DNA of 44,703 bases from a virus: positions 1 to 44,703 of IMG/VR virus record IMGVR_UViG_3300015189_000007. One strand, written 5' to 3'. The position numbers were made by a program, and so were the translations under genes. Below, piece by piece: positions 1-44,703 of the stretch. Numbering within the stretch: position 1 is the stretch's first letter; the number at the start of each line of letters is the position of its first letter. The notes beneath the pieces are model-generated. The model did no database searches, was not told the DNA's origin, and worked only from the letters and a program-made list of their open reading frames with translations.

Positions 1-678
1 GCGCGCGCTCGAGGCGTCGAGCTCAAAGATCGTGGCCTCGTGTCGGGCCTTGGCCGTGGCCGCGCTGGCGAGCTCGGCGATCGCGTCAGATGTGCGTTGC
101 AGATGTGACCGATCGGCCTCGGTCCGCGCCTCGAGGTCGCGGGCCTCCTCGCGCGCCCGGGCTTCGGCCTTCTCGTAGACCCCGAGCCCGAGGACGGTGC
201 CGAGGATGCGCTTGCGCTCGCCGGCGGTCGCGGTCGCGAACCGATCGGCCTGGCCCTGGCCGAGAAAAACGGCGGTCGCGAAGGTGTCGCCATCGAGCCC
301 GAGCAGCTCGCCGATGGCGGCCTGCGTGGCGCGGATGTCGTCGCCGGTCAGCGGCGTCCACGAGCCGTCGGGCGCCGCGACGTGGAGCTCGAGGTAGGAC
401 TTGCCCGCGCCCTTGGTCGTGCGCCCCCGGACGGCGCGGTAGGTGGATCCGGAGTACTCGAACTCCACGGTGGCCGACATATCGCTCGAGCCCAGGCGCA
501 CCAGCTGGTCCGTCTTGGCCCGCGCGTCGTCGAAGAGGACATATTTCAGCGCCTCGAGGAGCGCGCTCTTGCCGGCGCCGTTGGGCCCGACGAAGGCGGC
601 CAGGCGCGTGCCGTTGAACTCGACCCGCGTGTCGACGTGGCTCAGGTGGTTGTGCAGCGCGATCGCGTTGACCTTCAT
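1..678 (-). CDS. SbcC/Rad50-like ATPase, N-terminal part (runs off the window)
   Basis: The protein starts MKVNAIALHNHLSHVDT and has a Walker A motif GPNGAGKS near residues 31-38, then the Q-loop-like stretch VFLGQGQADRF, then an Ala/Glu/Arg-rich stretch that begins a coiled coil. This is the N-terminal ATPase lobe of SbcC/Rad50/T4 gp46-type SMC-like proteins, which work with an SbcD/Mre11 nuclease to process DNA ends. The ATG at 678-676 overlaps the stop of the upstream small gene (ATGA), and the SbcD-like gene lies just upstream. 226 codons are present before base 1. The missing C-terminal lobe is very probably the fragment at 44703-44096. Confidence 0.9.
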   Translation of the reverse strand, partial: MKVNAIALHNHLSHVDTRVEFNGTRLAAFVGPNGAGKSALLEALKYVLFDDARAKTDQLVRLGSSDMSATVEFEYSGSTYRAVRGRTTKGAGKSYLELHVAAPDGSWTPLTGDDIRATQAAIGELLGLDGDTFATAVFLGQGQADRFATATAGERKRILGTVLGLGVYEKAEARAREEARDLEARTEADRSHLQRTSDAIAELASAATAKARHEATIFELDASSAR

Positions 679-785
679 CGGCGTCCCGTGCCCTTGCACT
701 TCGGGCAGCGCATCCGGGTCGAGTAGTCGCCGGGCACCCGGTTGACCTCGCCGTGGCCGTTGCAACGCGAGCAAACGTCACCCAT
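675..785 (-). CDS. 36-residue zinc-ribbon protein (DnaJ-type CxxCxGxG repeats)
   Basis: The whole protein is essentially two CxxCxGxG-type knuckles, CSRCNGHG and CPKCKGTG, as in the central zinc domain of DnaJ. It begins at ATG 785, whose bases overlap the stop of the SbcD-like gene, and its own TGA overlaps the ATG of the SbcC-like gene, so it is translationally coupled between the two halves of an SbcCD pair. It probably binds one zinc ion. Whether it acts with SbcCD is inference from position only. Confidence 0.7.
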   Translation of the reverse strand: MGDVCSRCNGHGEVNRVPGDYSTRMRCPKCKGTGRR

Positions 786-1918
786 CAGGCGACCTCCGCC
801 AGGATCCCGCGCCCGCGCTCGACCAGCGCCTCGGCGTCGTCCTCGTCGGCGAAGTACTCCGTCAGCGCCTCGTGCGGCGTGAGCCCTTCGGAGAGTCCGC
901 CGACGTCGGCCGGGCGGGCGACCGGACGCCGGCGGATCTCCTGGACATCGAACGCGTTGCAGGCCTCGAGGTAGGCGCGAACGCCGGCCACATCGGCATC
1001 CGCGTCGAGGTTGATGACACGGACGACCGCGTCGCGCACGACATCGTCGAGGTCCTCGAGGTTCCCTCGGTCGGAGGCGTCGATCGTCACGAAGCGCCGC
1101 GCCGGCGTCTCGATGAACGCCATCGACGCGATCGCACCGTCGACGTCGACGACGAGGTATCCCTTGGACTGGTTCTCTTCCCCGAAGTCGGTGCGGTAGG
1201 GCGAGCCGGCATACGCGACGAGCGGATCCGTCGAGAGGACCTGGTGCAGGTGGAAGTGGCCGGCGAGGACCGCGTCGAAGCCGATCGCGGCGAGGGCCCG
1301 CGTGTCGACGACCAGGCTCTGATCGCCCAGGAACGCGCGCTGGGTGTCGCTCATGTTCCCGCCGGACAGGCCCTGGTGGACGACGAGGACCTGCAGCGGC
1401 GCCAGAGCCTGGGCCTGGACGTACAGGCCGCGGGCGATGTCGAGGAAGGCGTCGGCGAGGACCCGGAACGCCTCCGCCGGCGGCACGTCCTCGTATCCCG
1501 CGATCGCGCGCAGGCGGTGGCTGTCGAGGTAGGGCAGCATCGCGATCGCGGTGTCGTCGACGACGGTGATGCCGGGCTTCGTGAAGCCGTCCCAGCCGGG
1601 CACGCCGGCGGTCAGGACGTCGACGATCGATCGCCCGGCGCGCTCGCCGTCGTGGTTGCCGCGGAGCAGCTTGACCGGGCCGCCGAAGGCCGCGAGCGCC
1701 CCCTGGATCTGCGCGACCCGCCATGGCGCCGGATGCCTCGCCTCGGTCAGGTCGCCGGCGACGATCAGCGCGTCGCAGCCCCGCTCGCGGGCGTCGTTCG
1801 CGACCCACTCGAGCATCCCGACGCTGTCGAGCCAGCGGGCGTTGAGCCCGGTCGTCGGGTCGATCTTCGAACCGAAGTCGTCGGCGTGGACGTCGGCCAC
1901 GATCGCAATCCGGGTCAT
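785..1918 (-). CDS. SbcD/Mre11-like metallophosphoesterase nuclease
   Basis: 377 residues with the phosphoesterase metal motifs in order: DVH at 9-11, GDL around 55-57, GNHD at 87-90, a VVHQG histidine in the middle and GHFHLH further on. These are the metal ligands of the Mre11/SbcD exonuclease family, which degrades or opens DNA ends with an SbcC partner. The SbcC-like gene lies one tiny gene downstream. The likely role is phage recombination and end processing, together with the putative annealing protein at 2739-3893. The start MTRIAIVADVH places the first motif at the usual distance from the N-terminus. Its ATG overlaps the preceding stop. Confidence 0.92.
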   Translation of the reverse strand: MTRIAIVADVHADDFGSKIDPTTGLNARWLDSVGMLEWVANDARERGCDALIVAGDLTEARHPAPWRVAQIQGALAAFGGPVKLLRGNHDGERAGRSIVDVLTAGVPGWDGFTKPGITVVDDTAIAMLPYLDSHRLRAIAGYEDVPPAEAFRVLADAFLDIARGLYVQAQALAPLQVLVVHQGLSGGNMSDTQRAFLGDQSLVVDTRALAAIGFDAVLAGHFHLHQVLSTDPLVAYAGSPYRTDFGEENQSKGYLVVDVDGAIASMAFIETPARRFVTIDASDRGNLEDLDDVVRDAVVRVINLDADADVAGVRAYLEACNAFDVQEIRRRPVARPADVGGLSEGLTPHEALTEYFADEDDAEALVERGRGILAEVA

Positions 1919-2064
1919 CGGACTCGATGCCCCCGGCTACCAAGGGCGATGCCGAGGACGTGCGGCGCCCACGACCCGGGCATTGGCAGCGACTCGTTGT
2001 TGAACCACCACATCGCAGCACGGCCGAGCCAGGCAGGGCGATGCTGGAACAGCCAGTCAGCCAC
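1915..2064 (-). CDS. Small hypothetical protein, 49 residues
   Basis: It uses a GTG start at 2064 inside the end of the preceding gene (8-nt overlap), and its TGA overlaps the ATG of the SbcD-like gene. This tight coupling is the main evidence that it is real. The protein is tryptophan-rich (WLFQHRPAWL, MWWF) with a mildly hydrophobic C-terminal half. No family is recognised. Confidence 0.5.
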   Translation of the reverse strand: MADWLFQHRPAWLGRAAMWWFNNESLPMPGSWAPHVLGIALGSRGHRVR

Positions 2065-2380
2065 GGCCAGCCTCCACTCCCGCCCCGAACCAGGCGACTT
2101 CGGCCGGCGTGGGCGGCGCATCGAGCTCCGCCTCGATCGCCACCGCGCGCTCCGTCTGGTAGCACTTGCCCTGGAAGATCGACCCACGGCACGTGCAGAC
2201 GAGGTCCGTCGCCAGACCGACCACCTCGCCGTCCTCGCCGAGCTGCTCGAAGCCGCGCGGGTGGACCAGGTGCAGATAGTCGCCGTCGCGCGACAGCCCG
2301 AGGTAGACGCGGCGCTCGAGGTCGACGCAGACCAGCGCGTCGGGCGGGACCTCGATCGGCGAGACGATCAGGCGGGTCAT
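2057..2380 (-). CDS. Hypothetical protein, 107 residues
   Basis: It starts MTRLIVSPIEVPPDALVCVDLERRV and contains a CTCRG...GKC cysteine group near residues 62-73 that could bind a metal. It is part of the leftward early operon between a zinc-ribbon protein and the SbcD gene. The amino-acid composition is that of a real gene, with acidic and aliphatic residues rather than the Arg/Pro runs of shadow frames. Function unknown. Confidence 0.7.
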   Translation of the reverse strand: MTRLIVSPIEVPPDALVCVDLERRVYLGLSRDGDYLHLVHPRGFEQLGEDGEVVGLATDLVCTCRGSIFQGKCYQTERAVAIEAELDAPPTPAEVAWFGAGVEAGRG

Positions 2381-2382
2381 GG

Positions 2383-2742
2383 CTAGGCCGCGGCCTCGAT
2401 CGCCGTCAGGAGGGCGAGGTAGGCCTGGGAAGGCGACTCGCCGAAGCCCTCAGCGCCCGGCTTGCCCGGCCGCATGGCGAATGCTCGGTAGCGCTTCGGC
2501 CCCGGCATCGCGGCCCACGTCAGCAGCGAGTCCAGCTTCCAGCCGTCGCCGAGGTCCTCGTCGATGTTCGGGAGCTTGACCTCGCGGATCTCGGGATCCC
2601 GGCACGAGCAGAGGTCGCTGGGGAACGGGCAGTCAGACGAGTGGATCGTGTCCGCCGGGACCACGAACTGCGCGGGTCCGCCACAGCTCGGGCAGGAGCC
2701 GACGGAGACCATCGGATGCTCCGGATGCCGGACGTCCGTCAT
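2383..2742 (-). CDS. Zinc-ribbon hypothetical protein, 119 residues
   Basis: The N-terminal third has CPSCGG at 17-22, then HSSDCPF and CSCRD, enough cysteine and histidine ligands for one or two zinc sites. The C-terminal half (GPKRYRAFAMRPGKPG...SQAYLALLTAIEAAA) has a sheet-helix look. The ATG at 2742 overlaps the stop of the putative annealing protein by ATGA, so the two are coupled. Function unknown; the linkage suggests a DNA-associated accessory protein. Confidence 0.75.
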   Translation of the reverse strand: MTDVRHPEHPMVSVGSCPSCGGPAQFVVPADTIHSSDCPFPSDLCSCRDPEIREVKLPNIDEDLGDGWKLDSLLTWAAMPGPKRYRAFAMRPGKPGAEGFGESPSQAYLALLTAIEAAA

Positions 2743-3893
2743 GCCGCGGCCTCCCCCCGGATCGCTGCTGCGGCCGCGCGCCAGGCCTCGTGGAAGCCGT
2801 CGACGTCGCCGCCGAAGCTCTCGACGAGGGTGACGATCGCCTGGGCCTGGGCCGCGGTCGGGCTGGCCACGAACTCGTCGCCGAACGCCGAGCCGATGAC
2901 CGACGCGAAGTCGGCGCCCGAGACGTGGCCGACGAACAGGCTCTTGAGGCGATCCTTCTGCGGCTGGGTGATGTCGCCCTTGAGCTTCGAGCGCTCCGCG
3001 CTGCCCTGCAGCTTCTCGACGACGTCGACGGGGGCCTTGGCGGGTACCTCGGCCTTGGCCTCGGCGGGCGCGGTCGTGGTCCCGGTCAGGTAGTCGGGCA
3101 GGTCGTCGCTGCTCACCGCGGCCGCGAGCTTCTCGCCCGGCAGGGTCGTCGGGGTCTCGGGGGCCGGCGTGACGTTCTTGGGCTCCTCGTCCTCGGCGAT
3201 CTCCGGCAGGTCGACGACCGCCGAGCCGGCGGCAAGCTCCTTGGCGGGCTCGGGGCCGTACAGCGCGGCGACCGTGCCGACCATCGCGTCGAGGACCCGC
3301 GCGCGGACCTCGGGCTGCTGCATGTTGAGGATGTAGCGGACGACCGCGAAGGGCTTCTGCAGCTGCGCGACCGGGTACGACTGTGGGATCGAGGCCACGG
3401 CCCGGAGCGCTCGGTGGCGCGCCCTGGTGGCGGCGTGCTCGTGGACGTAGCCCTTGGCGCGCTGGCGCTGGCGATCGGTCATCGCCTGGCTCTCGAGGCG
3501 GTAGTCGCGCGAGCCAGGCGCCCGGCGCTTGCGCCCGGTCGCGTCGATGACCTCGGCATAGACGCGGACGTAGGCCCGCATCGGATCGGATCCGTCGTCG
3601 AGCCGGACCTCGTCGACGAAGTCGGCGCCGAGCGCGTCGGCCAGCAGGGAGAGACCGCGGGCGTTCGGGGCCCGGTGACCGGTCGGCAGGTCGTTGCTCT
3701 CGTACGTGTCGGTCTCGAGGTCGAGCTTGACGACCTGGACGATCGGCCGGATGAGGTCGGTGCCGAGGCCCAGCGTCTGGGTCGGCACCAGGCGGTTGAA
3801 ACGATCCTCGGGCCAGTTGTCGAGGTTCCACTCGACGATGGCCTCGGGGACCTGTTCGATGACGGCGACGGCCGTCTGGTTGTTCTCTGGCAT
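2739..3893 (-). CDS. Putative single-strand annealing (recombination) protein
   Basis: 384 residues. Residues about 25-195 form a mixed domain that includes a helical stretch ATRARHRALRAVASIPQSYP, like the Arg/Ala-rich helix of phage annealing proteins of the Rad52/Erf type. A long Pro/Ala/Glu linker follows (about 225-285). The C-terminal domain DITQPQKDRLKSLF...ALVTLVE-like resembles the small C-terminal domain of several phage annealing and ssDNA-binding proteins that begin ITxxQxxRL. SbcD- and SbcC-like genes follow in the same operon, as in nuclease-annealase pairs. A good Shine-Dalgarno (AGAAGGAG) precedes the ATG. The family is inferred from general resemblance, not firmly recognised. 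Confidence 0.45.
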   Translation of the reverse strand: MPENNQTAVAVIEQVPEAIVEWNLDNWPEDRFNRLVPTQTLGLGTDLIRPIVQVVKLDLETDTYESNDLPTGHRAPNARGLSLLADALGADFVDEVRLDDGSDPMRAYVRVYAEVIDATGRKRRAPGSRDYRLESQAMTDRQRQRAKGYVHEHAATRARHRALRAVASIPQSYPVAQLQKPFAVVRYILNMQQPEVRARVLDAMVGTVAALYGPEPAKELAAGSAVVDLPEIAEDEEPKNVTPAPETPTTLPGEKLAAAVSSDDLPDYLTGTTTAPAEAKAEVPAKAPVDVVEKLQGSAERSKLKGDITQPQKDRLKSLFVGHVSGADFASVIGSAFGDEFVASPTAAQAQAIVTLVESFGGDVDGFHEAWRAAAAAIRGEAAA

Positions 3894-3971
3894 GGTTGCG
3901 CGCTCCTTCTGGAGGGGTCGGCCGCCGGCGAGATCTCCACATCGCGCCGGCGGCCCGCGTGTTCGCCCGGG

Positions 3972-4523
3972 CTAGCCGCCCGGGTTCGGGATGCCGACCG
4001 CGCCAGCGATCGGGAACTGATGGGGTCGGGCGTCCCGCTCAGCCCGGGTGGAGCGCGCAGCAACACGCCGGGCTGAGCTAGAGGCCGGAGCCTGTGGATG
4101 GGTAGCCGCCGGGACGGTGGGGGGTTCTGCCCCGGCGGCTGGTGAGGCGCAGGCCTTGACGTCAGGCGCCTCGCTCGGACGCTGACCGGGCACTCCTCGC
4201 TCGCGCCGCTCCCCAGGGGCGCTATCCGAGGAGAGGTCAGCGACCGAGCGGGATGCCGGAACGGCGAGCAGGACGAACGGCTGGAACATCGACGGGTCGA
4301 GCAGCACGCGGCCGCCGGTCGCCGTGCCCACGGCTGTCGCCGCCTCTTCGTCGGTCCAGTCCGCGCCGAGGTGGAAGCAGCCGTCGCAGCGCTGGACGGG
4401 CGTGGCCCCCGTAACGGGCTGGACACGCTCGTCAAGGCACTCGATCGCGGCCATCCCGGCCAAGTGGTCGTTGTCGCACCCGGTCGCGGCGAGGAAGCCC
4501 TGAGAGAGGGTGACTGGCGTCAT
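3972..4523 (-). CDS. Hypothetical protein with Pro/Ala-rich tail, 183 residues
   Basis: It starts MTPVTLSQGFLAATGCDNDH. The first 95 residues look folded, with CDGCFHLG and a DDEAATAV-type acidic segment. The rest is a low-complexity Ala/Pro/Ser/Arg tail. The ATG overlaps the stop of the preceding membrane peptide gene. The 78 bases between this gene and the annealing protein hold that gene's ribosome-binding site and nothing else I can see. Function unknown; the tail may be a linker or may mark an uncertain C-terminus. Confidence 0.6.
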   Translation of the reverse strand: MTPVTLSQGFLAATGCDNDHLAGMAAIECLDERVQPVTGATPVQRCDGCFHLGADWTDEEAATAVGTATGGRVLLDPSMFQPFVLLAVPASRSVADLSSDSAPGERRERGVPGQRPSEAPDVKACASPAAGAEPPTVPAATHPQAPASSSARRVAARSTRAERDARPHQFPIAGAVGIPNPGG

Positions 4524-4627
4524 GCCAGCGACCCCGCGACGACGATCAGAGCGATGACGAACACGAAGACGAGGCCCTCGCCGATCAGGCGCAGGTCGTC
4601 TCGCCACTTGGGGTGTGCCTGGCGCAT
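4520..4627 (-). CDS. 35-residue single-span membrane peptide
   Basis: The protein starts MRQAHPKWRDDLRLIGEG and continues as one hydrophobic segment LVFVFVIALIVVAGSLA that reaches the C-terminus. Start and stop both overlap neighbouring genes (TGATG upstream, ATGA downstream), which supports real translation. Small early membrane peptides of this kind can act in host takeover or exclusion; no function can be assigned here. Confidence 0.6.
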   Translation of the reverse strand: MRQAHPKWRDDLRLIGEGLVFVFVIALIVVAGSLA

Positions 4628-4851
4628 CACGCGGTCGCCCGCCAGGTGAGGTCCTTGGCGATGCCCCGGCGCCGCCATTCGGGGATCCGCTGAACGCGCC
4701 GGCGGTCGGCGACCGGGTTCATGCCGATGCGCGTGGCGAACGCGATGCACGGCTCGCACAGGTCCTGACCCTTCGGGATGCCGTCGAGGTAGACCCGGCG
4801 GACCGGCTGGTCCGTGCAGTCGGAGGCCATGTGCTGGCAGGGGCCGGGCAT
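4627..4851 (-). CDS. Small cysteine-containing protein, 74 residues
   Basis: It has cysteines at CQHMASDC and LCEPC that could bind zinc, followed by a basic C-terminal half (DRRRVQRIPEWRRRGIAKD) likely to bind nucleic acid. It is coupled to the Cro-like regulator upstream by TGATG. It is the second gene of the leftward operon and so probably an early protein. No family recognised. Confidence 0.65.
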   Translation of the reverse strand: MPGPCQHMASDCTDQPVRRVYLDGIPKGQDLCEPCIAFATRIGMNPVADRRRVQRIPEWRRRGIAKDLTWRATA

Positions 4852-5069
4852 CAGGCGGACTTCCCGACCGCTTCGCTGGCCAGCTCCTGGAGGGCCCGGC
4901 GGTAGCGCGCGGCCTTGATGCCGTCGACGGTCGCCGACCGCTCCCACCCGCTCAGCGTGACCCGGTGGACTTCGAGGCGGTCGGCCAGGTCGTCCTGACT
5001 GACACCGACCGAGCGGCGCAGATCGGCGAGCTCAGGTCCGGCGGTGGGCTGGGGCAGTGCGTCTTCCAT
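4851..5069 (-). CDS. Cro-like XRE-family HTH regulator, 72 residues
   Basis: A compact helix-turn-helix protein. ADLRRSVGVSQDDLADRLEVHRVTLSGWERSATVDGI covers residues 15-51 and matches the XRE/Cro fold (Q25 and the LSGWER recognition helix). Its size is typical of phage Cro proteins. It is the first gene of the leftward early operon and lies back to back with the repressor-like gene at 5216, the arrangement of an immunity switch. Its ATG lies 8 nt after a good -10 hexamer, so its mRNA may be leaderless or nearly so. Likely target: the GTAGTCG repeats between the two genes. Confidence 0.85.
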   Translation of the reverse strand: MEDALPQPTAGPELADLRRSVGVSQDDLADRLEVHRVTLSGWERSATVDGIKAARYRRALQELASEAVGKSA

Positions 5070-5077
5070 GGGGGCGA

Positions 5078-5106
5078 AGACTAGAGCGGTGTAGTCGTGT
5101 TGTCAA
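5078..5106 (-). promoter_or_regulatory. Leftward early promoter
   Basis: On the minus strand TTGACA (5106-5101), a 17-nt spacer and TAGTCT (5083-5078) form a sigma-70 type promoter. The ATG of the Cro-like gene begins 8 nt after the -10 element, which implies a very short or absent leader. The spacer contains one GTAGTCG operator copy. Confidence 0.65.
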
Positions 5107-5192
5107 TACGCAGCGACTACGAATAGGTACTGGTGTCAGTCCGTACTCGCTACCGTAGCCGATGTAGTCGTTATGTATTGACTCTGTAGTCG
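5090..5192. promoter_or_regulatory. Operator array of GTAGTCG repeats in the divergent switch
   Basis: Four exact copies of GTAGTCG lie here: plus strand at 5091-5097, 5164-5170 and 5186-5192, and the reverse complement CGACTAC at 5114-5120. Three are preceded by T (TGTAGTCG). Near-copies such as GTAGTAC lie at 5197-5203. Two copies sit inside the 17-nt spacers of the two opposing promoters, so a bound regulator would block either promoter. Likely ligands are the two XRE proteins on either side. Confidence 0.6.
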
Positions 5193-5206
5193 CCGTGTAG
5201 TACGGT
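5178..5206 (+). promoter_or_regulatory. Rightward repressor promoter
   Basis: TTGACT (5178-5183), a 17-nt spacer and TACGGT (5201-5206) form a sigma-70 type promoter. The ATG of the repressor-like gene follows after 9 nt, again implying a leaderless or near-leaderless transcript. A GTAGTCG copy lies in the spacer. Confidence 0.55.
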
Positions 5207-5215
5207 GCGCGAGCC

Positions 5216-5653
5216 ATGACCGACGCCCCCATCGCCCGCTGGTTGCGCGATACCCGCGAGCGCCAACTCCGCGAAGACGGCCTGCCGTGGTCGCAGGACG
5301 ACCTGATCCGGCGGATGGCCGAGGAGATCGGGTGGGCGCCCCACCGGCCCAACTACTCGAAGTACGAGACTGGCCGGGCAACGCCGCAGCCTGACACCCT
5401 GGCCAAGTTCGTCCGGTTCTGGGAGGCGCGCGGCGAGGCTGGACCCGACCTCACTCCCGCCACGATCGAGCCGGCGCCCGACCTGGCCGCGGCGATCGTC
5501 GCGCTTACCGCCGAGCTTCGGGCCGCTCGAGAGGCGCGCGAGGCGTACGAGATCCGTCTCGGCGCGGTGGAAGCGGAGCTTCGATCACTCCGCGCTCGAC
5601 CAGCAGGCGGAGGATCCCCAGCGCAATCCGTTCCTCTCGCGACAACGGGATAG
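5216..5653 (+). CDS. Repressor-like XRE HTH protein with C-terminal coiled coil
   Basis: 145 residues. Residues 5-75 hold an XRE-type HTH (RERQLREDGLPWSQDDLIRRMAEEIGW, then NYSKYETGRATPQPDTLAKFVRFW). Residues about 90-128 form a heptad-like Ala/Glu/Arg coiled coil (AAIVALTAELRAAREAREAYE) that may dimerise it. No RecA-cleavable S24 peptidase domain is present, so it would not be inactivated like lambda CI. Its position opposite the Cro-like gene and at the head of the only plus-strand operon makes it the best candidate for the lysogeny repressor. Confidence 0.8.
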   Translation: MTDAPIARWLRDTRERQLREDGLPWSQDDLIRRMAEEIGWAPHRPNYSKYETGRATPQPDTLAKFVRFWEARGEAGPDLTPATIEPAPDLAAAIVALTAELRAAREAREAYEIRLGAVEAELRSLRARPAGGGSPAQSVPLATTG

Positions 5654-5658
5654 GGTCG

Positions 5659-5862
5659 GTGACTGGTGTGGCCACAGGGTGGGCCTCCTCACGCGTCGCC
5701 CCGGCGCCCCCCGGCGTCGATGGCAGGCAATCGTATCCGACCGAACATGTGTTCTACAATGCGTTTGTCCACGACTTGTTTCGGCCCGATGTGGACAGCC
5801 GATCACGCGGTGACAGCCGACCTGTCACGCTTGATGTGGACAACTACCAGGCCGACCGGTGA
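5659..5862 (+). CDS. Doubtful small ORF upstream of the HipA-like gene
   Basis: A 67-codon GTG ORF whose TGA overlaps the GTG of the HipA-like gene (GTGA), the pattern seen between real coupled genes here. However, the frame also spans an SOS-type box, a -10 element and a stem-loop, and the residues show no clear fold. More likely this stretch is a promoter and leader; the ORF is listed because of the overlap. Confidence 0.25.
   Translation: MTGVATGWASSRVAPAPPGVDGRQSYPTEHVFYNAFVHDLFRPDVDSRSRGDSRPVTLDVDNYQADR
5742..5760 (+). promoter_or_regulatory. SOS (LexA) type box abutting a -10 element
   Basis: Bases 5743-5754 read GAACATGTGTTC, a GAAC-N4-GTTC palindrome. With flanks it fits the Gram-positive SOS consensus CGAACRNRYGTTYC at all but the last base. 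The -10-like hexamer TACAAT (5755-5760) follows directly. I see no good -35 hexamer 16-18 nt upstream. A LexA-type repressor bound here would cover the promoter. The predicted start of transcription near 5767 would give a leader of about 90 nt to the HipA-like gene. Confidence 0.6.
5810..5828 (+). promoter_or_regulatory. Leader stem-loop (GTGACAG / CTGTCAC)
   Basis: A perfect 7-bp inverted repeat, GTGACAG at 5810-5816 and CTGTCAC at 5822-5828 with a 5-nt loop, lies 30 nt before the HipA-like GTG. It is flanked by two copies of GATGTGGACA (5788-5797 and 5833-5842). It could be an operator or an RNA hairpin. Confidence 0.35.
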
Positions 5863-6599
5863 AGGTCCGAAAGCCGCACATCTATGAAGCGGTCGCCTGG
5901 AAGAGTCCAGCGCCGGGGGCAAGCGACACCCGCAAGGTCGACCTTCGGGGGTTCGCCAAACTCAACTCGCCAAACGGCCCGCTCTGCGTCGTCAACGAGT
6001 ACATATGTAGCCGAGCTGGGGAACGCGTGGGCCTCCCGGTCCCGCCTGGCGCGGTCCTCAGGACCGACACCGGAGACAGGGCCTGGGTCACCCTTAGCTT
6101 CACGCTCACTCCGCTACCCCCGGTCAACCCTTCTGATCTCGTCGCGCGCGCACCACTACTTGCCGCTGAGGTCGTGGTGTTCGACATCTTCATCGCCAAC
6201 GGCGATCGCCACGCCGCGAACCTCGCCTTCACCTCCCACGATCGGCGTCTAGAAGTGTTTGACCACAGTCACGCCTTGCTGGGCGCTGGGGCCGCTGCAG
6301 GTGTCGTCCGCTATCACGGCCTCGGTCATGACCTCGGGGTCGCCGGAAACCACTGCCTGATGCCCCATCTCAGGGACCCCCGCCACGTGATGGCGGCAAT
6401 CGACAAGATCCAGACCAACATGACCGATGCCACGATCAAGCGGATCACTTCGGAGGCGAAGGCACTGAACGCGGGGTTCGCCGATGCGGGCCGGCTCGCC
6501 GATGCGATGATGCTTCGGCGCGATAGTCTCGAAGCACTCATTCGCCGGGAGTCGCACCAGTTCAAGGGCATCCCGACCGCCGAGTGGAGCGTGATATGA
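5859..6599 (+). CDS. HipA-like kinase (short HipA_2 type)
   Basis: 246 residues, much shorter than classical HipA (about 440). Kinase-like motifs are visible: a likely ATP-binding lysine in GFAKLNSP (K34), VNEYICSRAGERVGLPVP (45-62), the catalytic loop FIANGDRHAANLAF with N114, D116, H118 and N121, and the metal-binding EVFDHSHALLG with D135. This is the compact HipA-like family often found beside a DUF3037 protein. The next gene is such a protein and starts inside this gene's stop (ATGA). No HipB-like HTH partner is adjacent except the repressor. Probably a protein kinase acting in growth arrest or defence (inference). GC content is visibly lower than in the structural genes. Confidence 0.8.
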   Translation: MKVRKPHIYEAVAWKSPAPGASDTRKVDLRGFAKLNSPNGPLCVVNEYICSRAGERVGLPVPPGAVLRTDTGDRAWVTLSFTLTPLPPVNPSDLVARAPLLAAEVVVFDIFIANGDRHAANLAFTSHDRRLEVFDHSHALLGAGAAAGVVRYHGLGHDLGVAGNHCLMPHLRDPRHVMAAIDKIQTNMTDATIKRITSEAKALNAGFADAGRLADAMMLRRDSLEALIRRESHQFKGIPTAEWSVI

Positions 6600-7336
6600 C
6601 AAAGATCTACGTCGCGAAGTACGTCCCGGATCCGGCTCGTTGGGAACCACGGAACATCGGGGTGGTCGTTGCGGGCAAGGACCGGACCGTGGCTCGGTTC
6701 ATCGGCGAGAAGGCCGCGGGCGGCATCGATGGACACCGTGTGCGCCATGACGTCGGTGCACCGGCGCAGATCTACCGGGAGTGGGTCGAGTACTGGCAGC
6801 GCATGATCTCCGAGGGCGCTGACTTGGCCAACCTCGCCACGCGCGAAGGGGCGGACTTCATGCTGGTCGAAGCGGGCGACGTCTGGCTGGAGCGAGGCCG
6901 TTCACTCAAGGACCAGCTGGCCGACTACTTCAGTCGCCTCGTGCAGCCGGACGCCGAGCCCGGCGAAGCGGAACTACGCCGGCAGGTCGAGGAAGTCCTA
7001 GCGGTGTCCGACTTCGGGCCGGAGGTCCAGCTCAAGCGCGACGTCGTCGTGCCTGGCAAGAACGTGAAGGGCAAGGAGCCGGTCAAGTTCGCGTATGGGT
7101 TCCAGAACGGTCATCTGATCGTCGGGCACCGGGTGGCGCTCGGCATCGAGACGCTCGTGCATGACGCCCTCTACCGCTACATCGCCGTCGGCGATCAAGT
7201 ACCCAAGGTGACGTTCGTGCAGGCAACGCCTGGCGACTCGAAGGCCCACCTCGCAACTCTGCGCGAGTACTCGACGGTGATCGACGTGAGCAGCCCCGAC
7301 GCCGCGGGAGACCTTCAGGCAGCGATTGGGCGTTGA
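6596..7336 (+). CDS. DUF3037-family protein, partner of HipA-like kinase
   Basis: 246 residues. The N-terminus MTKIYVAKYVPDPARWEPRNIGVVV matches the DUF3037 signature (RYVPDPxRxExxNIGVV). A mostly alpha-helical middle (about 90-140) and a C-terminal alpha/beta part follow; the ending is a short region around SSPDAAGDLQAAIGR. The ATG at 6596 overlaps the HipA-like stop, giving strict translational coupling and probably 1:1 synthesis. The biochemical role of DUF3037 is unknown; the pairing suggests antidote, substrate or regulator of the kinase. Confidence 0.8.
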   Translation: MTKIYVAKYVPDPARWEPRNIGVVVAGKDRTVARFIGEKAAGGIDGHRVRHDVGAPAQIYREWVEYWQRMISEGADLANLATREGADFMLVEAGDVWLERGRSLKDQLADYFSRLVQPDAEPGEAELRRQVEEVLAVSDFGPEVQLKRDVVVPGKNVKGKEPVKFAYGFQNGHLIVGHRVALGIETLVHDALYRYIAVGDQVPKVTFVQATPGDSKAHLATLREYSTVIDVSSPDAAGDLQAAIGR

Positions 7337-7383
7337 CGGGCCGTGCCTACCGCGCTGCGGGGTCAACCATAGAAGGGGATGGG

Positions 7384-7860
7384 ATGAGGCGACTGCTAGT
7401 CCTCGCGTTGCTCGTGGTCGGCTGCGGGGGAACGCCGGCCGCGGCAACCTCCACGCCACTCGTGACCTCTGCTCCAGCCGCAACTCCTGAGGTCGTGGAG
7501 CCGGACCTCGCGGGCCTTGGCGTCATCACCTTCGGGACCAGTTTCGATAGGGAGACGCTCCTCATCGACAAGCCCGCCAGTCGCTTCGGTCGCGGCCGGG
7601 ACGAGATCGCGTGGAGCGCGCAGTTCGTCGAGGCGGCTGGCGCGACGACGATCACCCTGATCCTGGCGCGCGTCTCGAAGGGCGGCGCGGAAGAGGTCGT
7701 CGTGACGACCGACGTCGACATCGCCAACCCGGACTTCTCTCTGCTCGCAAACTCGGCCGACCTGGCTGGCATCGCCGATAACAAGGCCGGGACGTACGTG
7801 TTGCGCTACCTCCGTGAGGCCACCGTCCTGGCCGAGGGCGAGTTCACGTTGCTCAAGTGA
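7384..7860 (+). CDS. Small secreted lipoprotein
   Basis: MRRLLVLALLVVGCGG is a lipoprotein signal with lipobox LVVGC (C14 after cleavage), followed by a Thr/Ala/Pro linker and one beta-rich domain of about 110 residues (VITFGTSFDRETLLIDKPAS to LAEGEFTLLK). The start at 7384 is set by the strong ribosome site GAAGGGG 5 nt upstream and by the signal peptide; an upstream frame start at 7333 would destroy it. Genes of this type in phage cargo regions often alter the cell surface or block superinfection (inference). The beta domain recalls small secreted proteins of Chloroflexota, a memory-based hint. Confidence 0.75.
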   Translation: MRRLLVLALLVVGCGGTPAAATSTPLVTSAPAATPEVVEPDLAGLGVITFGTSFDRETLLIDKPASRFGRGRDEIAWSAQFVEAAGATTITLILARVSKGGAEEVVVTTDVDIANPDFSLLANSADLAGIADNKAGTYVLRYLREATVLAEGEFTLLK

Positions 7861-8033
7861 TGGAGCGGGAACGCGAGCCAGCGCCACGGCCGACCCGCCA
7901 GTTGCCCGCATCCACCACGCGCGCCGATCGTCAACGGATGCTCGACGAACACCCGCTGCTCAAGGCGGCCGCCGAGGCCTGGGACCGGCGTGGTGAGCCC
8001 GCGGACGTTCCGCGAGGAACGTCCGTGCCGTGA
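7860..8033 (+). CDS. Small charged hypothetical protein, 57 residues
   Basis: MEREREPAPRPTRQ leads to a helical segment DRQRMLDEHPLLKAAAEAWDRRG. Its ATG overlaps the lipoprotein stop (TGATG) and its TGA overlaps the GTG of the following glycosyltransferase gene, so it is a coupled member of the operon. The last codons are formed by a parS-like palindrome. No family recognised. Confidence 0.6.
   Translation: MEREREPAPRPTRQLPASTTRADRQRMLDEHPLLKAAAEAWDRRGEPADVPRGTSVP
8007..8020. repeat. parS-like palindrome, site 1
   Basis: The sequence reads GTTCCGCGAGGAAC, the exact reverse complement of the site at 33976. The inverted repeat extends to 9-bp arms (GGACGTTCC at 8003-8011 and GGAACGTCC at 8016-8024). 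See the ParB-like gene at 41649-43052 for the likely binding protein. Confidence 0.6.
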
Positions 8034-8851
8034 GCGCCCCGGTCGCCGGCCGTCAGGCTGTCACGACGCTGCGGCCGAGCGGAGCCGGGGCAGGGGAGAG
8101 GCTACTCGCGGCCGCTCACCAGCCGCTTATCGCCTGGGCTGTGGTCGCGGCGATCGTGGTCGTCGTGGCCTACGAGCTCGTCGCAGGGATCCTGACGACG
8201 ATCTACGCGCCGGTCTGGGTCGGGCACGACTACCGGCTCTACATCGACGCGGCGCGGGAGTGGCTGGCGAGCGGGACGTTCTACGCGCCCGCGCAGCTCG
8301 CGGGCCCATACCAGGTCGTCGACTCTGAGGTCCTCTACCCGCCCGTCGCGCTGGTCCTTTTCGTCCCGTTCACCATCCTGCCAGCTGCCCTCTGGTGGGC
8401 CATCCCGCTCGGCATCACGCTGGCCGTCATCGCCTCGCACCGCCCCGGTCCGTGGCGCGTCGCTGCGATGCTCGCCTTGCTGGCGCTGCCGCTCGAGGCC
8501 GGGACGTCGTACTCGCTGTCCTCGATCGTCAACGGAAACCCGGTTGTCTGGGTTGTGCTGTTCGTGGCCCTGGCGACGCGCTGGCCAGTGTTCGCGCCGT
8601 TCGCCGCGGTGAAATTCACGCTGTTGCCGTTCGCCTTCGTCGGGGTTGGTTCGCGGGCCTGGCTTCTCGGCTTGGCGCTCCTGGCATTGCTGTCCCTCCC
8701 GTTCGGGGCAATGTGGATCGACTACTTCATGGCTCTGGGCAACGCGACGTCCGAAGGACCTCCGATCCTGTACTCGCTGCGCCAGATCCCGCTTGTCGCT
8801 GTGCCGTTGCTGGCGGCGGCTACCTGGTCGTGGGGGAACCGGCCATGGTGA
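8030..8851 (+). CDS. GT87-like membrane glycosyltransferase, copy 1
   Basis: 273 residues with about seven hydrophobic segments. An N-terminal span (AVVAAIVVVVAYELV) is followed by an extracytoplasmic stretch VGHDYRLYIDAAREWLASGTFY and then EVLYPPVALVLFVPF, the hallmark of the polyprenol-sugar mannosyltransferase-like family (DUF2029/GT87). GT87 enzymes usually have about 400 residues, so this is a short version. A GTG start overlaps the preceding stop. Paralogous to the next gene. Likely role: changing a cell-surface glycan in the lysogen, which could alter phage adsorption (inference). Confidence 0.7.
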   Translation: MSAPVAGRQAVTTLRPSGAGAGERLLAAAHQPLIAWAVVAAIVVVVAYELVAGILTTIYAPVWVGHDYRLYIDAAREWLASGTFYAPAQLAGPYQVVDSEVLYPPVALVLFVPFTILPAALWWAIPLGITLAVIASHRPGPWRVAAMLALLALPLEAGTSYSLSSIVNGNPVVWVVLFVALATRWPVFAPFAAVKFTLLPFAFVGVGSRAWLLGLALLALLSLPFGAMWIDYFMALGNATSEGPPILYSLRQIPLVAVPLLAAATWSWGNRPW

Positions 8852-9627
8852 GCACCGGCCGGATGACCCGGTGGGGCGACGGGTCGCCCTTGTGGAGGAG
8901 GCTCAGTGCGCCGCTCGCCCTCGGCGTGATCTTGCTCGCACTGGTCATCTTCGCGTTCTTCCTCTGGACCCAGGCGACCGACCCGCGCTACGCGAGCCTC
9001 TGGGGCGTCGATCGCGGCATCTATCGAGAGGCGGGTCTGCGGGTCCTGTCGGGCGGGTCGTGGTTCTACCCGGAGCAGGTGACCGGCCAGCCGTACGAGG
9101 TCATCGTCGGGCACGTGATGTACCCGCCGGTCGCGATGCTCTGGCTCGTGCCCGCGGCGTTGCTGCCGGACGTGCTGTGGTGGGCCATTCCGCTGGCCGT
9201 CATCGCCGCCATCGTCATCCGCCACCGACCCTCCCCGTGGGGCTGGGCCGCGATCGCAGCGTGCCTGGCCTACCCTCCGACGTCGCAGATGCTGGTATCG
9301 GGCAACCCCGGCCTGTGGATTGCTGCGGCCTGCGCGATCGGCACCGTCTGGCGGCCGGCCTTCGCGCTCGTGCTCGCCAAGCCCAGCCTGTTCCCGCTCG
9401 CGCTCCTGGGTGTCCGCGACCGCGGCTGGTGGGTCATCACCGCGGCTGGCCTCGCCGTGTCGCTGGTCATGCTCCCGCTGACGCTCCAATGGTTCGACGT
9501 GATGCTGAACGCCCGCGGCTTCTTCTCGGGACCGCTGTACGCCTTCCGTGATCTCGGCTGGATGCTGCTGCCGCTCATCGCGTGGGTCTGTCGGCGGGGT
9601 GGGCGGGATGACGTATCTGTGAAGTGA
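8845..9627 (+). CDS. GT87-like membrane glycosyltransferase, copy 2
   Basis: 260 residues. Alignable with copy 1 through most of its length: GIYREAGLRVLSGGSWFYPEQ, HVMYPPVAMLWLVPAALLP, VLWWAIPLAVIA and RHRPSPW all have counterparts there. It overlaps copy 1 by 7 nt (ATGGTGA), so the pair is coupled and arose by tandem duplication. The conserved acidic residue near the start of the first loop is D in both (GVDRGIY, GHDYRLY). Both copies are short for the family, so they may work as a pair or have lost the C-terminal region. Confidence 0.7.
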   Translation: MVSTGRMTRWGDGSPLWRRLSAPLALGVILLALVIFAFFLWTQATDPRYASLWGVDRGIYREAGLRVLSGGSWFYPEQVTGQPYEVIVGHVMYPPVAMLWLVPAALLPDVLWWAIPLAVIAAIVIRHRPSPWGWAAIAACLAYPPTSQMLVSGNPGLWIAAACAIGTVWRPAFALVLAKPSLFPLALLGVRDRGWWVITAAGLAVSLVMLPLTLQWFDVMLNARGFFSGPLYAFRDLGWMLLPLIAWVCRRGGRDDVSVK

Positions 9628-9747
9628 GCAGCCCGCTCCGGGCAATCCTGCCGCCGGCTGCTGCCGCCCGACTGGGGCTGGAAGGAATGGCTCGCCCTAC
9701 TGGCGCTGTGTGCGTTCCTCGCCGTAGGGAGCTTCCTCCCGGCCTAG
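9628..9747 (+). pseudogene. Membrane-span coding remnant or frameshifted small gene
   Basis: In the frame ending at TAG 9745-9747 the DNA encodes LLPPDWGWKEWLALLALCAFLAVGSF, a clear membrane span, but no ATG, GTG or TTG starts it after the stop at 9625-9627. A coupled GTG at 9624 opens another frame (SSPLRAILPPAAAA) that would join it by one frameshift. Either a base error or decay explains this. The stop shares CTAG with the tail fibre stop on the other strand, and a short hairpin GCCCG/CGGGC lies at 9631-9643. Confidence 0.4.
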
Positions 9748-11447
9748 ACCGTGTGGACCCAGTCGACGAACAGGCGGCCGCGGTATGACTGCGCCGGGTT
9801 GTAGACGACGCCTACGGACTTGTGCGCGACCGTGATCGCGGTCGTGTGCGTAGCGGACGCGGCCACCCACGCCTGGCCGTCGATGCTGATATAGCCCGTG
9901 AACACATTGCCGACCCGAACGATCCGTAAGGCGTAAGGGCCGTTCCGGAGCAGATTGTGACCAAATCCTGTGAACGTGCCCGCGGCCGAGCCGCCGTAGG
10001 TCCAGCTTGTATAGCCGCCCACGTAGGCGTTGCCGTCGTTGTAGACGATGATCCCGGAGCCCGTGCCGCTCGTGTTCACCAGCGCGATCCCGAACATCGG
10101 CTCGATGCCCGTGAGCAGGCCGCCGTCCGGGACGATGCCGCCGACGATCCACTCTTGGTCGACGTTGGTGGCGGCGCGATAGAGGCGACCGTTCTTGGCC
10201 TGGAACCCCATCGACAGGTGGGAGCCGTCGAGCGCCTGCGTGTAGCAGTCCGTCGTCGCGAACGCGCCCTGACTGGAGTGAGCCGACCACGCCCCGTCGA
10301 GGGACGCCCCGGCGAAATCATCGAGCGGCGTAGCGGGCTTGAGGCCACCGTACTTGATGGTGGACCCGCCGCCACCGGTGGCCGTCGTCTCGACCCAGAC
10401 CGCCGCCGTCGTCGTCGCGTCGAGGCAGACGTATTCCTTGTCCGCAGTCGTGTCCAGCCAGCGCGAGCCGATGCTGTAGCCGTCGCCCGAATCGTCGTTG
10501 ACGGTCGGCGCCACGGCCGCCCCGTCGTTGTTCATGCGCTTCACTGCCGTATTCGCACCGGACCCGACGACCGTATCGCCCACCGCGTCCCAGATGGTAT
10601 CGGTCGCCACGGCGCCCGAGCCGCCCGAAACCGCTACCCATGTCCCCGGTGTCCCCGCCACGGTGCAGATATAGATGCTGCCCGCAGCAGTGATGACGTA
10701 ATCACCCACCGCGAACGTGCCGGTCGTCGGGGCGACCGACGCCGTCCCGCCCACGTAGCGCGTCGCGGTCACGGCGCCAGTGAGCCCGAGCGGGAGGCCG
10801 AGCGGCGAGGTCGGCATCGCGTGTTTGTGGTCGCGCCGAGCGGTGACGGCCGCCGTCCCGGCCGCTGCGGCATCGCCAAAGGCTTGCGTGACCGGCACCG
10901 TCGCGTCGAAGGCGATGATCTGGGCATCGGTGGCGAGTGCCGTTGCCGCCACGCCCGCCGCGGCCGTAGTACTGAGCACGACAGCCGGAGTGCCGGTCGT
11001 GGCGAGTCCGTCCGCCCCTGCTGCCCCCGTCGCGCCGGCTGCCCCTGCTGCCCCCGTCGCACCCGTCGCGCCCGTCGCACCGACGCTCAGCAACTGGCCC
11101 TGGTCGTTGTAGACCCTCCAGCCGTCGTCAGCGTAGACCGCGAAACCGCCGGCGAGGAGCGTGATGGCAGGCAGGATCGCATTGGCAGCCGCCGTGCCCT
11201 TGACGTTGAGACGGGCCGTCACGGGAGACGCCGTGCCATTGACCAGGTGGATGGCCTTGACGATCGCCTCGGTACTCGCGGGGACCGTGTAGAGCGTCCC
11301 GACCGCCGACGGAAGCTGGCCCTGCGCCAGCACCTTGAACGCGTCGGCACCCGCGGCTACCTCGTCGCCGAAGATGGTGTAGGTGATGGCGGTCGCCGAC
11401 CCGGCGACTCCTGTGATCGTGTCGGTCGCGGCGAGAGTCAGGGACAT
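9744..11447 (-). CDS. Tail fibre / receptor-binding protein with collagen-like repeat
   Basis: 567 residues. An N-terminal beta domain (1-120) is followed by a collagen-like run of Gly-x-x triplets (GATGATGATGAAGAAG, about 123-147), then a DHKHAMP motif (206-212) like the metal-binding HxH of trimeric tail fibres. A repeat-like middle (220-380) leads to a lectin-like jelly-roll C-terminal domain (DDFAGASLDGAWSAHSSQG to RLFVDWVHTV). This is the last gene of the late operon. It probably binds the host receptor. The gene starts one base after the stop of the tail-tip protein. Confidence 0.8.
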   Translation of the reverse strand: MSLTLAATDTITGVAGSATAITYTIFGDEVAAGADAFKVLAQGQLPSAVGTLYTVPASTEAIVKAIHLVNGTASPVTARLNVKGTAAANAILPAITLLAGGFAVYADDGWRVYNDQGQLLSVGATGATGATGAAGAAGATGAAGADGLATTGTPAVVLSTTAAAGVAATALATDAQIIAFDATVPVTQAFGDAAAAGTAAVTARRDHKHAMPTSPLGLPLGLTGAVTATRYVGGTASVAPTTGTFAVGDYVITAAGSIYICTVAGTPGTWVAVSGGSGAVATDTIWDAVGDTVVGSGANTAVKRMNNDGAAVAPTVNDDSGDGYSIGSRWLDTTADKEYVCLDATTTAAVWVETTATGGGGSTIKYGGLKPATPLDDFAGASLDGAWSAHSSQGAFATTDCYTQALDGSHLSMGFQAKNGRLYRAATNVDQEWIVGGIVPDGGLLTGIEPMFGIALVNTSGTGSGIIVYNDGNAYVGGYTSWTYGGSAAGTFTGFGHNLLRNGPYALRIVRVGNVFTGYISIDGQAWVAASATHTTAITVAHKSVGVVYNPAQSYRGRLFVDWVHTV

Positions 11448-11448
11448 G

Positions 11449-13731
11449 TCAGCCTCCGAAGAACGTGAATGTGCGGGTCCCGAGCTCAGGAAGCTCGCCG
11501 GTCGGCACGTGGCCGTCCTCGTCGAGGGAGGCGTAGCCCGCGGGCTGGCCCTTCTCGGCGACGAGCTGGTACTGGTCCGACGTCGGCGCGGCGCCGCCAC
11601 CGCCGCTCCCGCCACCACCGATCCCCACCGCCGTCCCGCCGCCGCCGTAGTTCGTGACGATCGACAGGCGCTCGCGCTGGCCGAGCGACGATCCGGCCTC
11701 GACCGTCCCGAGCAGGTTCCCGGCGTCGTCGTGGGCGATGGTGATCGCGGCGACGCGCTCGGTCGCGTTGTCGAAGTCCTGCTCGCCAGTGCCCGTGTGG
11801 GCGGTCACGTCGTCGCCGAGCCAGAACTTGCCGTTGACGGTCCCCTCGGGACCCGGCAGGTAGCGGCCGGTCGCCTCGTTGTCGCCGAAGGCCACCTTCA
11901 TGCCGATCGAATCGGCGCGGACCAGGCGGCCCTCAAGGTCGGCCAGGCCCAGCGCCTCGAGCACCGCCGGGTCGTTCGAGTTGCCGGACAGACTGATCTC
12001 GCGCGGGATCCGCGGCGGGACGGCGACCGGCAGCTCGACCTCGGCGTACACGTTCTCCGTGCCGGCGATCTCGGCCCACGTCGCCTCGGGCGCGTCGGTC
12101 ACCTCGCGCTTGAGCTCGTCGGCGATGTTGACGCCCTTGACGAAGCGCACGATGCCGGCGCCGAAGCCGACGCCGGTCAGGTCCCGCCCGAGATGGTTCG
12201 CGGCATGGCACACGAGATCCGGTGTCATCCACACGTCGATGACACCCGTGGAGATGAGCTTGCTGATCGTCTCGAGGTAGGTCTCGCCGACCGACACCTT
12301 CATGCCCCGCAGGGCGTCCGTCGTGGCCCATGGATCACCGTTGGAATCGAGCGTCGACGTGAAGTCGACGGTGAGGGCGGGCATCGGGTGGATGGGCCGG
12401 TCGGCCGCGACCACCTCGTCGTACAGGTAGCGCAGGATCTGGCCCGGCTTGTTCCCGTCGCCGATGCTGCCGAGGTCGATCTCCGAGCCGAGCGTCCGGA
12501 CCCGGAGGTGCTCCGTGACGCCCGACTGGTTCGGGTGGATGTAGTAGCCGGTGAAGTCGGGCGCGGCCGGGTCCTCGGTCGTCGTCAGGTGGACGAGGAA
12601 GCGCTTGCTGTCCGAGCCGTCCGGGTTGGCGCCCGGCCAGACGTACGTCTGGCGTGAGTCGAAATAGGCCGAGAAACCGCCCGCCGTCGTGAAGTTGACG
12701 TAGCCCGTGATGACCCCGCCCGCGATCGTGTAGCGCCGGTAGGTGCCGGCCTGCACGATGACCGCGCCCTTGGTCCCGGCGGGCGGTGTGGCCATCGTGG
12801 CCGGCCACCAGGGCAGCACGAACTCGCCCGAGTGCCAGACGGCGCGATCCCAGTAGGACATCAGGCCGCGGCCGCGGAAGGTGATGTTCTCGCCGCCGCG
12901 GAGGTCGGACGCGATCAGCTTGAAGTCGCCCGCCTCCATGAACCAGGCGAACAGCGGACCCGGGTCGATCTGCGGGTAGGTGACCGTGACGAGGTTGCCC
13001 TTGCGGATGTTGGCCGCGGTCGCCTCGGCGCTGTAGCGGTTGATCGTGAACTGGCCCGAGCCCGTGGCATTCAACTCGGTCCGGATGCTCTGGTCGGAAG
13101 CTTCGGTCAGGGTCGCGATCGCCGCGCCGGTCAGGCCATCCGCCGGGCGGACCTCGATGACGACGGGCGGCTCGGCGGCCGTGACCGGTTCGACGTCGCT
13201 GTACAGCCGCGCGATGAGCATGGTCGGGTTGCCGCCCACCCAGCTCCCGGGCGAGTTGCCGTTGAGGACGGTCGCCGTGAGGACGTTCCAGCCGACGACG
13301 AACGGTGCAACGTCGATCGCCGACCCGCCGAGACCCGTGATCGCCGATCCGTTGAGTTTGAGCGTCGCGCCGTTGTCGGCGTTGACGATCAGGTCTGCGA
13401 CTGTCGGCAGGCTCGGGAGGAAGAACGACATCCGGGCGAGCCAGATGAGGTCGCGGACGTAATTGTCGAACAGAGACGTGCCGGGCAGGATGTCGATCGG
13501 GGCGATGTATCGCGAGGGAGCCGCGGGGGAGCCATTGGTGTCGCCGTAGGAGAGGCCCGCGAAGACCGGCGGCCCGTCCGTGACGTCGAGCGGCGTCTCC
13601 CAGCCACCGTCGTCGAACGCGGGCAGGTCCCAGTCGGTCGGCGTCCCGCCGATGGTTCCTGCGAGGTTCTCGACGGGCCAAACCTTGGCCGATGCGGGGC
13701 TGGTGTGGGCGTTGATGAACGGGGCGACCAT
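11449..13731 (-). CDS. Tail-tip / baseplate hub minor tail protein
   Basis: 760 residues. The N-terminal 190 residues are a beta-rich, carbohydrate-binding-like domain (DNYVRDLIWLARMSFFLPS, NADNGATLKLNGSAITG). The central part (about 195-620) resembles the siphovirus hub protein of the Gp37-like type (SGQFTINRYSAEATAANIRKGNLV, LETISKLISTGVIDVWMTPDL). The C-terminal end has a Gly-rich hinge and the fibre-anchor motif GYASLDEDGHVPTGELPE, which recurs in fibre-associated proteins. Located between the distal tail protein and the fibre gene, as expected for the hub. Confidence 0.8.
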   Translation of the reverse strand: MVAPFINAHTSPASAKVWPVENLAGTIGGTPTDWDLPAFDDGGWETPLDVTDGPPVFAGLSYGDTNGSPAAPSRYIAPIDILPGTSLFDNYVRDLIWLARMSFFLPSLPTVADLIVNADNGATLKLNGSAITGLGGSAIDVAPFVVGWNVLTATVLNGNSPGSWVGGNPTMLIARLYSDVEPVTAAEPPVVIEVRPADGLTGAAIATLTEASDQSIRTELNATGSGQFTINRYSAEATAANIRKGNLVTVTYPQIDPGPLFAWFMEAGDFKLIASDLRGGENITFRGRGLMSYWDRAVWHSGEFVLPWWPATMATPPAGTKGAVIVQAGTYRRYTIAGGVITGYVNFTTAGGFSAYFDSRQTYVWPGANPDGSDSKRFLVHLTTTEDPAAPDFTGYYIHPNQSGVTEHLRVRTLGSEIDLGSIGDGNKPGQILRYLYDEVVAADRPIHPMPALTVDFTSTLDSNGDPWATTDALRGMKVSVGETYLETISKLISTGVIDVWMTPDLVCHAANHLGRDLTGVGFGAGIVRFVKGVNIADELKREVTDAPEATWAEIAGTENVYAEVELPVAVPPRIPREISLSGNSNDPAVLEALGLADLEGRLVRADSIGMKVAFGDNEATGRYLPGPEGTVNGKFWLGDDVTAHTGTGEQDFDNATERVAAITIAHDDAGNLLGTVEAGSSLGQRERLSIVTNYGGGGTAVGIGGGGSGGGGAAPTSDQYQLVAEKGQPAGYASLDEDGHVPTGELPELGTRTFTFFGG

Positions 13732-14180
13732 CAGGTGATCACCCAGTCGTCGTAGCCTTCGAGCTCGATCGACACCTCGGCGAACACCCCCTGGACGATC
13801 TCCTTCCAGATGAGGTTCATCGGCCGGGCGCTGATCGTGGCCGTCGAGCCCGGCAGGCTCACGACCAGGTCAGCCCGAGCCCGCTTCGTGGCGAACAGCG
13901 TCCGCACCGCCTGGCGGTTGACCTCGTAGCTGGCCAGCTGGGCTTCGAGTGTCACGTCGGCGGCGTCGGGCCCCACGACGCCCTCGAGCAGGATCATCAG
14001 CGTGTCGTTCTCGCGATTGGCCTCGATCCGCCCAGCGAGGCCCGGGACGGTCACGTCGCGGCCGCGGACCGTCGGCGATTCGAGCAGGCCCCGGATGATC
14101 TCGAGGAAGATGCCGAGGTCGGCGTGCTGGACGTCGGTCCCGGCGTAGACCGTCGGGTACGTTGCGAGCGGACTCGTCAT
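13731..14180 (-). CDS. Minor tail protein, possible distal-tail (Dit) analogue
   Basis: 149 residues, beta-rich: RGRDVTVPGLAGRIEANRENDTLMILLEGVVG is typical of a tail-ring protein that begins with a plane of strands. It lies between the tape measure and the hub, the normal place of Dit. It is shorter than classical Dit proteins. Start and stop overlap both neighbours. Confidence 0.6.
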   Translation of the reverse strand: MTSPLATYPTVYAGTDVQHADLGIFLEIIRGLLESPTVRGRDVTVPGLAGRIEANRENDTLMILLEGVVGPDAADVTLEAQLASYEVNRQAVRTLFATKRARADLVVSLPGSTATISARPMNLIWKEIVQGVFAEVSIELEGYDDWVIT

Positions 14181-16861
14181 TCGAGCGCACCCCGGTCGTC
14201 AGGCACGTCCCCGAAGTCCTGGAAGCGCCGCAGCTGGTTAGCGAGCTCGAACGGATCGCGGGCCCGCACCAGACCGTCGACCTTCACGTCGATGTTCGTG
14301 ACCTTCGACGGACCGCCCGCCCCCCCGCCCGCCGGCTCGCCGATCACGTCTCGGACCATGCCGCTGCCGATGCCGCCAGGCGCGTACATGGCCATCGAGC
14401 CGATCGGTCCGCCGGCGATCTGCGGCACGAGGGATCCCGCGAAGGTCGAGGCGGCGCGCTCGGCGACGCCGAGCATGTCGAGGAGACCTGCGGCGATCCC
14501 TCCGCCGAGGTTCGATCCCCAGCCCTCGGGGCCGCCACCCTCGGACAGCGGCCCCATCTTCGCCGGCGACAGGATCTTCACGTAGTTCGAGACGACGAAC
14601 GCGAGATCCTTGGCCGCGTCCTCGACGAGGTAGGCCTTGCGCCGCATGCCGGCAGCCAGGCCCTTGGCGATGTTCTCGCCCGACGTCGTCGCCACGCTGA
14701 CCGGCCGGCGGAGCTCGGTATTGACGATGCCCTGGGTCCGCTCCGCCTGGGCTCGTACGTACGGGTCCTTGTCCTTCATGCCCTTCGCGAGGTTCTCGTT
14801 GGTCTCCTTGCCGATGTTGCCCGACTTGATGTGCAGCTGGCGCAGGCGCTCCTCGGCGGCCGCGCGCGTGGCCTCGGCCTGCATCCGGACGTCGTCGCGC
14901 TTGTCGTGCAGGCCCGCGGCGAGCTCCGTCGAGGTCAGGACGCCCGTCAGGTAGGCGATCTCGGTCGCCTTGTCCATCGTGGTCTCCTGCAGGGTGATGA
15001 GGTCCGCCAGGGCGGCCTGGACGACGCTCTGCTTCTCGGTGATGCCCCGGTAGAAGCCGCTGACGACCCTTCGGCCAGCGCTGGTCGCACCCACCACGGC
15101 GCCGAGCAATGCGCCGCCGAGGCCGCCCACCATCGCCTGGCCGGCGGCGGTGACCAGGGCCTGGCCGTTGCGGAGCGAATCGGCGGCGTCGGCCGGGACG
15201 CGCGACATGCCCGCCGTGACCTGGCCGTTGACCTTCTGGAGGGCGAGCTCGAGCGCCGGGATCTGCGATTCGATCCACTCGCCGTAGACCGGGTTCGCGC
15301 GGCCGGCGTTGTGGGCCAGCGAGCGCATCTGCTGGATGCCCTGCTCGAGGCCCTCGCGGGTACCGTCGGCGAGGATCCGCGCCGTCATCTCGCGGACCTT
15401 CGGCTTGGCGTCTTGCTCGATCTGCTTCTCGCCGAGGTCGGCGAGCACGAGCGCGATGACGACCGGGACCGCGATCGTGCCGATGGCGCCGAGGATCGCC
15501 TTCGCCAGGCCGGCCTTGGCGATCGCCTTCGGGAGCGCCTTCTTCATACCGGAGCCGATGCCGCCGGAGCTCGCCGCGCCGACCGTCTCGCCGGCGATCG
15601 TGGCCGGGATGAGCGAGCCGAGGATCGCCTTGACGATGCCGCGCTTGAGCAGCCCGCCGAGCTTCGTGAGGCCCTTGCCGGCGATGGCCCCGATCGTGCC
15701 GCCGAACAGGCGCGACAGGTTCACGAGCCCGCCCATGCCGCCGCCGAGCTCGTTGAGGGCGATGACGCCGGCGCCCAGGCTGTCGACGAACGGCCCGCCG
15801 ATCTCGAGCGCGGTCGCGCGGATCCCCGCGACCATCTTCTTGCCCTGGCTGACGGCCGACTTCATGCGTTCTTCGTACTGCGCCTGGGCGACCCCGCCCT
15901 CCTGAGACGCGGTCGTGATCTTCGCGAGCTCGGTGGCCGCCGCGGCCGCGTTCTCGCCGGTCGTCGCGAAGGCGAGGGTCAGGGCCTCGCTCGAGCCGAG
16001 CGCCTTGGCGAAGGATTCCTGGTTGCCGTTCGTGGCCTTCCGGAGCTCCTCGAGCGCGACGAGCAGGCCCTTCTCCTTCGCGAGCTCTGCGAAGTTGATC
16101 CCCGTTTCCTTCTGGATCTTGTTGAGCTCGGCGTTCGGCGTGAGCAGGGCGCTGATGGCGTTCTTGATCCGGGTCATCGCCTGGGACGCCGTGTCGCCCT
16201 TGAGGGTCATGATCGTGGTCGCGGCGGCGACCTCTTCGAGGGCGATGCCGGCCCCGGCGGCGATCGGCGCGACCTGGCTGATGCCCGAGGCGAGATCGGC
16301 GACCGTCGTCTTGCCGTCGGCCACCGCCTGCGCCCAGACGTCCATGACCCGGGTCGACTGGCGGGCCTCGAGGCCCCACGCGCCCATCGTCGACGTGAGC
16401 AGGTCGACGCCCTCGGCGGTCGTGCCGATGGCGCCCGTGGCAAGGATCGCCGAATCCTTGAGGACCTTGATCGCGTCCCCCGCGGGGATGCCCGCCGAGA
16501 TGAGGTCGTACAGCCCCGCCGTCAGGTCGTCGGTCGACTTGCCGGTCTCCTTCGAGAGATTGAGGACCTCCTGGCCCGTGGCCTTGAGCTGCTCGTCGGT
16601 CAGTTTCGCGACGGTGTTGATCGTCCGGAGCTGGTCCTCGAAGTTGGCCGCGCCGCCGATCGCGCCCGTGAACAGGGCGCCCGCCGCCGCGCCGCCGGCG
16701 GTGACGGCCCGGCTGATGTTCTGCGGCGAGAAGGCGGCCTTCATCCGGTCGCCGAGCGTCTTCTCGAGCTCGCCGCCGAAGCCCTTGACGTCCTTGCGGA
16801 CCTGGGTGAGGTCGCCGACGATCGCGACTGCGGCGTCGGCGACGGTCAGCGGCGCGGCCAC
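14177..16861 (-). CDS. Tail tape measure protein
   Basis: 894 residues. The N-terminal region (ATSAVVG-like start, then FGGELEKTLGDRMKAAFSPQNISRAVTAGG and AANFEDQLRTINTVAKLTDEQLKA) is the TP901-type tape measure core. Hydrophobic segments lie near 420-460 (GAIGTIAVPVVIALVLADLG). Several Ala/Lys/Glu-rich helices follow. At about 0.15 nm per residue the tail would be near 130 nm. The GTG at 16861 directly follows the stop of the frameshifted chaperone frame. Confidence 0.92.
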   Translation of the reverse strand: MAAPLTVADAAVAIVGDLTQVRKDVKGFGGELEKTLGDRMKAAFSPQNISRAVTAGGAAAGALFTGAIGGAANFEDQLRTINTVAKLTDEQLKATGQEVLNLSKETGKSTDDLTAGLYDLISAGIPAGDAIKVLKDSAILATGAIGTTAEGVDLLTSTMGAWGLEARQSTRVMDVWAQAVADGKTTVADLASGISQVAPIAAGAGIALEEVAAATTIMTLKGDTASQAMTRIKNAISALLTPNAELNKIQKETGINFAELAKEKGLLVALEELRKATNGNQESFAKALGSSEALTLAFATTGENAAAAATELAKITTASQEGGVAQAQYEERMKSAVSQGKKMVAGIRATALEIGGPFVDSLGAGVIALNELGGGMGGLVNLSRLFGGTIGAIAGKGLTKLGGLLKRGIVKAILGSLIPATIAGETVGAASSGGIGSGMKKALPKAIAKAGLAKAILGAIGTIAVPVVIALVLADLGEKQIEQDAKPKVREMTARILADGTREGLEQGIQQMRSLAHNAGRANPVYGEWIESQIPALELALQKVNGQVTAGMSRVPADAADSLRNGQALVTAAGQAMVGGLGGALLGAVVGATSAGRRVVSGFYRGITEKQSVVQAALADLITLQETTMDKATEIAYLTGVLTSTELAAGLHDKRDDVRMQAEATRAAAEERLRQLHIKSGNIGKETNENLAKGMKDKDPYVRAQAERTQGIVNTELRRPVSVATTSGENIAKGLAAGMRRKAYLVEDAAKDLAFVVSNYVKILSPAKMGPLSEGGGPEGWGSNLGGGIAAGLLDMLGVAERAASTFAGSLVPQIAGGPIGSMAMYAPGGIGSGMVRDVIGEPAGGGAGGPSKVTNIDVKVDGLVRARDPFELANQLRRFQDFGDVPDDRGALE

Positions 16862-16862
16862 G

Positions 16863-17617
16863 TCAGCCCTGGCCCTTGATCTTCACGTTGCCGGGCATGG
16901 CCGCGGCCATGCGGGCGAGGTTGACGGCCTGGGCGGCGGCGCTCGGGCGGCGGACGTCTCGGGTGCGGCGCGCGCGCTCGGCCGACCATCGCTGGAAGGT
17001 CTTCTTGCTGCGCGCGTTGAGCGCCCCCTGGGTCATGGCCACCGTCATCAGGTCCGCCTCGACGTCGGTCTCGCGACGGATGCGCCGTCTCGCCGATCTG
17101 AACAGCTCACGGAGCTGGCGCTCGCTGTACTCGTCCTCTAGCTCTCGACGGGAGCGTCCCCCCCAGTGGGCGTGGGCCCATTCCCAGAGATCCCCAGGGC
17201 CGGCAGCAGCTGCGCGAGCAGCGTCGGGAACTGCTGCGCGTCCGCCAAAAAAGGGAACGCCTCGGCGATGACCGCCTTGAGCGCCCGGTAGATCTCGCGC
17301 TCGCTGGCGTTCTCGCCGATCCACTTCGCGCCGCCGAGCCGGCCCTCCTTGTCGTACGCGACGAGGAGCTCGATCTGGATGTCGGTCGCGTCGGCGGTCA
17401 GCGCGAGCAGCTGCGCCCAGTCCTGCTCACCCCGGCTCTTGAGCGCGGCGACTTCCTTGCCGATGCGCTTGCCCATGGCCGTCTTCCAGGCCTTGTTGGC
17501 GTTGGCCGACAGCGGCTCCATGCTCTTCGCGATGCCCCCGAGCCGGACGACGATCGCGTCGAACGGGTCGGTCGTCGTCGTGGCCGCGGCCTCGGGGGCG
17601 TTCGTCCTGCCTGTCAT
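16863..17617 (-). CDS. Tail assembly chaperone, frameshifted long form (GT-type)
   Basis: Translation starts at 17617, shifts back one base at T-TTT-TTG (17252-17246) and continues in the second frame to the TGA at 16865-16863, giving about 251 residues. After the shift the frame reads FGGRAAVPDAARAAAAGPGD, then RRELEDEYSERQLRELFRSARRR, with no good start codon of its own. The second frame lies exactly one base back on the minus strand, as needed for a -1 shift. The tape measure gene follows at once, the standard position for lambda-like G/GT chaperones. Confidence 0.8.
17138..17617 (-). CDS. Tail assembly chaperone, short form (G-type)
   Basis: 159 residues, all-helical, with an acidic/aliphatic body (LAALTADATDIQIELLVAYDKEGRL-like segment in the middle) and a Gly/Pro-rich C-terminus. 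It lies between the major tail protein and the tape measure, where lambda gpG-type chaperones lie. The start has a Shine-Dalgarno GGAAGGAG upstream. It is the unshifted product; the slippery site is at codon 123-124. Confidence 0.85.
   Translation of the reverse strand: MTGRTNAPEAAATTTTDPFDAIVVRLGGIAKSMEPLSANANKAWKTAMGKRIGKEVAALKSRGEQDWAQLLALTADATDIQIELLVAYDKEGRLGGAKWIGENASEREIYRALKAVIAEAFPFLADAQQFPTLLAQLLPALGISGNGPTPTGGDAPVES
17246..17252 (-). promoter_or_regulatory. Slippery heptamer for -1 frameshifting (T TTT TTG)
   Basis: On the minus strand TTTTTTG is read in the zero frame as T TTT TTG, a canonical X XXY YYZ -1 site. CCC TTT just upstream (C CCT TTT) gives a second overlapping slip option. 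It is the only run of six T's in a coding frame that I noticed in this GC-rich window. Confidence 0.8.
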
Positions 17618-17636
17618 AGGTGCGAGGTGCTCCTTC

Positions 17637-18641
17637 CTACTCGATCTCGATCGAGAACGGCGCCACGGTCGGCGTGGCCGGGTCGTACTGGCCGATGAGG
17701 GAGAGAGACAGGCCCGACATGGCCTCGTCGTCGAGGTCCATCTCGATCGGCTCCGTCGAGAGGGCGTCGAAGATCGTCACGGTCATCAGCCGACCGTCGA
17801 GCCCCGGGCCGATGGCGACGACGTCGTGGTAGGCCGCCGAGGGCACGCGCCCGGGCGTCCAGGTGAGGAGCGTGGTCCCGGCGTCGACGACCTGGAGGAT
17901 CGCGTCGCCCGTGTCGTGGGCCATCGTCAGGGCGGCGGCGAGGGTGAGGCCGGTGCCGCCGCTGCCGGAGGTGCCGACCACGGTGATGGCGCGGATCTCG
18001 GTCTCGCCGACGTCGCCGACCTTGAGGAACTCGCCGACGGTGTAGGCCGGGATCAGCACGCCGGCGGTGATGTCGGTCGTGAAGTCGATCGCAGCGCCGC
18101 CCGAGGTGAGCGACAGCTGCAGGGTCGTCGCCGCGAGGTTCGCCGCGATCACGAAGTACGGGGTCAGCGCGGCCAGGCCGGCGCCGCCCGTGATGCTCTC
18201 GAACATGACCCGCTGGCCGGCCACGAAGCCGTGCGCGGTGGCGGTGTCGACGATGTCGTCGACGGCCGCGGACGGGTTGGCGAGCGCCGTGCCAGGGAAC
18301 TTGATGACGGTCGCACCGGCGGCGACGTCGGCCGCGAGGACCTCGTCATGGCCGCTGGCGGTCGTCGCGCCCGTGCCGACGGCGGAGGTGGCGCCAGGCA
18401 TCGCCCAGGCCATCTTGACGGCCGTGAGCTCGTTGACCATGACCTCGAGCCGCGGGATGACGCGGCGGATGATGGTGGTCCCCTTGATGGGGCCCTTCGC
18501 GTTCTTGAACTGCGGCGTGTAGGCCTCGACGTCGAACGCCAGCTTCGGCGCCTCGAGCGTCCCGCCGACCTCGACGCCGCCGATGGTCAGCGACGTCGGA
18601 GCTCCGAAGTACATCGCTTCGGGCACGATGATGGTGGACAT
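17637..18641 (-). CDS. Major tail (tube) protein
   Basis: 334 residues. The outer parts (1-90 and 265-334) form the tube fold (PTSLTIGGVEVGGTLEAPKLAFDVEAYTPQFKNAKGP and SIEIE end). Residues about 105-260 form an inserted domain with the motif TPYFVIAANLAATTLQLSLTSGGAAIDFTTD that decorates many phage tail proteins. It sits upstream of the chaperones in the order expected for siphoviruses. The insert makes it longer than a minimal tube protein. Confidence 0.85.
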   Translation of the reverse strand: MSTIIVPEAMYFGAPTSLTIGGVEVGGTLEAPKLAFDVEAYTPQFKNAKGPIKGTTIIRRVIPRLEVMVNELTAVKMAWAMPGATSAVGTGATTASGHDEVLAADVAAGATVIKFPGTALANPSAAVDDIVDTATAHGFVAGQRVMFESITGGAGLAALTPYFVIAANLAATTLQLSLTSGGAAIDFTTDITAGVLIPAYTVGEFLKVGDVGETEIRAITVVGTSGSGGTGLTLAAALTMAHDTGDAILQVVDAGTTLLTWTPGRVPSAAYHDVVAIGPGLDGRLMTVTIFDALSTEPIEMDLDDEAMSGLSLSLIGQYDPATPTVAPFSIEIE

Positions 18642-18668
18642 TCAGTCTCTCCCTTGGTCTTCCGTTGC

Positions 18669-19097
18669 CTACCCGATCGCCCGATCGGCCATGTACACGT
18701 CGAACACCCCGAACGCCCGCCACCAGGCGGTGTCGGGCTCCTGGACGGGCCGCTGCAGCCCGGTCTCGTCGAAGATCCGCCAGACGCCGACCCACTCCCC
18801 GTCGACGAGGATCCGGATGGGCCCGGCGCCATGCAGCGCGGCCGACGCCAGGCGCCACAGCCGCGCAGCCTGGCCGGCGGTCACGGCCGTGAGCGACAGC
18901 GACACACGGCTCGGCAACATCGCTCCGCCGCTCCGGGCCCGGGTGTCGCCGCCCTCGGCGAGGATCCCGAACGGCGGCTCGTCGCCGTCCTGGCGGGCGT
19001 CCTTGATCTGGACGTCCTCGAGGTCGGTGTCGACGACGCGCGAGATGAGGACGGCACGCAGGGTCGCCACCGGATCCGGAACCTCGATGACGGTCAC
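18669..19097 (-). CDS. Tail terminator / tail completion protein
   Basis: 142 residues. VATLRAVLISRVVDTDLEDVQIKD, beta strands and a C-terminal WWRAFGVFDVYMA suggest the tail-terminator fold. Its position, between the HK97 gp10-like protein and the major tail protein, fits a terminator that stops tube growth. GTG start coupled by GTGA. Confidence 0.6.
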   Translation of the reverse strand: MTVIEVPDPVATLRAVLISRVVDTDLEDVQIKDARQDGDEPPFGILAEGGDTRARSGGAMLPSRVSLSLTAVTAGQAARLWRLASAALHGAGPIRILVDGEWVGVWRIFDETGLQRPVQEPDTAWWRAFGVFDVYMADRAIG

Positions 19098-19528
19098 TGG
19101 CCGAGCCGCCGGCGCGCGCCAGCGCGGATCAGTGCGGAGGCCTGCCCCTTGACGTCGTTCCAGCCCTCGAGGAGGAACGGACGGGCGGTCATCCGGGTGG
19201 TGCCGTCGTGGACCCAGAAGCCGTAGCCCGAGTTGGTCCCGATGTAGAGCACGATCCCCATGCGCGGGACGTAATCGGGGATCTCGTTGCCGTTCTCGTC
19301 GGCGCCTTTCGAACTGACCCGCCGGCCGTCGAGGTAGACCACGAAGTGGATCGATCGACGGAGCGTGCCGCCGACCTTTTGGCTCGGGTCGAAGCTGCGG
19401 AAGCCGCCGCGGACCGGCGTGTGGCCCTTGACGGCCGTCTCGCCGGCGAGGCCGAGGTTGACGAAGCCGTAGGCGACCGCCTCCTCGAGCTGGCCGAACT
19501 CGCGCTCCCGGATCCGGACCTGCGTCAC
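19094..19528 (-). CDS. HK97 gp10-like head-tail/tail component
   Basis: 144 residues with the family pattern: an N-terminal helix (REREFGQLEEAVAYGFVNLGLAGETAVKGHTPVRGGF) followed by a beta part (TLRRSIHFVVYLDGRRV, NSGYGFWVHDGTTRMTARPFLL). It acts at the head-tail join or at tail initiation in related phages. GTG start overlapping the preceding stop. Confidence 0.75.
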   Translation of the reverse strand: MTQVRIREREFGQLEEAVAYGFVNLGLAGETAVKGHTPVRGGFRSFDPSQKVGGTLRRSIHFVVYLDGRRVSSKGADENGNEIPDYVPRMGIVLYIGTNSGYGFWVHDGTTRMTARPFLLEGWNDVKGQASALIRAGARRRLGQ

Positions 19529-19863
19529 GGCGTCACCTCGACGAGGTCGATCTCGAGGTGCTTGCCGCGCGCGGCCGCGTCACGCGGGGTGCCGACGACC
19601 TCGTACAGGTGGGCGCTCTCCTGGAGGATGTCCCTGGCGGTAATGACGGCCGCGATGTCGACGAAGCCGAGCGCGTCGCTGACAGCCGGACCCGCCCCCC
19701 CGCCGGTCTCGACCTCCCGGCTCGAGCGCGGCTGGATCCAGCCCCGGACGCTGGTCGCGTCGGGTTCCCAGGTGTCGTTCCGCTGGCCACGCGAATCGGT
19801 CGAGCCGCCAGTGGTCCAGCGGTGGATGGCGATGTCGTGACGGAAGCGGCTGGCGATCCCCAT
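19525..19863 (-). CDS. Head closure / head-tail adaptor protein
   Basis: 112 residues: an N-terminal HDIAIHRWTTGGSTDSRGQRNDTWEP and a C-terminal YEVVGTPRDAAARGKHLEIDLVEV match the small beta-barrel head-closure proteins of SPP1 gp16 type. Gene order (connector, closure, gp10-like, terminator, tube) supports it. Confidence 0.7.
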   Translation of the reverse strand: MGIASRFRHDIAIHRWTTGGSTDSRGQRNDTWEPDATSVRGWIQPRSSREVETGGGAGPAVSDALGFVDIAAVITARDILQESAHLYEVVGTPRDAAARGKHLEIDLVEVTP

Positions 19864-20438
19864 CAGCGGACCACCCCGCCGCCCGTGATGTGCTTGATCC
19901 CGAGCAGCATCCGGATGACGTTGCGCGGCGGCTGGCCGGCGAGGGTCGCCCAGTAGCTCTCGGCGTCGTCGCCGGTGTGGTACGACGAGAGGCCGTATTC
20001 CCGGTCACGCTCGTCCCAGCGGGCCTTGCCCCACTCGAGCGCGGCCAGGGGCGCCACGGCCGGGATCGCGCCCGTGACGTCGTAGATGACCCGGACGTAC
20101 TCCGGCGTCGGCCGGATCCGGATGCGCCCGCGCTCGGCATCCTCGAGGCGCCAGCGCTCGACGTCGTAGGCGTCCTCGTCGGTGCCGTCGAAGTTCTGCC
20201 TGGCGATGCTGGTCACCGAGCTGACCGGGACGTGCCGGAGCGTGAACTCCTGCGCCCCGGCCAGCCGGTAGACCTCGTCGTACGTGGCGCCCTCGTCGCC
20301 TTCGAAGTCCCGCCCCGTGATCCGCCGGATCTCCGCGTTGATCGCGTCGAACAGCTTGCTCACGAGGTCGACCTCGGGGTCGGTCGCACCGACCCCGAGA
20401 TGGTCGCGGAACACTTCGAACTCGACGACGTTGCCCAC
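19863..20438 (-). CDS. Head-tail connector (adaptor) protein
   Basis: 191 residues. FRDHLGVGATDPEVDLVSKLFDAINAEIRRITGRDF is the helical start of gp6/gp15-like adaptor proteins; the middle has the inserted beta strands (VYRLAGAQEFTLRHVPVSSVTSI) usual in this family; the C-terminus is helical (PPRNVIRMLLGIKHI). It forms a ring below the portal. GTG start. Confidence 0.8.
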   Translation of the reverse strand: MGNVVEFEVFRDHLGVGATDPEVDLVSKLFDAINAEIRRITGRDFEGDEGATYDEVYRLAGAQEFTLRHVPVSSVTSIARQNFDGTDEDAYDVERWRLEDAERGRIRIRPTPEYVRVIYDVTGAIPAVAPLAALEWGKARWDERDREYGLSSYHTGDDAESYWATLAGQPPRNVIRMLLGIKHITGGGVVR

Positions 20439-20441
20439 GGG

Positions 20442-21161
20442 CTAGGCCTTGGTGGCCTTGGCGCTCTCGGGCAGGTCGCCCAGGGTCACCGCACCCGTGT
20501 TGCTCGAGGGCGGCGTGTCGGCCTCCCCGGACGACCCAGCGTCCGGATCGTCGGCCGACGTGCTGCCGCCCTGATCGCTCCCGCCGGAGCTCGAGGCCTG
20601 CGCCGCGGCAGCCTCCTCGGCGAGTCGCTCGTCCTCGGCCGCGATCGCCGCCTCGATGGCGGGTCGGTTGACGCCGACGACCTTGAGCCCGAGCTCGATC
20701 GCCCGGGCCTTGACGTCCGCGAACGGCACCGGCTGGTCCGTGTTCGCGGCGGTCGACGTCGGATCGGCGAGCGGAGCCGTCATCGCCTGGCGGCGCTTGA
20801 GCTCCTTCTCGATCCGCGCGCGGACCTTGTCGATCGTCGTCTTGGTGGCGATGGTCAGACCGAGCAGCTTCGCGTAGGCGAGCAGCTCGGGCTTCGTCGC
20901 CTTCGCGACGTCGATCTGCTGGGGCGTCTCTTCCGCCAGCGGAGCCCGGCCCTGGTCCCGTGGGACCTGGAGCGCGGTGTTTTCGCGCGGAACGTCGTCC
21001 ACGTCGCCTTCGGTGACCGCGGGATCCTCGAGCAGGATCCTCGCGGTCGCCGCGTCGACAAGGAACGATGCACCACCCAGGACGTGTCGCCGCGCCCCGG
21101 CACCGTCGCGGAAGCTCAGGGAGCCCCCGCCGGCGTACCGGAGCGCCTTCTCGCTGGCCAT
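20442..21161 (-). CDS. SAP/HeH-like protein between capsid and connector genes
   Basis: 239 residues. The first 65 residues look beta-rich (LRYAGGGSLSFRDGAG, GASFLVDAATARILLED). Residues about 84-120 (DVAKATKPELLAYAKLLGLTIATKTTIDKVRARIEKEL) resemble the helix-extended-helix SAP/Rho-N motif that binds nucleic acid. A second similar unit may lie near 145-175. The tail is low-complexity Ser/Gly/Asp. A weak parS-like site lies in the coding sequence. Its role in the virion is unknown. Confidence 0.65.
   Translation of the reverse strand: MASEKALRYAGGGSLSFRDGAGARRHVLGGASFLVDAATARILLEDPAVTEGDVDDVPRENTALQVPRDQGRAPLAEETPQQIDVAKATKPELLAYAKLLGLTIATKTTIDKVRARIEKELKRRQAMTAPLADPTSTAANTDQPVPFADVKARAIELGLKVVGVNRPAIEAAIAAEDERLAEEAAAAQASSSGGSDQGGSTSADDPDAGSSGEADTPPSSNTGAVTLGDLPESAKATKA
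20980..20993. repeat. parS-like palindrome, site 2 (weak)
   Basis: TTTTCGCGCGGAAC matches the site in the ParB-like gene (GTTTCTCGCGGAAC) at 12 of 14 positions. It lies in the coding sequence of the SAP-like protein. Weakest of the five sites. Confidence 0.35.
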
Positions 21162-21163
21162 GC

Positions 21164-22114
21164 CTAGACGACCAGGCCGTACACGTCGACGATCGCGTCG
21201 GTCTCTTCGATGATCGGGTCCGTCGCCAGGAACCAGGCGTAGAAGCGCTTGTCCTGGCGGATGGCCTCGCGGCCCTCCGTGGTCTTGCGGTAGCGCACGT
21301 CGCGCCGCGTCACGACGACGAAGTTCTTGGGGTCGGCCAGGAGCAGGCGGGTCGACGGCATCGAGGGGACCTCGAGGTAGCCGACGCCATTCGGGAGCTT
21401 GACCGCGCCGGCCGTCAGCGCGGCGTCGCCGGCGTTGGTGGCCCGGTCGGTCAGGTACTCGAGGTAGCTCGCGAAGACGCTCGCGTTCCCGATGAACTTG
21501 AGCCGGCCGCCCGACTTGAACTTCTGGGGCATCGCCGCGAGGGCGGCGAAGAACTGGCCCTTCGTGACGGCGCCGGCGTCGATCGTCGCGCCGTTGATCC
21601 GATGCGCCCCGCTGCCGCCGGCGGCCAGCTGCTCGAGCCAGCCCTCGTTGAGCTTGAGGAACGGATCGGAGGTCAGCGATTCGTCGCCGTTGAAGTGCAG
21701 GTCCTCGAGGTCGCGGCCGATCTGGTCGCTGACGGTGTTGACCCAGTGGTCCTCGAAGCCCTCGCCCTCGATGTTGTCCTCGAACACCTCTTCGGTGATC
21801 TCGGTGTCGGCGCGGTAGCGCTTGACCGCGTACTCGACCTCGCCGAATTCCGGCTTGACCAGCGTCGCGTCATCGACGTTCTCGGTCTTCTTGCGAAGGA
21901 TCCGGCTCGCGATGCCGAGCTTGCTGATCGAGCCCTCGGAGCCACGCCGACGCTCGTTGCGCTGGGCCTGGCTGAACGCGGTCGCGTCGTACACGCGATC
22001 GAGGAACGCGCTGGACTGCTCCGGCGAGAGCAGGTTCGCTCCCGCCGTGCCGACCGAGTCGGTCGTGACCGTGCCGGCCGCCTTGCGGAGCAGGGCCTGG
22101 TTGCTCATCACCAT
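21164..22114 (-). CDS. Major capsid protein (HK97 fold)
   Basis: 316 residues. The N-arm (SNQALLRKAAGTVTTDSVGTAGANLLSPEQSSAFLDRVYDATAF), E-loop (VEYAVKRYRADTEITEEVFEDNIEGEGFEDHWVNTVSDQIGRDLEDLHFNG) and the C-terminal P-domain (LLLADPKNFVVVTRRDVRYRKTTEGREAIRQDKRFYAWF) follow the pattern of HK97-like capsid proteins. A GAGGGAG ribosome site lies 7 nt before ATG 22114. Protease and scaffold genes are upstream, as required for prohead maturation. Confidence 0.9.
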   Translation of the reverse strand: MVMSNQALLRKAAGTVTTDSVGTAGANLLSPEQSSAFLDRVYDATAFSQAQRNERRRGSEGSISKLGIASRILRKKTENVDDATLVKPEFGEVEYAVKRYRADTEITEEVFEDNIEGEGFEDHWVNTVSDQIGRDLEDLHFNGDESLTSDPFLKLNEGWLEQLAAGGSGAHRINGATIDAGAVTKGQFFAALAAMPQKFKSGGRLKFIGNASVFASYLEYLTDRATNAGDAALTAGAVKLPNGVGYLEVPSMPSTRLLLADPKNFVVVTRRDVRYRKTTEGREAIRQDKRFYAWFLATDPIIEETDAIVDVYGLVV

Positions 22115-22157
22115 GGTGTGTGTCTCCCTCGCGGCGCTCGGCCGCCTTCTCAGGTGC

Positions 22158-22580
22158 CTAGAGCTCGCCGTTGTCCGCGAGGCGGGCGTACTCGACGAAC
22201 GCCCGGGCGATCCCGGTCGTCGCGTCCGCGGCGCCCGGGGTGTAGTAGACGTAGATGTCCTGGTCGGCCGTCAGGGCCGCGAACGGCAGCCCGGGCGTCG
22301 CCTGGCCGTACACGCCCGGCGTGCCCTCGGTGACGGTCGGGACGTAGTCGTCGGCCGTGCCGGCGGCGATCGCGCCGTAGCCGACGGTGATGAGGTTCGA
22401 GGTCCCGGCGTTGAACGCCTCGAGGACCTCGACCCAGGCGGCCAGGATCACCGCGCCCGCGGGGAGCGAGCAGATGAGCTGTCGCGCGTCCGCGGCCGAG
22501 AAGTCGATCTCGGCTTCGGCGACCGAGGTCGCGCCGGCGGCCCCGGCGTGGTAGGGACGGGTACGGAGTCCGGTGGTCAC
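22158..22580 (-). CDS. Virion structural protein, possible decoration protein
   Basis: 140 residues, Ala/Thr/Gly-rich and beta-strand-rich, no Lys at all in most of its length. It lies directly upstream of the capsid gene, and a GTG start is preceded by AAGGAG. Position and composition fit a capsid decoration protein, but no family is recognised. Confidence 0.55.
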   Translation of the reverse strand: MTTGLRTRPYHAGAAGATSVAEAEIDFSAADARQLICSLPAGAVILAAWVEVLEAFNAGTSNLITVGYGAIAAGTADDYVPTVTEGTPGVYGQATPGLPFAALTADQDIYVYYTPGAADATTGIARAFVEYARLADNGEL

Positions 22581-22607
22581 GTGTATCTCCTTGGTTGCGC
22601 TCGCGCG

Positions 22608-23126
22608 CTAGCCCTGCTTGGCCCAGGTGCCGATGACGGCGTCGATGACCCAGCCGTCGACGCCGTCGCAATAGATCCGGACCGAGTCGCCGAGGCGATC
22701 GCCCGAGCCTGTGTTGATGAGGTCCTTGTCGTCGACCGAGGTGAGGCCGTTGCCCCGGATGTGGTCCGCGGCCGCGGGGCTGATCGAGAGCCCGGTCCCG
22801 ACGCTGAGCGCGCCCGTCTCGAACTCGTACCAGACGCCCTTGGTCGCGGCCGCGGCGGCCGGCAGGGTGAACACCGCGTCGACGGCGCCAACGAAGCGCT
22901 CGCCGCTCTGGGCTGCCGTCAGGGCCGCAGTGGCGGCCGCGAGGTTGACCTTCTTTCGGATCCCGGACACCTGCTTGTTGGCGTCGAGGATCACGGCAGC
23001 GCTCGCTCCGGCGGCGCCGGCCGTCGGATCCAGCAGCGTCTGGATCACCTCGATCGCGGCGGAGTAGTCCGTCGCGCGGCCGTCGGCCGAGGTGCGGCCC
23101 GACGGCGTGGGTCGGGTGAGCGCCAT
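22608..23126 (-). CDS. Virion structural protein with beta-knob domain
   Basis: 172 residues. Residues about 75-170 (ERFVGAVDAVFTLPAAAAATKGVWYEFETGALSVGTGLSISP...GDRLGDSVRIYCDGVDGWVIDAVIGTW) match the knob-like beta domain found in many phage surface proteins and fibres. The N-terminal part may hold an anchor helix. Likely head surface protein given its place between scaffold and capsid genes. Confidence 0.55.
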   Translation of the reverse strand: MALTRPTPSGRTSADGRATDYSAAIEVIQTLLDPTAGAAGASAAVILDANKQVSGIRKKVNLAAATAALTAAQSGERFVGAVDAVFTLPAAAAATKGVWYEFETGALSVGTGLSISPAAADHIRGNGLTSVDDKDLINTGSGDRLGDSVRIYCDGVDGWVIDAVIGTWAKQG

Positions 23127-24034
23127 CAGTCGAGCACGCCGGCGTACATGCCGCGCTTCTTGACGGGCTCGCCTTCGTCCTGCCCGGTCATGCTCTTGCG
23201 GACGCCCTCGCTCTTCTCGAGCGCCCCGACGCGGTCGGCGATCTTCGCGACGGCCTCGGCGATCGTCGCCAGGGTCGCGGGACCATCGTCGTCGCCAGCA
23301 TCCTCGCCGACCTTGACGATCGTATTCTCGACCTTGGCCGCCGGCTTGGCGGCCTCGAGCGCCTCGAGACGCTTCGTGACGGGCTCCAGGGCCTCGGTCA
23401 TCGCTGCGACGATGTCGGCCTTCTCCACGGTGTCCTCCTTGGCCTCATCGGCCGATTCGCTGGCTACTGCCTCGTTGACCTCGTCGAGGACGCTGATGAG
23501 CGCCTCGGCGGCCGCTGTCAGCCGCTCCATCCGGGAACCGCTGATCTTCTTGCCGACCTTCGCGACGACCGCCTCGACGGCCTGGCGATCCCGGGTGGCA
23601 TCGCTCGCGTCGCGCTTCGTGATGCCGTCGTCCATGCGGGCGAGCAGGTAGGTCTTGAACTCGGTGAGGTCCTGCTCGACGAGCGCCCGCTTCGTCTCGA
23701 GCGGCTCCGACTGGCCCTTGTCGTCGGTCGCGTAGATCGCCGACCAGAGCACGTCGCGCAGGGTCCAGAAGGCGTCGTCGAGCGCGTCCTGGAGCGTCTG
23801 CCCGGCGATCACCGCGGCGAACGTCTGCGCCTTCTCGACGGGCTCGGCGCTCTTGCCGAGCAGCCAGTCGGCCGCCTTCTGCAGCCAGGTCGCGGCGCTC
23901 GTGCGCCCGGCGACGTCGACCTCGGTCATCGAGCCCTCCTCGTCTCGCTTCAAGATGGCCATGACCCGCGCGTTGGCGCCCTTGTCGACGAGCGCCACCC
24001 GGGTGATCTGCATGTCGGTGAGTCGCTGCGTCAC
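23126..24034 (-). CDS. Capsid scaffold with XkdF-like N-terminal segment
   Basis: 302 residues. The first 30 residues (DMQITRVALVDKGANARVMAIL) look like the end of an XkdF-type protease domain. The rest is helical, acidic and Ala/Glu/Lys-rich with coiled-coil propensity (VAAMTEALEPVTKRLEALEA, ATIAEAVAKIADRVGALEKSEGVRKSM), as in prohead scaffolds. It is coupled to the protease gene by an ATGA/GTGA overlap, so the two look like a split protease-scaffold pair. Confidence 0.7.
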   Translation of the reverse strand: MTQRLTDMQITRVALVDKGANARVMAILKRDEEGSMTEVDVAGRTSAATWLQKAADWLLGKSAEPVEKAQTFAAVIAGQTLQDALDDAFWTLRDVLWSAIYATDDKGQSEPLETKRALVEQDLTEFKTYLLARMDDGITKRDASDATRDRQAVEAVVAKVGKKISGSRMERLTAAAEALISVLDEVNEAVASESADEAKEDTVEKADIVAAMTEALEPVTKRLEALEAAKPAAKVENTIVKVGEDAGDDDGPATLATIAEAVAKIADRVGALEKSEGVRKSMTGQDEGEPVKKRGMYAGVLD

Positions 24035-24441
24035 TCGATCACTCGCTTTCCGTGGCCCGCGACGCTGAACGCGGCGAGCTCACCCTTGGCCACGAGGGCC
24101 CAGATCTCGGGGTCGGGGTAGTGCATCCCGATCACCCAGGAGCCCGCCTTGACGACCTGGTCGCCGGCGGGGAAGTCGACGGGCGCGATGAACGACTCGA
24201 CGGGGTAGCCGATGCGGCTGTCGTCGTGCATCAGGTCGCCCCACGCCTCGCCCTTGGCGACGCCTTCGAGGAAGCCGTGGGCCGCGAGCTCGATGTCCTC
24301 GGCCGTGTACCAATCGCCCTGGGTGTCGGCGGTGTCGGCGGGCCCGCACGGCTCGAGCACGACGCCGTAGGCGATCTGCCGCGGCGTGTCCGATTTGACG
24401 ATCCGGGCCGACATCTCGATCGGCGTCTCGACGAGGCTCAT
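24031..24441 (-). CDS. XkdF-like prohead serine protease
   Basis: 136 residues. AYGVVLEPCGPADTADTQGDWYTAEDIELAAHGFLEG followed by LMHDDSRIGYPVESFIAPVDFPAGDQVVKAGSWVIGMHYPDPEIWALVAKGELAAFSVAG is the XkdF signature, with a conserved His in LMHD and Ser in ESFIAP as likely catalytic residues. It cleaves scaffold and capsid N-termini in related phages. It is shorter than fused protease-scaffold proteins because the scaffold is a separate gene. Confidence 0.85.
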   Translation of the reverse strand: MSLVETPIEMSARIVKSDTPRQIAYGVVLEPCGPADTADTQGDWYTAEDIELAAHGFLEGVAKGEAWGDLMHDDSRIGYPVESFIAPVDFPAGDQVVKAGSWVIGMHYPDPEIWALVAKGELAAFSVAGHGKRVIE

Positions 24442-25292
24442 ACGGCCGACAGCGCCCCGAACGCTCGCTGGCAGTGCGGGTGGCTGATGAGGTGCTGCCC
24501 GGCCTCCTCGAGTGTCCGCTCGGAGTTGTGGGCGAGATCCGGATCGTCGTGCGTCAACCAGCCGCAGTCGGGCCCATCGAAGACGACGACGAGGTCGACG
24601 AGACCCGTCTCGACGTAGCCCGCGATGGCGGCCGCGTTGTAGGCGTTGGCGGTCTCGGTCAGGGCTATGGTCCGGGCCCGGCTGCCGAACAGGTCACGCA
24701 GGCCGGTCAGGTCGTCGACGCCGGTGACGAGCTGCTCGACCGAGTAGCCGCGCGACACGGCGACCTCGACGCGATCGCGCAGGATGTCGCGGGTCGTGTC
24801 GGTGATCTGGCTGACCTGGGTGGCGAGCCGCTCGCGGATCGGCGCGGTCGTCGGGCCCTCGAGCTCGAAGGCCAGCTCGATCGCGAGCTCGTCGGCGACC
24901 TGGGCGAAGGCGAGCTCGCCGAGGTCGACGTAGACGTCGGCCAGGATCTCGCTCAGGAGGCGGACCTCGGCCGTCCAGTCGAAGCTGTCGGGATCGATCG
25001 GGAAGGCGGTGTCCTTCTGGACGACACCCAGGCGGGCCAGGAAGCCGTCGAAGTACACGACCAGCGCGTCCTGCAGGGACGGCACTAGCTCGGCGATCCG
25101 CGCGTCGCGCGCCCGCAGGGCGGCCGGCTGCGCGGCCTTGATGAGCCGAGCCCGGGCGAAGGCCAGCATCTCGTCGGCGAGTCGGGCGGCGAGGGCGAGG
25201 TCCTCGCGCTTCGCGACGCGGATCATCACGCCGACCGGCATGGACCTGCTGCGCTTCCCGACGTTGATGAGCTCGGCCACGGCGTTCGTCAT
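24438..25292 (-). CDS. Head morphogenesis protein (SPP1 gp7 / Mu F-like)
   Basis: 284 residues. The C-terminal part RARTIALTETANAYNAAAIAGYVETG, then VVVFDGPDCGWLTHDDPDLAHNSERTLEEAGQHLISHPHCQR, is the Mu-F domain, with Cys/His residues and the final HPHC. The N-terminal two-thirds are helical. Located next to the portal gene, its known partner. The start MTNAVAELI at 25292 overlaps the portal stop. Confidence 0.85.
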   Translation of the reverse strand: MTNAVAELINVGKRSRSMPVGVMIRVAKREDLALAARLADEMLAFARARLIKAAQPAALRARDARIAELVPSLQDALVVYFDGFLARLGVVQKDTAFPIDPDSFDWTAEVRLLSEILADVYVDLGELAFAQVADELAIELAFELEGPTTAPIRERLATQVSQITDTTRDILRDRVEVAVSRGYSVEQLVTGVDDLTGLRDLFGSRARTIALTETANAYNAAAIAGYVETGLVDLVVVFDGPDCGWLTHDDPDLAHNSERTLEEAGQHLISHPHCQRAFGALSAV

Positions 25293-26791
25293 GCCGCCAC
25301 CTGGTCGCCGTCGAGGAGCTCGGTCAGGCGCTTGCGGAAGCTCACGAGCTCGACGACCTCGTCGGTCCACTGCTTGGCGATGAGCGCCGCGGTGACCGGG
25401 TCGAGGCCGCCGGCGCCGCCCGAGGAGGCAGGGGCGCCGGCGGCTGCGGTGTTGTAGGCCTTGGCCATCTCCGGGGGCAGGTCGTCGAGGCCGTAGAACC
25501 GCGCGATCGCGCCCTTGGTGATGACGCCCATGTCGTTGAGCGCCTGGGTCACGATGATGTCCTTGGCGAGGTCCCGCGTGTCGAGCCGCTTCGCCTTGAG
25601 CTCGATGGCCTTGAGGTCGAGCCCCTTCGAGCCGAGGAGCGCCCGGTTGAGGCGCTGCTCCCACGTCTCCTGCCGGGGCTGGACGACCGAATCGTTGTAG
25701 ATCTGGGTCATCTCGACGGCGGTGGATCCACCGAGCGAGCCGACGATCGGCCAGCCGACGCGGTAGGGCGGCATCCCGTGGCTGATGCAGATCTCGAGGG
25801 CGTTGTCCTGCTTGTACAGCCGGAAGCTCGCGTCCTTGACGTCGGCGCTGAGGCGCTCGAACCGGAGCTTCGGCTGGACGGCGTCGTCGCCCGGCATGCC
25901 CGGGATCGGGATCACGATCGTCCGGTGCGGGTCGCCCTTGATCGCCCGGAAGTGGTCGAGGATCGTCGTCTCGAGGGCGGGGCTGATGTCGGCGCCCTCG
26001 ACCACCACGGCGTACGAGGGGACGGCGTTGTTGTCGAAGAAGCGGATGTTGAAGTCCGCCTGGGCGCGCCAGCCGGCGATCGCGGCGAGGGCCGGGATGT
26101 GGTCAGGCAGGCCGTAGTAGCTCGAGCGCGGGGTGTAGTTCCGGATGACGATGAGCTCGTTGCCCGCCCAGGAGGCCGCCACGGTCCGGTCGTCCCAGGC
26201 TCCGCTGTCCTTGTGGACCGTGCCCTCGATGCCGTAGCGCTTGAACCAGACGTTCTTCTGGCCGCGCTTCTGGGCGAATCGCTTGCCGTCGGTGTGGGCC
26301 CGGATCGTGTGCGACGGGACGTGCCAGATCCCGTCGGGCTGGCGGTTCGTGCTCTCGCGCCCGACCTCGAGCGTGGCCCAGCCGATCGACTCGAAGTCCT
26401 GGTGCGCCTGCTGGATCCGCTGGGCAAACGACTCGTCGCCGCGCGCGTCCTCCTCGACCGACTCGACGAACGTGGACCAGCGCTCCTCGTCGGCCGTGCC
26501 GCCGCCCTCGGCGACGTCGTCCTTGACCCGGACCTCGAAACCGCGGCCGGCGACGTCGATCGCCTTCTGCTTCGAGCACCGCGCGTGGAGGGTGTTGCCC
26601 TCGAGCATCGACGCCAGCTGGTCAAGGTCGTAGAGCGGGCGGACCAGGCCCGTCTCGCCGCCGGTGCGCGAGTAGGTGAACGGATCCTCGTTGACCTGCT
26701 GGCTGGCCGACTCGGCCTTCTGGATCCGGGCGCCGTCGGGGCCCTCGATGATCCAGGCCTTCGACAGGATCGGGCGCTGCGTCTCGGTCAT
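25289..26791 (-). CDS. Portal protein
   Basis: 500 residues. The pattern DPFTYSRTGGETGLVRPLYDLDQLASMLEGNTLHARCSKQKAIDVAGRGFEV, SIGWATLEV, HVPSHTIRAHTDGKRF, YYGLPDHIPALAAIAGW and FFDNNAVPSYAVVVEG is that of PBSX/phage portal family proteins. The C-terminus holds the DPVTAALIAKQWTDEVVEL helix. It lies between the large terminase and the Mu-F protein, the normal order. Confidence 0.93.
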   Translation of the reverse strand: MTETQRPILSKAWIIEGPDGARIQKAESASQQVNEDPFTYSRTGGETGLVRPLYDLDQLASMLEGNTLHARCSKQKAIDVAGRGFEVRVKDDVAEGGGTADEERWSTFVESVEEDARGDESFAQRIQQAHQDFESIGWATLEVGRESTNRQPDGIWHVPSHTIRAHTDGKRFAQKRGQKNVWFKRYGIEGTVHKDSGAWDDRTVAASWAGNELIVIRNYTPRSSYYGLPDHIPALAAIAGWRAQADFNIRFFDNNAVPSYAVVVEGADISPALETTILDHFRAIKGDPHRTIVIPIPGMPGDDAVQPKLRFERLSADVKDASFRLYKQDNALEICISHGMPPYRVGWPIVGSLGGSTAVEMTQIYNDSVVQPRQETWEQRLNRALLGSKGLDLKAIELKAKRLDTRDLAKDIIVTQALNDMGVITKGAIARFYGLDDLPPEMAKAYNTAAAGAPASSGGAGGLDPVTAALIAKQWTDEVVELVSFRKRLTELLDGDQVAA

Positions 26792-28302
26792 GCCGCCTTC
26801 GGCTCCTTGGACCGCACGTCGAGCACGCGGCCGTAGGCGCGACGGCGGAGCTGGACCGCGACGCCGGCCGCCATGACGTCGTCGTCGTGGTAGCCCTCCT
26901 GGGCCTCGGGCTTGCCGTCGTCGTTGTAGGCGAAGACCCCGAACTGGTCGACCGTGCCGGCGTCGTGGAGGATCAGCGTCTCGGTGCGCAGCGCCTGCTC
27001 GAGCTCGTCGACCAGGACCGGACGGGTGGCGCTCGACGTGAGCCAGCCGAGGCGCTTGTCCCTGGCTCGGTAGAGGTGGTACGGCGCGTCGAGCGACCAG
27101 AGCTTCGTGAGCGCCAGGAGGACCGCGTGCCCGTGGTTGTTGCGCTCGACCCCGAGCAGCACCGGGGCGCGGTTCGTGGCGTCGGCGTGCTTGCCGTAGC
27201 GGCGGGCCAGGGCGTCGAGCTTCGTCGCGTAGACGTCGGGTGTCCAGCGACCGCGGATCCTCGCGACCTGCTCGCCCGTGTCGCGCTCGAGCACCGTCGC
27301 CGAGCTCCAGTCCGACGTCGCCAGGCCCTCGCCGACGTCGGCACCGACGACGTAGACCTTGCCGGCGACGGGATCCCGGTAGTAGGTGACGCCCTTCTCG
27401 GCGTCACGACCGGCCTCGATCGGCTGGCGGGCGAGGTCCTCGCCGCGGAAGACGGTGCGCCCGGTGGCGATGATCGCCTCGACGTCGTTGGCCGGGTACT
27501 CCTGGGCGAACTCGGCATCGTCGAGCTGCTCGAGCTCGGCGCGCTGTCGCTCCCGCCAGCCCTTCGCCCGGCGGTCCGGATGGGCGCTGAACGGGATGAA
27601 CACGGCCTTCCAGCCGTTCGTGCCGGCCTTGGCCGCGAGGTACACCTGCGAGTGGAGCGCGCCCTGGCCGTTGGCCGAGCTGACCGAGATGATCTGGCCC
27701 TTCTCGGCGACGGGCTTGATGGCCAGGAAGATCTTGCGGGCGAAGGGCTGGTGCGCGTGCTCGTCGAGGATGACCAGCTGGGCCGTGCGCGAGCGGCCCA
27801 CGTTCTCGGTCGCGGGCAGTGCCTCGATCTCGGAGCCGAGCCCAGGGAACGTGATCTTCCGCGTGAGCGGGTTGGCCCGCGGCCGCCAGGCGATCGGCAG
27901 CCGGTTGTAGATGTAGACGACCTTCGCGATGAACTTGTCGGCGTCGTCCTGGCGGCGGCTGACGACGAGCACGGACTGGCCGGGGCGGCGGATCGCAAAC
28001 CACAGGGCGTAGATGGCCGCCAGCCACGACACGCCGAGCTGGCGCGCCTTGAGCACGACGCTCAGTCGCTCGAGGACCCACAGCGCGAGCAGCTGGAACT
28101 GCCAGCTCCAGCCCGCGGTCGAGAAGGGGATCTCGTCGCCGGCGGCGTCCTGGATCCGGCAGTGGCGCGCGAACGTGCCGACGTCCGCGACGGCCGCGGC
28201 GCCCTCGCGCTCGGCGGCCGACTGCTCGGAGTTGGGATCCAGGCGCTCGGCGACGATCGCGAAGGCGTTGCGGTGGCGCGGAGCGGCGACGGTGAGGCCC
28301 AT
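26788..28302 (-). CDS. Terminase large subunit
   Basis: 504 residues. A Walker A variant KARQLGVS lies at 85-92, Walker B LVILDE at 176-181, and coupling motif VSSANGQG near 215. The nuclease domain has VVGADVGEG (first Asp), GVERNNHGHAV, and DDDVMAAGVA near the C-terminus. This is the DNA-packaging motor and headful or cos nuclease. The ATG at 28302 overlaps the small-subunit stop (TGATG); an in-frame start at 28365 would add Arg/Pro-rich residues and is rejected. Confidence 0.95.
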   Translation of the reverse strand: MGLTVAAPRHRNAFAIVAERLDPNSEQSAAEREGAAAVADVGTFARHCRIQDAAGDEIPFSTAGWSWQFQLLALWVLERLSVVLKARQLGVSWLAAIYALWFAIRRPGQSVLVVSRRQDDADKFIAKVVYIYNRLPIAWRPRANPLTRKITFPGLGSEIEALPATENVGRSRTAQLVILDEHAHQPFARKIFLAIKPVAEKGQIISVSSANGQGALHSQVYLAAKAGTNGWKAVFIPFSAHPDRRAKGWRERQRAELEQLDDAEFAQEYPANDVEAIIATGRTVFRGEDLARQPIEAGRDAEKGVTYYRDPVAGKVYVVGADVGEGLATSDWSSATVLERDTGEQVARIRGRWTPDVYATKLDALARRYGKHADATNRAPVLLGVERNNHGHAVLLALTKLWSLDAPYHLYRARDKRLGWLTSSATRPVLVDELEQALRTETLILHDAGTVDQFGVFAYNDDGKPEAQEGYHDDDVMAAGVAVQLRRRAYGRVLDVRSKEPKAA

Positions 28303-28892
28303 CAGTGCAGCGCCCCGGGTCGCTCGTATTCCTGGGCGAGCTCCGCCATCCGGCCGGCGGCCCACGTCGAGATCTCCAGGCGCCGGCTCTTCGGCACGGC
28401 GCGCTCGAGGAGCTCGGCGACGAAGGTCATGAGCAGGCTCGCGGCGCGCTCGTCGAGGGCAGCCAGGCGGTCGGCGACGTCGGCGTCGACCGCGGCCTTG
28501 GCGGTGCGGGCCGCCGCGCGAATCGCCTGCTCGTAGATCGAGATGCTGGCGGCGAGGTCGATCGCGGTCGCCGCGGCTCTTTCCTTGTCCTCGGAGCTCG
28601 CGTCCTGGAGGACCTGCGACGCCGCCTCGAGGAAGCCGTCGGCGTGCTGGACGGTCTTCGCGAGCAGGGCGAACGGATCACCCGTTCCTCGCGGAATGCC
28701 GAGCTTCGCGACGGCGGCCTCCGCGGCCTCGGTCTTGGCGTGCTGCTTGCCGGTCGGCGTGTTGCCGAAGTGCCACTTGCAGGAGCCGGATCCCTTGTGG
28801 TTCGTGCCCGACCCCTTGCTGCGGCGACAGGGCGTGCCGGCCTGGTTCTTGGCCCCGCAGTGGCGCTTCGGGTCGTACTCGATCGCCGTCAT
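28302..28892 (-). CDS. Terminase small subunit with N-terminal zinc motif
   Basis: 196 residues. The N-terminus has CGAKNQAGTPCRR...SCKWHFGNTPTGKQHA, the cysteine/histidine motif of many phage HGNP-type terminase small subunits. The remainder is helical with a coiled-coil centre (ERAAATAIDLAASISIYEQAIRAAARTAKAAVDADVADRLAAL). Directly upstream of the large subunit. Contains a parS-like site in the coding sequence. Confidence 0.75.
   Translation of the reverse strand: MTAIEYDPKRHCGAKNQAGTPCRRSKGSGTNHKGSGSCKWHFGNTPTGKQHAKTEAAEAAVAKLGIPRGTGDPFALLAKTVQHADGFLEAASQVLQDASSEDKERAAATAIDLAASISIYEQAIRAAARTAKAAVDADVADRLAALDERAASLLMTFVAELLERAVPKSRRLEISTWAAGRMAELAQEYERPGALH
28684..28697. repeat. parS-like palindrome, site 3
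   Basis: GTTCCTCGCGGAAT, 13 of 14 identical to the perfect palindrome at 33976. It lies within the terminase small-subunit gene. Confidence 0.5.
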
Positions 28893-29176
28893 GCCGGCAC
28901 CGTCGCCATCGGGCGCACGCCGGCTTCGCGCATGAGGCCCCACCAGGCGTCGGTCTGCGGCTTGATCCGCTCGACCTCGACCGGCGCCGGCGACTCGGCG
29001 AAGGCGATCGAATGGAGGTTCACCGGGCCCACGACCCGGTTGAAGCAGGGCCCGTCGGCCTGCCGCGACGGCCGCGTCGGGCGGCACACGAAGCGACGGA
29101 CCCCCGGCTCACGCACGAGCGTGAAGACCAGAAGATCCGCTGCATCGCGGGTCGCCCGACAGGCCGCGCAGATCAC
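28889..29176 (-). CDS. Small zinc-binding hypothetical protein, 95 residues
   Basis: VICAACRATRDAADLLVF has a CxxC pair, and FVCRPTRP with GPCFNR supplies further cysteines, so a small zinc ribbon is likely. GTG start at 29176 immediately after the preceding stop; its own stop overlaps the terminase small-subunit ATG. Such proteins between lysis and packaging genes are often HNH-like or packaging cofactors, but no HNH motif is seen. Confidence 0.6.
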   Translation of the reverse strand: MICAACRATRDAADLLVFTLVREPGVRRFVCRPTRPSRQADGPCFNRVVGPVNLHSIAFAESPAPVEVERIKPQTDAWWGLMREAGVRPMATVPA

Positions 29177-29518
29177 TCAGATGCCGCCGTCGGCCGGACG
29201 GTGCGCATCGATGGCGGCGGTCACGTCCGATGCCGTGATGCCCTCGACGCTGGCTGTCGGCTCCGGAGGCGGCGTGACCGAGGCGACGACCGCGGCGCCG
29301 TTGTTGACCGGCGTCCCGACCGGCAGGTTCGGGTTGGCCATCGCCGTGGTCCCGCCCTCTGCGGGCAGCAGCAGGACCGCCTCGATGAAGACGACGACGA
29401 GCGCCACCTGCTCGCCGGACAGGCCGAGGCCGAAGCCCATGGCCATGGCGAGGCCCGAGCGGACGACGAGCATCAGCCGCTGGGGGTTGCGCTTGATGAG
29501 GTCGAGCAGGGCGTTCAC
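29177..29518 (-). CDS. Putative holin-like membrane protein
   Basis: 113 residues. VNALLDLIKRNPQRLMLVVRSGLAMAMGFGLGLSGEQVALVVVFIEAVLLL gives two membrane spans with a short GLSGEQ turn, as in small membrane proteins of actinophage lysis cassettes. The Ala/Pro/Thr-rich C-terminal tail is unstructured. Located just downstream of the putative endolysin. GTG start overlaps the previous stop. Confidence 0.6.
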   Translation of the reverse strand: MNALLDLIKRNPQRLMLVVRSGLAMAMGFGLGLSGEQVALVVVFIEAVLLLPAEGGTTAMANPNLPVGTPVNNGAAVVASVTPPPEPTASVEGITASDVTAAIDAHRPADGGI

Positions 29519-29682
29519 GACGACGACTTCTTGGTCGACGTCGGCGCGGGCGCCTCGGGCGCCTCGACGACCTCGACGACCTCTTCGGGGACCGCCGGGG
29601 CGTGCTTCTTGCACAGCGGGCCCACCTGACGCTTGTCGCAGTTGGCGGTTCGGCAGCGCTGCAGGACAGGGGGTACGGCCAC
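29515..29682 (-). CDS. Small zinc-binding protein, 55 residues
   Basis: VAVPPVLQRCRTANCDKRQVGPLCKKHAP has four zinc ligands (CRTANC, C..H), followed by an acidic Glu/Val/Pro tail ending KKSSS. GTG start at 29682. The stop overlaps the GTG of the holin-like gene. No family recognised. Confidence 0.5.
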   Translation of the reverse strand: MAVPPVLQRCRTANCDKRQVGPLCKKHAPAVPEEVVEVVEAPEAPAPTSTKKSSS

Positions 29683-29685
29683 GGC

Positions 29686-29832
29686 TCAGGCCTCCGGGGC
29701 TTCGTGGGCGACGGCGGCGTCGTCCTCGCCGGCGATCGGCTCCGTGTCGTCGGGGTGGGTCGGCACGGGATCGGTCGGGACGTCGGGGTCGAGCTCGTCG
29801 TCGACGACGCCCTGGTCGCGGGGTTCGGTCAT
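29686..29832 (-). CDS. Small acidic protein, 48 residues
   Basis: MTEPRDQGVVDDELDPDVPTD: an Asp/Glu/Pro-rich peptide with no hydrophobic core, probably disordered. The ATG overlaps the endolysin stop. Function unknown. Confidence 0.45.
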   Translation of the reverse strand: MTEPRDQGVVDDELDPDVPTDPVPTHPDDTEPIAGEDDAAVAHEAPEA

Positions 29833-30686
29833 CGGATCTCCTTCGAGTACTTCGCGCTGATGTAGAGGCCTTTGCCCGGGCCGAGGACCGCGTCGCCCCG
29901 AGAGCCGTCCAGCAGACGGACGAGCGTCGCGGTGACGCGCGCGCCCTTCGCCGGCCAGCGATAGGTCTTCGGCGGCGTGCAGCGGGCCGAGAAGCCGCCT
30001 GTCGGCTTCGGTGGCTCGCGTCGCTGGATCACGCCGCAGACCACGACGTAGGACAGGAACGTGCCGGCCGGGACCGCCGCACGGTAGTTCGGGACGACGT
30101 CGCGCCCGAAGGCAGCCCACACGAAGCCCAGGCCGACGCGCTTCGGAACGCCGTTGATGGTGCCGACGATGAGGCGGCCGGCCGCCTTCTTCATCAGCTC
30201 GCGGTCGTAGACCGACCCGTCGTGGCGGAAGACGCCGGCGGCGCGCCCGTCGGCCAGGGGGTCATACGTCGCGTGCAGCGTCTCGGCGATCGCGTGGCCA
30301 CCGCGGAACCCTCGACCGGCGTCGTACTTCGAGTCGGCGATGGGCCCGTAGTCGACCTGGATGATGCAGCTCTGGCCGGCCTTCCGGCGGCGCTCGTACT
30401 CGGGCCAGGTCACGCGCAGGGCGCCCGTCCGGACCTCCGTGTAGACGCCGTAGCGCTCACCCGAGACGCGGGCGACCTGCGAGAGGTTCAGCCCGGGCGA
30501 CCGGGGATCCGGGATGGGCTCGTCGGTCTGCAGGCGGATGGTCCGGCCGCTCGGGTCCTTGGCCCCGCACGTCGAGTGGTCGATGTGGGTGCTGCAGGCG
30601 TGCCCCGAGCAGTCGACCGGCCCGGTCGGTCCGGCGCCGATCTGAAAGGACGGGTCTGCGACGTAGTTCGGACAGGTCGGCGGCAT
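29829..30686 (-). CDS. Putative endolysin of papain-like (cysteine peptidase) type with SH3-like domain
   Basis: 285 residues. C26 (VDCSG), H131 (RGGHAIAE) and D142 (YDPLADGR) have the order and spacing of a papain-like Cys-His-Asp triad, in the setting CIIQVDYGPIADSKYDAGRGFRGGHA. The last 45 residues (YRWPAKGARVTATLVRLLDGSRGDAVLGPGKGLYISAKYSKEI) resemble a bacterial SH3 wall-binding domain. Placement with small membrane proteins suggests a wall-cleaving lysin. No signal peptide, so export would rely on a holin. Confidence 0.6.
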   Translation of the reverse strand: MPPTCPNYVADPSFQIGAGPTGPVDCSGHACSTHIDHSTCGAKDPSGRTIRLQTDEPIPDPRSPGLNLSQVARVSGERYGVYTEVRTGALRVTWPEYERRRKAGQSCIIQVDYGPIADSKYDAGRGFRGGHAIAETLHATYDPLADGRAAGVFRHDGSVYDRELMKKAAGRLIVGTINGVPKRVGLGFVWAAFGRDVVPNYRAAVPAGTFLSYVVVCGVIQRREPPKPTGGFSARCTPPKTYRWPAKGARVTATLVRLLDGSRGDAVLGPGKGLYISAKYSKEIR

Positions 30687-30796
30687 CAGTCTCGCTCCCT
30701 CATGGACATACCGCGGCGGTCCCAGCCGGGGCGTGTCGGGAATGGCGCGATCACCAGCCGCAGCGCCCGGGCGAATCGGCGGAGGTAGCGCTTCAT
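30686..30796 (-). CDS. Basic 36-residue peptide
   Basis: MKRYLRRFARALRLVIAPFPTRPGWDRRG: an amphipathic, strongly basic peptide. Start and stop both overlap neighbours. Could be a small lysis accessory; no assignment. Confidence 0.45.
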   Translation of the reverse strand: MKRYLRRFARALRLVIAPFPTRPGWDRRGMSMRERD

Positions 30797-31182
30797 GGCT
30801 TGACGTCGTCGCGCAGGAGGAGGGCCCGCGTCCGCGCGACGACGTGCCGGCGATGCAGGTCCCAGCGCATACGAAGCCACGCGCCGACCGCGATCGCGAT
30901 GGCGAACAGGAGCCAGATGCCGAACCGACCGACGACGCGCGTCCAGCTCGCGTCGTCGCCGAGGTAGGTCGTCGCGGTCTGGATCCCGTAGAACACGAGG
31001 CCCGCGGCCGCGGTCATCAGGAACGTGATCACGGCGAGCTCGGCCGGCCGGGCGAGGCGTGCCGAGTAGGTGGGGTGGACGGCCGCCCAGCCGACGCCGA
31101 GGACGCCGAACAGCAGACCGCCGACGAAGTTGGCGATCGTCGAGAGCGGGGTCCAGACCTCGGTCAGCTGATCCAGCGTCAT
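30793..31182 (-). CDS. Three-span membrane protein, 129 residues
   Basis: Hydrophobic segments at about 14-38 (TIANFVGGLLFGVLGVGWAAV), 48-70 (LAVITFLMTAAAGLVFYGI) and 86-106 (FGIWLLFAIAIAVGAWLRM), then a basic tail. Start chosen at ATG 31182, which overlaps the upstream stop; a start at 31257 would lie inside the previous gene. Membership in the lysis cassette is inferred from position; a second holin or an antiholin is possible. Confidence 0.55.
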   Translation of the reverse strand: MTLDQLTEVWTPLSTIANFVGGLLFGVLGVGWAAVHPTYSARLARPAELAVITFLMTAAAGLVFYGIQTATTYLGDDASWTRVVGRFGIWLLFAIAIAVGAWLRMRWDLHRRHVVARTRALLLRDDVKP

Positions 31183-31511
31183 CGACCGCTCCGCGGCAGC
31201 CGGCGGCGCTCGAGGGCTCGCAGCTCGCTCCGGACATCGTCGAGGTCGCGCCGGCACTGTGACGCCAGCGTGCGCTCCAGGTGCAGCTCGGCCTTCGTGG
31301 CCAGGTGGGCCGTCACCTCGGCTGCGTGCGCTTCACATTCGAGCTCGTACTTCTGCTCGAACAGGTCGGCCAGGTCACGCGTGCCGCGGAGGAGCGTCGT
31401 CTGGTTCTCGCCGAGCCCGAGCTTGCGCAGGCGGCGAGCGTTGAGCCATGCCCCGATCCCACCGATGACGGCTGCGGCGACGCCGGCGATCGCCGGGGTG
31501 AGGTCACCCAC
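31179..31511 (-). CDS. Membrane-anchored coiled-coil protein (possible spanin)
   Basis: 110 residues. A short N-terminal membrane span (TPAIAGVAAAVIGGIGAWLN) is followed by a long heptad-like helix (DLADLFEQKYELECEAHAAEVTAHLATKAELHLERTLASQCRRDLDDVRSELRALERR). This one-span plus coiled-coil layout is that of inner-membrane spanins, though a Gram-positive host would not need one. GTG start, first gene after the untranslated gap at 31512-31651. Confidence 0.5.
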   Translation of the reverse strand: MGDLTPAIAGVAAAVIGGIGAWLNARRLRKLGLGENQTTLLRGTRDLADLFEQKYELECEAHAAEVTAHLATKAELHLERTLASQCRRDLDDVRSELRALERRRLPRSGR

Positions 31512-31651
31512 GCCACGGAGCTCGCCTCTGGGTCAGGAAGGGCGCGGCCGCCCCGGTTGTCGGAGCGAGGCGGCCGCTGGCGAAGGAGGGAGCGTGCATC
31601 CGGGCCGGAGACTACGAAGGCACGCCAAGTCCGGCGTTTGGCGTCGCGGGG
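31512..31651. promoter_or_regulatory. 140-bp gap with two inverted repeats; candidate attP, terminator or late promoter region
   Basis: One of the few gaps over 100 bases. A perfect 9-bp inverted repeat GCGGCCGCC/GGCGGCCGC lies at 31544-31552 and 31569-31577. A 7-bp repeat ACGCCAA/TTGGCGT (31622-31628 and 31638-31644, 9-nt spacer) lies near the end of the HTH gene beside the recombinase. Neither is followed by a T-run on the minus strand. The gap lies between the recombinase module and the lysis genes, where an attP or a late promoter could sit. I see no clear sigma-70 hexamers. Confidence 0.35.
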
Positions 31652-31978
31652 TCAGCTGAGGCCGAGCAGGCGGTTGATCCGCTCGGCGCCGCGCTCCTCG
31701 GCGATGATGTCGAGCTCGCGCCGGACGGCCCGCAGGCGCTGGCGGATGCCCTCGGCCCGGACGACGAGGTCAGCCTGCTCGGCGACCAGCGTCAGCTCCC
31801 GCTCGAGGAGGGCCAGCTGGGGATCCTTGGTCGCGAGGATCTGGCGGATCCGCTCGTCGCTGAGGCCGACCGCCTCGCCGATCGCCGCCAGGCTCCAGCC
31901 TTCGCGGTCGAGCTCGCGGATCCGCGCGTCTCGTTCACGGCGGTCCATCGCCTGGGGCACGGAGCGGGAGGCGGTCAT
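31652..31978 (-). CDS. Small HTH protein beside the recombinase (possible directionality factor)
   Basis: 108 residues. RERDARIRELDREGWSLAAIGEAVGLSDERIRQIL (about 14-48) is a helix-turn-helix like sigma region 4 or resolvase tails. A coiled-coil-like helix follows (LALLERELTLVAEQADLVVRAEGIRQRLRAVRREL). It overlaps the recombinase gene (ATG within the stop). Recombination directionality factors of serine integrases are diverse in sequence and often adjacent, so this is a candidate, without motif proof. Confidence 0.55.
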   Translation of the reverse strand: MTASRSVPQAMDRRERDARIRELDREGWSLAAIGEAVGLSDERIRQILATKDPQLALLERELTLVAEQADLVVRAEGIRQRLRAVRRELDIIAEERGAERINRLLGLS

Positions 31979-33513
31979 GCCGTCCTCGAGGCGCGCAGCC
32001 GCTCACGACGGCCGACGATGGGGATGCGGGCTGGCAGCGCGGTCCCAGCACCTGCCGGGGACGCCATAGCAGCTTGGATACCCTCCGGCAGCGCGACATC
32101 GAGCCCGTTGGCGTAGGCCGCGGCGGTGAGGGTGACGCCGACGAAGGTCGGACCTGCCACCTCGACCCGGGCGTAGATCCCGCGGATGAGCTCGGCCTGC
32201 TCGCCGGGCGTGGCTTTGGCCCACAGGACGGCCAGGTCCTCGAGGTAGCCGAGCGCCTGGTCGACGTCGACCGCGGGGGTCGGTGCCGTGCGTGCCTCGG
32301 TCTCCTGACGGCGGAGCTCGGCGAGCTGCTCGAGGTAGGCCGTGTCGTCGATCGATCCCGCGACGTGGCGCTCGGCAAGGGCGAGCTTCATGCGCCGGAA
32401 GCGGGCGGCCGACGCGCCGATCGGGACGGGCTGGGGTGCGGTGACGACGCGCCGGACCGCGGCGATGGTGCGACGGTCGAGCCGCAGGCCGGCGACCTGG
32501 CGGGCGATCGGCTCCTCCCACGTCTCGGCGGCGTAGCGCGCCTGGCGACCCCAGGCCGAGCAGGGCTGCGGGTGCAGGCGGGCGCGCCGCTGCGATCGCC
32601 CCGAGCCCGTCATCCCGTCCGCCCGGATCCGGCGACCACAGACGCACCAGAGCAGGCCGAGGAGCGGATCCGTCTGGCCGACGTGGCGCGGCCCACCGCC
32701 GCGGGTCTTCGCCAGGCGGATGTCCTGGACCTGGGCCCATAGCTCGTCGTCGACGGGCGGGTCGTGACGCCATGGGGCGGCCCGTCGCTCGCCGCCGCGG
32801 TGGCGGGTGGCCCAGCCGTTGTAGAGCGGGTTGCGCAGCATCTTGCGGACCTGCTCGGAGCCGAGGTCGAGCTGCTGGGCGACGTCGTCGATCGACACGT
32901 TGCCGAGGGCGTACCGGCGGAAGGCCTCGACGGCGCGATCGATGGTGACCGGGTCCAGCTGCAGCAGGTGCGGCGGCTCGCTCGAGCGCCGGAAGCCGAG
33001 GGTCGGGTTGCCCGCCTGGTCGCCGTGGCGGGTGAACTTCGCGGCGTAGCCGTCGGTGATGCGCCCGGCCAGGCGGCGGATGTAGCGCTCGGCCGACGTC
33101 GCCTCGGCCACGAGCTCGTCCCAGTCGTCGGGGTCGCTCGAGAGGATGCGCCGGTCGGCCATGAGGACCGCCACGCCGGCCGGGTGGAGTTCGTCCTCGA
33201 GGACCTCGAGGGTGCGCCGCAGGTTGCGCTGCCAGCGGTCGCTGTAGCCGACGACGAGGACCTCGAAGCGCCCGGCCTGCGCGTCCGCGACCATGCGCCG
33301 CATCGCCGGCGAGCGCCAGGCGATCTTGCCCGACACGGCGACCTCGTAGGCGATGCCCGAGTCGACGAGGCCCCAGCGCTCGGCCGCGCTGTCCTGCCGC
33401 TCGCGCTGGCTGTCGGGCCCGAAGTTGTCGAACTGGCCCGTCGTCGATTCGCGGATCCAGCGCGCGAACGTGCGGCCGCGGAGGTCGTCGAGGGAGCGGG
33501 GCAGGCGGGTCAT
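31975..33513 (-). CDS. Large serine recombinase (phage integrase)
   Basis: 512 residues. The catalytic domain has ARWIRESTTGQFDNFGPDSQRERQ, with S23 as likely nucleophile and R21 next to it, and VVGYSDRWQRNLRRTLEVLE with the second Arg group. A recombinase domain (NPTLGFRRSS, IDDVAQQLDLGSEQVRKMLRNPLYNGWA), a zinc-ribbon part (LLWCVCGRRI...PQPCSAW) and a coiled-coil region (AELRRQETEARTAP) follow. Such enzymes cut with a Ser-DNA bond and use short attP/attB sites. The start MTRLPRSLDD at 33513 is coupled to the preceding tiny ORF. Confidence 0.95.
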   Translation of the reverse strand: MTRLPRSLDDLRGRTFARWIRESTTGQFDNFGPDSQRERQDSAAERWGLVDSGIAYEVAVSGKIAWRSPAMRRMVADAQAGRFEVLVVGYSDRWQRNLRRTLEVLEDELHPAGVAVLMADRRILSSDPDDWDELVAEATSAERYIRRLAGRITDGYAAKFTRHGDQAGNPTLGFRRSSEPPHLLQLDPVTIDRAVEAFRRYALGNVSIDDVAQQLDLGSEQVRKMLRNPLYNGWATRHRGGERRAAPWRHDPPVDDELWAQVQDIRLAKTRGGGPRHVGQTDPLLGLLWCVCGRRIRADGMTGSGRSQRRARLHPQPCSAWGRQARYAAETWEEPIARQVAGLRLDRRTIAAVRRVVTAPQPVPIGASAARFRRMKLALAERHVAGSIDDTAYLEQLAELRRQETEARTAPTPAVDVDQALGYLEDLAVLWAKATPGEQAELIRGIYARVEVAGPTFVGVTLTAAAYANGLDVALPEGIQAAMASPAGAGTALPARIPIVGRRERLRASRTA

Positions 33514-33587
33514 CGGATGGCGTTTGCCAGCCGGCGCAGAGCGGCGTTGAGGGCCTTGACCAGGAGGGCCACGACGCGATCGCTCAT
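33510..33587 (-). CDS. 25-residue coupled peptide ahead of the recombinase
   Basis: MSDRVVALLVKALNAALRRL forms one amphipathic helix. Its ATG overlaps the upstream stop and its TGA overlaps the recombinase ATG. It may simply carry ribosomes into the recombinase gene. Confidence 0.4.
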   Translation of the reverse strand: MSDRVVALLVKALNAALRRLANAIR

Positions 33588-33844
33588 GCGGCGTTGCAGA
33601 GGATACAGGCGGGCTGACCGCCGGGTGGTCGTTCGTCATGAGCGCCCTCGAGGTCCGCCTGACGCGACCAGGTCGTGCCGCAGCGGGCGGCGATGAGACC
33701 GCGCGACGTGACGGTGCGTTGCGGGTCAGCGAGGCGGTGCCACGGCATCGTCATGCGGCCGAGCTCCGTCGCTGGGCGCGGGCGAACCCAGGGCGACAGG
33801 GTCGGGAAGTCGTCGACGCTCATCGCCCGGCTCGGCTCGCTCAT
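33584..33844 (-). CDS. Hypothetical protein, 86 residues
   Basis: MSEPSRAMSVDDFPTLSPWVRPRPATELGRMTMPWHRLADPQRT; the C-terminal part has RCGTTWSRQ and CILC that could bind zinc. Coupled on both sides by ATGA overlaps. No family recognised. Confidence 0.55.
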   Translation of the reverse strand: MSEPSRAMSVDDFPTLSPWVRPRPATELGRMTMPWHRLADPQRTVTSRGLIAARCGTTWSRQADLEGAHDERPPGGQPACILCNAA

Positions 33845-34002
33845 GCCGCTGATCCTCCGTCGCGCTGGGGGCGCTCGACGCGGGTCATCTTCCCACGCTG
33901 GGGCGCGGCCTCGCGCTCGGCGATCGCCTGGACGATGCGGGCGAGGACGGCGACCAGCGAATCCGGCCGCGGGACGTTCCTCGCGGAACGCTGCTCGATC
34001 AC
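33841..34002 (-). CDS. Small hypothetical protein, 53 residues
   Basis: GTG start at 34002 overlapping the preceding stop (GTGA). Helical DSLVAVLARIVQAIAEREAAP in the middle. The parS-like site at 33976 forms codons of its first residues (QRSARNV), a place where codons are apparently constrained by the DNA site. Confidence 0.5.
   Translation of the reverse strand: MIEQRSARNVPRPDSLVAVLARIVQAIAEREAAPQRGKMTRVERPQRDGGSAA
33976..33989. repeat. parS-like palindrome, site 4 (perfect)
   Basis: GTTCCTCGCGGAAC with flanks ACG...GCTG, shared with the site in the ParB-like gene at 43018. The arms GTTCC/GGAAC are exact inverted repeats around a 4-nt centre, the layout of canonical parS (GTTTC-ACGT-GAAAC). 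Confidence 0.6.
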
Positions 34003-34109
34003 CGCGCCATGCCCGCGACCTCGCCGCCGACGAAGGCCAGCAGCGCCACGATCCCGAAGGCGACGAGCAGGACGGCGAGGTCGCGCAGCTGCCATCGGCG
34101 GTCAGGCAC
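33999..34109 (-). CDS. 36-residue membrane peptide
   Basis: VPDRRWQLRDLAVLLVAFGIVALLAFVGG is a basic head plus one membrane span. GTG start overlaps the next upstream gene by 8 nt, and its stop overlaps the following GTG. Confidence 0.5.
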   Translation of the reverse strand: MPDRRWQLRDLAVLLVAFGIVALLAFVGGEVAGMAR

Positions 34110-34275
34110 GACGTCGCTCGGTGTTCACGACGACCTGCCAGACGCCGAGCGCGATGATGAACAGCTCCCAGCCGACCATCGTCTCGAAGGCGAGAACGCC
34201 GACGTGGAAGAGCGCCAGCGCCAGTGCTGCCGCCGCAGTCTCGACGAACGGGCCCCAGTGCAGGCGGTCAGCCAT
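34102..34275 (-). CDS. Two-span membrane protein, 57 residues
   Basis: AAALALALFHVGVLAFETMV and ELFIIALGVWQVVV are two hydrophobic segments, ending in a basic NTERRRA tail. Coupled to both neighbours. Could be a holin-like early protein; unassigned. Confidence 0.55.
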   Translation of the reverse strand: MADRLHWGPFVETAAAALALALFHVGVLAFETMVGWELFIIALGVWQVVVNTERRRA

Positions 34276-34477
34276 GACGCGACCTGGCCCGGGCCTTCGC
34301 CTTCCGGACGTACACCACGGCGAGGCCGCAGGTCGGGTGGATCGTGGCCTCGTAGCGCCGCTTGTCGCCGGGCGCGGTGTGCTCCTGGCGACGCGGACAA
34401 AAGTCGGCGAGGGTCGTGCCGGCCGCCTCCGACGCGCGGACCCGGACGACGAGGCCCGACGGCAGGTGGACCCTCAC
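34268..34477 (-). CDS. Hypothetical protein, 69 residues
   Basis: VRVHLPSGLVVRVRASEAAGTTLADFCPRRQEHTAPGDKRRYEATIHPTCGLAVVYVRKAKARA: beta-rich start, one CPRR and one PTCG cysteine, basic end. GTG start coupled by GTGA to the preceding gene. No family recognised. Confidence 0.55.
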   Translation of the reverse strand: MRVHLPSGLVVRVRASEAAGTTLADFCPRRQEHTAPGDKRRYEATIHPTCGLAVVYVRKAKARARSRHG

Positions 34478-34712
34478 GGCGCCACGTCCGTCGGCGGCAG
34501 CGTCACCCGCGGCCCGGTCACGACGACCCACGACCCCGGGCACAGGCCGAAGCGCAGCTCAGCGCCGCAGATGCGCTCCCAGCGGTTGAGGTCGAGGTCC
34601 ATGATCCGGCCCAAGACGAGCATCTCGTGGTTCGGCCCGGCGTCGGTCGAGACCATCTCCTCGCACGAGGCGGGTCCGCAGACGCGGATCCGGCTGTCCG
34701 GGCCTCAGGCAT
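34474..34712 (-). pseudogene. Truncated or frameshifted paralogue of the 34894 C-terminal domain
   Basis: The frame MVSTDAGPNHEMLVLGRIMD to VVVTGPRVTLPPTDVAP (60 residues from ATG 34656) is clearly related to the last 70 residues of the gene ending at 34894 (MVSTDAGPNRERL, CPGSWTV, LPPTDVAP). The similarity continues upstream of 34656 (GPDSRIRVCGPASCEE) to near 34709, but no start codon lies in that frame. The coupled ATG at 34712 opens a frame one base off. A single-base indel would restore a full gene, so this is a broken copy or a sequence error. Confidence 0.6.
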
Positions 34713-34897
34713 CACTCGCCTCCCGTCGACGTCGGCGGCGGCAGGTGAATCGGGTCAGCCTTGGCCAACCAGCAATCCGCGCAGACACAGCTGTCGGTGC
34801 ATCGCTCGTGATGACCGCCAGGTCCACCGATCGGTCGGTACGGGTGCGGCTCCTCCGCCAGTCGGTCCATGCGCTCGCTGATCGTCTCGGTCGTCAT
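34712..34897 (-). CDS. Small zinc-ribbon-like protein, 61 residues
   Basis: MTTETISERMDRLAEEPHPYRPIGG, then HHERCTDSCVCADCW, a dense cysteine/histidine cluster for one zinc. The ATG overlaps the stop of the upstream gene (ATGA). It lies between the two paralogous domains. Confidence 0.6.
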   Translation of the reverse strand: MTTETISERMDRLAEEPHPYRPIGGPGGHHERCTDSCVCADCWLAKADPIHLPPPTSTGGE

Positions 34898-35853
34898 GGC
34901 GCCACGTCCGTCGGCGGCAGGGTCATCCGCGCCCCGGTGGTGACCGTCCATGACCCCGGGCAGCGGCCCATCCGCGCCGGCACCCCGCAGAGCGTCTCGA
35001 AGCGCTGCCAGCTGACGTCGGCGATGATCCCGGCCTGCAGGCGCTCCCGGTTCGGCCCCGCATCCGTCGAGACCATGTCGCGGCAGGCCGCGGGCCCGCA
35101 GATCCGGACGTGGACGCGCGGGCCCAGCGGGATGGCCAGGTAGTCCACCGGCCAGCCGCCGCGGCCCATGTGGGTGATGACGCCCTCGCGGCCGACGCGC
35201 GGGTCGAGGGTCGATGGGGCGCCGCTTAGGCCCGGGGCGGGATTCGAACCCGCGACCTCCGACGACGCATACACGTCCAATCGGTGCTCTGCCGACTGAG
35301 CTACCCGGGAATGCGGCGCCCCGCTCGTCGTTCGATCGGACGCACTGCCCTGGACCTGGGCCGACGTGCCGCGCACAGCGGTCACCCCGGAGACACCAGG
35401 TTGGGAAGCCGTGGGGTCGAGCGACGAGCGCGGAGCCGCGACGCGGGCGATGTGGGCGACGAGCAGGGCAGCGAGGACGAAGCCGACGATCCAGGCGAGC
35501 CCGAGGGCCGCCCACATGATCCAGTGGTGGCAGCTGCCGTCGTGGATGTGGCCATCGACCTGCAGCCGTCGGGTGGTGATGACGGGCTCGGGGCCCGCGA
35601 CGTAGCGCTCCAGGCGGGCGCGGTCGACGGGCTCGGGGCCGCCGTGGCAGAGGTAGTCGTGGATGGCCCGGTCGTGGTACGGACGCCCCATGCAGGGCGA
35701 CACGCGGCAGATCAGCATCGGCCCCGGGTCCTCCTCGTCGGCCCACGCCTGGTACGCCGCGTTGCGGCGGGGGTGGAGATCGCGACGCCATGGGTCGCCC
35801 GCGGCGCCACGACGCTGCGAGGTGCCGCGGGTGTCGCGGTTCAGGTCGGTCAT
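34894..35853 (-). CDS. Open frame spanning a membrane protein, a tRNA-like gene and a conserved C-terminal domain
   Basis: A single frame of 319 codons. The first part (from MTDLNRDTRGTSQRR, ATG 35853 coupled to the RusA stop) has CRVSPCMGRPYH and one membrane span (HWIMWAALGLAWIVGFVLAALLVAHIA). The middle translates the tRNA-like gene (RVAQSAEHRLDVYASSEVAGSNPAPG), which is what a tRNA sense strand yields. The last 91 codons from ATG 35169 (MGRGGWPVDYLAIPL) form the domain duplicated at 34474. I think two separate genes flank the tRNA and the continuous frame is partly accidental, but no stop separates them. Confidence 0.5.
   Translation of the reverse strand: MTDLNRDTRGTSQRRGAAGDPWRRDLHPRRNAAYQAWADEEDPGPMLICRVSPCMGRPYHDRAIHDYLCHGGPEPVDRARLERYVAGPEPVITTRRLQVDGHIHDGSCHHWIMWAALGLAWIVGFVLAALLVAHIARVAAPRSSLDPTASQPGVSGVTAVRGTSAQVQGSASDRTTSGAPHSRVAQSAEHRLDVYASSEVAGSNPAPGLSGAPSTLDPRVGREGVITHMGRGGWPVDYLAIPLGPRVHVRICGPAACRDMVSTDAGPNRERLQAGIIADVSWQRFETLCGVPARMGRCPGSWTVTTGARMTLPPTDVAP
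35229..35310 (-). tRNA. tRNA-like gene with a 9-nt over-long anticodon arm
   Basis: From 35310 down: acceptor TCCCGGG, TA, D arm GCTC-AGTCGGCA-GAGC, A, then 26 nt in place of the usual 17, then AGGTC, T arm GCGGG-TTCGAAT-CCCGC, acceptor CCCGGGC and discriminator C. No CCA is encoded and the first acceptor pair (T-C) is mismatched. The anticodon arm would be CCGAT...GTCGG, with a further inner stem GACG...CGTC and loop TGTATG. No normal 7-nt anticodon loop is possible, so no amino acid can be assigned. Confidence 0.6.
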
Positions 35854-36320
35854 CGGGTCTCCTTGAGCGTCGAGATCTGGACCTGGCAGCCCGGGCGTCG
35901 CTGGTGGTCCTCGAAGACCTTCCACGTCCGGATCCCGGCGACCTGGCTGTCGTCGCGGACGACGACGTTGGTGATCCCGTCGAGCAGCGCCCGGACGAGC
36001 TTGTCGAGGTCGGGCTTCTTGGCCACGAACTGCGGGGCGCCCACCCGGAGGACGGGCTCCGGACGGCGCGCGTTGGCCGGGAGGTAGTGGCTGGCGGGGC
36101 GCGGGAAGACGAACCAGGCGGTGACCGACACGGGGTGGGTCGTCGCCTCGAGCTCGCCCATCGCCCGGCTGGCCGCGCTCGCGATCGCCCCGCGCCAGGC
36201 GCCGATCGGCGAGTTCGAGCGGTTCGCATCGGTCGCGATGCGGGCCTTGCCGCCGGCGACGAAGGCGCGGGCCGTGCCCTGGGCGATGGGCAGGCCGCGG
36301 ACGGCGAAGGTCAGGTCCAT
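35850..36320 (-). CDS. rusA: RusA-like Holliday junction resolvase
   Basis: 156 residues. The RusA signature is present: KKPDLDKLVRALLDGIT (102-117) with D104 and D106, then VVVRDDSQVAGI (119-130) with D123/D124, the acidic residues that bind metal. The N-terminal FAVRGLPIAQGTARAFVAGG is also typical (RGxPxxQGR). It resolves four-way junctions during phage recombination and before packaging. It lies in the early operon after the replication-initiator-like gene. Its ATG lies within the end of the preceding gene (10-nt overlap). Confidence 0.9.
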   Translation of the reverse strand: MDLTFAVRGLPIAQGTARAFVAGGKARIATDANRSNSPIGAWRGAIASAASRAMGELEATTHPVSVTAWFVFPRPASHYLPANARRPEPVLRVGAPQFVAKKPDLDKLVRALLDGITNVVVRDDSQVAGIRTWKVFEDHQRRPGCQVQISTLKETR

Positions 36321-36832
36321 GCGGCAAGCTCCTCGTCGATCGGTTCATGGGCTGGGTCGGCATCGGGCGGCGTCGTGGGCTCGGAGGCGTCGTTCAGCGC
36401 GTCGGGCGGCGATGTTTGAACCCGACCGACCCGAAAGGTGGCAGCGATGCGGTCCTCTGCCGAGGGCAACGCTGGAGGAATGGACCCCCCTGGGGTAGGT
36501 GTTCCACCAGCTGGTGGCACGGCACCTGTGGTCAGTGGTGGCACGAAGGCCTGGGCCGCCACGATCTCGGCCTCGGCCTGGTCGGGATGCGCCCGGGCGT
36601 GCTCGGTCCAGACCTGCACCTCGAAGCGCTCGTAGCGCCGTCGACGCTCGTCCCAGCCGGCCCACGCGTTGAAGCCCTCGAGGAGCTGGCGCAGCTGCTC
36701 GAGCGGGTAGTCGCACCAGCCGCAGGTCCCGGGGTGAGTGCGAGTCACGGGGCCGCGCTTGTCGGCCAGCGAGCGGGCCACGAGACAGCGGTCGATGGCA
36801 CGTGCCGCGGCGGGCTCGTCGATGACGGCCAT
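36311..36832 (-). CDS. Hypothetical protein, 173 residues
   Basis: A folded N-terminal half with CGWCDYPLEQLRQLLEGFNAWAGW and RYERFEVQVWTEHARAHPDQAE, then a Pro/Thr/Gly-rich linker and an acidic tail (DADPAHEPIDEELAAWT). The start overlaps the initiator-like gene stop by TGATG. Unknown; location between initiator and resolvase suggests a replication accessory. Confidence 0.65.
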   Translation of the reverse strand: MAVIDEPAAARAIDRCLVARSLADKRGPVTRTHPGTCGWCDYPLEQLRQLLEGFNAWAGWDERRRRYERFEVQVWTEHARAHPDQAEAEIVAAQAFVPPLTTGAVPPAGGTPTPGGSIPPALPSAEDRIAATFRVGRVQTSPPDALNDASEPTTPPDADPAHEPIDEELAAWT

Positions 36833-37767
36833 CAGGTCCAGGCCTTGAATTCTTCGGGGGCTTCGACCGTCTCGGCCAGCGGCGAGCTGCCGTTCATCTC
36901 GGCCTGGAGCGTGGCGCGGTACTCGGCCCAGCCGCGGATATCCTCGAGCGCGGTGTCGGCGTCGTTCATCGCCTTCCGCTGTGCCTCGGTGATCGCACCC
37001 CGGGCGTACGCCAGCTGGCGTTGCTGGATCCGCCAGGCCTTCGCCTTCGCCTCGTCCTCGCGTTGCCGACGTGCCTGTTGGGCGACCTGGCGCGGGCTCG
37101 TTCCGTCGGCTCTGCTCGGTCTGGCCCCCGCCTGCGGGGGTTTGGGGGATTCGGGCCGGGCCGGGCCGGGCCGGGCACCGCGGACGCGCGGCTGCGCGCG
37201 CGGGAGAGCCGCACGCTGCGGACTTCCAGACGGCGCAGAGTCGGCAGCCTGCGGACTTGCTGCCGACTCTGCGCCGACATCGTGCCGACTTTCGTCTCCC
37301 GTTTCGTGCTCAGCCTCACCGGAATCGCTGCGCTTGTAGGGATCGATTCCGCGCGCGTCGCGGAGCGTCTTTGGGTGCGAGTCGTAGCCGTAGATGTAGT
37401 CGTCCCAGTCGTCCGGGGCGGGGTTCCTCGACGGGTAGGCGCGGCGCATCGAGCCTTGCCAGCTCCACCAGGTCAGGATCTGGATAAACGGCTCGCCATC
37501 GACCTCATAACGCTCGACCTGGCCAGCCTGCTCGAGCTCGTCGAGGGCGGTCCGGACGTGGCGCACGGTGACCTTGTCGAGCATCTTCGAGAAGCACAGG
37601 CCGAGGATGTCGACGGCGTCGCCGGCGAGCCTGCCCTGGTCGTCGGCTTGCACGATCATCCGCGGCCATAGGGCGTTGGCGACGATGCCGCACTTGGCCA
37701 GCGAGCGGCTGTCGCACATCTCGGGGTAGATCGCCCGCGGGCCGGGCGTGGAGTACTCCTTGGGCAT
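36832..37767 (-). CDS. Phage replication-initiator-like protein (winged helix)
   Basis: 311 residues. The first 115 residues (SLAKCGIVANALWPRMIVQADDQGRLAGDAVDILGL...KVTVRHVRTALDELEQAGQVERYEVDGEPFIQI) form the winged-helix domain seen in phage replisome organisers and DnaD-like initiators. A low-complexity Arg/Pro/Ala linker follows, and a helical C-terminal region near 225-311 (RQREDEAKAKAWRIQQRQLAYARG). The DNA in the linker is unusually repetitive. Probably starts phage DNA replication with host helicase. The start MPKEYSTPG is coupled to the preceding stop (TGATG). Confidence 0.65.
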   Translation of the reverse strand: MPKEYSTPGPRAIYPEMCDSRSLAKCGIVANALWPRMIVQADDQGRLAGDAVDILGLCFSKMLDKVTVRHVRTALDELEQAGQVERYEVDGEPFIQILTWWSWQGSMRRAYPSRNPAPDDWDDYIYGYDSHPKTLRDARGIDPYKRSDSGEAEHETGDESRHDVGAESAASPQAADSAPSGSPQRAALPRAQPRVRGARPGPARPESPKPPQAGARPSRADGTSPRQVAQQARRQREDEAKAKAWRIQQRQLAYARGAITEAQRKAMNDADTALEDIRGWAEYRATLQAEMNGSSPLAETVEAPEEFKAWT

Positions 37768-38024
37768 CAGGCGTCTCTCCGGAGGAGATACGCGAGCTCG
37801 AACCCATCGCCGCCGTCGCAGCATGCCGGCCCGTGGACCAGTCCCTCGCGCACGTACCACCTGACCGCGGCGGCCCCACAGGCGAGGCATCGGCCGAAGA
37901 ACGCGGTGCTCCAGCCGGCGCGAGTCCCTGCCCCGAAACGATCGAGGTTGGCCGCGAACGTCGCCTCGAGGCGTGACCGCATCTGGATGCCGCTGTAGAT
38001 GGTCGGGCGGGCCACGAGCGCCAT
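37767..38024 (-). CDS. Small protein with RSRLEAxxA nuclease-like motif, 85 residues
   Basis: PTIYSGIQMRSRLEATFAANLDRFG at the N-terminus is the opening of a family of phage PD-(D/E)xK-like proteins, in which the Glu is a metal ligand. The following CLACGAAAVRWYV...ACCDGGD contains cysteines that would bind zinc. It lacks the longer nuclease body, so it is a short version or a zinc-binding relative. Coupled by TGATG to the next gene. Confidence 0.55.
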   Translation of the reverse strand: MALVARPTIYSGIQMRSRLEATFAANLDRFGAGTRAGWSTAFFGRCLACGAAAVRWYVREGLVHGPACCDGGDGFELAYLLRRDA

Positions 38025-38042
38025 CAGCGCTTCCCTCGGCTG

Positions 38043-38312
38043 TCAGCCATGCCGCCACCCGTTGGCGATCGCCCAGGCTTCGTGCCCGGCGCTGTCGTTG
38101 TGCAGGGTCACGCCTTCTGCCGGGACAGTTGGATCCGCGGTGACCTGCCCGCCGCAGCCGCAGGGGCGCTGCTCGAGCACGACCATGCGAGGCGGGCCAC
38201 CCACCCGGCGGTAGCCGTGCAGGAGGGACGCCTCGGTGATCGACGAGGTCGGCTGGCGCTCGAGGTCGCGCAGCGATCCCGGCGAGTGGAACGGCAGCAG
38301 GGCAAGGCTCAT
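38043..38312 (-). CDS. Hypothetical protein, 89 residues
   Basis: MSLALLPFHSPGSLRDLERQPTSS, with RPCGCGG in the middle, and ending AWAIANGWRHG. The start overlaps the regulator's stop (ATGA). No family recognised. Confidence 0.55.
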   Translation of the reverse strand: MSLALLPFHSPGSLRDLERQPTSSITEASLLHGYRRVGGPPRMVVLEQRPCGCGGQVTADPTVPAEGVTLHNDSAGHEAWAIANGWRHG

Positions 38313-39190
38313 GCGGTTGCCTCGGGCATAGGGTCTCCTCGGTGGCGTCGCCGGCGGGTCTCGCCGGCCCTGCGGTGCTGGTCGGCGCGCTCCTCGGGCG
38401 ACCGGGCGGCCTTGGAAGCGGCGATCTTCTCGACCCAGGCCTCACGGTCCGCTGGCGTCATCTCCGCGTGACGTCGAGCCGAAGCGGCCGCCAGGACGGC
38501 CTTGTGCTCCGGGTGCGCGGCGAGGTGCGCGGTCATGGCCAGCGAGCGCGCCGGCGCCGCCTTGCGGTTGAGCTCGACCCGGATCTCGGCGTTCGTGCGC
38601 GGTCGCCCGGTCTGGCGGTGGGCCTCGAGCGGCAGTGGACTGAACGGTCGCAGGGGACAGTCAGCGAGGCGGCAGACACCCTCGGGCTCGCAGCCCCGGC
38701 ACATCGCGTCGATCGCGCCCTCGACGACCTGCGCGCGTTCGTCGGCGATGCCGATCGCGGAGCGCAGCTGGCGGACCGCCGCGTTGGCCGAGGCCTTGCT
38801 TCCGGTCTGGCCGGCCTGGCGGACGCGCGTGCTGGCCATGCGCAGGTTCTCGGCGATCCGCCGGCACATCTCGGTGCAGTACTTGTGCGGCGCCCCGGTG
38901 TCGTTCCGGAAGGTCCGCAGGCAGCCCTTCCGGGCGCAGGCGAACGTTCGTGCCGCCACGATCATCTCGGCGAGCTTCGGCCAGTCGAGCGTGTGGGCCA
39001 GCGCGACCGCGACCTCGACCTTCGGCAGGTTCAATCCGCGCCGGTAGTTGTCGAGCGACGTGTGTCCGACGCCCGTGACGCGCTCGAGCTCCTTGAGCGG
39101 GACGTTCCTGGCGCGGCAGGCCTTGATGAGCTCGCGACCGAAGGCCGCGGCCTTGACCGCCTTCGGGCTGTCGGGCGGGATCGTGTACAT
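38309..39190 (-). CDS. XRE-like HTH protein with zinc-binding cysteine clusters
   Basis: 293 residues. AAFGRELIKACRARNVPLKELERVTGVGHTSLDNYRRGLNLPKVEVAVALAHTLDW (about 14-70) is an XRE helix-turn-helix. Then CARKGCLRTF...KYCTEMCRRIAEN is a zinc-finger, and CRGCEPEGVCRLADCPLRPF a second Cys cluster. The C-terminal third is helical and basic. It resembles phage DNA-binding regulators. Start ATG 39190 is coupled to the preceding stop (TGATG); a longer frame start at 39274 would enter the previous gene. Confidence 0.7.
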   Translation of the reverse strand: MYTIPPDSPKAVKAAAFGRELIKACRARNVPLKELERVTGVGHTSLDNYRRGLNLPKVEVAVALAHTLDWPKLAEMIVAARTFACARKGCLRTFRNDTGAPHKYCTEMCRRIAENLRMASTRVRQAGQTGSKASANAAVRQLRSAIGIADERAQVVEGAIDAMCRGCEPEGVCRLADCPLRPFSPLPLEAHRQTGRPRTNAEIRVELNRKAAPARSLAMTAHLAAHPEHKAVLAAASARRHAEMTPADREAWVEKIAASKAARSPEERADQHRRAGETRRRRHRGDPMPEATA

Positions 39191-39516
39191 CAGACGCCCG
39201 ACCCGGCCGCCGGCGCGTTCGTCAGTTCCAGCAGCACGTCGGCGTGGCACGGCTGGTCGAGCGGGCACCAGCACACGAGGTCACGGCCGCGGAGGGGGAC
39301 GAGCCAACGCGTCCGGTAGTCGTGGTTCCAGCCCATGACCTCGGCCCGGTAGCACTCCACGGCATCGGTGGCGGTTACGAGCCGGCCCATTCCGAGGTCG
39401 ATGTCGCCAACGCGGTAGCCGTTACCCCAGCGCGACGGCCGCCCGACGTACAGGTCATCCTCGAGCATCCGCCAGCCCTTCGTCCGCCGCCGCTGGATCC
39501 GCTTCGGGACGCTCAC
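39190..39516 (-). CDS. DUF4326-family protein
   Basis: 108 residues. DDLYVGRPSRWGNGYRV...TATDAVECYRAEVMGW...LRGRDLVCWCPLDQPCHADVLLELTN matches the DUF4326 pattern (YxGRPxxxGNP, LRGKxLxCWCxPxxCHxDxL). Conserved Cys and His may bind a metal. The GTG start at 39516 is preferred because it overlaps the HNH stop; an ATG at 39528 is an alternative. Function unknown; common in phages. Confidence 0.75.
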   Translation of the reverse strand: MSVPKRIQRRRTKGWRMLEDDLYVGRPSRWGNGYRVGDIDLGMGRLVTATDAVECYRAEVMGWNHDYRTRWLVPLRGRDLVCWCPLDQPCHADVLLELTNAPAAGSGV

Positions 39517-39959
39517 GAGGCGGCCCACAGCTCGATCGGGCGAGCACCCGGGAATCGATCGACCTGTAGCCGGCCGCTCTCCGGGATCCCGCGGCGCTCA
39601 CGGATCTGGCGGGTCGTCTCGGCGACGTGGCACGGATGGCACAGGAGCTGCAGGTTCGTCTGGTGGTGGTGACACCCGTCGTCGTAGCCGGCCCCACCTC
39701 GCGGCTCGACATGGTTGACCTCGCCGTGAGCTCCGACGCGTCGACCGCACTGGTCGCATGTCGCTTCCGAGAAGCCGCCCGCGCGGATGATCGCCTCGTG
39801 TCGGGCCCAGCCCCAGAAGTGGTTGTCGAGGTAGGTCGACCGGCACGGCGCGCCGCACCAGCGGCGCCGCCGCGGCGGAAGGTCGCCGAGGCACCAGGCG
39901 CACCGTCCGGGGACCTCTGGCCCGCCCGGCCGCAGCGTGCACGCGGTGAGGGCCGTCAC
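39513..39959 (-). CDS. HNH endonuclease
   Basis: 148 residues. An N-terminal CAWCLGDLPPRRRRWCGAPC zinc knuckle precedes the HNH core CDQCGRRVGAHGEVNHVEPRGG...CHHHQTNLQLLCHPCHVAETTRQ, with the catalytic His in VNHVEP, Asn in QTNLQLL and the final zinc Cys pair. It could nick DNA during packaging or be a homing-type or early degradation enzyme; it is far from the terminase genes, so packaging is less likely. GTG start overlapping the previous stop. Confidence 0.85.
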   Translation of the reverse strand: MTALTACTLRPGGPEVPGRCAWCLGDLPPRRRRWCGAPCRSTYLDNHFWGWARHEAIIRAGGFSEATCDQCGRRVGAHGEVNHVEPRGGAGYDDGCHHHQTNLQLLCHPCHVAETTRQIRERRGIPESGRLQVDRFPGARPIELWAAS

Positions 39960-40222
39960 GGCGCCACCGGGCAGGGTCGCTGGCCGTGCCACTCGTCCCA
40001 TGCGTCGGCCGCCTGCCCGAGCTGCTTGGGCGACAGCCCTGACGATCCGAGCGTGACCGGCATGAAGGCGTGCCAGGCCTCGAGGCCCTCGCGCAGGTGG
40101 CGCTGGACCTGCTCAGGCGGCCGGTGGAAGCCGTCGCGGCACGACGGGCACGGATCGCCGTAGGCGTACGCCGACGACGGGCACGGGCACTGGCGGCAGG
40201 CGCAGGGATACCGGTCGCTCAC
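39956..40222 (-). CDS. Cysteine-rich hypothetical protein, 88 residues
   Basis: The first 30 residues have CACRQCPCPSS and CPSCRDGFH, a dense zinc-binding cluster. The rest is helical (PEQVQRHLREGLEAWHAF, SPKQLGQAADAWDEW). GTG start overlaps the previous stop. Confidence 0.6.
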   Translation of the reverse strand: MSDRYPCACRQCPCPSSAYAYGDPCPSCRDGFHRPPEQVQRHLREGLEAWHAFMPVTLGSSGLSPKQLGQAADAWDEWHGQRPCPVAP

Positions 40223-40692
40223 GCGTGGGCCTCACGGAAGCGCTGGACCTGCGCCCAGCCGGCGCAGCGCTCGGCGGGCGTCCCATCGGCCCGGTACAGC
40301 ACCCGCTCGCCCGAGGCCGCCACCGCACCCATCGGCGGCTGGTAGTCGGCGCTGTCGCTGACCTCGCGCCGGCGTCCGTCCGGGTGGACGTAGGCGATCG
40401 GCCTTCGGATGCCCTGGTGGCACCAGAAGTTCGGCAGCGCCTCGACGTTGTCGCCACGGGCGCGCTCCGGGCTGTCGGGCCGGAAGGCGCAGTCGACGCA
40501 GCGAGCCTGCCTGGTCGTCGGCGCGACCGACGGATCGATGGGCCACTGCTCGAGGTCGTAGACCGGCTCCCAGCACGTGCAGTCGCCAGGGTCGCCGTTG
40601 GCGTCGCCGTAGCAGCACCAACCGTGCGTCACGAGGTCCTCGGGCGTCAGGAAGGGCAGCGGGCCACCGGCACCACACAGGAAGCCGCTCAC
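40219..40692 (-). CDS. Cysteine-rich hypothetical protein, 157 residues
   Basis: Cysteine and His residues recur: FLCGAGG, HGWCCYGD, CTCWEPVYD, ARCVDCAFRPDSPER, FWCHQG and ERCAGW. This looks like a multi-zinc fold. GTG start at 40692 by coupling. Unknown role in the early operon. Confidence 0.6.
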   Translation of the reverse strand: MSGFLCGAGGPLPFLTPEDLVTHGWCCYGDANGDPGDCTCWEPVYDLEQWPIDPSVAPTTRQARCVDCAFRPDSPERARGDNVEALPNFWCHQGIRRPIAYVHPDGRRREVSDSADYQPPMGAVAASGERVLYRADGTPAERCAGWAQVQRFREAHA

Positions 40693-40895
40693 GGCGCCTC
40701 GACCTCGTTCGCCCGGGTCAGGACCTCGACGAGCCCGCAGTTGCAGCGCTCGGGCAGCATGGGTCGCTTGTGGACCCGGGGCCGACCGCCGACTTCGGGC
40801 GCCCATGCCGCGCACCAGTGCAGGTGCCCCGCGCGCTCACGCAGGTCGGCGGCCAGCCGGCGCTCGAGCGGCGTCCAGGTGCGCTGCTCGGTCAT
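40689..40895 (-). CDS. Hypothetical protein, 68 residues
   Basis: ERRLAADLRERAGHLHWCAAWAPEVGG and RCNCGLVEVLTR: a helix followed by a possible zinc site (C, CNC). ATG start at 40895 coupled to the J-domain gene stop. Confidence 0.55.
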   Translation of the reverse strand: MTEQRTWTPLERRLAADLRERAGHLHWCAAWAPEVGGRPRVHKRPMLPERCNCGLVEVLTRANEVEAP

Positions 40896-41458
40896 GCGCC
40901 GGTCGCCGTGAGCTGCTTGCGGTAGGCCTGCACGTCGACGAAGTCAAGGTCCTGGCCGCCGTAGTCCGGGTGGTGGCGCTTCAACGCCTCCGTCATCCCG
41001 CCGGCACGCTCGACGAGGACCTTGCCGCGCGCCGCATCCGGTCCGCCGGCGGTGAGCTGGGCCCAGCCCGCGTATTGCTCGCCGCGCTTGCTGACGCCGT
41101 AGCGGTTGACCGCCCGAAGCGCCTCGAGGGACAGGGCGATGGCCCGAACGTTGTGCTTCCAGTCCTCGTGCGCGTCGGTCGCGTAGGTCAGCCGGCCGTG
41201 GCGCGAGTCGAACGAGATCTCAACGCCCGGGTGGCTGAGCGGTCGAGCGTTCGCCCGGGGCAGTCCGTCCATCCGGATGTCCTCGGGCCGAAGACCGACG
41301 CCGAACAGCACGTCGCGGCCGTCGAGCTTGCCGATCTCGTCCTCGAGCTTCGACAGCGTGTCGGACCAGTCGGCCTTGAACGTCCAGCGCGAACGCCGGT
41401 CGGCCGCCGGCGTCGTGGGGTGCGGCCAGGTCGGCAGGGGCCGGTACGTGAACTGCAT
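40892..41458 (-). CDS. J-domain-like phage protein
   Basis: 188 residues. The main part (YRPLPTWPHPTTP, TFKADWSDTLSKLEDEIGKLDGRDVLFGVGLRPEDIRMDGLPRANARPLSHPGVEISFDS) is a conserved phage domain. The C-terminal EALKRHHPDYGGQDLDFVDVQAYRKQL carries the HPD tripeptide of J-domains, which stimulate Hsp70/DnaK. Similar proteins occur in actinobacterial phages and are often listed as DnaJ-like. A role in recruiting host DnaK is inference. Confidence 0.7.
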   Translation of the reverse strand: MQFTYRPLPTWPHPTTPAADRRSRWTFKADWSDTLSKLEDEIGKLDGRDVLFGVGLRPEDIRMDGLPRANARPLSHPGVEISFDSRHGRLTYATDAHEDWKHNVRAIALSLEALRAVNRYGVSKRGEQYAGWAQLTAGGPDAARGKVLVERAGGMTEALKRHHPDYGGQDLDFVDVQAYRKQLTATGA

Positions 41459-41652
41459 CAGCGGGCCGGCCCCGCGACCCAGACGTAGGTGTCGAAGACT
41501 GTCGTCGACGCGACGTACCAGCCGGCGTGCCCCTTGACGGTGATCCGCTCGGGGCGGCCGTCAGGGGTGTCGGCGGGCGGTGCCTCGACCTCGGCGCCAT
41601 CGAGCGGCCCGCCGACCAGCACCGTGCCCCGCAGGCGGATGATCGGCGTCAC
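41458..41652 (-). CDS. Small hypothetical protein, 64 residues
   Basis: MTPIIRLRGTVLVGGPLDGAEVEAPPADTPDG: beta-rich, with the VGGPxDG pattern seen in small phage proteins of unknown function. ATG 41652 overlaps the ParB-like stop; its own stop overlaps the J-domain gene ATG. Confidence 0.6.
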   Translation of the reverse strand: MTPIIRLRGTVLVGGPLDGAEVEAPPADTPDGRPERITVKGHAGWYVASTTVFDTYVWVAGPAR

Positions 41653-43052
41653 GTCAGGCCCTCGGCGTCGAGCTCCGCAGCCGCGGCGGCCGCCTGCGCC
41701 GGCGTGAACTTCGGCTTGGCCTTGGCCGCTGGCTTGGCGGGGGCCGCGGGCTCAGGATCGGTCGCCGTACCGCTGATCTCAGCGACGATTCGATCCCAGG
41801 GGACCGGCGCCTCACTACTACCCATCCGCTCGGCGATGCGCGTGGCCAGCTCGGCGCGGACCTCGGCGTCGGTGAGCGAGCTGAGGGCTGTCCAGGGGTC
41901 GGGCTTCTTGACGGCTGGCTGCCTGGCCTTGGCCCAATCCTTGAGGTTCCAGCCGATCATCGACCACAGGAGCGCGCGGGCCCACAGACGGGACGCCGGC
42001 GTGTCGACGAGCTCGGCCTCGATGTGGGCCCGAAGTGCGGCGCGGCCGTCGCTCGCGGCCTTCCAGGTGGCATCCTGCGTCATTCGGTCGGCCTTCATCT
42101 TGGCGTCGCGATGCGCCTGGACGACGCACGCGGGCTTGACGGACGGGGACCCGTAACCGAGCTCGACGATCCAGGCCGAGCAATCGCACTCGAGCGCATC
42201 CGCCTTCGATCCCGCGCCGGACCTGTCGGTCACGACGTTGGTGAAGCCGGCCTTCCGGATGGCGGCCGCCACTTCGCCGGTGCCGCCACTCCAGCTGACG
42301 ACGTGGATCCGATCGCCGGGCTGCGCCTTCTTCTTCGAGAGGCCGGACAGGATCGAGGTCAGGCGCCCGGCGTTCTGCTCGTGCGTCCTGGCCTGCTGGG
42401 TACGCTCCCACTCCTGCTGCTGCTTGTGCCGCTGGACCGATTGCTCGAGCTCGTGCGCGCTGCTGCCACGGGCGATGGCATCCTTCGCGAGCTCGACCTG
42501 CGTCTTGGCGACCAGGCCCTTGAGGGCCTTGGCGTGGGAGGGCGTGAGGACCTCGTCCTCGATCAGCTTCTGGATCTCGCGCGGCGCGTCCAGGAGGCCG
42601 AGGTCGTTGGCGATGGTCGACGGGTGAAGGCCGAGCTCGCGGGCGAGGTCGACCTGGCTGGTGCCCGCGTCGACGACGGCGCGCATCGCCCGGGCGCGAT
42701 CGAGCGCGGGAAGGTCTGCCCGGTGCAGGTTCTCAACGAGCTGCTCGATGGCGAGCGTCTCCGGTGCCCGCTCGACGTCGTCGTCGATGAGCGCCGGGAT
42801 CGTCTCGAGGCCGACCTGCCTGGCTGCCAGGTAGCGGCGCTGGCCCCACACGACCAGCCATCGCTTGCCGGCCGGCCGGACCTTGATCGGCTGCAGGACG
42901 CCGTGCTCCTGGATCGATGCCGCGAGGGCGTCGAGGTCCGCGATGTTGACCCGGACGTTCTCGCCGACGTCGATCGACGCCAGCGGCAGCTCCTCGAGGC
43001 GCTGGGCGGGCGCGGACGTTTCTCGCGGAACGCTGGCCAGGGCCGCGGTCAC
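41649..43052 (-). CDS. ParB/Spo0J-family CTPase clamp protein, phage version
   Basis: 467 residues. The N-terminal ParB/Srx domain holds the CTP-binding motifs in order: GVLQPIKV (51-58), GQRRYLAA (70-77, canonical GERRxRA) and ENLHRADLPALDRA (108-121, canonical ENxQRxDLxPxEEA). The central DNA-binding domain TSQVDLARELGLHPSTIANDLGLL (131-154) and SHAKAL follow, as in parS-binding ParB. The C-terminal half has a CDCSAW-type cysteine pair and basic helices. No ParA gene is visible. Its own 5' end holds a parS-like palindrome. Possible roles are partition, gene regulation or genome marking. Confidence 0.9.
   Translation of the reverse strand: MTAALASVPRETSAPAQRLEELPLASIDVGENVRVNIADLDALAASIQEHGVLQPIKVRPAGKRWLVVWGQRRYLAARQVGLETIPALIDDDVERAPETLAIEQLVENLHRADLPALDRARAMRAVVDAGTSQVDLARELGLHPSTIANDLGLLDAPREIQKLIEDEVLTPSHAKALKGLVAKTQVELAKDAIARGSSAHELEQSVQRHKQQQEWERTQQARTHEQNAGRLTSILSGLSKKKAQPGDRIHVVSWSGGTGEVAAAIRKAGFTNVVTDRSGAGSKADALECDCSAWIVELGYGSPSVKPACVVQAHRDAKMKADRMTQDATWKAASDGRAALRAHIEAELVDTPASRLWARALLWSMIGWNLKDWAKARQPAVKKPDPWTALSSLTDAEVRAELATRIAERMGSSEAPVPWDRIVAEISGTATDPEPAAPAKPAAKAKPKFTPAQAAAAAAELDAEGLT
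43018..43031. repeat. parS-like palindrome, site 5 (inside the ParB-like gene)
   Basis: GTTTCTCGCGGAAC lies about 30 bases into the ParB-like gene and encodes its residues 8-12. It is closest of the five to canonical parS (GTTTCACGTGAAAC), with 11 of 14 matches. Binding here could let the protein regulate its own gene. Confidence 0.6.
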
Positions 43053-43885
43053 GACGTCCCGTCCTTGTCGTCGTCGTCCGCCTCGTCGACGACCTCGCCC
43101 TCGACGCCGTCGCCGGTGATGGGCTCGGCCGGGGCGTCATCGACCATCGCGTTGCCGGCGTCGGTCAGGGTGTACTGCGGCGGCTGGCCCTTCTCGCTGA
43201 TGATCTCGACGAGCAACGGGTCCGCCTGCGCGTAGGTGTACAGGCTCTCCTCGAGGTCGCCGATGTCTGATTCGCTGACGAGCTCGAGCTTCCTGGCGAT
43301 CGCGTCGAGCGTCGGGGGCGGGGCCCCGTCGGTGGAGCCCGGCTCCCCGGCGCCCCAGGCGTCGTCGACGTCGGCCACCGCGCGCAGGATCCGCAGGCGG
43401 ATCGTGTCGACGGTGGCGTCCTCGCCGCCCGGGAAGGCGACGAGCTGGCCCCGCGCCTGCTTGACCGCCTCCTCCTCCGCGGCCTTGACCTCCTCGTCGA
43501 GCTGCAGCTGGCCGCAGAGGTGGGGCGCAGGCTTGGTCTTGACCTTGGTCGAGATCTCCTGGCCGTCGTCGGTCATCGTCAGGACCGAGGTCGCCCTGGC
43601 GACCGTCTTGATCGGCAGGTGGCAGTTGGGGCAGAGGTTGGTGACCGTCACGGTCGCCGGCGCCGTGACCTCCGCGTGATGCTCCGAGGGCGGCGGGAGC
43701 GTGACCTGCAGGTGATCGAGGACGACCTGGCGGAGCGTGCCGAGGCTGACGACCTCGACGCCCTTGAGCGGCCCCTTGCCGTCGACGGCCACCGCGGCGG
43801 CCTGCGCGCGGCCGATGATGTCCTCGGTGATGGCCCGGCGGAACGACTCCCGCGTGGCGAGCGTGTCGCCCATCTGCACGGTCAT
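43049..43885 (-). CDS. Zinc-ribbon hypothetical protein upstream of ParB, 278 residues
   Basis: LCPNCHLPIKT (around 84-94) gives a zinc-knuckle half and APHLCGQLQLD another. The C-terminal part (LDAIARKLELVSESDIGDLEESLYTYAQADPLLVEIIS...PPQYTLTDAG) looks like a winged helix. The C-terminus is strongly acidic. Its stop overlaps the ParB ATG, so the two are coupled and may work together. Confidence 0.65.
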   Translation of the reverse strand: MTVQMGDTLATRESFRRAITEDIIGRAQAAAVAVDGKGPLKGVEVVSLGTLRQVVLDHLQVTLPPPSEHHAEVTAPATVTVTNLCPNCHLPIKTVARATSVLTMTDDGQEISTKVKTKPAPHLCGQLQLDEEVKAAEEEAVKQARGQLVAFPGGEDATVDTIRLRILRAVADVDDAWGAGEPGSTDGAPPPTLDAIARKLELVSESDIGDLEESLYTYAQADPLLVEIISEKGQPPQYTLTDAGNAMVDDAPAEPITGDGVEGEVVDEADDDDKDGTS

Positions 43886-44079
43886 CAGATGTCCGTCCGC
43901 TCGGCCGTGGCGGTGGCCTCGGCGAGGACACCGTTGCCCGAAGCGTTCTCGGCGACGGCGGCCGCTACGGTGAGCTCGATCTCTTCGATGGTCAGCGGGT
44001 CGACGGACTTCCCCTCCTCGAGGTCGTCCGGCTCGCGCAGCGTGACCTTGACGTTGTAGGTCGCGACGACCTTGCCCAT
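43885..44079 (-). CDS. Small acidic protein, 64 residues
   Basis: MGKVVATYNVKVTLREPDDLEEGKSVDPLTIEEIELTVAAAVAENAS: a strand-helix protein with a DxxEEG acidic loop. A strong ribosome-binding site (GGAAGGAAGG) lies just upstream, between the SbcC stop and this ATG, so it is translated independently of the SbcC-like gene. Unknown function. Confidence 0.65.
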   Translation of the reverse strand: MGKVVATYNVKVTLREPDDLEEGKSVDPLTIEEIELTVAAAVAENASGNGVLAEATATAERTDI

Positions 44080-44095
44080 GTCAGTTCCTTCCTTC

Positions 44096-44703
44096 CTATG
44101 CCGCTTCGGTGACGACCGAGCCGGATCCGTTCTTCGACACGCTCCAGACCGTGTCGGCGTACTCGGCGAGATCGGCGTGGTGGGACACGAGGACCACCCT
44201 CTCGAGGTCCCCGTGGTGGGCCAGGACACGGAGCGCCTGGCCGAAGGCCCGGCGCGCGTCGACGTCCAGGCCGTCGGGCTCGTCGACGACGAGCGATCGG
44301 ATCGCGCTGCCGGCGCGGCGGGCGACCAGGCGTGACAGCCCGACCGCGATGGCCAGCGAGACGGACATCCGTTCCCCCCCGGAGAAGAGCGCGAGGCCGC
44401 GCTCGCCGACGTCGTCGCGGATGACGAGGTCGAGCGCCTCGACGACACCCTTGCCGTCGCGCTTGGCGCGCTGGGCGCGGAGCTCGAGGGTCATCCCCGG
44501 GCGGAGCTCGCCGAGCAGCTCGTTGGCGTAGTCGGCGAGCTCGGGCAGGACGCCCTCGATGATCCGCGCCGGGATCCCGGTGACGCCGAACGCGCTGACC
44601 AGGCGGCGCAGCAGCCCGAGGTCGGCCGTCACGGTCGCCAGGCTCGCCTCGAGGGCGTCGTGTTCGGCCTGCAGCTGCGCCTGGCGCTCGAGGTTGGCGA
44701 CGG
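44096..44703 (-). CDS. SbcC/Rad50-like ATPase, C-terminal part
   Basis: About 202 residues enter at the window end in an Ala/Glu/Arg coiled coil (LERQAQLQAEHDALEASLATVTADLGLLRRLV). Then come the ABC signature FSGGERMSVSLAIAVGLS, Walker B SLVVDEPDGLD and the HADLAEYADTVWSV H-loop. This is the missing C-terminal lobe of the SbcC-like protein whose N-terminal lobe is at 1-678. Joining the two ends directly puts them out of frame by one base and gives only about 430 residues, less than the 560 of T4 gp46, so a central piece with coiled coil and hook is missing from the window. Confidence 0.9.
   Translation of the reverse strand, partial: VANLERQAQLQAEHDALEASLATVTADLGLLRRLVSAFGVTGIPARIIEGVLPELADYANELLGELRPGMTLELRAQRAKRDGKGVVEALDLVIRDDVGERGLALFSGGERMSVSLAIAVGLSRLVARRAGSAIRSLVVDEPDGLDVDARRAFGQALRVLAHHGDLERVVLVSHHADLAEYADTVWSVSKNGSGSVVTEAA

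What the first reader, a model, noticed from the sequence alone, without database searches (positions are those of the whole stretch)
35229..35310. tRNA-like gene with normal D, T and acceptor arms but an anticodon arm 9 nt too long
D arm, T arm, positions 8-9 and most of the acceptor stem read as a good tRNA, but the anticodon arm spans 26 nt, not 17. The extra bases can form an inner stem GACG/CGTC below CCGAT/GTCGG with loop TGTATG. No 7-nt anticodon loop results. It lies inside an open frame and lacks CCA and one acceptor pair. It could be a decayed tRNA, a tRNA mimic that acts on host tRNA enzymes, an intron-like insertion, or a past attachment site. Standard tRNA finders may miss or mislabel it.
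Basis: seen in the sequence. Interest (0 to 1): 0.65.

Follow-up and report, generated by a model that had tools for sequence, protein, structure and literature searches.

The report
Phage tRNA-like RNA without an anticodon
A phage that probably infects a Chloroflexota bacterium carries a sequence that folds like the body of a transfer RNA but has a hairpin where the codon-reading loop should be, so it cannot take part in normal translation; many other phage contigs carry similar anticodon-less tRNA-like genes, and what they do is not known.

Summary
On the minus strand, 35310-35229 matches the tRNA model (47.7 bits, cut-off 29) with D arm, T arm, elbow bases and 6 of 7 acceptor pairs intact. 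Its anticodon arm is 26 nt: CCGAU/GUCGG, a 2-nt bulge, then a 5-bp hairpin. ARAGORN mislabels it tRNA-Val(GAC). Two additions. A perfect 10-bp inverted repeat continues the acceptor stem (chance about 0.001-0.007). The element lies, same strand, in an open frame joining a membrane segment to a barrel-like domain; a relative has that protein uninterrupted, without the tRNA. Surveys of IMG/VR gave 161 distinct tRNA-like elements without a normal anticodon arm: acceptor 7/7 paired in 114 (random 1%), CCA encoded in 2.5% versus 47% of normal phage tRNAs, U33 at chance. The strict long-gap pattern gave 52 viral stretches but none in 798 bacterial genomes. One five-member family has a covarying basal stem. 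Best reading: a non-decoding tRNA mimic of a recurrent phage class. Its function is unproven; a decaying tRNA captured in a protein linker is the main rival. Y-RNA, intron and attachment-site readings are not supported.

The parts
35229..35310 (-). tRNA-like element, 82 nt
   Evidence: RF00005 47.7 bits, full model; ARAGORN
35259..35284 (-). 26-nt anticodon-arm position: CCGAU/GUCGG stem, UG bulge, GACGU-GUAU-GCGUC hairpin, no 7-nt loop
   Evidence: sequence; fold
35286..35301 (-). D arm GCUC-AGUCGGCA-GAGC with G18 G19
35237..35253 (-). T arm GCGGG-UUCGAAU-CCCGC
35304..35310 (-). acceptor 5' strand UCCCGGG; U1 faces C72
35230..35236 (-). acceptor 3' strand CCCGGGC, followed by C73 (35229), no CCA
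35313..35322 (-). 5' arm of the 10-bp basal stem, GGGGCGCCGC
   Evidence: chance 0.001-0.007
35216..35225 (-). 3' arm of the 10-bp basal stem, GCGGCGCCCC
34894..35853 (-). open frame that holds the element: transmembrane segment (about 35560-35440), linker with the element, double-psi-barrel-like domain (about 35180-34897)
   Evidence: continuous homologue without tRNA in L146/L058; the barrel name is my reading of the sequence, no Pfam match

Best explanation
It is a genuine tRNA-derived structure that can no longer decode: acceptor, D and T arms and the elbow are kept, the anticodon loop is replaced by a longer hairpin, and the acceptor stem probably continues into a basal stem. By architecture it belongs to a recurrent set of phage-borne, anticodon-less tRNA-like RNAs. 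Shown: the tRNA body, the absence of an anticodon loop, the recurrence in phages, the absence of the strict pattern from two bacterial phyla. Suggested: the basal stem. Inferred (about 0.3 on its own): it works as an RNA mimic recognised through elbow and acceptor by host tRNA-binding enzymes, most plausibly RNase P and RNase Z, as a processing or stability signal in the transcript of the gene it lies in, much as mascRNA does in the MALAT1 transcript.
For: tRNA model 47.7 bits with the elbow bases G18, G19, U54, U55, C56, A58 and G15-C48 present. 161 distinct phage elements share the plan; acceptor pairing, not used to select them, is 7/7 in 114 and 6/7 in 26 against 1% and 3% at random; CCA nearly absent, 2.5% against 47%; anticodon stem 5 bp in 27% against 1.4% of shuffles, U33 at chance. 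Strict pattern: 52 viral stretches, 0 of 400 Chloroflexota and 0 of 398 Pseudomonadota genomes. A five-member family with body, aberrant arm, open 1:72 and covarying basal stem shows this plan can be maintained. Region folds with z -3.2. mascRNA has a longer anticodon-equivalent stem with compact loop and an intact elbow and is cut by RNase P and Z (PMC11693755).
Against: No relative with this exact element, so no covariation for it. No promoter or terminator seen, though only sigma-70-type sites were scanned. The inner hairpin is not beyond chance. The basal stem, if formed, could hinder RNase P and RNase Z. It lies in an apparent coding frame, unlike most class members examined.
Confidence: 0.45

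Rival explanations
1. A decaying tRNA gene: a tRNA was captured by recombination into the linker-coding part of a membrane-anchored barrel-like protein gene and is now only coding sequence; the anticodon arm drifted and gained 9 nt because RNA function was lost.
For: Same strand and open frame from membrane segment to barrel domain; a relative has a continuous protein with a linker here and no tRNA; barrel domain partly duplicated 420 bp on, so the region recombines; U1:C72 mismatch.
Against: All other arms and tertiary-core bases are intact; codon-phase G+C signal is absent in the element and weak in the upstream linker; 82 nt is not a multiple of three, so an exact 82-nt insertion would have shifted the frame; the same plan recurs in many phages outside long frames.
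Confidence: 0.3
2. A decoy that absorbs host or defence nucleases or tRNA-modifying enzymes as a free RNA.
For: Phage tRNAs are known or proposed to evade tRNA-targeting defences (PMC10264068, found); an intact elbow with no codon reading fits a decoy.
Against: Known anticodon nucleases read the anticodon loop, which is missing; no own promoter or terminator was seen.
Confidence: 0.1
3. A Y RNA: tRNA-like module on a basal stem that binds a Ro60/TROVE protein and tethers a nuclease.
For: YrlA has a tRNA-like domain on a basal stem (PMC8394870); RHph_Y65 has tRNA-like elements with YrlA matches beside a TROVE gene; TROVE lies near the L012 element.
Against: No TROVE in the window; no YrlA match; YrlA has the T arm before the D arm (alignment); TROVE in 3 of 84 aberrant records but 8 of 50 normal-tRNA records.
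Confidence: 0.05
4. A working tRNA-Val(GAC) with a 9-nt insertion, removed like an intron or tolerated.
For: ARAGORN calls anticodon gac at position 34.
Against: Position 33 is G, not U; no 9-nt removal gives a canonical loop; U33 and R37 signature at chance in the class; U1:C72.
Confidence: 0.04
5. A remnant of a tRNA attachment site.
For: An integrase gene lies 1.6 kb away (31975-33639); integration into tRNA genes leaves tRNA fragments (PMC9897764).
Against: The integrase is a serine recombinase; the whole body is present, not a 3' half; best matches in 177 genomes of the presumed host class are 24-32 nt pieces at the T-arm end or about 75% over the body.
Confidence: 0.03

Closest known systems
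Canonical tRNA (Rfam RF00005)
   Same: Acceptor (6 of 7 pairs), D arm, T arm, variable loop and elbow bases
   Different: 26-nt anticodon arm with no 7-nt loop and no U33; 1:72 mismatch; likely basal stem
mascRNA / menRNA of MALAT1 and MEN-beta (PMC11693755)
   Same: tRNA-like body with elbow, longer anticodon-equivalent stem with compact loop, part of a longer transcript
   Different: Mammalian; D arm reduced there, complete here; RNase P and Z cleavage not tested here
Bacterial Y RNA YrlA (Rfam RF02553)
   Same: tRNA-like module on a basal stem
   Different: YrlA is permuted (T arm first, acceptor closed by a loop) and goes with TROVE; neither holds here
Phage tRNAs of tRNA-dependent lysogeny (PMC10865867)
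   Same: tRNA body carried by a phage with an integrase gene
   Different: Those are functional isotypes with tyrosine integrases; here no anticodon and a serine integrase
tRNA gene fragments left by integration (PMC9897764)
   Same: Non-canonical tRNA gene that annotation tools list as a tRNA
   Different: Those are partial copies; here the whole body is present

Membership tests
tRNA | Score above the Rfam RF00005 cut-off | tested here: met
   47.7 against 29 bits
tRNA | 7-nt anticodon loop with U33 on a 5-bp stem | tested here: not met
   26-nt arm, no 7-nt loop, no U33
tRNA | 7-bp acceptor stem | tested here: not met
   6 of 7, U1:C72
tRNA | Elbow and core bases (G18, G19, U54, U55, C56, A58, U8, A14, G15-C48) | tested here: met
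   all present in sequence and alignment
tRNA | Charging and decoding | not testable with these tools
   needs RNA from infected cells
YrlA Y RNA | Match to Rfam YrlA | tested here: not met
   no match at E up to 1
YrlA Y RNA | Permuted order, T arm before D arm | tested here: not met
   D arm first here; order in YrlA seen in the alignment
YrlA Y RNA | Linked TROVE/Ro60 gene | tested here: not met
   none in the window; host unknown
tRNA of tRNA-dependent lysogeny | Functional isotype replacing a disrupted host tRNA, with tyrosine integrase | tested here: not met
   no anticodon loop; Resolvase and Recombinase domains
Attachment-site tRNA fragment | Long identical stretch shared with the 3' half of a host tRNA | tested here: inconclusive
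   only short or body-level matches in 177 genomes, but the host is not known for certain
Recurrent anticodon-less phage tRNA-like elements (described here) | Normal D and T arms, paired acceptor, no normal 17-nt anticodon arm, no CCA | tested here: met
Recurrent anticodon-less phage tRNA-like elements (described here) | Basal stem beyond the acceptor (a subset only) | tested here: inconclusive
   10 bp, chance 0.001-0.007
mascRNA-like processing signal | tRNA elbow with a longer anticodon-equivalent stem and compact loop | tested here: met
   comparison from PMC11693755
mascRNA-like processing signal | Cleavage by RNase P and RNase Z | not testable with these tools
   needs in vitro cleavage or mapping of RNA ends

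The most novel reading that the evidence does not exclude
Phages of many lineages encode a so far undescribed class of anticodon-less tRNA-like RNAs, kept for the tRNA body and some mounted on a covarying basal stem; the window element is one of them and engages host tRNA-binding enzymes.
Probability: 0.35. Interest if true: 0.78.

Novelty: new variant of a known kind. Interest (0 to 1): 0.52.

Why it matters
Automatic annotation lists such genes as ordinary or undetermined tRNAs, so they inflate phage tRNA counts and hide a possible class of tRNA mimics. If the class is functional, phages use the tRNA body for something other than decoding (RNA processing, sequestration of host enzymes, defence evasion), which small-RNA sequencing of existing infection systems can test directly.

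Tried and rejected
Conventional refolding: covariance model and energy folding give the same long arm. Same element in relatives: ten contigs with 74-77% identical terminase were found, none with this element. Exact arm pattern in viral contigs: none. A donor tRNA in 177 genomes of the presumed host class: only T-arm or body-level matches to Met, His, Pro, Ala and Glu tRNAs, no clear donor. Y-RNA reading: raised by RHph_Y65 and the basal stem, rejected for the class because TROVE is commoner in normal-tRNA records. Intron reading: U33 and R37 signature at chance. Attachment-site reading: serine integrase, no shared 3' half. Phage hits H4 and H5 turned out to be ordinary tRNA-Met genes. Pattern and phage-collection searches with the barrel protein found nothing; relatives were found only by local tblastn. 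Literature searches for anticodon-less phage tRNA-like genes found no report in the held open-access library, which does not exclude one elsewhere.

Full report
What is there. On the minus strand, 35310-35229 is a complete tRNA body: acceptor UCCCGGG/CCCGGGC (6 of 7 pairs, U1:C72), U8 A9, D arm GCUC-AGUCGGCA-GAGC, A26, variable loop AGGUC, T arm GCGGG-UUCGAAU-CCCGC, C73, no CCA. RF00005 scores 47.7 bits against a cut-off of 29 and is the only Rfam match at E up to 1 in the 44.7-kb window. ARAGORN names it tRNA-Val(gac). The anticodon arm is 26 nt, CCGAU UG GACGU GUAU GCGUC GUCGG; energy folding finds this arm as the optimum. The inner hairpin on its own is what 22% of shuffled loops give, so the solid facts are the intact body and the missing anticodon loop. 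Taking out nine bases can restore a 17-nt arm (for instance CCGAU-UGGACGU-GUCGG), but not a canonical loop with U33 and a purine at 37.

The element is framed by a perfect 10-bp inverted repeat, GGGGCGCCGC (35322-35313) and GCGGCGCCCC (35225-35216), separated from the acceptor pairs by a small internal loop. The 127-nt region folds at -65.6 kcal/mol, z -3.2, none of 200 shuffles as stable. Helices this long occur in 0.085% of flank shuffles and 0.66% of equally spaced places in this GC-rich genome, so the basal stem is suggestive, not proven.

Surroundings. The window is an IMG/VR virus record with a RusA gene upstream (35850-36320) and a serine integrase 1.6 kb downstream (31975-33639). The closest terminase in a bacterial genome is on a Chloroflexota contig (52%), so that is the probable host phylum (inference). 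The element lies in a same-strand open frame, 35853-34894, that begins with a protein with a transmembrane segment and ends in a domain I read as a double-psi barrel from its sequence (no Pfam match). In the relative L146/L058 the same arrangement, membrane segment, Ser/Pro/Ala-rich linker, barrel, is one continuous protein with no tRNA. The barrel domain is repeated in part 420 bp further on. Codon-phase G+C is strong in the membrane and barrel parts, weak in the upstream linker and absent in the element. Whether ribosomes read through it cannot be told from sequence.

Relatives of the phage. Ten contigs with 74-77% identical terminase were found. Three of the 16 related records searched have other tRNAs; none has this element. 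The records that hold the barrel gene (G001, G005, G007) have no tRNA at that place. No exact copy of the arm exists in the viral collection, which may leave out records very near the window.

Is it a lone oddity? A pattern for a normal D arm and T arm with 28-45 nt between them (normal 22-27) matched 52 viral stretches, none in 400 Chloroflexota genomes and none in 398 Pseudomonadota genomes, although the normal-gap pattern matched 266 of the 400 Chloroflexota genomes. Wider patterns brought the set to 204 distinct matches, of which 161, the window element included, have no normal 17-nt anticodon arm. The acceptor stem was not part of the pattern, yet it is 7/7 paired in 114 and 6/7 in 26 of the 161, against 1% and 3% when strands are paired at random; normal phage tRNAs give 154 of 171. 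CCA is encoded in 2.5% against 47% (Fisher p 8e-24). In 139 elements with at least 6 acceptor pairs, a flush 5-bp anticodon stem is present in 27% against 1.4% of shuffles, while U33 (27%) and the YU-NNN-R signature (5%) are at chance. These look like tRNA bodies kept without an anticodon, not like tRNAs with introns. Of 26 loci examined for open frames, most lie outside long frames; the window element is unusual in lying within one.

A maintained family. L027, L035, L037, L298 and L512 share the body, an anticodon arm with a 19-22 nt loop that holds a GCAUUUGC-like motif, and a basal stem whose pairs change together at most positions; 1:72 is G:A in four of five. So at least one member type appears to be under selection as a structured RNA with the same plan as the window element: body, aberrant arm, open 1:72, basal stem. 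L042 and L008 also have basal stems of 9-10 bp. Over all aberrant elements the excess of basal stems is modest (11 of 142 versus 2 of 137, p 0.02).

Mechanism. It cannot decode in the ordinary way. The intact elbow and acceptor are what RNase P and RNase Z recognise (discussed for mascRNA in PMC11693755). The most likely mode is therefore an RNA mimic read by these enzymes, as a processing or stability signal in its own transcript or as a free RNA. I give this functional step about 0.3, because there are no expression data and the basal stem could hinder cleavage. The main rival, about 0.3, is a tRNA captured into a protein linker and now decaying.

Rejected readings. The Y-RNA idea was attractive because YrlA is a tRNA-like module on a basal stem (PMC8394870) and RHph_Y65 has such elements next to a TROVE gene. 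But the window has no TROVE gene, YrlA is permuted, and TROVE is found in 3 of 84 aberrant records against 8 of 50 normal-tRNA records. tRNA-dependent lysogeny needs a working tRNA and goes with tyrosine integrases (PMC10865867). Attachment-site remnants are partial tRNAs (PMC9897764).

Limits. The patterns only find elements with consensus D and T arms. The class may be mixed, and some members are near-duplicates. No relative of this exact element is available, so its own conservation is untested. Only an open-access library could be searched for earlier reports.

Noticed in passing
L035, L037, L027, L298, L512 (also L402, L505, L514, L530): Family of phage tRNA-like elements with a covarying basal stem, a 19-22 nt loop with a GCAUUUGC-like motif in place of the anticodon loop, and a 1:72 mismatch.
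   Followed up: partly
L387:333-447, 512-586, 780-880 (Rhizobium phage RHph_Y65, record 138390-139579): Unannotated 1.2-kb stretch before a TROVE gene holds two YrlA-like matches below the Rfam cut-off and one non-permuted tRNA-like element with a basal stem.
   Followed up: partly
L388:795-874 (Caudovirus D_HF5_2C): Unannotated tRNA-like element with a long anticodon-arm hairpin, followed at once by a run of T as in a terminator; it overlaps the start of an annotated hypothetical gene.
   Followed up: no
window 34474-34704 and 34894-35124: Partial tandem duplication of the barrel-like domain, 420 bp apart, 73-74% identical.
   Followed up: no
L004:3066-3141, L011:7770-7847, L021:1434-1511: Phage tRNAs that ARAGORN reads with four-base anticodons (gtaa, ttgg, tcga), that is 8-nt loops.
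   Followed up: no
records behind L267-L326: TROVE/Ro60 genes are found in 8 of 50 phage contigs that carry a normal tRNA.
   Followed up: no
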